A DNA stretch of 34,259 bases, from contig DYJK01000012.1 in assembly GCA_020723165.1 (NCBI GenBank), positions 1 to 34,259 on the forward strand, given 5' to 3'. The notes under the pieces were generated by a model. The model worked only from the letters and a program-made list of their open reading frames with translations. It did no database searches and was not told the origin of the DNA. Of the stretch, positions 1-34,259 are shown piece after piece (position 1 is the first letter of the stretch; each line of letters starts with the position of its first letter). The position numbers were made by a program, and so were the translations under genes. The DNA comes from Melioribacter roseus (lineage in GTDB: Bacteria > Bacteroidota > Ignavibacteria > Ignavibacteriales > Melioribacteraceae).

Positions 1-1
1 T

Positions 2-856
2 AACTCAACAATTTCACAAATAATTTTTGATATTCGTTTACCGCGAGTACTATACGCAATAGCTGTAGGCGGCGGACTCTCAGTAGCCGGCGCAGTTTTT
101 CAAGCGATGCTTATGAATCCGCTTGCCGAACCGTATATACTTGGAATTTCCAGCGGAGGAACTTTTGGTGCAGTGTTGTCATTTATTTTAGGTGTATCGT
201 TCCTCGGCACACAGTTATTCGCTTTTGCTGGTTCAATATGTGTAATGTTGATTGTTTTTTTTCTAGGTAAAAGATTCGGCGAACTTGAACCTAATGTTTT
301 ATTGTTATCTGGTGTGATGGTCGGGGCATTTTTCTCAGCAGCTATTTTACTAATGATGAATCTGCTGAATGATTCACTCCGCACTGCCGTTTTTTGGTTG
401 ATTGGAAATTTATCATTAGCAGAAAAAGGAAATGTTTGGTCAGTCCTGGCTATTACAATAAGTGTGTCGGTAATATTGATACTTCTTTCGAATAAATTTA
501 ATCTATTGAGTATGGGTTCGGATTATGCGAAACAATTGGGATTGAAGGCGAATCAATTGAAAGCGGTTACTTATATCTTAAGCAGTGTAATGATTGGTAC
601 CCTTGTTTCGGTTAGCGGCATAATAGGATTTGTTGGATTGCTAGTACCTCACGTGTGCAGAATGATTTTCGGGGTTGATAATAGAATTGTCTTTCCGACT
701 TCATTTATTTTTGGCGCCGCATATTTAACTTTAGCAGATACAATAGCACGTACACTAATTTCACCGGCTGAGCTTCCGGTCGGTGCTATTACTGCACTTA
801 TAGGGGCTCCAATTTTTATATTACTATTAAGAAAAAGATTCAAATTATTTTTATAA
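2..856 (+). CDS. FecCD-family ABC transporter permease (5' partial)
   Basis: Inner-membrane permease subunit of a siderophore, haem or cobalamin uptake ABC transporter. The reading frame is open from base 2, so the true start lies upstream of the window. The visible part carries family landmarks: RLPRVLYAIAVGGGLSVAGA, then the MNPLAEPYILGISSGG segment, and a C-terminal GFVGLLVPHVCRMIFG stretch, which is the coupling region that contacts the ATPase in BtuC/FecCD proteins. Hydrophobic segments span nearly its whole length. An internal ATG at 107 would cut off the conserved N-terminal segment and is not the start. The substrate cannot be told from the sequence. The next gene is a protease rather than the usual ATPase, so the ATPase and binding protein are presumably upstream or elsewhere. 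Confidence 0.93.
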   Translation, partial: NSTISQIIFDIRLPRVLYAIAVGGGLSVAGAVFQAMLMNPLAEPYILGISSGGTFGAVLSFILGVSFLGTQLFAFAGSICVMLIVFFLGKRFGELEPNVLLLSGVMVGAFFSAAILLMMNLLNDSLRTAVFWLIGNLSLAEKGNVWSVLAITISVSVILILLSNKFNLLSMGSDYAKQLGLKANQLKAVTYILSSVMIGTLVSVSGIIGFVGLLVPHVCRMIFGVDNRIVFPTSFIFGAAYLTLADTIARTLISPAELPVGAITALIGAPIFILLLRKRFKLFL

Positions 857-866
857 AGGTAATGTT

Positions 867-1694
867 ATGAAACTTAAAAGAATAAAAATTTTAATAAGCG
901 GGTTAGTAATATTTGCCGCTTGCTCTACCGGTATAAATCTTTTCACCGATAATGATGAATTAGCTTTAGGTAAACAATTCGATACCGAGATTAGAAATAA
1001 TTCTAAAGAGTACCCGGTTAATAATGATCCGCAATTAAAAGATTACATTGATAAAAAAATATTTAAAGAGATCATAAATTCACCCGAAGTAAAAAAAGCT
1101 TCGGTCTATAATTACGAAATGGAAATTATTAAAAACGATACTACCCTAAATGCTTTTGCCGTACCTGGCGGATATGTTTACATCTATACCGGTCTGCTGA
1201 AATATTTAGATTCAGAAGCGGCACTTGCCGGTGTTATCGGTCATGAGATTGCACATGTAGAACGAAGACATGCAACACAAAGAATTACTTCCGCATACGG
1301 ATTAACTCTATTGATGAATCTTGCATTAGGAAATAATCCATCGCAAGTTGCGGAAATTGTAGCAAACCTTTTTTCAGGTTTAACACTGTTGGCTAACAGC
1401 CGTGCAAATGAAGATGAGAGTGATGAATATTCTATAAAATATTTAAGCAGTACGCGCTTTTACCCGGGCAGTGTTAAGTTCTTTTTTGAAAAACTTAGAG
1501 ATGATGGTAAAGTTGCTCAGGGCGGCGGTGGATTAGCCACATTTCTTTCAACCCATCCTGATCCAATTGCCCGTATCAGTACTACCGATCAAAGATTAAA
1601 ATCGCTTGGTATGGATGTTAAAACCTATAAGGATGATGGTAGCAATTTTTTCAAAACTGATTACCAAAAGAATATTAAAAGTCGATTGAAATAA
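867..1694 (+). CDS. M48-family metalloprotease, lipoprotein
   Basis: Zinc-dependent endopeptidase of the M48 (Ste24/BepA/LoiP) type, probably attached to a membrane and facing the periplasm, where relatives take part in envelope protein quality control. The N-terminus is a lipoprotein signal (MKLKRIKILISGLVIFAACS) with a lipobox ending in Cys near residue 19. The zinc motif HEXXH is seen in VIGHEIAHVERRH, and the third ligand is expected at Glu in NEDESDEYSIKYL. The C-terminal STHPDPIARI segment is also typical of the family. It is 275 aa, a normal size for single-domain members. It starts 10 bases after the permease stop and may be cotranscribed with it, though no functional link is known. 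Confidence 0.92.
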   Translation: MKLKRIKILISGLVIFAACSTGINLFTDNDELALGKQFDTEIRNNSKEYPVNNDPQLKDYIDKKIFKEIINSPEVKKASVYNYEMEIIKNDTTLNAFAVPGGYVYIYTGLLKYLDSEAALAGVIGHEIAHVERRHATQRITSAYGLTLLMNLALGNNPSQVAEIVANLFSGLTLLANSRANEDESDEYSIKYLSSTRFYPGSVKFFFEKLRDDGKVAQGGGGLATFLSTHPDPIARISTTDQRLKSLGMDVKTYKDDGSNFFKTDYQKNIKSRLK

Positions 1695-1804
1695 GCATTT
1701 TTAAGCTAATTTCAATTACTTTGCTTGATGTTTGGGGTATCAGTCTTTATATTTGATGCCCGGTTTTGGGAAAATTACTAAAACACCGCTGTACTTTAAA
1801 TTAT

Positions 1805-1878
1805 GGCGAGGTAGCTCAGTAGGTTAGAGCAGTGGAATCATAATCCACGTGTCGGGGGTTCGAATCCCTCCCTCGCTA
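1805..1878 (+). tRNA. tRNA-Met (anticodon CAT)
   Basis: The cloverleaf folds by hand: acceptor GGCGAGG/CCTCGCT (first pair G-T), D-stem GCTC/GAGC, anticodon stem GTGGA/TCCAC with loop ATCATAA, variable GTGTC, T-stem GGGGG/CCCTC with loop TTCGAAT, discriminator A. The anticodon is CAT. The anticodon stem lacks the three G-C pairs of initiator tRNA, so it is an elongator tRNA-Met or possibly a lysidine-modified tRNA-Ile2; overall resemblance to bacterial tRNA-Met favours Met. CCA is not encoded (ACT follows) and must be added after transcription. It ends 20 bases before the secG start. Confidence 0.93.
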
Positions 1879-1898
1879 CTTATTTTTTGGAGTTATTT

Positions 1899-2243
1899 AT
1901 GTATTCATTATTAATCACACTTTCACTTTTAATTGCTGTTTTATTAATTATTGTTGTATTACTTCAATCCAGTAAAGGCGGCGGATTAGCCGGTTCTTTT
2001 GGCGGTACCGGAAATTTCGGGACCGTTTTTGGTACAAGACGTACTGCCGATTTTTTGAGCAAAGCAACGTGGTGGTTAGGCGGTGCTTTGTTGGTTCTTG
2101 CTGTTCTTATTAACTTATTCTTTTTACCGGGACAAACAACTACTGATCAACAGGAAAGCATTATTCAAAAAGGTAATCAGCAGACTGTCCCAACTTCACC
2201 GGCATTACCACAGCAACAATCTTCTCAACCGGCTCAGAAATAG
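1899..2243 (+). CDS. secG: Preprotein translocase subunit SecG
   Basis: Small accessory subunit of the SecYEG protein-export channel in the inner membrane. The 114-aa product has two hydrophobic helices (about residues 3-23 and 50-70) flanking the family's glycine-rich cytoplasmic loop, QSSKGGGLAGSFGG, followed by GTRRTADFLSKATWW. The C-terminal tail is rich in Gln, Ser and Pro and varies in the family. ATG at 1899 is preferred over the in-frame TTG at 1887, because TTGGAG at 1887-1892 is the ribosome-binding site for that ATG, six bases away. The gene follows tRNA-Met closely and is followed by a hairpin terminator. Confidence 0.95.
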   Translation: MYSLLITLSLLIAVLLIIVVLLQSSKGGGLAGSFGGTGNFGTVFGTRRTADFLSKATWWLGGALLVLAVLINLFFLPGQTTTDQQESIIQKGNQQTVPTSPALPQQQSSQPAQK

Positions 2244-2253
2244 TTTTATAATT

Positions 2254-2283
2254 AAGCCTCTTTTTATAAGAGGCTTTAATTTT
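2254..2283 (+). terminator. Hairpin terminator after secG
   Basis: Stem AAGCCTCTT (2254-2262), loop TTTAT, stem AAGAGGCTT (2268-2276), followed by the T-rich TAATTTTA. It lies 10 bases past the secG stop and fits an intrinsic terminator, although the T-tract is interrupted. Confidence 0.65.
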
Positions 2284-2338
2284 ATGAAGATGCAATCACA
2301 TATCAATTTTGTCCCATCTATTTAATCCCAGGCAAACG

Positions 2339-3154
2339 ATGAAAAGACACAAACCTCCCGTAAAAGCATACAAGAATTTAGAATTTTTAAGTTCGGCAGA
2401 TGCAAGGACAGTTAGAATTTTATCCGAGTATTATGAACCTAGATCGAGATTTATCAAAAATAGAATTGCCGATACAATCGTGTTCTTTGGTTCAGCAAGA
2501 ATTATTTCCCGTAAAGATGCACTTAAACACTTGAATGAAGCAAAGAAGGGGAATGGAACACTTCAAAAGAAAAAATTCGACCGTGCGGTTAGGCAGCTTG
2601 AAATGTCAAAGTATTATGAAGATGCTGTTGAACTTTCCAAAAGATTAACAACATGGTCTAAAGCACTGCATGAAGAAAAACACCGTTTTATAATTTGCAG
2701 CGGCGGCGGACCGGGAATTATGGAAGCCGCTAACAAAGGAGCTAAACTTGCCGGCGGTAAATCGATCGGTCTCAATATCAGCATTCCATTCGAACAGTTC
2801 GTAAATAAATATGTCGATCCCGAACTGGCATTTGAGTTCCACTACTTTTTTATGCGCAAGCTTTGGTTTGTTTATCTTGCTAAAGCCCTTGTTGTTTTTC
2901 CCGGCGGTTTTGGTACTTTGGATGAATTGATGGAAGTATTAACTCTCGTACAGACAAAAAAGATTACTAAGAAAATGAAAGTTATAATGTATGGTGAGGA
3001 TTATTGGCGAGAAATTATAAACTTTGATGCATTGATAGAACACGGAACAATTAACAAAGACGACATGAAACTTTTTGATTTTTGCAGCACGATTGATGAA
3101 GCTTTTGAAAAAATAACATCACATTTTCATCAATATTTTTTGAATAAGAAATAA
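2339..3154 (+). CDS. LOG-family (TIGR00730-type) nucleotide phosphoribohydrolase-like protein
   Basis: Rossmann-fold protein of the LOG ('lonely guy')/PpnN group, whose characterised members cleave nucleoside 5'-monophosphates to base and ribose 5-phosphate. The two signature motifs are present: ICSGGGPGIMEAANKGA (about residues 119-135) and VVFPGGFGTLDELMEV (about 185-200), with the conserved Arg-Lys pair in FFMRKLWF before the second. At 271 aa it is longer than plant-type LOG proteins; the extra part is a charged helical insertion at about residues 60-110. ATG at 2339 follows AGG at good spacing and is preferred over TTG at 2309. The substrate is not predictable; older annotations call this family 'lysine decarboxylase', which is misleading. 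Confidence 0.88.
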   Translation: MKRHKPPVKAYKNLEFLSSADARTVRILSEYYEPRSRFIKNRIADTIVFFGSARIISRKDALKHLNEAKKGNGTLQKKKFDRAVRQLEMSKYYEDAVELSKRLTTWSKALHEEKHRFIICSGGGPGIMEAANKGAKLAGGKSIGLNISIPFEQFVNKYVDPELAFEFHYFFMRKLWFVYLAKALVVFPGGFGTLDELMEVLTLVQTKKITKKMKVIMYGEDYWREIINFDALIEHGTINKDDMKLFDFCSTIDEAFEKITSHFHQYFLNKK

Positions 3155-3160
3155 TAAAAA

Positions 3161-3185
3161 ATCCCGCTGCTTAGCGGGATTTTTT
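3161..3185. terminator. Bidirectional terminator between convergent genes
   Basis: Perfect 8-bp stem ATCCCGCT (3161-3168) / AGCGGGAT (3173-3180) with loop GCTT, an A-run before it (3156-3160) and a T-run after it (3181-3185). It sits between the ends of the LOG gene (plus) and rpsU (minus), so it can stop transcription from both sides. Confidence 0.9.
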
Positions 3186-3190
3186 GTTGA

Positions 3191-3394
3191 TTAACCTTTA
3201 CGGTCTTTCAATGCTTGTTCACGAGAAGCTCTCCGTTTTGCTTTAATTAAGTCCATTCGTTTTTCAATTGACGGCTTAACAAAAAAAGTACGTTTCTTAT
3301 ACTCTTTTAGGATACCGGATCGCTCATATTTTTTCTTAAAACGCTTTAGCGCTTTATCAATATTCTCGTTCTCTTGAACGGTAATACCTACCAC
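3191..3394 (-). CDS. rpsU: 30S ribosomal protein S21
   Basis: Small basic protein of the 30S subunit, 67 aa, with the expected pattern: N-terminal VQENENIDKALKRFKKKYE, the ERSGILKEYKKRTFFVKPS core and a Lys/Arg-rich tail. S21 binds near the anti-Shine-Dalgarno end of 16S rRNA and helps initiation. The start is GTG at 3394, preceded by AGGTG with a seven-base spacer. The gene stands alone, converging on the LOG gene, and a possible promoter lies about 60 bases upstream. Confidence 0.95.
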   Translation of the reverse strand: MVGITVQENENIDKALKRFKKKYERSGILKEYKKRTFFVKPSIEKRMDLIKAKRRASREQALKDRKG

Positions 3395-3455
3395 TAACTA
3401 TCACCTACCTTTATTGTTTGTAAAATTTTGCGCACCAAACTTAGATAATTGGGCT

Positions 3456-3461
3456 ATTATA
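3456..3461 (-). promoter_or_regulatory. rpsU: Possible -10 box for rpsU
   Basis: On the minus strand TATAAT is read at 3461-3456, about 60 bases before the rpsU start. It overlaps a 13-base palindrome AGTCAAATTGACT (3461-3473). No good -35 match sits 17 bases upstream, so this is tentative. Confidence 0.3.
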
Positions 3462-3491
3462 GTCAAATTGACTGTATTCACCTCATAAAGG

Positions 3492-3950
3492 TTAGGCTTC
3501 TTCCTCTTCAGGAGTTATCACTAAAACCGGGCATTTAGCGTATCGAATCACCTTTTCTGCAACACTGCCGAGTAGAGTGTGAAGTACGCCGGTTCTGCCA
3601 TGTGTAGCAATAACAATCAAATCGCAATTAATTTCTTTTGAGTAATTAACAATCTCCTCGTAATCATTTCCTTTACGTAAAACTTCAATAATTTTTGCGT
3701 TGCTCTCCATTCTGAACTCAGAAGCGGTTTTGAATAATTGTTTATGTGCTTCTTCTTCCATGTGTCTCATCACATCTTCCTCGGATACATCGATTGACCT
3801 AATGGCAAGAAACGGGGGTGTCTTTTCCAAAACATATGTAAGGTGAATTGTAGCATCCATTCTTTCGGCAAGATCGAGCGCATACTCCAGTGCTGAAAAG
3901 GAGAGTTTGCTGAAATCTGTTGGAACGATAATTTTTTTAATATCAAACAT
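3492..3950 (-). CDS. Universal stress protein (UspA family)
   Basis: Cytoplasmic single-domain Usp protein, 152 aa, the usual size. The N-terminus IKKIIVPTDFSKLSFSALEYA is the first strand and helix of the fold. The C-terminus carries the ATP-binding pattern G-x2-G-x8/9-G-S in HGRTGVLHTLLGSVAEKV, followed by the last strand KCPVLVI, so it is probably an ATP-binding type. AAGGAG with a seven-base spacer precedes the ATG at 3950. It lies 29 bases downstream of the ECF sigma gene in the same orientation and may be cotranscribed. Its stress signal is unknown. Confidence 0.93.
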   Translation of the reverse strand: MFDIKKIIVPTDFSKLSFSALEYALDLAERMDATIHLTYVLEKTPPFLAIRSIDVSEEDVMRHMEEEAHKQLFKTASEFRMESNAKIIEVLRKGNDYEEIVNYSKEINCDLIVIATHGRTGVLHTLLGSVAEKVIRYAKCPVLVITPEEEEA

Positions 3951-3979
3951 TTATTGGCTCCTTATTTCTTAATAATTTT

Positions 3980-4579
3980 TTACGACTCATTACTTGAAAT
4001 AAAACCTCTCTCCCTGGCATAATCGAATAGTTGTGCATAAAGCATTTTACGTGCACGATGTAAACGCGATCTAACTGTTCCGACCGGTATATCTACGAAG
4101 TCAGCTATCTCTTCGTAAGTAAATCCTTCAATGTCACTTAGAATAATAGCGGTTCGGAAATCTTCCGGCAGTTTAGCTAATGCGTTCGATACATTATCAT
4201 CTAATAAATTACTGAATGCGTCTTGCTCGTAATGTTTTGTTTCAACTTCATCGGATTTAATTGTTTCATAAAAGTTTTGTACGTCATCGTAATCAACTTT
4301 ACCGGGTTCTTTTTTAAGTTTGCGGTAATCATTTATGTATGAATTTTTTAATATTCTAAAGAGCCATGCTTTACAGTTAGTACCTCTTTCAAATTTATCA
4401 AAGAACCGGAAAGCTTTTAAGTAAGTTTCCTGGACGAGATCATCTGCATCATCTTCATCACCGGTGAGGCGAAGTGCATAATGATATAAAGAATCCCTAT
4501 GCGGAAGAGCTTCTTTTTCGAACTCTCTGTATAAATTCTTGTAATCGTTTGTCGGTATATTGTTTGTAGTCTGCCGCAT
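3980..4579 (-). CDS. ECF-type RNA polymerase sigma factor
   Basis: Sigma-70 family, extracytoplasmic-function type, 199 aa. Sigma region 2 is seen in DADDLVQETYLKAFRFFDKF and NCKAWLFRILKNSYINDYRK (about residues 43-95). Region 4 is LPEDFRTAIILSDIEGFTYE plus the HTH EEIADFVDIPVGTVRSRLHRARK (about 135-185). An acidic linker of about 45 residues separates the two. There is no anti-sigma gene with membrane helices or a ZAS motif next to it: the flanks encode a Usp and a peptidase. Control may therefore be transcriptional or by a distant partner. It recruits RNA polymerase to a promoter set that cannot be inferred here. Confidence 0.93.
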   Translation of the reverse strand: MRQTTNNIPTNDYKNLYREFEKEALPHRDSLYHYALRLTGDEDDADDLVQETYLKAFRFFDKFERGTNCKAWLFRILKNSYINDYRKLKKEPGKVDYDDVQNFYETIKSDEVETKHYEQDAFSNLLDDNVSNALAKLPEDFRTAIILSDIEGFTYEEIADFVDIPVGTVRSRLHRARKMLYAQLFDYARERGFISSNES

Positions 4580-4627
4580 TGAATTCTTTCTTAGTTAATC
4601 CAGGTTCAAATTTCATACAAACTAAAC

Positions 4628-6034
4628 TTAAGAAATTACCAATCCGTTTTTTATTTTTTTCTTTATATCGCCTAAAGAAATAATAAATCCATTAATGATC
4701 ATATATTCAATTACACTGTTTTTGCTTATGATAAGATTTGGACTTTCGTCTTTGCAGATAGACTGTACATAATTTTTGTAATAAGGTATAGCGCAAACCG
4801 GGTATTGTAAGTAAGCATTTCCTAATAACTCATTATTTATCCGTATAATGCCAAAACCATTTTTATGAAGCTTTGAGTAATCTAATTTATTTAAATCTGC
4901 TTGTGTTGAAATAATATCATCAGAAATTTTAGCCGGCACCACATGGAATCCCAAGAGATCATACACTTCAATTCCATGATTTATAGAGAGGTCGCCTACT
5001 TCTTGAATGTTTCCTTTGTAATAAAAATAATTTTTATCAGGGTCATATTTCTTTTCACGGTTAATACCGATATCTATTTTGAATTCTTTCCCGTTTTGCC
5101 GGTATGTAAGATTTCTTAAAAGAAGGTCGAACAACATTGATTTATTTTCAGGAATGCTGAAATAATCATCGACTGATACTGTGGTAAATGTTTTGTCGGA
5201 AATAGTATAGAATGCTGAGATTAACGATATAAAATTTAATTTGCGGATAAACTCTTTATTCTCATCATTTTTAAAGTAGCCGGATTCAATCAATATTGAA
5301 CTTATACCTGATTTTGTTAGGTTATCACCGAAAGCACGCGGTTCAAAATCATCATCGTAACGCGCAATGTTACCCGTGATAAATCTGTTTAATGTTTTAT
5401 TTATAACGGAAATAACTTGCATACTTTTTTTGCGAGTTTCATTTATAGTCTTTTCATAATCAGTTGGTGGAGCGAGTAATGAAATTGCTGCACTTCTATC
5501 GGATATACCGGCGGTGTAATAACTGTTTTGATCATGCAAGTTGAATCCGAACTCCGGCTTTATTTCTTCTGCAAGTTTCCAAAGTATTTTAGATTCAGGC
5601 GATTCTTTTCTTATAGCATCACGATTGATATCTATATTTATTGAATTATAGCGGCTATGTAATTCCGAACCGTCGGGGTTAAGCATTGGTACAAATACTA
5701 ATTGCAATTTATTAAGCAGATCATTTCTGAATTTGTTGAATTCATCGTTGGAAGTGAAAAAATTTAACAGATCAAATATTGCAGCGGTAGCTGTCGGTTC
5801 ATCACCATGCATTTGGGACCACGCAAGAATTTTTGTTTCTCCATTACCAATTGATAAAGTGAAAATATCGCAGCTATTTATCGATTGACCGACGCAATTT
5901 ATCTTCAAAGTATCGTTGTTAGAAAGTTTTTTAATTTCTTGTAAGAGCATTGCATGCGTTATTCTGTTTGAATTGATCTCCTGGTTTTTGAAATTATCAT
6001 ACTTATCAAACAATAATTTTAATGTATCTTCCAA
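4628..6034 (-). CDS. M14-family zinc carboxypeptidase
   Basis: Zinc carboxypeptidase-like protein, 468 aa. Zinc ligands are visible: His76 and Glu79 in QMHGDEPTA and His167 in FNLHDQNSYY; the likely catalytic Glu250 is in ILIESGYFKND. NPDGSELHSRYN and IDINRDA fit the substrate-binding region. A C-terminal part of about 150 residues extends beyond the catalytic domain and is not recognised. No signal peptide is seen, so it is probably cytoplasmic. The start is TTG at 6034, preceded by AGGGGAT, with no early in-frame ATG. Relatives trim C-terminal residues or peptidoglycan peptides; the substrate here is unknown. Confidence 0.87.
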   Translation of the reverse strand: MEDTLKLLFDKYDNFKNQEINSNRITHAMLLQEIKKLSNNDTLKINCVGQSINSCDIFTLSIGNGETKILAWSQMHGDEPTATAAIFDLLNFFTSNDEFNKFRNDLLNKLQLVFVPMLNPDGSELHSRYNSINIDINRDAIRKESPESKILWKLAEEIKPEFGFNLHDQNSYYTAGISDRSAAISLLAPPTDYEKTINETRKKSMQVISVINKTLNRFITGNIARYDDDFEPRAFGDNLTKSGISSILIESGYFKNDENKEFIRKLNFISLISAFYTISDKTFTTVSVDDYFSIPENKSMLFDLLLRNLTYRQNGKEFKIDIGINREKKYDPDKNYFYYKGNIQEVGDLSINHGIEVYDLLGFHVVPAKISDDIISTQADLNKLDYSKLHKNGFGIIRINNELLGNAYLQYPVCAIPYYKNYVQSICKDESPNLIISKNSVIEYMIINGFIISLGDIKKKIKNGLVIS

Positions 6035-6146
6035 TTAAATTATCCCCTATCGCTGTTCATTGATTTTAATAATGATTTGATACAAATTTAACCGTGTTAT
6101 TTGAATAATTAAAGGGAATTTATCATCTAAATTATTTGGAGCTACA

Positions 6147-6686
6147 ATGGCAACAGACATGCTAAAGCTTGGATCTCACGCACCGGATTTTAACTTACCT
6201 TCAGTTAATGGTAATAATTATTCACTCAAATCATTCTCTGATAAAAAAGGGTTGATTGTTATTTTCAGTTGTAATCACTGTCCGTATGTGCAAGCATATG
6301 AAGAACGAATCAAACAAATTCAAAAAGATTATGAAAAAGATATTTACGTAGCAGCTATCAGTTCAAATGAAGATATTAATTATCCGGAAGATTCGTTTGA
6401 AGAAATGAAGAAGCGTGCAAAACAAAAGCAATTTAACTTTCCATATTTAAGGGATGAAACTCAACAGATTGCCAGGTTGTACGGTGCTACCCACACACCC
6501 GAAATATTTTTGTTCGATGAAAGAAGAGAACTTGTATTCCACGGAAAGATTGATGATAACTGGCAAGACGAGAAGAGTGTTCGTGCCAAATATTTAAAAA
6601 ATGCTGTTGATGAAATGCTTTCCGGTAAAAAGATTTCAGTACCCGAAACATTTACTATTGGCTGCACGATAAAGTGGAAGAGATAA
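6147..6686 (+). CDS. Thioredoxin-fold (AhpC/TSA-like) redox protein
   Basis: 179-aa thioredoxin-fold protein of the peroxiredoxin-like group. The N-terminal LGSHAPDFNLPSVNGNNYSL is typical of AhpC/TSA proteins, and a CxxC active site is seen at Cys42-Cys45 in FSCNHCPYVQAYEERI. The C-terminal half includes THTPEIFLFDERRELVFHGK, with the cis-Pro expected next to the active site (TP). There is no signal peptide, so it is cytoplasmic. The ATG at 6147 is preceded by TTGGAG. It is annotated in many genomes only as 'thioredoxin family protein'; reductase partner and target are unknown. Confidence 0.88.
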   Translation: MATDMLKLGSHAPDFNLPSVNGNNYSLKSFSDKKGLIVIFSCNHCPYVQAYEERIKQIQKDYEKDIYVAAISSNEDINYPEDSFEEMKKRAKQKQFNFPYLRDETQQIARLYGATHTPEIFLFDERRELVFHGKIDDNWQDEKSVRAKYLKNAVDEMLSGKKISVPETFTIGCTIKWKR

Positions 6687-6708
6687 ATTAATCCTGATGG
6701 ATACAATA

Positions 6709-6792
6709 TCTTAGGTTATAACCTAAGAAAAAGTTTGATTAATTATGGGCATAACCTTAATTTTGAGTCAGTAAAATAAGGATATAACCTAA
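6709..6792 (+). promoter_or_regulatory. Triple operator-like inverted repeats before mmpA
   Basis: A perfect 20-bp palindrome TCTTAGGTTATAACCTAAGA spans 6709-6728. Its right half ATAACCTAA (6718-6726) recurs as ATAACCTTA at 6751-6759 and ATAACCTAA at 6784-6792. The three start exactly 33 bases apart, close to three helical turns, so they face the same side of the DNA. Left halves degrade: TTAGGTTA, then TATGGGCA, then TAAGGATA. The last site overlaps the ribosome-binding region and the first base of the mmpA start codon. This fits autoregulation by the Xre-type protein encoded next. Confidence 0.7.
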
Positions 6793-7256
6793 TGGATAAC
6801 ATGAGAAGAAAATTATTAATTGATCAATTAGACAGAAAATATAGAAAATTAGATTTTTTAAATGATTTTGAAACGCCACCACAAGGTTGGATTAATTCGA
6901 TTCGGATCGGGCTAAATATGTCTTTGGTTCAATTAGCAAAGAAGATGAAAAAAACTTCTGCTTCAGTAAAAGAAATAGAATTACGAGAAGAGGATAAAGG
7001 AATCACACTTAAGAAATTAATGGAAGTTGCTGAAGCTCTGGATTGTCGTTTTACTTATGTGTTGATACCAAAAGATGGTTCACTTCAAAGGAAAATAGAA
7101 AAACGTGCTTATGAGGTAGCTAAAGAAATTGTAATGCGCACATCTCACACAATGAAACTTGAAGATCAAGAGAATTCTGAAGAACGAATTCAGAAAGCGA
7201 TAAAAGAAAGAGCTGAAAAAATTAAAAACGAAATACCGAAATATTTATGGGATTAG
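6792..7256 (+). CDS. Mobile mystery protein A (Xre-type HTH)
   Basis: 154-aa DNA-binding protein matching the 'mobile mystery protein A' family (TIGR02612), which always accompanies the Fic-domain protein B. An Xre-type helix-turn-helix lies at about residues 36-95: IRIGLNMSLVQLAKKMKKTS, SVKEIELREE, ITLKKLMEVAEALDCRFTYV. A basic and acidic helical tail follows. It overlaps the B gene by 10 bases, so the two are translationally coupled, the usual order of an antitoxin or regulator before a toxin. Three inverted repeats upstream are its likely binding sites. Base composition is AT-richer than most neighbours, fitting horizontal transfer. Its role as antitoxin is inferred, not shown. Confidence 0.87.
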   Translation: MDNMRRKLLIDQLDRKYRKLDFLNDFETPPQGWINSIRIGLNMSLVQLAKKMKKTSASVKEIELREEDKGITLKKLMEVAEALDCRFTYVLIPKDGSLQRKIEKRAYEVAKEIVMRTSHTMKLEDQENSEERIQKAIKERAEKIKNEIPKYLWD

Positions 7257-7843
7257 ATATATATGCTCAAGAAGGGCAAACACCTCTTGATGATGATGAA
7301 AGAGAAGGGCTGCTAATTAGGACTATTACTACTCGTGGTGAACTTGATGAATTTGAACAACTCGGTGTTGAAAAAGCTAATGAATGGCTTCTCGGGAAAA
7401 AGTTAGATGTTAATAAAATTTTGAATGAAGATTTTGTTAAAGAATTACATCAAAGAATGTTTAGTGGTATATGGAGATGGGCTGGAGAATTTAGAAAGAC
7501 AAATAAAAATATTGGTGTAGATAAATTTATAATAGGGATTGAATTAAAAAATCTTTTTGATGATGGGAGGTTCTGGATTAATAATAAAACTTTTCCTGAA
7601 GATGAAATAGCAATTCGTTTATGTCATCGTATGGTGCTCATTCATCTGTTTGCTAACGGAAATGGAAGGCACTCGCGTTTATATGCTGATGTTCTGATTA
7701 ATAAAATATTCGGTAAACAATATTTTACATGGGGCAGCAAAAATCTTGTTAAACAAGGAGAAGCAAGAACTCGATACTTAAATGCTCTTAGAGAAGCCGA
7801 TCAATCGAATTATGAACCGTTGATAGAATTTGCGAGATTATAA
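7247..7843 (+). CDS. Mobile mystery protein B (Fic/Doc domain)
   Basis: 198-aa Fic-fold protein matching the 'mobile mystery protein B' family (TIGR02613). Fic enzymes usually transfer AMP or another phosphate-containing group to protein hydroxyls. The Fic motif reads HLFANGNGRHSR (about residues 137-148) against the canonical HPFx(D/E)GNGRxxR: the Mg-binding acid is Asn and the Pro is Leu. The upstream segment LHQRMFSGIWRWAGEFRKTN (about 66-85) is the usual Fic N-terminal helix and flap, and GVDKFIIG follows it. Catalytic His and both Arg residues are kept. It is coupled to protein A by a 10-base overlap. Likely the toxin-like half of the pair; target unknown. Confidence 0.88.
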   Translation: MGLDIYAQEGQTPLDDDEREGLLIRTITTRGELDEFEQLGVEKANEWLLGKKLDVNKILNEDFVKELHQRMFSGIWRWAGEFRKTNKNIGVDKFIIGIELKNLFDDGRFWINNKTFPEDEIAIRLCHRMVLIHLFANGNGRHSRLYADVLINKIFGKQYFTWGSKNLVKQGEARTRYLNALREADQSNYEPLIEFARL

Positions 7844-7931
7844 ATTTCGTGTTAAGTACTAAAAAAATAATGATAGATATTGAAAAATTTATGTATTAAA
7901 CACTAAATTAAAACCACTCCTTAATTCTTAA

Positions 7932-8576
7932 TCAATACATAATTCCTAAATTCAGGGTTAAATAAAAATGTCCAAAACTTTTTCTGAATCGTCCTTCTAA
8001 ATTTTCTACACCCTCGCCGAATATGTGAACGTAATAATACCTAACATTAATTCCTACCAGGTTGGATTTGCTCAAGCCAAAATTTGCACCGAGGCCAATA
8101 TAACCGCCGGCGGCATAATGAGCTTTTGCATCTCCGAACGCACTGAAAAATTCTTGATCATAAGGTGTGGAAACAGCTAATGTTGGTCCGACACCGGCAT
8201 TAATATAAGGACGTAAATTGTCTGTCAGCGATTCTGAAAAAAGCCGGTACTGAACACCAAAGTTGAGCGGTATCAAAAAAACTCTGTTTACTTTCCCGAT
8301 TGTAAATTTATTTCCCCAATAATCTATATACTCTACTTCGCGTTCATCCTTGGATTCGGAAATTGAGATATCAACAAACCCGGTTATTTCTTGCGAAAAG
8401 CTTTTACGTAAAAATGTTCCTAATCCAAATCCACCTTCGCCGAACATCAAATCAGCACCCCAGCTATTATCGGGAAATACTTCAGGTGGTTTTTCCGGTG
8501 CTAATTCTCCAATACGCTGTGCGTTTATAGCCGTTAAAGGGAGTATTAAAAATATTATATATGCTAGAGCTTTCAT
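7932..8576 (-). CDS. Outer-membrane beta-barrel protein
   Basis: 214-aa secreted protein. The N-terminus MKALAYIIFLILPLTAINAQ is a signal peptide with likely cleavage after AINA. The rest alternates polar and hydrophobic residues with many Gly and aromatic residues (GFGLGTFLRKSF, GVQYRLF, YINAGVGPTLAVS, GLGANFGLS, GINVRYYYVH) and ends in FYLTLNLGIMY with a terminal aromatic, the usual signature of small OmpW/OmpA-like eight-stranded barrels in Bacteroidetes relatives. It is monocistronic on the minus strand between plus-strand genes. Substrate or partner unknown. Confidence 0.82.
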   Translation of the reverse strand: MKALAYIIFLILPLTAINAQRIGELAPEKPPEVFPDNSWGADLMFGEGGFGLGTFLRKSFSQEITGFVDISISESKDEREVEYIDYWGNKFTIGKVNRVFLIPLNFGVQYRLFSESLTDNLRPYINAGVGPTLAVSTPYDQEFFSAFGDAKAHYAAGGYIGLGANFGLSKSNLVGINVRYYYVHIFGEGVENLEGRFRKSFGHFYLTLNLGIMY

Positions 8577-8690
8577 TTTTCGTAACCTTTTGCTAACCTT
8601 TATATGAAAAATATATATATTATGTTAAAAATCAACTACATAAAATAGTATCTGGTTGATTAAACAACTCAAAATTATAATTGGTTCTAT

Positions 8691-9191
8691 ATGCCGGTTA
8701 ATTTAGAATTAAAATTAAAAGTTACTTCCCATCGCACCACAGAAACATTATTGAAGCAGATTAATGCCGAGTATAAGGGAATTCTTATTCAGAAAGACAT
8801 TTATTATCACGTAAAAAACGGACTGCTGAAACTTCGTATTGAAAACGGTTCTTATTGTTTGATTAAATATTTAAGGGATGAAAAGGGTGAAAGATGGAGT
8901 AATTACGAACTCCTTTTTTTGAAAGGAGAAAATCCGGAAAAATATTTATCAGATATTTTTAGAGTTGATTCTGTAGTTGCAAAGAAACGGAAATTGTATC
9001 TATATAAAGGTACACGAATTCATCTTGATGAGGTAAAAGGACTTGGTAATTTTTTAGAATTAGAAACTATTGTCACTAAGAATAAATCAGATGCCCAGAA
9101 AAAATTCAATGAAATCGTTCGTTTGTTAAAATTAGATTTGGCTAAGCAAGTTAGAACTTCATACAAAAATTTGTTGAAGAAAACTCGCTAA
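8691..9191 (+). CDS. CYTH-domain protein (class IV adenylate cyclase-like)
   Basis: 166-aa single CYTH domain, a beta-tunnel fold that binds triphosphate groups and divalent metals. The start VNLELKLKV is the variant E-x-K-x-K form of the ExExK motif seen in the 'class IV adenylate cyclase-like' subgroup. Further landmarks: QKDIYYHVKNGLLKLRIENG, CLIKYLR and TRIHLDEVKGLGNFLELET near the C-terminus. Family members include CyaB adenylate cyclases and triphosphatases, and the sequence alone does not decide between them. The gene is followed after 39 bases by the AddB-like gene on the same strand. Confidence 0.85.
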   Translation: MPVNLELKLKVTSHRTTETLLKQINAEYKGILIQKDIYYHVKNGLLKLRIENGSYCLIKYLRDEKGERWSNYELLFLKGENPEKYLSDIFRVDSVVAKKRKLYLYKGTRIHLDEVKGLGNFLELETIVTKNKSDAQKKFNEIVRLLKLDLAKQVRTSYKNLLKKTR

Positions 9192-9230
9192 GTTTATCTT
9201 AAACCTTTTTGTGCAGTGGACTAAATCAGA

Positions 9231-12200
9231 ATGATTTTATCTAAACAAAATATTAAATCGGTAGATGTTGATAGTTCGATCCAGGGTTTGATCGATTCTG
9301 ATTCGATTAATCGCTTACTTGTAATAGTACCTACAAATAGAAAGGCAAGAACACTCAAGAAGGAAATGATCTCTTCATCTAAAAATAAATGTATTAGCGT
9401 TGTTAATATTGAAACTTTAGGAACTATTTCATCAAAGTTGCTAAAGGAATCAATTCCATTTAGACAATTAAGCGAAGCAGCATCAACTGTTTTTATCAAA
9501 CAAGCAGCTCAGCAAACAGCGTTGAAATACTTTTCGATTTATAAAAACGAAATACCATTCGGCACACTTGAAAAAATTAAGAATGTAATTTCGGAATATA
9601 AACGTCATGGTATTAATCCTTTACGGTTAAGAGAAGAAGCTGAAAAACTCGAAAAGTCAGAGAAGCTAAAAGCAATTGATATTGCCGGTATTTATGAAAA
9701 GTATATCGGGAAATGTTTCTTGCTAAATGCGTACGAAGTAGGCGATGTTTATCAGCAATTGAATAAACTCTCAAGCGAACAATTTAAATCAAACTTTAAA
9801 AGGTTATACCCGGATGTTGATCTTGTAATTGTTAATGGTTTTGATGAGTTCTCGGAACTTGAAATCCAGATCATTAACTCCTTATCGCTTCAGAGTGTTA
9901 ACTTATTTATAAACTTTGATTACAATTCCCACAATAAATATTTATTTGGACATTTAGACAAATGTTACGATAGGTTGTTCGGAATAGGATTTCATGCTGT
10001 TGAGGATAAATCCGAAAATAATTTAGATCATTTCCGTAAGACAATAAAGGAAAAATTATTCAAGTTTTATGGGGCAGATAAAAAGTATGATTATAAAGAA
10101 GAAATATTTAAGATTACTGCACACGATAGGGAAAATGAAATTGAACTGATTGCCAAGGAGATCAAAAGATTAATATCTGAAGAAAATGTTCAGCCGCATC
10201 ATATTTGTGTAGCGTTTAATCTTATTCAAAACTACTCGGCACTAGTCCGTGATTTGTTTGCCAAGTACGGTCTTCCTATTAACCTTACCGATAGAACGCC
10301 TCTCGATAATTCAAACCCGGTGAGTACAGTAATTAACTTTATAGAGATCGCCGAGAACGATTTTTATTTCAAAAACATACTGCGTGCTATCAGCAGCGGT
10401 TTTGTTGCCGGTGGAGAATTTGATTATTCAAATTTGCATCGTGTTGCTTCGGAATTAAAGATCGTATCCGGTAAAAATAATTGGATTACTATTCTCACAG
10501 ATTCCTTAAAAAGTTTAAATAATAGCAGTGATGAAGATGAAGAGGAAATAAATAGACTGCGAGCTTCATATACCAGGGCACTTGAGGATATAAAACTGCT
10601 TGATGGGCTATTAAAAAATTTTGAAAGGAAAGATACTATACCGGGATTTAAAGAAAAGCTTCTCCGCTTTATTTATGAATCAAAATTGCCATTTAAGCTT
10701 TTGTCGATCAGCCAGAATCAGGAAGAAAATACCCGTGGTTTTTCGGAATTCCTGGAAACTATCAATGAAGTATTTGATCTGCTTGAAAATGAATACGGTA
10801 CAGAAGAGAAATTTAGTTTACGCTTTTTCATGGATCAGTTGAGAACAATATGCAGCTGGGCACGATTTAATGTGAAGGAAAAGTCAAATTACGGTATCCA
10901 GGTAACATCGTTTGAAGAAATACGCGGATTACATTATGACTATTTATTTATCGGCGGACTTTGCGATGGCGATTTTCCCACGAGGTACATGCCTCAAATA
11001 TTTTTCTCCGGCACATTTAAAAAGCAAGCACAAACTCACCAAACAGAGGAAAGAAACCGGTTCTACCAGGCACTTTCCGTATGGAATAAAAAATTGTATT
11101 TCACCCATCCTCTTACAGATGCCGGGAGAGAAGTTGTAGAATCAACATATTTAAAAGATTTCGAAAATATCTTTTTGATATCCCAAATAGATGTTCAAAA
11201 CTTTTCCGATACTGTTTATTCTAAAGAAGAGTTTGAACTGTATGCCGGGAAAATATTAAGTGATGGTATTCCAGATAATATCAGTCACTTGAAAAATATT
11301 GCAGATATCAACTTAGCATACGTTGCAAGTGCAATTTCTACGGAACAGATTCGCGAGCAAGATCCATTTGCTGATTCCGTTTACAATGGAATTTTATCTT
11401 CTGGACATAAAATCGGAAGTGATTTAACAGCTACAGTGGAGAATTTAACGGCGTTTGCGAACAAGCAATATTCCATATCGCAATTAGAGACTTATGCAAA
11501 ATGTCCGTTTAAATTTTTTGTTGAGCGTGTTCTGAATATTCAAGCGCTTGAAGAACCAACCGAAGATATTGAAGCTATTGAAATGGGAAGGATTCTCCAT
11601 TCCGTACTGTTTGAATTTTATACATTTGTTAGGGATAATAAAGTAGAACTAAACGGAGCCGATGAAAAGAAATTCAATGAGCTGCAGAAAATAATTTTTG
11701 GATTAACACTCAAGCATGTTGATAAAGGATCATTCAATTCGCCGCTTACATTTTATGAGAAGGAAAAACTGCTCGGAATAAATGGAAACGAACGTGAATC
11801 AATACCAAGCAGATTCATTGAATATGAATCAAAGGAAGGCGGAGAGTATATTCCAAAATACTTTGAGGTTGGTTTTGGTACTTTGAGGGAGAGTGGATCA
11901 GATAAAATTATTAGCGATAAAGAACCGATTAAAATCAATGAATTAAAGCTACGGGGGAAAATTGACCGCGTTGAAATATCAAATGAAGACGACACATTCA
12001 ATGTTGTAGATTATAAATTATCCGGCAAGAAACCTTCATTTAAGGAATTAAAAAATGGGATCTCGCTGCAGTTGCCCGTTTATCTCTTTGCTACAAGAGA
12101 ATTATTAAAAAGAAAATTCAACAAAAATTATTCACCGAATGAGATGTTTATCTATTCACTCAAATATACTAAAGATGAATTCGGAAAGGACAGAGTATCA

Positions 12201-12386
12201 TTGGGAAGAGGGGAAGAGAAATTAACACCTGATAAGTTAGTTGAACTTACGTTAGATCATATACGGAAGTATATTGATGGCATCTCAAAAGGGTTTTTTG
12301 GATTATCGCCGCATGAAAATAGGGAAGATATTGTCTGCCGGTACTGCCAGTTTAAATCAGTTTGTAGGATACAAGAGGTAATTTAG
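9231..12386 (+). CDS. AddB-like PD-(D/E)XK nuclease
   Basis: 1051-aa protein resembling the AddB subunit of AddAB/RexAB helicase-nucleases, which process double-strand DNA ends for recombination and destroy unmarked linear DNA. C-terminal RecB-type nuclease: Asp912 in GKIDRVE and Asp927-Tyr-Lys929 in VVDYKLSGKK. The iron-sulphur staple is complete: Cys758 in YAKCPFKFF, then Cys1036, Cys1039 and Cys1045 in CRYCQFKSVC. The middle resembles an SF1 helicase (EIELIAKEIKRLI, QVTSFEEIRGLHYDYLFIGG), but the N-terminus, LLVIVPTNRKARTLKKEM, lacks a GxGK(S/T) Walker A loop, so it probably does not hydrolyse ATP. No AddA gene lies in the window. Confidence 0.88.
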   Translation: MILSKQNIKSVDVDSSIQGLIDSDSINRLLVIVPTNRKARTLKKEMISSSKNKCISVVNIETLGTISSKLLKESIPFRQLSEAASTVFIKQAAQQTALKYFSIYKNEIPFGTLEKIKNVISEYKRHGINPLRLREEAEKLEKSEKLKAIDIAGIYEKYIGKCFLLNAYEVGDVYQQLNKLSSEQFKSNFKRLYPDVDLVIVNGFDEFSELEIQIINSLSLQSVNLFINFDYNSHNKYLFGHLDKCYDRLFGIGFHAVEDKSENNLDHFRKTIKEKLFKFYGADKKYDYKEEIFKITAHDRENEIELIAKEIKRLISEENVQPHHICVAFNLIQNYSALVRDLFAKYGLPINLTDRTPLDNSNPVSTVINFIEIAENDFYFKNILRAISSGFVAGGEFDYSNLHRVASELKIVSGKNNWITILTDSLKSLNNSSDEDEEEINRLRASYTRALEDIKLLDGLLKNFERKDTIPGFKEKLLRFIYESKLPFKLLSISQNQEENTRGFSEFLETINEVFDLLENEYGTEEKFSLRFFMDQLRTICSWARFNVKEKSNYGIQVTSFEEIRGLHYDYLFIGGLCDGDFPTRYMPQIFFSGTFKKQAQTHQTEERNRFYQALSVWNKKLYFTHPLTDAGREVVESTYLKDFENIFLISQIDVQNFSDTVYSKEEFELYAGKILSDGIPDNISHLKNIADINLAYVASAISTEQIREQDPFADSVYNGILSSGHKIGSDLTATVENLTAFANKQYSISQLETYAKCPFKFFVERVLNIQALEEPTEDIEAIEMGRILHSVLFEFYTFVRDNKVELNGADEKKFNELQKIIFGLTLKHVDKGSFNSPLTFYEKEKLLGINGNERESIPSRFIEYESKEGGEYIPKYFEVGFGTLRESGSDKIISDKEPIKINELKLRGKIDRVEISNEDDTFNVVDYKLSGKKPSFKELKNGISLQLPVYLFATRELLKRKFNKNYSPNEMFIYSLKYTKDEFGKDRVSLGRGEEKLTPDKLVELTLDHIRKYIDGISKGFFGLSPHENREDIVCRYCQFKSVCRIQEVI

Positions 12387-12398
12387 AATCTATTTTTT

Positions 12399-12893
12399 TT
12401 ACAAATACTTCTTCGGGTATTCAAATAAAAACACTTTCCCTTTGCCGCGTTCTACTTCCTTCCATTTTTCAATATCGAATTTTATTCCGACTATACCACA
12501 AGTAGGCACGTTATCTATAAATTGATCACCGACATGGTTAACATAAGAGGTGAATGAGGGATTATGCCCGAAAACAAAAACAGTTTTGTATTCACTATCA
12601 ATTTTTTGAATGACAGTTTCAATTTCTTTAATACCCGATTCATAGATGTTGTTTTCGGTGATGATTTTCTTTTTGGGATATCCGAGTTCCTCGGCAAAAA
12701 TTTGAGCTGTTGCTAAAGCCCTAACAGCGGGGCTTGTAATAATTAAATCAGGAATAAAATTTTCTTCTCTTAAAAGTTTACCCATGAAAGGTGCATCACG
12801 TTTACCGCGTTTGTTGAGAGGTCTTTCAATATCGCTATTTACTGCATCTTCCCAGCTTGATTTTGCATGACGGATCAAGAATAATCTTTTCAT
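12399..12893 (-). CDS. sixA: SixA-type phosphohistidine phosphatase
   Basis: 164-aa histidine phosphatase superfamily protein. The catalytic RHG-type motif is RLFLIRHAKSSWED (His9 is the phospho-acceptor), followed by ERPLNKRGKRDAPFMG, and the second active-site His is in VFGHNPSFTSYV; SPAVRALATAQ completes the pocket. SixA removes phosphate from histidine residues of phosphotransfer proteins; related small members act on other phosphates. It starts seven bases after the stop of the HD-PycTM gene on the same strand, so the two are probably one transcript. It converges on the AddB-like gene with only 12 bases between stops. Confidence 0.88.
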   Translation of the reverse strand: MKRLFLIRHAKSSWEDAVNSDIERPLNKRGKRDAPFMGKLLREENFIPDLIITSPAVRALATAQIFAEELGYPKKKIITENNIYESGIKEIETVIQKIDSEYKTVFVFGHNPSFTSYVNHVGDQFIDNVPTCGIVGIKFDIEKWKEVERGKGKVFLFEYPKKYL

Positions 12894-12900
12894 AAGCAGC

Positions 12901-14118
12901 TTAATCTAAGATTGGTCCCAGCGAAGTAGGTGTAGTAGAAAATAGAATTGCGAAAACAAAAATCAGAACTGATATTATAACTCCGTAAATAAAAATACTA
13001 TAACAAATTCTAAGGTAATGGTATTTATGACCCAGCACTTGTCCAAGGTAATAAAAGTCTTTTATCATCGAACTATATAGATATTCTCTGTCGTTTATCA
13101 TTTCTCTCATACCCCAGCTAAAATCAGTGAGACCCATCTTATAGAAATTCCCGAAGAATAAAAGATTAGCTTTTTTGTTCTTAATATCTTCTCTCGAAAA
13201 TACACCGGAAGAGATTTTTGGGCGTGTAACAATAACAGCAAAAACTAAAGTTATTAAACTTACTAACGCCAAAGTAAAAGTAGGTAATATTAGATGTGGA
13301 TTCGAATCGAGTTTACTGCCGAGCAAAGAAAAAATTGCTGCTAACATTAAAGTATTAACACTTATCATAATATTTGCCTTGCTATCGGCTAAAGCGCTAA
13401 ATTCTACATGCGTACGCATAACATTGCGGAACATAGTTTCAACACCGCGCCCGGCAGCTTTAATCTCTTTTTTTTCTTGATCACCGCCAGTTCTGTTATT
13501 TGAATCGTCCGATTGTTCTTCGATTAATTTTTGCAGTTTCTTCTTTAGTTTTTTTAAGTTCTTTTGTTTCTGTTCTTCGAACTCATTGGAGGCATATTGT
13601 GTAAAAAATTTATGCTGGATTAAAAAATCAACTGTCTTTTTCAACCATTCATATTCTGTTAAAGGTCTGCCGAAATGGAATTCGAATTCTTCCCTGAATA
13701 AATTGTTGCGGCTCTTGAAATTTTTTTTACCGAGGTGTGCTAAATCGGCATCGCATAAAACTTCTTCTAACAGATTACCCGGCTGCTGCGGTACCTTTGT
13801 AGAAAGAATACATTTCTTGATTTTTTCAATTTTGACCGGGTCATATTTTTCTTTCTCTAAGAAATCTTGTGCATATTTTGTACTTGCTTCTTCGTGGCCT
13901 TCAATCTTATCTAAATATCCTACATCATGAAAACAAGCAGCCAGCAGAACCATTTCCAAATCCGTATTGCTTAAGCCGGAAGCTTTACCAATTATTCCGG
14001 CAGATTCAACGACTTCCTTTGTATGGCCCACATCATGATAAACATGATTGTTGATGCTTTTCGATTCGAGTAGAGTTAATACATAATCTTCTGCTTTTAT
14101 TATTATCTTGTTATTCAT
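12901..14118 (-). CDS. HD phosphohydrolase fused to Pycsar-effector-type membrane domain (PycTM)
   Basis: 405-aa two-domain protein. Residues about 5-200 form an HD domain: His32 in YHDVGHTKEVV, His64-Asp65 in ACFHDVGYLD and a distal Asp in LCDADLAHLG, giving the metal-binding set of a phosphohydrolase. A charged linker (about 180-220) leads to a domain matching the Pycsar effector TM family: RTHVEFSALADSKANIMISV, two hydrophobic helices (about 252-267 and 277-297), a soluble loop, and a last helix at about 370-393. In Pycsar antiphage defence such effectors sense cyclic UMP or CMP and damage the membrane. No pyrimidine cyclase of the known type is adjacent. ATG 14118 is chosen; a GTG at 14127 adds three residues. 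Confidence 0.82.
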   Translation of the reverse strand: MNNKIIIKAEDYVLTLLESKSINNHVYHDVGHTKEVVESAGIIGKASGLSNTDLEMVLLAACFHDVGYLDKIEGHEEASTKYAQDFLEKEKYDPVKIEKIKKCILSTKVPQQPGNLLEEVLCDADLAHLGKKNFKSRNNLFREEFEFHFGRPLTEYEWLKKTVDFLIQHKFFTQYASNEFEEQKQKNLKKLKKKLQKLIEEQSDDSNNRTGGDQEKKEIKAAGRGVETMFRNVMRTHVEFSALADSKANIMISVNTLMLAAIFSLLGSKLDSNPHLILPTFTLALVSLITLVFAVIVTRPKISSGVFSREDIKNKKANLLFFGNFYKMGLTDFSWGMREMINDREYLYSSMIKDFYYLGQVLGHKYHYLRICYSIFIYGVIISVLIFVFAILFSTTPTSLGPILD

Positions 14119-14235
14119 GGATAACACATGTCTGTTTATTAAGCGCTTAAATTTAATAAATTCTTTGTAAGTGTCTAATCAAAAATATCAAGTTTCAGTA
14201 CTTAGAGTAATTGATAAAATTTAGAAAACATTTAA

Positions 14236-14943
14236 TCAATGGCATTGAGTATCTTGCTGAATAGGTGCCGCTTTGCTGAATTTGGGACTGATATAAGGAA
14301 TACCCAGATTCAATCCTCTTAAAATAAAAAGCAGTGCAAGTATAACCGCGAATACCGGGATAAATTTATTGATTTTCCTTTTCATGTTTAGGTTGATCAC
14401 CTTACCAAAGAGACTAGTGGCAAACATTATGGGGAAGGTTCCAAGTCCAAATAAAGCCATGTACAATGCACCGGATAAAAAATCTACAGTTGAAACTGCA
14501 CCCGCTATTCCAACATAAACAAATCCACACGGTAAAAATCCATTTAATATACCGATAGTTAATAATGATGAATTTGATTTTTTAGATAAGAGCCGTGCAA
14601 ACTGTGTTTTGATCGGAGAGGAAATTAATTTATAAATTTTTGACTCACTGATTTTATTCTTCAATCTTCTTGGTGTGATAACATAAAGGAATATTAAAAT
14701 TCCAATGAGGATCGATAAATCTTGCTGAAGACCGAATAGAACAAGACGACTTCCGAAAAGACCAAACAGTGCGCCAAGAACAGTATAAGTGATTATTCTT
14801 CCAAGGTTATAAAGTATTCGCCCCAAAATCATTTTGATATTTGACTCGCCAGTTATCGGTAGTGCTAAAGCAATTGGTCCGCACATTCCTATACAGTGAA
14901 AACTTCCAACCAACCCTACTATGAATCCGGTCCAGACTTCCAT
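14236..14943 (-). CDS. SafE/TauE-like membrane protein of the cco cluster
   Basis: 235-aa polytopic inner-membrane protein, last gene of the cbb3 operon. It begins TGFIVGLVGSFHCIGMCGPI and has a matching second half with NGFLPCGFVYVGIAGAVST, i.e. two cysteine-containing helix groups as in the UreH/DsbD-like branch often annotated 'sulfite exporter TauE/SafE' at the end of ccoGHIS clusters. The Cys and His residues at membrane level and in the C-terminal QCH suggest metal handling, probably copper; that is inference. The ATG overlaps the ccoH stop by one base, so translation is coupled. Confidence 0.82.
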   Translation of the reverse strand: MEVWTGFIVGLVGSFHCIGMCGPIALALPITGESNIKMILGRILYNLGRIITYTVLGALFGLFGSRLVLFGLQQDLSILIGILIFLYVITPRRLKNKISESKIYKLISSPIKTQFARLLSKKSNSSLLTIGILNGFLPCGFVYVGIAGAVSTVDFLSGALYMALFGLGTFPIMFATSLFGKVINLNMKRKINKFIPVFAVILALLFILRGLNLGIPYISPKFSKAAPIQQDTQCH

Positions 14944-15386
14944 TAATTCACCATCAGGATTTTTTCGTTATAAAAAGAAATGTTATTCACGCTCCAATCT
15001 ACTTTTAATTTCCACAAACCCTTTTCCATTTTTGATATAGCAAAAATCTGTTTGTTATCTGTATCAGGTTCAACATTAACTACAAAATCTTTTTCGAGAT
15101 TGGATGGACGGTAAAAATGAATTGTACCGCTTAAATCGTAATGCTTAAAAGTTTTTGGAAAAAATAAATTAATATTTTCTTTATCTATGTTTATTTCGAG
15201 CTGCTGGGGCAGTTTTATAGTTCTGTTAATTTTATCGATCTGCTGCTGGTAAACGAGTTCCTTTGTATAATATTCATCGGTAACAAGAGGTACGTCTTCT
15301 TTCATAAAAATTGTTACAGTTGTAACAAGGATAACAACGAAAAGTAAATAGATAACCGCTATGCCTGATCCCCAGGTTAGTTTCAT
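14943..15386 (-). CDS. ccoH: FixH/CcoH-like oxidase assembly protein
   Basis: 147-aa protein with a single N-terminal membrane helix (GSGIAVIYLLFVVILVTTVT, about residues 6-25) and a periplasmic beta domain. DVPLVTDEYYTKELVYQQQIDK just after the helix is the typical FixH sequence. In other bacteria CcoH is needed for stable assembly of the cbb3 oxidase and interacts with CcoN and the CcoG/CcoI maturation proteins. The start overlaps the ccoG stop by four bases (ATGA) and the stop overlaps the next gene by one, consistent with a coupled maturation block. Confidence 0.87.
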   Translation of the reverse strand: MKLTWGSGIAVIYLLFVVILVTTVTIFMKEDVPLVTDEYYTKELVYQQQIDKINRTIKLPQQLEINIDKENINLFFPKTFKHYDLSGTIHFYRPSNLEKDFVVNVEPDTDNKQIFAISKMEKGLWKLKVDWSVNNISFYNEKILMVN

Positions 15387-16789
15387 TTTATTTTCACCTT
15401 TGCTAAAAATGCTGTATTGATTACGTCTAAAATTTTTCCATTAGAAACAACCGCAATCTTAAACGTTGTTTTTAATTGTTTGATTTTTTCTTTAGGCAGA
15501 ATTACAAGGAATTTTGCTTCAGTTACACCTTGTGGTTCAACCTTTAGGTCGTTACCTATAATTTTTATTTCACCTTCCTGATTTTGCAGAGTAAGAGCCG
15601 CCGGCAGTATATCAAAGGATTTGTTGATTATTTTCAGATCGTAAATATTACTTACCTTGTCACCGGGTTGTTCCTGATATAAAGTGCCGGGCGTACGCAA
15701 GATGCTTAACTCAACTTTTGATCTGTTTAAAAGCATGTAAGTAATCACAGTTGTTAATAGAATTAATACCATCGTGTAACTGATTGCGCGCGGAGTAAAG
15801 ATTGACCTTTTTGAAGTTTCTATTTCGTTTTTAGATGCATAACGTATCAATCCTTTCGGGCGGTTGATTTTATCCATCACAGTATTACAAGCATCGATAC
15901 AAGCTGTACAGTTAACACATTCAAGCTGCGTCCCGTTGCGGATATCAATACCGGTCGGGCATACATCAACGCATAAATTACAATCGATACAATCACCGTA
16001 ATTTTGAGTTTCACCTTTTTTTATTTTCCCACGAGGTTCGCCTCGTTTATAATCATAATGGATTACAATTGAATTTTGATCAAGCATTACACCTTGCAAA
16101 CGTCCGTATGGACAAACAAGAACGCAAGCTTGTTCGCGGAATGACGTAAACACAAAGTAGAAAGCACCCGAGAAAAATAATACAGCTATAAAAGTCCCGG
16201 AATGTTCGAAAGGGGAGTGCGATATGTACTGTTTAAGTGTATCAATCCCAATTATGTAGGAAAGAAAAATATTTGAAATGATGAATGACAAGAAAAAGAA
16301 GATTAATTGTTTTGAACCCTTCTTAATAAATTTTTCTGCATTCATGGGTGTATTTTTAAGAGCACGCTGTTTGTTTGCATCTCCCTCTATCCAGTATTCG
16401 ATTTTGCGGAAAACCATTTCCAGAAAAATTGTTTGTGGACAGATCCAGCCGCAGAACAATCTGCCGTAAACCACGGTAAATAAAAAGATTGAAACTATGA
16501 TTGCGATCATTGTTAAAGCAAATAAGTGAAGATCATGCGGACCGAACGGTATTCCGAATATTATAAATTTTCTTTCTAAAACATTCAATATTACAAATGG
16601 GTGTCCATCAATTTTTATAAATGGAACTGCAAATAGAAAAGCTAATAGGAAATAGCTTACGATGGTTCTTGCATTATAAAATTTACCGGATGGTTTTCTT
16701 GGATAGATCCATTTTCGTTTCCCTTCCTTTGTAACGGTTGCAATGGAATCGCGGAATGTTTCCTCGTGTGATTTTAATGCATCATTCAT
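15383..16789 (-). CDS. ccoG: CcoG/FixG/RdxA-type ferredoxin-like cytochrome oxidase accessory protein
   Basis: 468-aa membrane iron-sulphur protein that assists cbb3 oxidase maturation; CcoG has been reported to reduce Cu(II) for delivery to the oxidase. An N-terminal helix cluster contains CGWICPQTIFLEMVFRKIEY and a later CVLVCPYGRLQGVM. Two [4Fe-4S] ferredoxin motifs follow: CIDCNLCVDVCP and CVNCTACIDAC. A last membrane helix (SYTMVLILLTTVITYMLL) leads to a C-terminal Ig-like domain typical of FixG. ATG 16789 is chosen; an in-frame TTG at 16804 is possible and neither has a clear Shine-Dalgarno. It begins only 20 bases after the transposase stop. Confidence 0.93.
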   Translation of the reverse strand: MNDALKSHEETFRDSIATVTKEGKRKWIYPRKPSGKFYNARTIVSYFLLAFLFAVPFIKIDGHPFVILNVLERKFIIFGIPFGPHDLHLFALTMIAIIVSIFLFTVVYGRLFCGWICPQTIFLEMVFRKIEYWIEGDANKQRALKNTPMNAEKFIKKGSKQLIFFFLSFIISNIFLSYIIGIDTLKQYISHSPFEHSGTFIAVLFFSGAFYFVFTSFREQACVLVCPYGRLQGVMLDQNSIVIHYDYKRGEPRGKIKKGETQNYGDCIDCNLCVDVCPTGIDIRNGTQLECVNCTACIDACNTVMDKINRPKGLIRYASKNEIETSKRSIFTPRAISYTMVLILLTTVITYMLLNRSKVELSILRTPGTLYQEQPGDKVSNIYDLKIINKSFDILPAALTLQNQEGEIKIIGNDLKVEPQGVTEAKFLVILPKEKIKQLKTTFKIAVVSNGKILDVINTAFLAKVKIK

Positions 16790-16809
16790 GTGTGATATGA
16801 TCAACCAGT

Positions 16810-17358
16810 TTATAATTCGTAAATATTACCCACATCATTTTTTTCGAATTCCCATTTTAAGGGATTTAGTTCAATATATTTTCTGATGTTATATAATTCT
16901 TTTTCACTTCTAATAATTCTGTCATAAAAACGAGATTGCCAAGCAAAAGGTGAGTGGCCATTTTTATTTGCCCATCGTTTTAGGGATCCTTTGTATTGAT
17001 TGATAATAACAGGTAAGGAATTTTTAATTGGTTTACTAAATTGTGAACTATGGTTTTTGGGTAAAGACTCGCCGCGGCGAGTCTCTACATCATTTAATAT
17101 CACGATACCATGCACATGATTGGGCATAATTACGAAGTAATCTAAATCAACATTATTTCTAATTGTTTTGGTTTTGAGCCATTCTTGTTCTGCAATCTTT
17201 CCGAATTCATTCAATACCATCTTACCAGCAATGATCTTTCCAAAATATTCAATGTGATATTTTGCATTAATTGTTACGTAATACCACCATGGGTTTGAAT
17301 AATCCCAATCTTTTAAGCGTGCCGATTTGATACGATATTTGTTTTGGTACAGTTCCAT
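16810..17358 (-). CDS. REP-associated tyrosine transposase (RAYT, Y1 family)
   Basis: 182-aa IS200-like single-strand transposase of the RAYT kind. The HUH motif is in YFVIMPNHVHGIVIL, and the likely nucleophile is Tyr in IINQYKGSLKRWANK; WQSRFYDRIIRSEKELYNIRKYIELNP is the conserved C-terminal part. RAYTs are domesticated single-copy relatives of IS200/IS605 enzymes that act on REP palindromes. The frame is intact and packed into the cbb3 operon, 14 bases after ccoP and 20 before ccoG, in the same orientation. An almost perfect 28-bp palindrome lies within its own coding sequence (17061-17088) and encodes VETRRGESL. No terminal inverted repeats or subterminal hairpins are seen at its edges. 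Confidence 0.92.
   Translation of the reverse strand: MELYQNKYRIKSARLKDWDYSNPWWYYVTINAKYHIEYFGKIIAGKMVLNEFGKIAEQEWLKTKTIRNNVDLDYFVIMPNHVHGIVILNDVETRRGESLPKNHSSQFSKPIKNSLPVIINQYKGSLKRWANKNGHSPFAWQSRFYDRIIRSEKELYNIRKYIELNPLKWEFEKNDVGNIYEL
17061..17088. repeat. REP-like palindrome inside the RAYT gene
   Basis: The core AGACTCGCCGCGGCGAGTCT at 17065-17084 is a perfect 20-bp palindrome; with flanks GTAA and CTAC it extends to 28 bp with one mismatched pair. It is far more GC-rich than its surroundings. The outer GTAGAGAC/GTCTCTAC type is a recurrent palindrome style in genomes with RAYTs (recalled, not checked). The element keeps the reading frame open. Confidence 0.8.
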
Positions 17359-17372
17359 TCAAACCGAAGTTT

Positions 17373-18221
17373 TTAGCTGCCTATTGTTTTTGTTGTGTCT
17401 GCTTGTGCTGGTTCTTCCCATTTTGTTCCTTCCGGCAGTTTGGCATTTGCGGGATTTGTACCGTGCAGACTCATAATATAACTTGACACAGCTTGCATCT
17501 TTTTCGGATCCAATTGTGTCTGCCAACTAATCATTCCTTTTTGCGGTACACCAATTTTAATTGTCTTGAAAATATTTTTTATGCCGCCACCGTGAATCCA
17601 ATAATCATCGGTAAGATTTGGGCCAACTAAACCTTCACCGTTTTGTCCATGACATGTGACGCAATTTTTTGCAAATATTTCTTTCCCTTCGGCTAATGTT
17701 GCTGCATCATTTGCCAATGTTACTGTTTCTTCATTAATGAATGTACCGCTCTTGATTAATATTTGTCTTTCAAACGCAGCTTGCTGCACTTCCAAATTAT
17801 ATTCCTTGGATTGAACCTGACCATCATCGAACACGTGATAACTTAATAAATAAACAACAGCCCAAATAATTGTTCCATAAAAGAGCGCCGCGAACCAGGG
17901 TGGAATCCGGTTATCTAATTCTTGTATTCCGTCGTAGTTATGGTGAAGAAGAATCTCTTGCTCTTTCTCGATCGGTATCGATTTTGTTAGAGCTTTTTTT
18001 AATGCAGTTAACGGTGCTTTAAAAACTCTGCCTTCCAAGTCATTCTTTTCCGAATATACTACAGTGAGCCAAAGAACAAATGCAATCACAATTATTGTTA
18101 AGACCAGCATGAATCTCATCACTTTATCTAATGATTCGTCGCCGGCAGCAAATAAATTAGACTGCTCGAAAAAGAAAAAAAGTGACACGAAAAACGGAAA
18201 TAAAATTTTATTCGATCTCAT
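17373..18221 (-). CDS. ccoP: cbb3-type cytochrome c oxidase subunit III
   Basis: 282-aa membrane-anchored cytochrome c that passes electrons to the CcoNO core. The N-terminal part has two hydrophobic helices (about residues 4-25 and 35-56), then the CcoP signature DNRIPPWFAALFYGTIIWAV at about 103-122. One haem site follows, Cys187-Val-Thr-Cys190-His191, with the likely axial Met230 in QKGMISW. Proteobacterial CcoP usually carries two haem-c domains; here only one is present and the length leaves no room for a second. The start overlaps the ccoQ end by 14 bases. Confidence 0.93.
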   Translation of the reverse strand: MRSNKILFPFFVSLFFFFEQSNLFAAGDESLDKVMRFMLVLTIIVIAFVLWLTVVYSEKNDLEGRVFKAPLTALKKALTKSIPIEKEQEILLHHNYDGIQELDNRIPPWFAALFYGTIIWAVVYLLSYHVFDDGQVQSKEYNLEVQQAAFERQILIKSGTFINEETVTLANDAATLAEGKEIFAKNCVTCHGQNGEGLVGPNLTDDYWIHGGGIKNIFKTIKIGVPQKGMISWQTQLDPKKMQAVSSYIMSLHGTNPANAKLPEGTKWEEPAQADTTKTIGS

Positions 18222-18411
18222 TTTTATTCTCTGCCTTATGATTATTTTCTATTTGATTTTCCAACGGTAGATTTTCCATCTTAGCCAAATAATTTTTGTC
18301 GAGTTTAATAACCCAAACTAGTAAAAGAATAAATATCCCGAAAAAAATTACCAGGCCAATAATCCCCAAAGTTGAAATACCTTCTAACGAGCTGAAATAT
18401 TTTGATATCAT
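18208..18411 (-). CDS. ccoQ: CcoQ-like small cbb3 oxidase subunit
   Basis: 67-aa protein with one membrane helix (GIIGLVIFFGIFILLLVWVI, about residues 17-36) and a charged tail. Size, topology and position between ccoNO and ccoP match CcoQ, a stabilising subunit with little sequence conservation. It begins two bases after the ccoNO stop and its end overlaps ccoP by 14 bases, so all three are translated in concert. The assignment rests on context more than on sequence. Confidence 0.8.
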   Translation of the reverse strand: MISKYFSSLEGISTLGIIGLVIFFGIFILLLVWVIKLDKNYLAKMENLPLENQIENNHKAENKNEIE

Positions 18412-18413
18412 AA

Positions 18414-20540
18414 TTATTTGTTAACCGTTTGATTTCCTTTAATATCTGTGCCTAAGCGTTGCAGATATGCAATTAGCGCAATCACTTCTTTATCCGGTTC
18501 CGCCGGTACGCCATTATTTAATAAATCATCGGCAATTGTATTTGCTTGTTTCATTAAATCCTGGTTGGCAAAATTTTCGTAACCTTCTTCGTATGGAACA
18601 CCGATTGAGCGCATAACATTTATTTTTGCCGGTGTTACGGAAATATCTATCGATTGTGTAAAAAGCCAAGGATACTGGGGCATAATGGAACCGGGGGACA
18701 TCTGGCGCGGATCTTCAAAATGTAAGTAATGCCACAAGTTGGAATATTTTCCTCCTTCGCGATGTAGATCTGGTCCCGTTCGTTTTGAACCCCATAAGAA
18801 TGGATGATCATAAACAAACTCGCCTACTTTTGAATACTCACCGTATCGTTCTGTTTCCGATCTAAACGGACGAACCATTTGTGAATGGCATGTGTTGCAT
18901 CCTTCGCGTATGTAAATATCGCGTCCTTGCAATTCAAGCGGTGTGTATGGTTTTACACTTGCAATGGTAGGTATATTTGATTTAACTAAATAAGTTGGAA
19001 TTAATTCTACCAATCCGCCGATTAGAACAACAACCAAAGCAAGAAGCGCAAATTGTGCCGGGCGTTTTTCCAGCCATCTATGGATCAAACCGCGTTTCAT
19101 TTGATCTTTCTCTTTTATGTAAGGCGCTGCTTCTGCGTCTTCATTTTTTATGAAAGTACCGAGCTTTGCAGTTTTAATTAAATTGTAAACGCAAAGAAAA
19201 ATTCCGGCAAAGTATAATAATCCTCCAATAGAACGGAGGATATACATTGGAATTATTTGTAAAACAGTTTCAAGAAAATTTGGATATTGAAGAATTCCGA
19301 GCGGAGTGAATTGTTTCCACATCAACGATTGTGTAAGACCGGCCCAGTAAAGTGGAATTGCGTAGAATACAATACCAAGTGTACCAACCCAGAAGTGGAG
19401 ATTCGCCAATTTTTTTGAGTAGAGTTCGGTACCCCACATTTTAGGAATTAACCAGTAGAGAAGTCCGAAAGAAAGAAAACCGTTCCATCCTAAAGCACCA
19501 ATGTGCGCATGTGCGATAGTCCAATCTGTATAGTGCGTAATTGCATTAAAGTTTTTAAGTGAGAGCATCGGTCCCTCGAACGTGGACATACCGTAAGCTG
19601 TGACAGCAACAACCATAAATTTTAGGATTGGGTTATCGCGTACTCTATCCCATGCACCGCGCAGTGTTAAAAGACCGTTCAGCATTCCACCCCACGATGG
19701 TGCTATTAACATTATTGAAAAAACCGTTCCAAGTGATTGTGCCCAATCGGGCAGTGCTGTGTAAAGTAAATGATGTGGACCAGCCCAGATGTATAAAAAT
19801 ATCAGCGCCCAAAAATGCAATATGGAAAGTCGATATGAATAAACCGGACGGTTTGCAGCTTTTGGTAAAAAGTAATACATCAATCCTAAATAAGGTGTTG
19901 TTAAAAAGAATGCTACTGCATTGTGACCGTACCACCATTGGGTTAGAGCATCTTGTACACCGGCGTAGATCGGGTAACTCTTTATTAAACTAACCGGAAT
20001 TTCAATTGAGTTGACAACATGAAGGATTGTAATTGTTACGAATGTTGCAATGTAAAACCAGATTGCAACGTACATATGTTTTTCTCTTCGTTTAATAATT
20101 GTACCGAACATGTTTGTACCGAATGTAAGCCAAACGATAGCGATCATTAAATCAATGGGCCATTCAAGTTCGGCATATTCTTTTCCGGTTGTAATACCTA
20201 AGGGAAGAGAAACAGCAGCAAGTACTATAATTGTTTGCCATCCCCAAAAGTGAATTTGGCTTAGGAGATCGCTGAACATTCTTGTTTTGCAGACTCTCTG
20301 GAGAGAATAATAAACACCGGCAAAGATAATATTGCCCACAAAAGCAAATATAACGGCGTTTGTGTGGAGCGGTCTTATTCTTCCGAAAGTTATGTATTGA
20401 AGTCCTAAATTTAGTTCCGGCATATATAATTGAATTGCCAGTATGAGACCGACAAGCATTCCTACAATACCGAATATTAGCGCTGCAATAGTGAATTGCT
20501 TGACGATCTGGTTGTCGTAACTGAATTTTTCGACTTGCAT
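18414..20540 (-). CDS. ccoNO: Fused cbb3-type cytochrome oxidase subunits I and II (CcoN-CcoO)
   Basis: 708-aa fusion of the catalytic subunit and its monohaem cytochrome partner, the oxygen-reducing, proton-pumping core. CcoN covers about residues 1-470 with at least 12 helices. Expected ligands are seen: His59 (low-spin haem, RPLHTNAV), His206 (CuB, WWYGHNAVAFF), His256-His257 (CuB, WAGPHHLLY), His344 and His346 (hemes, IAHAHIGALG), and Tyr250 as candidate active-site Tyr. CcoO follows (about 495-708): a helix, then CNTCHSQMVRPFRSETERYG at 548 onward, with an axial Met expected in SPGSIMPQYPWL. ATG 20540 follows AGGAGT at seven bases; the adjacent TTG would add one residue. Confidence 0.96.
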   Translation of the reverse strand: MQVEKFSYDNQIVKQFTIAALIFGIVGMLVGLILAIQLYMPELNLGLQYITFGRIRPLHTNAVIFAFVGNIIFAGVYYSLQRVCKTRMFSDLLSQIHFWGWQTIIVLAAVSLPLGITTGKEYAELEWPIDLMIAIVWLTFGTNMFGTIIKRREKHMYVAIWFYIATFVTITILHVVNSIEIPVSLIKSYPIYAGVQDALTQWWYGHNAVAFFLTTPYLGLMYYFLPKAANRPVYSYRLSILHFWALIFLYIWAGPHHLLYTALPDWAQSLGTVFSIMLIAPSWGGMLNGLLTLRGAWDRVRDNPILKFMVVAVTAYGMSTFEGPMLSLKNFNAITHYTDWTIAHAHIGALGWNGFLSFGLLYWLIPKMWGTELYSKKLANLHFWVGTLGIVFYAIPLYWAGLTQSLMWKQFTPLGILQYPNFLETVLQIIPMYILRSIGGLLYFAGIFLCVYNLIKTAKLGTFIKNEDAEAAPYIKEKDQMKRGLIHRWLEKRPAQFALLALVVVLIGGLVELIPTYLVKSNIPTIASVKPYTPLELQGRDIYIREGCNTCHSQMVRPFRSETERYGEYSKVGEFVYDHPFLWGSKRTGPDLHREGGKYSNLWHYLHFEDPRQMSPGSIMPQYPWLFTQSIDISVTPAKINVMRSIGVPYEEGYENFANQDLMKQANTIADDLLNNGVPAEPDKEVIALIAYLQRLGTDIKGNQTVNK

Positions 20541-20606
20541 CAATTACTCCTGATTTTATGTAAAAAATTTTAAACGTGGAATACAAAAACCCAGAATGCA
20601 GAATTT

Positions 20607-20834
20607 TTATTTTTGATTCTGTTTGTCATTTTTTAATTCTTCGTTCTGTGTTCTGAGTTTGTCCGCCATCTTTTTGGCGGATTCCGCATTATTTTTTAAG
20701 TCTTCAAATAGTATTCTAACCGATGGAGTATATTTATCATCATACTGGCCAGTTCTAACCGCCCATATATATGCTATCAAGAATCCGCCGGCTACTAATA
20801 AACTTGCGATGATCAATATTAATATTACCGACAT
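20607..20834 (-). CDS. ccoS: cbb3 oxidase assembly protein CcoS
   Basis: 75-aa single-helix membrane protein. SLLVAGGFLIAYIWAVRTGQYDD is the CcoS signature: a helix followed by the Trp-Ala-Val-Arg-x-Gly-Gln-Tyr-Asp-Asp block. CcoS is required for cofactor (haem b and CuB) insertion into CcoN in other bacteria. The tail is longer and more charged than in proteobacterial CcoS. The ATG overlaps the ccoI stop by one base. A hairpin-forming sequence at 20662-20681 lies inside the coding region. Confidence 0.92.
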   Translation of the reverse strand: MSVILILIIASLLVAGGFLIAYIWAVRTGQYDDKYTPSVRILFEDLKNNAESAKKMADKLRTQNEELKNDKQNQK

Positions 20835-23251
20835 TAAATAAACCTCCTTTTCCTTGCAAAGAAATTAACTGATAAAGTTGTAAATAGAACGACAGTAATA
20901 GAACTGACCGGCATCAATATTGCCGCAATGATTGGTGATAATGTGCCGCTAACGGCGTAATATAAACCAATCAAATTGTAAATTGAAGAAAGAATAAAAC
21001 TGGTTATAATTATACTTTTACTTTTTTTTGCAAACTTGATAAAATCGCTTAGTCTTGAAAAAGAATTTGAATCTAAGATGCCATCGCAAGCCGGGGAAAA
21101 ATTATTAACATCATCAGAGATCGAAATTCCGATATCGCTCTGTTTCAACGCACCAGCGTCATTCAAGCCATCACCAATCATCAATACTTTTTTCCCATTT
21201 TGCTGAAGTGATGTAATGTAATTTAATTTATCAAATGGCGATTGATTAAAGAGCATTTCTTTATTGCTGCCAAAAAATTCTTGAAGTCTATTTCTCTCGC
21301 TTTCGTTATCCCCGGAAAGAATTGAAATCTTATTATTCTCTCCAAGTTCAGAAATTATTTCCATTAATCCGCTGCGGTATTTATTTGAGATGTTGAAATA
21401 ACCTCTAACTTTTCTATTGATAGAAACATAAACTTTAGTTGATTGTTCTTTATCATCAATATTTTTTTCGCTTACAAAACTTTTTGCACCTATTTTTATT
21501 TCGAACCCGTTTATAACAGCTGTAATACCTTTTCCAGGTTCTTCATCAAAGTAATCAGTCGGCAGCAATTTTTCGTTTACCAATAAATTGTAAATAGCGA
21601 GACTTAATGGATGCGATGAATTACGTACTGTAGATTTGATCAGTGATCCTTCATTATCAGTTAGAACCTCGCCAACAAATTTTACTTCTGAAGCACCGTT
21701 CTCTGTTATGGTACCGGTTTTATCCAATACGATGGCATCAACAGCAGCTAATTTTTCGATTGCATAAGTATTTTTCAAATAGAATTTATTTTTACCAAAG
21801 ATTCTTAAAGTATTGCCCATTGTGAAAGGTGTAGAAAGAGCTAATGCACACGGGCATGCGATGATTAACACAGCAGTAAAGGCGTTAAATGCAAGTAGGG
21901 GATTTACAAAATACCAATAGATGGCAGCGGTTAAACCGATTAGTAAAATAGCAATTGTAAAATGTTTACTTATAGAATTAGCAAATGAAACAATCTTTGG
22001 TTCATCATCTTTGATGAATGCTTTACTGTTCCAAAGCTGTGTTAAATAGCTTTGCGAGACCTCCTTGATTGTTTCTAATTCGATTGCACTGCCCATCTGT
22101 CTGCCGCCGGCAAAAATTGTTTCCCCGTTTACCTTTGTTGTAGGAATCGATTCTCCGGTTACAAAACTGTAATCAATGTTTGCTTTCCCTTTAATCAATA
22201 CAGAATCAGTCGGAATTAATTCATTATTCCTGATTACAATTCTGTTTCCAACACCAAGTTTTTCTATTGGAATGGTTGTTTCCGTTTTATCTTTTTTAAT
22301 CGTAACAGAAATTGGAAAATATGATTTATAATTTCTCTCAAAGTTCAGTGTATCATACGTTTTGTTCTGGAATAATTTACCGATGAGCAGAAAGAAAATT
22401 AAACCGGCAAGTGTATCGAGGTATCCGGCACCATTCATAAAAATTATTTCGTATAAACTTCTTATGAAAAGAATCAAGATACCAAGGGCAAGCGGCACAT
22501 CAATATTGATGATTTTTTTCTTTAATCCCTTCCACGATGAAACAAAGTAATCCGAACTGCTGAAGAAAAAAACCGGCAATGAAAGCAGAATATTTATGTA
22601 AGCAAAAATTCTTTTCAGTTCGGGAAATTCGTTTGTTCCCAGGGAGAGATATTCTGGAAAACTTAGAAGCATAATGTTTCCGAAAGCAAATCCCGCTATG
22701 CCGATTTTGTAATAAAGTTTTTTATAATCCGATTTTTTTATTGTTGTTGTGTTATCAAAGTTCAGCTGCGGCTCGTAACCGATCGAATCTAATAATTCAA
22801 CTATCTCGTTCAAATTTGTGTTTTTACTGCTAAAGTTTATGAAGATTTTTTTCTGTAAGAAGTTAACTTGTGAATTGATGATACCGGGATTCAGCTTGTA
22901 AAGATTTTCCAATATCCAGATACAAGAGCTGCAGTGCATCTGTGGAATATTAAACGTTACTTTTGAAATTTTTCCATCGGAAAATTCAATCAGTTTTTTA
23001 ACCAGATCTTCATCAAGAAGAAAATCGTAATTTCTTTTAGTTTGTTTCTTTTGTGTTATACCGGGATTTTTATCGATGGAGTAATAATCGCAGAGGTTGT
23101 TTTGTTCGAGTATTTCATAAACGGTTTTACAGCCGTTGCAGCAGAATATCTTTTCATTTACATGAATTGAATCATCGGGACACTCATCACCGCAATGGTA
23201 ACAAATCAGTTGTGTCTTTACCTTAGTATCTTGTAATTCGATCCTTTCCAA
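20834..23251 (-). CDS. ccoI: CcoI/FixI-type copper-translocating P-type ATPase
   Basis: 805-aa P1B-type ATPase that exports copper from the cytoplasm for cbb3 oxidase maturation. Domains in order: Cys-rich N-terminal module (CYHCGDEC, FCCNGCKTVYE), an HMA domain with Cys107-Ser-Ser-Cys110, membrane helices, the actuator motif VTGESIP (about 364-370), the transport motif Cys466-Pro-Cys468, the phosphorylation motif Asp510-Lys-Thr-Gly, a His-Pro pair in SSHPLS, and MIGDGLNDAGALKQSDIG. All catalytic motifs are intact. The start is TTG at 23251, because an in-frame stop lies four codons upstream and no early ATG exists. It is the first gene of the operon, so the promoter should lie in the gap shared with the divergent SDR gene. 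Confidence 0.94.
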   Translation of the reverse strand: MERIELQDTKVKTQLICYHCGDECPDDSIHVNEKIFCCNGCKTVYEILEQNNLCDYYSIDKNPGITQKKQTKRNYDFLLDEDLVKKLIEFSDGKISKVTFNIPQMHCSSCIWILENLYKLNPGIINSQVNFLQKKIFINFSSKNTNLNEIVELLDSIGYEPQLNFDNTTTIKKSDYKKLYYKIGIAGFAFGNIMLLSFPEYLSLGTNEFPELKRIFAYINILLSLPVFFFSSSDYFVSSWKGLKKKIINIDVPLALGILILFIRSLYEIIFMNGAGYLDTLAGLIFFLLIGKLFQNKTYDTLNFERNYKSYFPISVTIKKDKTETTIPIEKLGVGNRIVIRNNELIPTDSVLIKGKANIDYSFVTGESIPTTKVNGETIFAGGRQMGSAIELETIKEVSQSYLTQLWNSKAFIKDDEPKIVSFANSISKHFTIAILLIGLTAAIYWYFVNPLLAFNAFTAVLIIACPCALALSTPFTMGNTLRIFGKNKFYLKNTYAIEKLAAVDAIVLDKTGTITENGASEVKFVGEVLTDNEGSLIKSTVRNSSHPLSLAIYNLLVNEKLLPTDYFDEEPGKGITAVINGFEIKIGAKSFVSEKNIDDKEQSTKVYVSINRKVRGYFNISNKYRSGLMEIISELGENNKISILSGDNESERNRLQEFFGSNKEMLFNQSPFDKLNYITSLQQNGKKVLMIGDGLNDAGALKQSDIGISISDDVNNFSPACDGILDSNSFSRLSDFIKFAKKSKSIIITSFILSSIYNLIGLYYAVSGTLSPIIAAILMPVSSITVVLFTTLSVNFFARKRRFI

Positions 23252-23400
23252 ATGTTTCTGTTAAAAGTGAGATGAAATGTTGGCTGCTTAAAAACCCGAC
23301 ACAAAATAAAAAATTTTGGATGCTTTGTCTAATATTAGTTTATTATTTGGGATTTGAGGATGCTAAGGTTAATTTTGTATCCAAAAAAAGAGGGAAGTTT

Positions 23401-24171
23401 ATGTTAACATTGAAAAATAAAATTGTCTTCATAACCGGTACAACTTCAGGTATTGGTAAATCTTGTGCTTATGCATTTGCTAAAGAAGGGGCAAATCTTA
23501 TTATCAATGCACGAAGGATCGGTTTGTTAAATGAGATTGCAAATGATATTCGAAATAAATTCAATGTGAAAGTATTTGCTTATGAACTTGATGTTAGAAA
23601 TAAAAAAGCTGTACTTGATTCCATCGATAATTTACCGGAAGAGTGGAATAGTATTGATATACTTATCAACAATGCCGGACTTGCTAAAGGATTGAACAAA
23701 TTTTACGAAGATAATCCCGATGATTGGAATGAAATGATCGATACAAATGTGAAAGGTTTATTATATGTAACACACGCTATACTCCCCGGAATGATCAGAA
23801 GAAATTTCGGACATATTATTAATATTGGTTCCATTGCTGGTCATGATGCATATCCCAAAGGAGCGGTTTACTGTGCAACAAAACATGCTGTGGATGCTAT
23901 CACAAAATCTGTTAGGATGGATACGATCGATAAAAATATTCTTGTAAGCACAATCGACCCCGGTTTGGTAGAGACTAATTTCAGTAATATTCGATTTTAC
24001 GGTGATAAAGAAAAAGCTAAAAATGTTTATAAGGGATTAACGCCATTAACCGGTGATGATATTGCAGATGCAGTTATTTACTGTGCAACAAGACCGCCCC
24101 ATGTTAACATTGCAGAGATTACACTTCTAGCCGCACGGCAAGCATCTGCCACAGTAGTTCATAGAGAATGA
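23401..24171 (+). CDS. SDR-family NAD(P)-dependent oxidoreductase
   Basis: 256-aa classical short-chain dehydrogenase. The cofactor motif TGTTSGIG is at residues 12-19, NNAG at 90-93, catalytic Ser144 in IGSIAG, and Tyr157-x3-Lys161 in YCATKHA. Arg38-Arg39 after the second strand suggests NADP preference. The closest known type is the YdfG-like group (3-hydroxy acid / serine dehydrogenases), inferred from IDPGLVETNFSNIRFYGDKE. ATG 23401 is chosen because it follows GAGGGAAG and opens the Rossmann fold directly; an in-frame ATG at 23272 would add 43 unlikely residues across the promoter region. It is transcribed divergently from ccoI. Confidence 0.92.
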   Translation: MLTLKNKIVFITGTTSGIGKSCAYAFAKEGANLIINARRIGLLNEIANDIRNKFNVKVFAYELDVRNKKAVLDSIDNLPEEWNSIDILINNAGLAKGLNKFYEDNPDDWNEMIDTNVKGLLYVTHAILPGMIRRNFGHIINIGSIAGHDAYPKGAVYCATKHAVDAITKSVRMDTIDKNILVSTIDPGLVETNFSNIRFYGDKEKAKNVYKGLTPLTGDDIADAVIYCATRPPHVNIAEITLLAARQASATVVHRE

Positions 24172-24308
24172 TAAGTTGATAATAGGATATGATAAAGAGT
24201 TTAACGAAAATTTAACGTTACTTCGACAAATTTTTTCCGTAAATTTACATCAGAAGATATTCAATTTTAGTCTTCGTGATTATTAACATGTCAATATAGG
24301 AGGTGCGC

Positions 24309-24545
24309 ATGAACGTACAGCCTATAAATAACTCCCGTAACGATTCCCGATACAAAAATCTCGGCAGTAAATTTCAACATCCCATTGGTAACAATGTTCA
24401 AGAAGAAGGAAAAACTTTAGCTTTCATTTCTGATTTTACTTCGCCCGACGAAACGGTTAAAAAAGTTAGTCCTTCAAAAACTGATGTAGAGAAATCCAAC
24501 ACCCGTAGAAGACTTTCATCCACATCAGAAAACTGGATTGGATAA
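24309..24545 (+). CDS. Small hydrophilic protein of unknown function
   Basis: Not recognised. 78 aa, no membrane helix, no signal peptide, rich in Asn, Ser, Lys and Glu, with a Ser/Arg-rich C-terminus (NTRRRLSSTSENWIG). It is probably real: a perfect AGGAGGT (24298-24304) sits five bases from the ATG at 24309, the strongest ribosome-binding site in the window, and a terminator-like hairpin follows the stop. GTG at 24303 is in frame but overlaps that site. It is likely a separate short transcript and seems largely disordered. Confidence 0.65.
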   Translation: MNVQPINNSRNDSRYKNLGSKFQHPIGNNVQEEGKTLAFISDFTSPDETVKKVSPSKTDVEKSNTRRRLSSTSENWIG

Positions 24546-24547
24546 GT

Positions 24548-24585
24548 GAAAATTTTCATTTACTGCTGAATGAATTTTCTTTTTT
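24548..24585 (+). terminator. Hairpin terminator after the 78-aa gene
   Basis: Arms GAAAATTTTCATT (24548-24560) and AATGAATTTTC (24569-24579) pair with a two-base bulge, and six T residues follow. It begins two bases after the stop. Confidence 0.55.
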
Positions 24586-24639
24586 AATCACACCTATTAA
24601 TGGTGAAGAAATCTCTATTTACTTTTCAAACAACTCTAA

Positions 24640-25260
24640 TTAGACATAAGAATAAAACATACTAACATCACCGGCACCTTCGCGTAAAATTTCAGGCTCA
24701 TCATTACTTAAATCAATAATACTTGATGGATTACCTTCCAACGCACCGCTTGCAAGCATTAAATCTACATGCGGATTAAAAATAACTTTTATTTCTACCG
24801 GGTCGAAGAGGATTTCACCTTTTCTATTTGTTACCGATGTGCTTACAATAGGATTGCCTAATTCCTTTGCAAGCATCAATGCAATCGGGTGATCGGGGAT
24901 CCTGATCCCTACAGTCTTTCTTTTTGTCCATAATTTTTTCGGTACTTCTTTAGCGGCCGGAAGAACAAATGTGTATGGACCGGGTAATAATTTTTTCATC
25001 GCTTTGTATGCATAGTCCGATACTTTTGCATACTTGGCAATATCTTTTAAATCCGGACAGATAAAACTGAAAAGTTTAGTACCGGATTCATGTTTTATAT
25101 CGTAAATTTTTTGAAGAGCATCATGGTTAAAAATATCGCAGCCGATACCGTAAACTGTATCGGTGGGATAAATAATTACTCCGCCATTTCTTAAAACTTC
25201 TACAGCTTTATTGATAAAACGCATTTGTGGTGTAACGGGGTGAAGTTCATAGTATTCCAT
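24640..25260 (-). CDS. YciO/YrdC/Sua5-family protein (threonylcarbamoyl-AMP synthase type)
   Basis: 206-aa YrdC-fold protein. The nucleotide-binding region is GGVIIYPTDTVYGIGCDIFN (residues about 26-45), then KLFSFICPDLKDIAKYAKV, LLPGPYTFVLPA, TVGIRIPDHPIALML and PIVSTSVTNRKGE. Sua5/TsaC enzymes make threonylcarbamoyl-AMP for the t6A37 modification of ANN-decoding tRNAs. The SFICPDLKDI segment and overall pattern are closest to the YciO branch, whose activity is less certain than that of TsaC. Transcribed alone from the minus strand. Confidence 0.88.
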   Translation of the reverse strand: MEYYELHPVTPQMRFINKAVEVLRNGGVIIYPTDTVYGIGCDIFNHDALQKIYDIKHESGTKLFSFICPDLKDIAKYAKVSDYAYKAMKKLLPGPYTFVLPAAKEVPKKLWTKRKTVGIRIPDHPIALMLAKELGNPIVSTSVTNRKGEILFDPVEIKVIFNPHVDLMLASGALEGNPSSIIDLSNDEPEILREGAGDVSMFYSYV

Positions 25261-25421
25261 AACTTTCTCCTTCCTTAAATATTAGTAGATTGAGATGTTT
25301 ATAGAAGTGCGGTCATTCAAACTATCGATTTGTCTATCTGAAATTTAAAACTTGTAAGCAAAATGTCAAATAAAAACTGTTAACTTTGTTGTAGAAAAAT
25401 TTTTGATAATAGGTTTTTTTG

Positions 25422-26576
25422 ATGAAAATAAGCAAAATTTCGAAACCGGTATGGGTTTTAGGGTTTATCAGCTTGTTTACAGATTTTGCAAGCGAGATGC
25501 TCTATCCAATAACTCCAATTTTTTTAACCGCTGTTCTCGGCTCTTCTATGACTGTTGTTGGTTTAATTGAGGGTATGGCGGAAGTTACAGCCGGATTCTT
25601 AAAAGGAATTTTTGGAACACTATCGGATAAACTTGGCAAGCGTTCAATTTTTGTTAAGATTGGTTACAGCTTATCAGGAATTGTAAAACCATTGCCGGGA
25701 ATTTTTCCTCATCTCTGGGTCGTAATTTTTTCCAGGATATTTGATCGTGTCGGTAAGGGAATCCGTACTTCACCACGTGATGCTTTACTTGCCTGTTATT
25801 CGGATAATAATTCAGGAGCCGTATTTGGTTTCCACAGATCGATGGATACAATTGGTGCAGTGTTAGGTCCGTTGAGTGCCATTGTATTATTGAATTATTT
25901 CCCCGGTAATTATACCCTATTGTTTTTACTTGCTGCTGTTCCTTCTATCGCCGCCATATTTTTTACATCCTTAACAAAAGATAATCACAAACTTAACCTG
26001 AAACAGAACGAGAAAAATATAATTAAGAATTTTTGGAAACAGACTACTAAAGAATATAAAATACTTCTTACGCTTATCACGGCGTTTTCATTAGTTAACA
26101 GCAGTGATGTGTTTTTAATTTTACGTTCAAAAAACATAACTAATTCCGATACAACTTCAATACTTGGTTATGTTTTCTATAATATTATTTACGCAGTTTC
26201 ATCATACCCGGTCGGAATCATTTCGGATAAAGTCGGCAAAAAGAAAATATTTGTTATTGGACTCCTGATTTTTTCAGTTGTTTATTTTTTGTTTGCGGTT
26301 AATACGGTGTCATGGATTATCTGGATCTGTTTTACATTTTACGGACTTTACGCTTCCTTCACAGAAGGAATTGCCAAAGCATGGGTTAGTGATATAACAG
26401 ACAAAAAATATATCGGCTCGGCAATCGGGCTGCTTACTACTTGTTCAAGTTTAGCTGTTATGATTGGTTCTGTTTTAGCCGGAATTTTATGGGATCAGTT
26501 TGGGCCAACAGTTCCTTTTTTAGTTTCATCGGTAGTAAGTTGTATTATTGCAATTATTCTGTATTTAAATCGGTAA
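25422..26576 (+). CDS. Major facilitator superfamily transporter
   Basis: 384-aa polytopic inner-membrane transporter. Residues near the N-terminus, VLGFISLFTDFASEMLYPIT, and the loop GTLSDKLGKRSIFVKIGY (the MFS motif-A equivalent G-x3-D-x2-G-x-R) are clear; a second motif-A copy, GIISDKVGKKKIFVIGLL, opens the C-terminal half. FDRVGKGIRTSPRDAL is typical of an uncharacterised MFS branch common in Bacteroidetes and Proteobacteria. Twelve helices are expected. ATG 25422 is preferred to TTG 25419. Substrate unknown; no neighbour hints at it. Confidence 0.9.
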   Translation: MKISKISKPVWVLGFISLFTDFASEMLYPITPIFLTAVLGSSMTVVGLIEGMAEVTAGFLKGIFGTLSDKLGKRSIFVKIGYSLSGIVKPLPGIFPHLWVVIFSRIFDRVGKGIRTSPRDALLACYSDNNSGAVFGFHRSMDTIGAVLGPLSAIVLLNYFPGNYTLLFLLAAVPSIAAIFFTSLTKDNHKLNLKQNEKNIIKNFWKQTTKEYKILLTLITAFSLVNSSDVFLILRSKNITNSDTTSILGYVFYNIIYAVSSYPVGIISDKVGKKKIFVIGLLIFSVVYFLFAVNTVSWIIWICFTFYGLYASFTEGIAKAWVSDITDKKYIGSAIGLLTTCSSLAVMIGSVLAGILWDQFGPTVPFLVSSVVSCIIAIILYLNR

Positions 26577-26605
26577 TGTGAATTAATTGTTTCTTAAATA
26601 ATTGC

Positions 26606-26641
26606 ACGTAGACCCGCTTAGCTGAAGCTGAGCGAGACGAG
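26606..26641. repeat. REP-like imperfect palindrome between MFS and queC
   Basis: A hairpin with core arms CGCTTAGCT and AGCTGAGCG (one G-T pair) around a GA loop, flanked by GTAGAC on the left and GAGACGAG on the right. It is GC-rich in an AT-rich gap. The left end GTAGAC recalls the GTAGAGAC end of the palindrome in the RAYT gene. It lacks a strong T-tract, although GTTTTT follows, so it could also terminate the MFS transcript. Confidence 0.5.
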
Positions 26642-26798
26642 TTTTTAAGATTACTTATGATTTATCATGATTTTTCATAATGATCATATTTTATCTGTGT
26701 TCTATTAAAGATGTGAAGTGTAGATCATCTTTTATTATCATACTCCAATTTGCTATTTTTGATTTCAGTATTGAAAAGATTAATGAGGATTAGGTTTC

Positions 26799-27485
26799 TT
26801 GAAAGAAAAATTAGCTGTGGTTGCTGTCAGCGGAGGAATGGATAGCTGCGTTACAACGGCTATAGCAGATCTTTCATACCGTTTGGCGCTTGTACATTTC
26901 AATTATGGCCAGAGAACCGAGGCACGCGAGCTGAAAGCTTTTCATGATATCGCTGATTACTATAAAGCTGAAAAAAGATTAGTAATTGATTTTTCACATT
27001 TTACTAAGATCGGCTCTTCATCACTTACAGACAGAAGTATAGAAATATCAAAAGCTGATCTTGATAATAAATCCGTACCTACTTCTTATGTCCCGTTCCG
27101 GAATGCAAATATTTTGAGTGCATGTACAAGTTATGCCGAAGCTATTGGTGCAGCAGCAATATTTATTGGTGCTGTTTATGAAGATGCAAGCGGTTACCCG
27201 GATTGTCGTCCTCAATTTTACGAGGTGTTTGAAAAGATGATTGATATCGGCACGAAACCTGAAACAAAAATAAAAATCGAGACGCCGATAATTTATTTAT
27301 CTAAATCTGAAATAGTTAATGAAGGAATTGAACTAGGTGCGCCGCTCAATTTAACATGGTCTTGTTATCAATGTGAAGACGAAGCATGCGGAGTGTGTGA
27401 TAGCTGCGCGTTTCGTCTGCGCGGTTTCCAGCAAGCCGGTGTAGAAGACCCGATTCCGTATAAAGTGAAACCGAAATATTTTTGA
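26799..27485 (+). CDS. queC: 7-cyano-7-deazaguanine (preQ0) synthase
   Basis: 228-aa ATP-dependent enzyme that converts 7-carboxy-7-deazaguanine to preQ0 in the queuosine pathway. The PP-loop SGGMDS is at residues 11-16. The zinc site is near the end: Cys189, Cys197, Cys200 and Cys203 in WSCYQCEDEACGVCDSCAFR. FNYGQRTEARE, VPFRNANILSACTSYAEAIG and the DASGYPDCRPQF segment are all conserved in QueC. The start is TTG at 26799, preceded by GAGGATTAGG; no in-frame ATG precedes the PP-loop. queF lies 1.35 kb downstream, with two unrelated genes in between. Confidence 0.95.
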   Translation: MKEKLAVVAVSGGMDSCVTTAIADLSYRLALVHFNYGQRTEARELKAFHDIADYYKAEKRLVIDFSHFTKIGSSSLTDRSIEISKADLDNKSVPTSYVPFRNANILSACTSYAEAIGAAAIFIGAVYEDASGYPDCRPQFYEVFEKMIDIGTKPETKIKIETPIIYLSKSEIVNEGIELGAPLNLTWSCYQCEDEACGVCDSCAFRLRGFQQAGVEDPIPYKVKPKYF

Positions 27486-27503
27486 AATGCAATTGAGAAC
27501 CTG

Positions 27504-27523
27504 ACCGCCATCAGTTTGGCGGT
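27504..27523. repeat. Hairpin after queC, matching one in ccoS
   Basis: Stem ACCGCCA/TGGCGGT with loop TCAGTT. The 18-base core CCGCCATCAGTTTGGCGG differs at two loop positions from CCGCCATCTTTTTGGCGG at 20663-20680 inside ccoS. It may serve as a weak terminator for queC (TTTGAG follows) or belong to a dispersed palindrome family. Near-identical AATTGAGAA words flank it at 27491 and 27537. Confidence 0.45.
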
Positions 27524-27595
27524 TTGAGATTGTAGAATTGAGAATTTGCTTGCCGAAGACGAGTGAAGAATAATTAGATATTTTGAGGAGGAGAT

Positions 27596-27802
27596 ATGAA
27601 AAAATATGTTGTCTCTCTTGTTAGAGGTTATGTAGTTGCCATTTCGGCGAAAAGTGAACAAGAAGCAAAAAGATTTGCAGAATATTATATTGGTGGTGAA
27701 AGTGATTTATCTGATGAAAGAGAAAAGGAACGCTTTCAATTTAGAATTGAGCATATTGAAATGACAACTAATGACGCGATCGATATAGAAGAACATAAAT
27801 AA
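27596..27802 (+). CDS. Small protein, possibly DpnD/PcfM-like
   Basis: 68 aa, no membrane segment. The layout is a strand (KKYVVSLVRGYVVAISAKS), a helix (EQEAKRFAEYYIGG), an acidic turn and a second strand (FRIEHIEM), ending in acidic residues. That resembles the DpnD/PcfM-like small-protein fold found with restriction and plasmid genes, but I cannot confirm the family from sequence. GAGGAGGAG just before the ATG makes translation likely. It lies 27 bases before the nuclease-like gene on the same strand, so the two probably form one unit inserted between queC and queF. Confidence 0.6.
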   Translation: MKKYVVSLVRGYVVAISAKSEQEAKRFAEYYIGGESDLSDEREKERFQFRIEHIEMTTNDAIDIEEHK

Positions 27803-27829
27803 TTTTCACAAAAAATAATTGGGTTAATC

Positions 27830-28759
27830 ATGTTCAGAGATGATCAAGCAACATCTATTATGATAGAACAATTTTTAGAGAGAGCAAGTTTAAGATGTAA
27901 AGATGTGAATCCAGTTAGGGTATTAAGGGCTAGAGTATTTCAAATTGGAGAAGCAAATGTTCTTATCAGAGCGGCTACTATGCTAAAAACTCAGAAATAT
28001 TTTTTTGGAATTAATTATATAACTTTAGAAGAAATCGCAAATCTTGAAAATCCATACATTGCATTTATTTGTGGATCTATAGAAAATACGTTGATTATTC
28101 CAGCACAGCTTTTTTTTAGTTTTATCTCAGAACTTAGTCATGATAGAAATGGTGAATATAAAATTAACATTGATAAGGAATTGAATATTGTCTTAAGAGG
28201 CAGAAATAACAGATTAAAGTGTGTTGAATTTCATAATACTTGGGACGCATTTCTAAATCCACTCTTAGCAGAAAAACCTAAAATCACAGCTGAAGAAAGT
28301 ATTCATGCTTTGTTACAAGGTCGTCTTATTGAAATTGGAAATATTAGAGGTTATAAAACATTTTGCCCTGATAAATCAAAAATCTTTAATAAAAAAAGGT
28401 TATCAGATTTTACTACAGTTGAGAATTGCCCTAGATTAGAGTTTGCTGAATATGATGTATTAAGGAAAATTGATGTTTTATGGTTTACAGAAAAACGTGA
28501 TAATCTTATACCTGAGTATGCATTTGAAGTAGAATTATCTACTGGTACATGGTCTGGAGTTGGTCGTCTAGCTACATTAATTGATTATCGACATGTAAAA
28601 ATGTATGTAATTTCCAACGATATTAAAAAATATAAACAAGTTATGCATTCATTTGCTGATTACAGCACAAGATACAATCATGTTTTAATTGATTCATTAG
28701 GAGAACTATATTCAGCGGAACTAAATCTTAAAAAGCTTAGATATGATATTGGGATTTAA
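27830..28759 (+). CDS. Putative PD-(D/E)XK-like nuclease protein
   Basis: 309 aa; no close family recognised. The C-terminal half looks like a restriction-endonuclease fold: helix and strand IHALLQGRLIEIGNIRGYKTF (about 158-178), then KIDVLWF with Asp215, then PEYAFEVELSTGTWSGVGRL with Glu233 and Glu235 and Arg246, then strand VKMYVIS. The D...EVE order matches proteins in defence regions where the terminal Lys of PD-(D/E)XK is replaced by Glu. The N-terminal 150 residues are unassigned and could be a DNA-recognition part. The gene is visibly AT-richer than queC, queF and the lyase gene around it, which suggests transfer. Confidence 0.6.
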   Translation: MFRDDQATSIMIEQFLERASLRCKDVNPVRVLRARVFQIGEANVLIRAATMLKTQKYFFGINYITLEEIANLENPYIAFICGSIENTLIIPAQLFFSFISELSHDRNGEYKINIDKELNIVLRGRNNRLKCVEFHNTWDAFLNPLLAEKPKITAEESIHALLQGRLIEIGNIRGYKTFCPDKSKIFNKKRLSDFTTVENCPRLEFAEYDVLRKIDVLWFTEKRDNLIPEYAFEVELSTGTWSGVGRLATLIDYRHVKMYVISNDIKKYKQVMHSFADYSTRYNHVLIDSLGELYSAELNLKKLRYDIGI

Positions 28760-28839
28760 TTCTAAATTATATATAGATAGATCAGTTACATCAGTTAAGC
28801 AGTGTGTATTATCATCAAATAATATTTTGAGTTTTGATT

Positions 28840-29214
28840 ATGACAGCCAAAACCAAACTCCTCGTAACTTTTCCCAATCCTAATCCGGAGAGGGATTATA
28901 CAATCATCCACACGGCGCCGGAGTTCACATCGCTCTGCCCGGTTACCGGTCAACCAGATTTTGCAACGATAATTCTTGAATACATTCCCGATAAAATTTG
29001 TGTTGAGTTGAAGAGTTACAAATTCTATTTGCAGTCATTCCGCAATGATGGAATTTATTTCGAAGCAGTAACAAACAGAATATTGAATGACCTTGTAAAA
29101 GTTTGCAAACCTCGTTACATGAAGATAACCGCTAAGTTCAACACACGCGGCGGTATTCATTCCGAAATTATCGCCGAACAGAGAAGAAAGAAACTCAAGA
29201 AAAAATTCGTTTGA
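28840..29214 (+). CDS. queF: NADPH-dependent preQ0 reductase QueF (short type)
   Basis: 124-aa tunnelling-fold enzyme reducing preQ0 (7-cyano-7-deazaguanine) to preQ1. The active-site Cys33 is in [12 protein letters not shown] with the general acid Asp40, and the NADPH/substrate motif [20 protein letters not shown] is complete. The size matches the YkvM-type single-domain form. ATG 28840 is preferred over TTG 28834; the ribosome-binding site is weak. QueC makes its substrate, so queC and queF here were probably neighbours before the intervening insert. Confidence 0.96.
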
Positions 29215-29273
29215 CCGCTCATTATACTTACCGATTAAATAATTAACACGATTAAATTTAATTTGGAGATAAA

Positions 29274-30662
29274 ATGAGCAAAAAAAATATTAAACACAGC
29301 TGGGCTGAACCATACAAAATTAAAATGGTAGAGCCTATCAAAATGACTACACGTGAGTTCCGTGAGAAAGCTGCAAAAGAAGCCGGGTACAATACATTCT
29401 TATTAAAATCAGAAGATGTTTACATTGACCTATTGACAGACAGCGGTACAAATGCAATGAGTGATTACCAATGGGCTGGCTTAATGCTTGGTGACGAAGC
29501 TTATGCCGGAAGCAGAAACTTCTATTACTTGTGGGATAACGTAAAAAAATATTACGGCATGCCGTACTTTGTTCCTACGCATCAAGGACGTGCCGCCGAA
29601 CATATGATCTCAAAAATTATGATCAAACCGGGCGACTATATTCCGGGCAATATGTATTTCACTACCACACGTGTTCACCAGGAATTAGCCGGCGGAACTT
29701 TTGTTGATGTAATTATAGATGAAGCGCACGATGCACAGAATGAACATCCCTTCAAAGGAAATATTGATCCGCAGAAACTTGAAGACTTGATCAAAAAAGT
29801 TGGACCAGAAAAGATTCCGTATGTAAGCATGGCTGGACCGGTTAATATGGCCGGCGGTCAACCATTCTCGATGGAAAACTTAAAAACTATTTACAAGCTT
29901 ACTCAAAAGTATGGTGTTAAACTTTGGTTCGATGCAACACGTGCAACAGAGAATGCATACTTTATTCAGCAGAAAGAAAAAGGTTATTCAAATAAAACCG
30001 TTGCACAAATTCTTAAAGAAATATGTTCTTATTTTGATGGTATATGGGTAAGTGCTAAGAAAGATTTGTTGGTAAACATCGGTGGATTTCTTGCAACACG
30101 TAATAAAAAAGTCTATGAAGAAGCACGCAACATGGTAGTTATTTACGAAGGACTTCATAGTTACGGCGGTTTGGCCGGACGTGATATGGAAGCAATGGCA
30201 CGCGGCATAGAAGAAATGGTTAAACCTGAAAATATCAGTATGCGTGTTAGACAAGTTGAGTATTGCGGCGTTCAGCTTGAAAAATATAATATACCTCTCG
30301 TTAAGCCGTATGGCGGTCATGCAATATTTCTTGATGCCAAAAGATTTTTACAGCACATGAAACAAGATTTATTCCCGGCTCAATCGCTAGCAGCTGAAAT
30401 TTATATTGATAGCGGTGTACGCGGAATGGAAAGAGGGTTGGTTTCTTCCGGGCGTGATCCTAAAACCGGTAAGCAACGTTATCCAAAACTCGAACTTGTA
30501 CGCTTAACTTTCCCGAGACGCGTTTATACTCAATCCCACATTGATGTTATGGTTGAATCGATTGCCGAAGTTTATGAACACCGGAAAAAAATAAAAGGAT
30601 TGAAAATGGTCTATGAACCGAAGTATTTGAGATTTTTCCAGGCAAGATTTGTTAAATTGTAA
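29274..30662 (+). CDS. tpl: Tyrosine phenol-lyase (beta-eliminating lyase)
   Basis: 462-aa PLP enzyme cleaving L-tyrosine to phenol, pyruvate and ammonia, reversibly. It is much closer to tyrosine phenol-lyase than to tryptophanase. DLLTDSGTNAMSDYQWAGLM and GNMYFTTTR match TPL wording. Using the Citrobacter enzyme numbering plus six, Thr130 and Arg387 (in GVRGMERG) correspond to the phenol-specificity residues Thr124 and Arg381, and Phe454-Phe455 to Phe448-Phe449. Lys263 in SAKKD binds PLP, with Asp220, Arg223 and Tyr77 around it. Positions Met288-Pro289 of the Citrobacter enzyme are Leu294-His295 here. ATG is preceded by TTGGAG. No tyrosine transporter or regulator lies beside it. Confidence 0.92.
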   Translation: MSKKNIKHSWAEPYKIKMVEPIKMTTREFREKAAKEAGYNTFLLKSEDVYIDLLTDSGTNAMSDYQWAGLMLGDEAYAGSRNFYYLWDNVKKYYGMPYFVPTHQGRAAEHMISKIMIKPGDYIPGNMYFTTTRVHQELAGGTFVDVIIDEAHDAQNEHPFKGNIDPQKLEDLIKKVGPEKIPYVSMAGPVNMAGGQPFSMENLKTIYKLTQKYGVKLWFDATRATENAYFIQQKEKGYSNKTVAQILKEICSYFDGIWVSAKKDLLVNIGGFLATRNKKVYEEARNMVVIYEGLHSYGGLAGRDMEAMARGIEEMVKPENISMRVRQVEYCGVQLEKYNIPLVKPYGGHAIFLDAKRFLQHMKQDLFPAQSLAAEIYIDSGVRGMERGLVSSGRDPKTGKQRYPKLELVRLTFPRRVYTQSHIDVMVESIAEVYEHRKKIKGLKMVYEPKYLRFFQARFVKL

Positions 30663-30700
30663 TTGAAATAATGATATTATTCTTATTACAGACTTTACGA

Positions 30701-30793
30701 CCTCACCCTATATCCCTCTCCTAATATAGGAGAGGGACTTTTAAACCTTATGGTACTGTCCCTTCTCTTTTTAAGAGAAGGGGAGGGGATGAG
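30701..30793. repeat. Compound palindromic repeat between tpl and glnD
   Basis: Two hairpins in tandem within a looser outer inverted repeat. First: TCCCTCTCCTA (30713-30723), loop ATA, TAGGAGAGGGA (30727-30737). Second: CCCTTCTCTT (30760-30769), loop TTT, AAGAGAAGGG (30773-30782). The outer ends CCTCACCC (30701) and GGGGATGAG (near 30785-30793) are roughly complementary. This CCTCACCC...CCCTCTCC layout is a style of dispersed non-coding repeat in many genomes. It fills most of the 226-base gap. Confidence 0.7.
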
Positions 30794-30888
30794 TTCAGAT
30801 ATATAAACACAATTTTTACAAATGTTTTGAAAGTTGTTGCAATTACTAATGTGAACAGATTTTACTACAGCATTTTTTTTAATTTCTT

Positions 30889-33447
30889 ATGATAAACAGC
30901 GCATTAAAATTAAAAGAAAAATTTTACGAAGACCGTGATAGAGTCTTTTACGATGAAGAACTTTTAAAAGATCCGTTCAAATTCTGTATAACATTTTCAC
31001 TGCTTGTAGAAGAGTATATCGTAAAATCGCTAAAAGAGATAAAACTTAGTTGCGCTATTGCATCGGTAGGTAGTTTCAGCCGGCGAGAACTCTCGCCTTA
31101 TTCCGATATTGATATAATGTTCATATTTGATAAAGTTGACGGAAATGAAAAACTGATAAAAGATGCTGTTACAAGATTGTGGGATTCGGGTATTGAAGCA
31201 TCTCATACTGTACGTGAGTATTCCGATATTAAAAAATTTCTAAAAGAAGACCTTCACGCTTTTACACAATTCTTTGAAACGCGATTCATTCTTGGCAACG
31301 CAAAAATTTATAACGAATGGCATAAAAAAGTTTTTGAGCCATTGAAGAATTCACAGAAGAAACAACTTATATATGAATTTTTTGAAGACATAAAACTGCG
31401 TTATCAAAAGTTTGGTGACTCGGCAAAAGTTTTGGAACCGAATGTAAAATACACTGCCGGCGGCTTACGGGATCTGCAAGTTGTAGAATGGATGTATTCG
31501 TTGAAAAATAATTTTGTGCTTACTTCCCAGGAAGAAATAACCCAGACAGAACATTTCCTGAATACGATAAAAGAAAATAAAATTTTAATTCCACGAGCGG
31601 TAACTCGGCTTAAAGAAAGTTATAAAACAGTACTTAATACAAGGAACAATCTTCATATACTATCTAAACATAAGAACGACCGGCTGGAATTTATTTACCA
31701 GGAAAAGATTGCACAAGTTTTAGGCTACACTACTGATAATTGGCATGCTTACATGAAAAAATATTTTGAAGCTGCGAATGTAATCAAAAGATTTTCCCGA
31801 ACAATGATGAAGCGCTTCGAAGAAGAAATTTCAACTCCAATTTCCGATTATCTTTCGATCCAGCTTGATGAAGATTACAGTTTGAAGAACGGTGTCATTT
31901 CAATTGCTTCAAATGCAAAGATGAATCTTTCTACAATACTGCGCGCATTTTATTACCGCGGTTTGCATGATGCACGTTTTGATGAGAATTTACGTTCGCA
32001 AATAATCGAATCGGTGTTTGATCATGAAGAATCTAAAAATGTAGAACAGATGTCATCAGTATTTTTTAGAGAAATTCTGAAACTGCCTAAGAATGTTGGT
32101 AAAACTTTGGAGATGACGAATGAACTTGGTGTGCTTGCTACTTTTCTTCCCGAGTTTAAAGAACTTGTCGGATTTTTCCAGCCGGGCGTGTATCATTGTT
32201 ACACTGCCGATGAACATACTTTGATTGCACTTAACAATCTTGAGGGATTAGGAGTGCAGAACAATATGATGGGTAAATTATTCTACGGCATACAGCGGAA
32301 AGACCTATTATATCTCTCGGTTGTTTTCCATGATATTGCAAAACCAATTAGTGTTTCCGGCCACGAAATTATTGGTGCAGAAATAGCTAATTCGGTTATG
32401 GAACGTCTTGGATTCGATCAGAAAGAGATCCAGGTCGTACAATTTTTAGTCCGGCATCATTTAACTATGGAACAAGTTGCCTTCCGGAGAAATTTGAATG
32501 ACCCGACAACATTGAACAACTTTGCAATTCTTTTCCCGAATACGGATTGGCTCGATATGCTTTACTTGCTTACTTACGCTGATCTTTCGGCTGTATCGCA
32601 AGTGGTGTGGACGCAGTGGAAGAGCGATCTGCTTTATGAATTGTACCGTAAAACGAAAACTATGCTTGATGATCGAATCAGCGGACAAGAACTGTTATCG
32701 TTTACCATTCAGGAATTGATCAGCAAGTCGGATCGATTTGATGATTCATTTAAAGACCATATTGAATCGATTGATGATCTTGGTTACTTGCAGCATTTCA
32801 GTCAGGAAGAAATTAACCAGCATATTGAAGAGATCGAAAAAGGTTCTCATGTTTCGGTATTTATAAAAGAGTTAGGCGGATTCACATCGGTAACTGTAAT
32901 CACACGCGATTCCGATGCGTTGTTATCCCGGTTATGCGGTGCACTTTCGATTAATGATTTGAATATTCATGATGCAAAAATATTTACGCGCAAAGACGCT
33001 ATTGTAATCGATACTTTTAATGTTACGGATTTCAGGTCAAACGGACTGGTTGATAAATCCCGTTACGAAAAAATTATACATGATTTGAACTTGACCGTTG
33101 AAAACCAGCTCCAGATAACAAAAGAATTCAGCAGAATAAAATCGAAATGGTGGCGGCTCGAAAACAAAATTTTCAAGCGCAAGGGAAGAATTAAAATTGC
33201 ATTTGAGAAACACGATAAGTACACAATTATTGATGTTTATTCACCCGATCGGTTAGGATTGCTTTACCAGGTCACCAAAAAGATGAATGAACTTGGTCTA
33301 TCAATATACTTTGCTAAAATTGCTACACAAGGCGATGACGTGGTTGATGCGTTTTATATTCTGGACCGCAATAGAAAAAAAGTTTCTAAAGAGAATTACG
33401 AGCTGATCACTTTTGAACTAACAGAATCAATTAAAGAAATGTTATAG
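30889..33447 (+). CDS. glnD: [Protein-PII] uridylyltransferase / uridylyl-removing enzyme
   Basis: 852-aa sensor of glutamine that adds and removes UMP on PII proteins. Nucleotidyltransferase domain: Gly61-Ser62 in GSFSRRELSPYSDIDIMFIF with Asp73 and Asp75. The GlnD linker region includes KYTAGGLRDLQVVEWM. The HD domain (uridylyl-removing) has HDIAK in VVFHDIAKPISVSGHEIIGA at about residue 484. Two ACT domains end the protein: FTSVTVITRDSDALLSRLCG and KYTIIDVYSPDRLGLLYQVT. All four domains are intact and the length is normal. No glnB or glnK gene is in view. Expected to control nitrogen assimilation through PII. Confidence 0.94.
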   Translation: MINSALKLKEKFYEDRDRVFYDEELLKDPFKFCITFSLLVEEYIVKSLKEIKLSCAIASVGSFSRRELSPYSDIDIMFIFDKVDGNEKLIKDAVTRLWDSGIEASHTVREYSDIKKFLKEDLHAFTQFFETRFILGNAKIYNEWHKKVFEPLKNSQKKQLIYEFFEDIKLRYQKFGDSAKVLEPNVKYTAGGLRDLQVVEWMYSLKNNFVLTSQEEITQTEHFLNTIKENKILIPRAVTRLKESYKTVLNTRNNLHILSKHKNDRLEFIYQEKIAQVLGYTTDNWHAYMKKYFEAANVIKRFSRTMMKRFEEEISTPISDYLSIQLDEDYSLKNGVISIASNAKMNLSTILRAFYYRGLHDARFDENLRSQIIESVFDHEESKNVEQMSSVFFREILKLPKNVGKTLEMTNELGVLATFLPEFKELVGFFQPGVYHCYTADEHTLIALNNLEGLGVQNNMMGKLFYGIQRKDLLYLSVVFHDIAKPISVSGHEIIGAEIANSVMERLGFDQKEIQVVQFLVRHHLTMEQVAFRRNLNDPTTLNNFAILFPNTDWLDMLYLLTYADLSAVSQVVWTQWKSDLLYELYRKTKTMLDDRISGQELLSFTIQELISKSDRFDDSFKDHIESIDDLGYLQHFSQEEINQHIEEIEKGSHVSVFIKELGGFTSVTVITRDSDALLSRLCGALSINDLNIHDAKIFTRKDAIVIDTFNVTDFRSNGLVDKSRYEKIIHDLNLTVENQLQITKEFSRIKSKWWRLENKIFKRKGRIKIAFEKHDKYTIIDVYSPDRLGLLYQVTKKMNELGLSIYFAKIATQGDDVVDAFYILDRNRKKVSKENYELITFELTESIKEML

Positions 33448-33455
33448 GTGTTAAA

Positions 33456-34259
33456 TTGAATTTTATGGATCGAACAAACCCGATCGGATTTTTTGATTCC
33501 GGCATTGGCGGATTGACTGTTGTTAAAGCTGTATCACGATTACTCCCAAATGAGAACATTGTTTATTTCGGCGATACTGCACGTGTGCCCTATGGTTCTA
33601 AATCGAACGACACGGTAGTTGAATACACTTTGCAAGCTGCAAACTTTTTATTAAGAAAAAATATTAAACTCCTTGTTGTTGCTTGCAACACCGCCTCATC
33701 GGCAGCTTTAAAGGATTTGAGAAGATTTTTAACAATACCGGTTATTGGAATGATTGAGCCCGGTGCTAAAATGGCTTTACGGGAATCTAAATATGGTAAG
33801 ATTGGAGTGATTGGGACACGTTCCACAATTAACAATAAAGCTTACTCGAACGAATTAAAAAGATTGAATCCAAAACTGAAAGTGCACGAAAAAGCATGTC
33901 CTTTATTTGTACCGCTTGCTGAAGAGGGCTGGCTCGATCATAAAGCAACCGAACTTGTTGCAAGAGAATATTTGAATGAGATGAAAGAAAAAGATATTGA
34001 TACTTTAGTCTTAGCTTGTACACATTACCCGATACTATCCGATGTAATTCAAAAGGTGATTGGTAAAAAAGTAAAATTGGTAGATTCAGGTACACCGGCT
34101 GCACAAATAGTCGAGGAATATTTGAATGGAAGAGGATTAAGAAATATTTCCAATCAACTTGGCAGACATGAATTTTATGTAAGTGATATCCCGACAAAGT
34201 TTCAGGAGATAGCAGAAAGATTTCTCGGCAGAAAAGTAACCCACCTCCACAAAGTAGAA
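33456..34259 (+). CDS. murI: Glutamate racemase (3' partial)
   Basis: Converts L-glutamate to D-glutamate for peptidoglycan. The frame runs off the window end without a stop; about 268 codons are present, so only the last few residues are likely missing. FFDSGIGGLTVVKAV (substrate Asp-Ser), YFGDTARVPYGSKS, the first catalytic Cys in VACNTASSAAL and the second in LACTHYPIL are all conserved. The start is uncertain: TTG 33456 sits seven bases after AGG and is chosen; ATG 33465 would remove three residues but is far from that site. It begins eight bases after the glnD stop and is probably cotranscribed. Confidence 0.93.
   Translation, partial: MNFMDRTNPIGFFDSGIGGLTVVKAVSRLLPNENIVYFGDTARVPYGSKSNDTVVEYTLQAANFLLRKNIKLLVVACNTASSAALKDLRRFLTIPVIGMIEPGAKMALRESKYGKIGVIGTRSTINNKAYSNELKRLNPKLKVHEKACPLFVPLAEEGWLDHKATELVAREYLNEMKEKDIDTLVLACTHYPILSDVIQKVIGKKVKLVDSGTPAAQIVEEYLNGRGLRNISNQLGRHEFYVSDIPTKFQEIAERFLGRKVTHLHKVE

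Follow-up and report, generated by a model that had tools for sequence, protein, structure and literature searches.

The window analysed here, a 34,259-nucleotide stretch of a Melioribacter roseus genome, carries two genes, A and R, between queC and queF, all four being co-directional. The two-gene cassette that a first-pass annotation had described as parting queC from queF is present at these positions, and it contains no methyltransferase gene. The region reads as follows:

26799..27485, + strand: queC, left border of the slot (PF06508, 228 bits, and TIGR00364, both above cut-off)
27486..27595, + strand: spacer, with AGGAGG at 27586-27591 ahead of A (from the sequence)
27596..27802, + strand: A, small restriction-associated protein of 68 aa (relatives beside R or other restriction-modification genes; structural model)
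27830..28759, + strand: R, predicted nuclease of 309 aa (52 relatives; model with pLDDT 91.6 and pTM 0.84)
27830..28276, + strand: N-terminal domain of R, about residues 1-149, PD-(D/E)XK-like and probably catalytically dead (VIA-align; conservation of G60 and N62)
28277..28756, + strand: C-terminal domain of R, about residues 150-309, predicted catalytic PD-(D/E)XK (VIA-align)
28472..28534, + strand: putative active site of R, D215, E233 and E235 (conservation in 47 sequences)
28840..29214, + strand: queF, right border of the slot (PF14489, 111 bits, and TIGR03139, both above cut-off)

The queF start is the ATG at 28840, with a TTG upstream at 28834. The ribosome-binding site assigned to the 68-aa gene in the first-pass annotation corresponds to the AGGAGG before A, and the AT-richness noted there is borne out: R has a GC content of 0.295 and A one of 0.319, compared with 0.40 for queC and queF, and R ranks among the lowest 1% of 930-bp stretches in the window. 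Both A and R are real genes, since both have relatives elsewhere. Comparison of R with its nearest relative (dN 0.18, dS 1.7) points to purifying selection. No terminator-like sites were found between 26700 and 29300, and the promoters predicted in the region numbered 10, against 11 expected by chance.

A single scan of one genome per species retrieved 52 R loci besides the window, spanning Bacteroidota, Acidobacteriota, Chloroflexota, Planctomycetota, Verrucomicrobiota and archaea, among others. Six loci at which R was split, cut off or short (L050, L065, L071, L075, L076 and L077) were omitted from the alignment, the tree and the whole-genome methyltransferase searches; the 46 full-length relatives aligned are 45-75% identical to the window R. 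In the tree, the window R groups with L027 (100/98) and next with L030 (98/97), and phyla are mixed. R retrieved nothing from Pfam, NCBIfam or PADLOC at E-values up to 10, and the TdeIII endonuclease family PF09520 was listed for none of the 47 R members at E-values up to 1. Scattered weak Pfam matches were obtained for the 47 R relatives, the best being DUF4435 in one of the 47 (E 0.0019). Searches of PDB sequences returned two unrelated matches to R (E 0.24 and 0.32) and none to the R profile, and no sequence similarity was found between R and the BisI-family enzymes.

A phage origin of R was rejected after a tblastn search of a phage collection returned no match, and a viral-contig origin after two peptide patterns yielded 92 stretches and no relative. 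A plasmid origin was discarded as well, because none of the 28 matching plasmid records covered more than 80% of R. The proteins of about 420 aa found there, named 'type II restriction endonuclease', have the C-terminal domain in common with R at 28-38% identity; however, they are longer, their N-terminal half is unmatched and their gene contexts differ. In the three records of the 28 that were inspected (L022, L023 and L024, from Caulobacter, Mucilaginibacter and Enterococcus), all three of these proteins adjoin copper or heavy-metal P-type ATPase genes.

The earlier description of R as PD-(D/E)XK-like holds for its predicted fold but not for any sequence family. The model consists of two tandem PD-(D/E)XK-like domains. 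In VIA-align, the N-terminal domain is closest to the homing endonuclease I-Ssp6803I (Z 11.2, rmsd 3.4, 129 aligned), followed by archaeal Hjc (Z of about 9), NhoI (8.2), Eco15I (7.7) and DpnI (6.9), while the C-terminal domain matches the small subunit of R.BspD6I (8.1), EcoT38I (7.2) and BsaWI (6.7). Values of Z below 8 may reflect the common arrangement alone. The top Foldseek match of R is DpnI (4esj; E 3.6e-4), at a low TM of 0.21. Across the 47 R sequences, D215 is present in 46 and E233 and E235 in all, and they form a predicted intact nuclease site, D..E-x-E, in the C-terminal domain; the active site of BamHI is D-E-x-E. In the N-terminal domain, G60 and N62 are invariant (47/47) and N43 occurs in 40 of the 47. 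Mapped by eye, N43 and G60-x-N62 would be the counterpart of PD..(D/E)xK, and this domain is probably catalytically dead. No alignment with genuine Hjc sequences backs the mapping: a search of five archaeal genomes for them gave no more than three partial matches, all weak and to reading frames of 454-456 aa. The N-terminal domain resembles NhoI and Eco15I of the BisI family in its PD-(D/E)XK-like fold, whereas in the BisI family this domain has catalytic activity and recognises methylated GCNGC (PMC11347163), and that of R is apparently dead. One R gene (L061:1504-2439) is probably inactive, since it carries D215N, G239V and H159L at otherwise nearly invariant positions; it is followed by a TdeIII gene that is spread over two frames.

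The first-pass annotation had proposed comparing queC-queF spacing in relatives. Of 57 genomes from the window's family, 53 gave a QueC match, and QueF was sought downstream of it in 51 family genomes and in G263, which belongs to another family of the same order. With G313 and G320 left out for broken matches and G322, G009, G082 and G335 unresolved, the tally covers 47 family genomes. In 29 of these, at most 60 nt separate the two matches; the gap is 61-300 nt in six and exceeds 300 nt in 12. All 12 inserts longer than 300 nt are restriction-type cassettes, of four types (M denotes the TdeIII-type methyltransferase, and B a second small protein):

TdeIII-type restriction-modification (M and TdeIII), six genomes: G047, G188, G296, G304, G328 and G334
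EcoO109I-type restriction-modification (methyltransferase and EcoO109I), three genomes: G176, G297 and G330
Helicase-methyltransferase system (B, A, a 464-aa protein, SNF2 helicase, NOV_C and D12 methyltransferase), one genome: G019
R, two genomes: the window (behind A) and G317 (behind B)

Gene identities were assigned with Pfam at seven loci and with tblastn in G188, G304, G297 and G330. M and TdeIII lie between queC and queF in G263 as well, and remnants were found in G062 (B alone) and G321 (a 43-residue methyltransferase piece). The differing cassettes, empty gaps and remnants indicate that the queC-queF interval, the one gene pair covered by this survey, has been emptied and refilled. 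In G019, of the same genus as the window, the interval is a 7.4-kb island (L111) that includes a C-terminal remnant of an EcoO109I endonuclease by the helicase system. In the literature searched, we found no account of restriction systems between queC and queF and nothing on restriction-modification in Melioribacteraceae. In the immigration control region of E. coli, a conserved gene pair likewise encloses restriction segments that differ from one case to another, along with remnants (PMC3874153). The two regions differ in that the E. coli one has type I and type IV systems and lies between yjiS and yjiA, whereas the slot has mostly type II systems, lies between queC and queF and belongs to another phylum.

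The TdeIII-type genes of the slot are also frequent neighbours of R elsewhere. Counting same-strand matches of more than 38% identity within 3 kb of R, sequences of M, TdeIII or both lie beside R at 30 of the 52 loci, in the order M, small protein (where present), R, TdeIII. At the 20 loci with M, 17 copies are front pieces ending at residues 41-399, one is an inner piece (L031) and two are full length (L057 and L059); L041 also has a weak match on the downstream side of R, which was not counted as M. TdeIII lies beside R at 23 loci, often as its back part only (for example in L027, L033, L041, L043 and L045), and at the R junctions it starts anywhere from residue 1 to 224. It is complete or nearly so in L037, L046, L048, L057, L064 and L072; five of these loci (L037, L046, L048, L064 and L072) have a complete-looking TdeIII and no full-length M of the usual family, either beside it or in the genome.

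Searching 47 R genomes as a whole, we found M at the R locus in 19, with full length in two, and these two are the only ones of the 47 with a full-length M. M occurs in 21 of 296 genomes of the phylum (18 full length, one of 450 aa and two with fragments only), and none of these 21 is among the three full-length-R genomes of that sample. The contrast in full-length M between the R genomes and the phylum sample (Fisher p 5e-7, counting the 450-aa copy among the full-length ones) is an association and not a cause, since the R loci were picked by R and the M genomes by M in one phylum. The proportions, two of 19 against 18 of 21, indicate that the small protein and R persist without that methyltransferase, and we read this as the pair outliving or replacing the restriction-modification genes. 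A strict exclusion of M by R is weakened by three loci. In L057, M, R and TdeIII are all intact by sequence; L059 has a full M and an R with G164E and L300H; and in L041 an EcoO109I-type restriction-modification system, with a methyltransferase of near full length, stands directly behind R. Full-length TdeIII-type methyltransferases lie beside R in L057 and L059 only, and near full-length, stop-free EcoO109I-type methyltransferases are present in four of the 47 R genomes. Between L032 and L033, the M fragments differ with a dS of 0.36 and the R genes with a dS of 1.7 (90 codons compared), a hint of modular recombination. The R cassette resembles the TdeIII- and EcoO109I-type systems in its slot, in the small proteins A and B and in the TdeIII-type sequences that flank it at those 30 loci, but R matches neither family and the window cassette has no methyltransferase.

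At least one small partner is found at 40 of the 52 R loci: A lies upstream of R in 15, B accompanies it in 24 (20 upstream and 4 downstream), and a third small protein is present in two, one of which also has B. On the R tree, seven exchanges between A and B are needed, six of them forced by supported branches. In the 296 phylum genomes, A occurs in six and B in 15; 13 of these A and B loci were inspected, the others being already covered among the R loci or in the slot survey. Every one of the 11 inspected B loci adjoins restriction or defence genes or their remnants (TdeIII restriction-modification in four, HNH_2 in five, SIR2 in one and a TdeIII remnant in one), and the two inspected A loci lie beside TdeIII and CfrBI restriction-modification genes, the latter on the opposite strand. 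We therefore rejected B as the dedicated partner of R, as A and B also accompany other nucleases. The HNH_2 nucleases beside B (L236, L239, L240, L242 and L244) are of about 305-340 aa, one with a weak Mrr_N match. In L233 (G152), a broken TdeIII-type M and B are followed by a 605-aa SIR2-like gene with TPR matches, so a broken M is not peculiar to R. In L036 (2188-2418), B is preceded in the same frame by the initial residues of M as a single fused gene, indicating that a deletion joined both genes.

The model of A is a strand-helix-helix-strand fold (pLDDT 94.7), which had no PDB match at an E-value of 0.001 and, in a comparison with 84 chains, none at a Z of 2 or more. Sequence-family searches gave scattered weak matches only for A and B; the window A had no family match in Pfam, NCBIfam or PADLOC at E-values up to 10, the cut-off of PF14207 (DpnD/PcfM) was not reached, and one of 18 A members matched that family at E 0.03. 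PF14207 proteins were found in none of 20 relatives, but likewise in none of 14 controls. From its size, fold and varied partners, A would serve restriction loci in general, in an accessory or regulatory capacity.

A restriction role for the R cassette is likely. More specifically, we give about an even chance to the reading that A and R form a restriction cassette that stands on its own, is probably modification-dependent (type IV-like) and occupies a slot where defence systems are exchanged. Comparison with relatives, in which the slot is empty or holds other restriction systems, shows that this restriction-type cassette has moved into it. The model and the conserved residues suggest that R is a DNA nuclease that cuts with its C-terminal PD-(D/E)XK domain, and that the N-terminal domain, of the same fold but apparently without catalytic residues, reads DNA. 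R would most likely cut foreign DNA bearing a modification absent in the host, like type IV or type IIM enzymes, with A in an accessory or regulatory role and the que genes providing the site and perhaps transcription. DpnI is a modification-dependent enzyme (PMC3573125), as are the BisI enzymes NhoI and Eco15I (PMC11347163). Modification dependence of R is favoured because most R genomes are without a full-length TdeIII-type methyltransferase, because DpnI tops the Foldseek matches and because VIA-align also matched R with NhoI and Eco15I, although Z values of 7-8 within a common fold are weak. Weighing against the reading are L057, L059 and L041, the EcoO109I-type methyltransferase kept in four R genomes, the five complete-looking TdeIII genes that lack M, and the broken M ahead of a SIR2 gene in G152.

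R might instead be an ordinary type II endonuclease blocked by modification, kept harmless by an unrelated methyltransferase elsewhere in the genome or by A or B. The full M in L057 and L059, the placing of R within the M-small protein-R-TdeIII order and the other methyltransferase genes of R genomes, including weak matches in the window's genome, are what such an enzyme would lead one to expect. We nevertheless think this unlikely, at perhaps one chance in five: 18 of the 20 M genes by R are front fragments or an inner piece, the window cassette is without a methyltransferase gene, and A and B, which replace one another six times or more along the R tree and accompany unrelated nucleases, do not behave as a specific inhibitor would.

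Somewhat less probable still is that R is a DpnI-like antagonist that cuts TdeIII-type-methylated DNA, the cassettes replacing each other as those of DpnI and DpnII do. At the dpn locus of S. pneumoniae, as in the R case, a single chromosomal site accommodates differing types of restriction cassette (PMC3573125). The DpnI cassette further resembles A and R in combining a methyltransferase-free nuclease with a small companion gene, and DpnI is the top Foldseek match of R. The second domain of DpnI is a winged helix, whereas that of R is modelled as PD-(D/E)XK and its VIA matches are PD-(D/E)XK enzymes. The companion of dpnC is dpnD; the DpnI/DpnII cassettes have other flanking genes than A and R, and the resemblance of A to DpnD/PcfM is confined to the one member mentioned above. 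In its full form, to which we give the same low probability, R would be a methylation-dependent antagonist of a TdeIII-type N6/N4 methyltransferase, making an independently evolved DpnI/DpnII-like pair; the arrival of the small protein and R would break M and the endonuclease in one step, and of its two tandem PD-(D/E)XK domains the dead one would be the sensor, the other being active. If true, this would explain why, at one locus after another in unrelated phyla, the small protein and R have the front part of M on one side and the back part of TdeIII on the other. The position between M front pieces and, often, TdeIII back pieces, the occurrence of M-TdeIII and R cassettes in the same queC-queF slot, and the rarity of full M in R genomes (two of the 19 with M at the R locus) all accord with it. 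Nevertheless, L057 and L059 retain a full M, and an EcoO109I-type methyltransferase is retained in L041 and three further R genomes. With GGNCC and RGGNCCY as the recognition sites, that of the EcoO109I-type methyltransferase lies within GGNCC. L233, where the gene after the broken M and B is a SIR2 gene, also argues that the breakage is not R-specific.

It is improbable, at about one chance in ten, that R inserts in restriction operons as a selfish, homing-like nuclease or as a mere passenger, with no role in defence. The N-terminal domain has its closest structural match in a homing endonuclease, I-Ssp6803I, and R is horizontally widespread; however, the junctions vary from locus to locus (M ends at 41-399, TdeIII starts at 1-224), unlike site-specific homing, and the matched domain is, by the eye mapping, without catalytic residues.

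That the cassette acts with 7-deazaguanine made by QueC, the functional tie raised by the first-pass annotation, is very improbable: QueC and QueF adjoin R in the window and in L030, but L030 is the only one of the 52 R loci with either nearby (at most 8 kb per side, in some far less), and the other 51 show R away from que genes in the flanks examined, in the search for the pair elsewhere that had been suggested, an outcome which that annotation had named as refuting the idea. Moreover, one PF01702 (TGT family) match was found in the window's genome, which is 98% complete, and no DpdA-like second copy at the sensitivity of that search, and the slot of relatives is filled by unrelated restriction systems; on these three grounds we rejected a functional link. 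What stands of the earlier interpretation is that the two genes form an AT-rich cassette, that one of them encodes a PD-(D/E)XK-like protein, and that the cassette is tied to restriction. The neighbouring queuosine genes seem to be just the address of the cassette, a warning that function should not be read into a nuclease gene merely because it lies between que genes.

Returning to the reading of A and R as a free-standing restriction cassette, R points to a restriction-nuclease family of bacteria and archaea without a Pfam, NCBIfam or PADLOC model, one that persists mostly without the methyltransferase so often found beside it. The queC-queF interval is a slot that gains and loses restriction systems while the housekeeping genes on either side stay intact. 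With related species in the empty, restriction-modification and R states, displacement of restriction-modification systems by methyltransferase-free nucleases becomes testable in this family.
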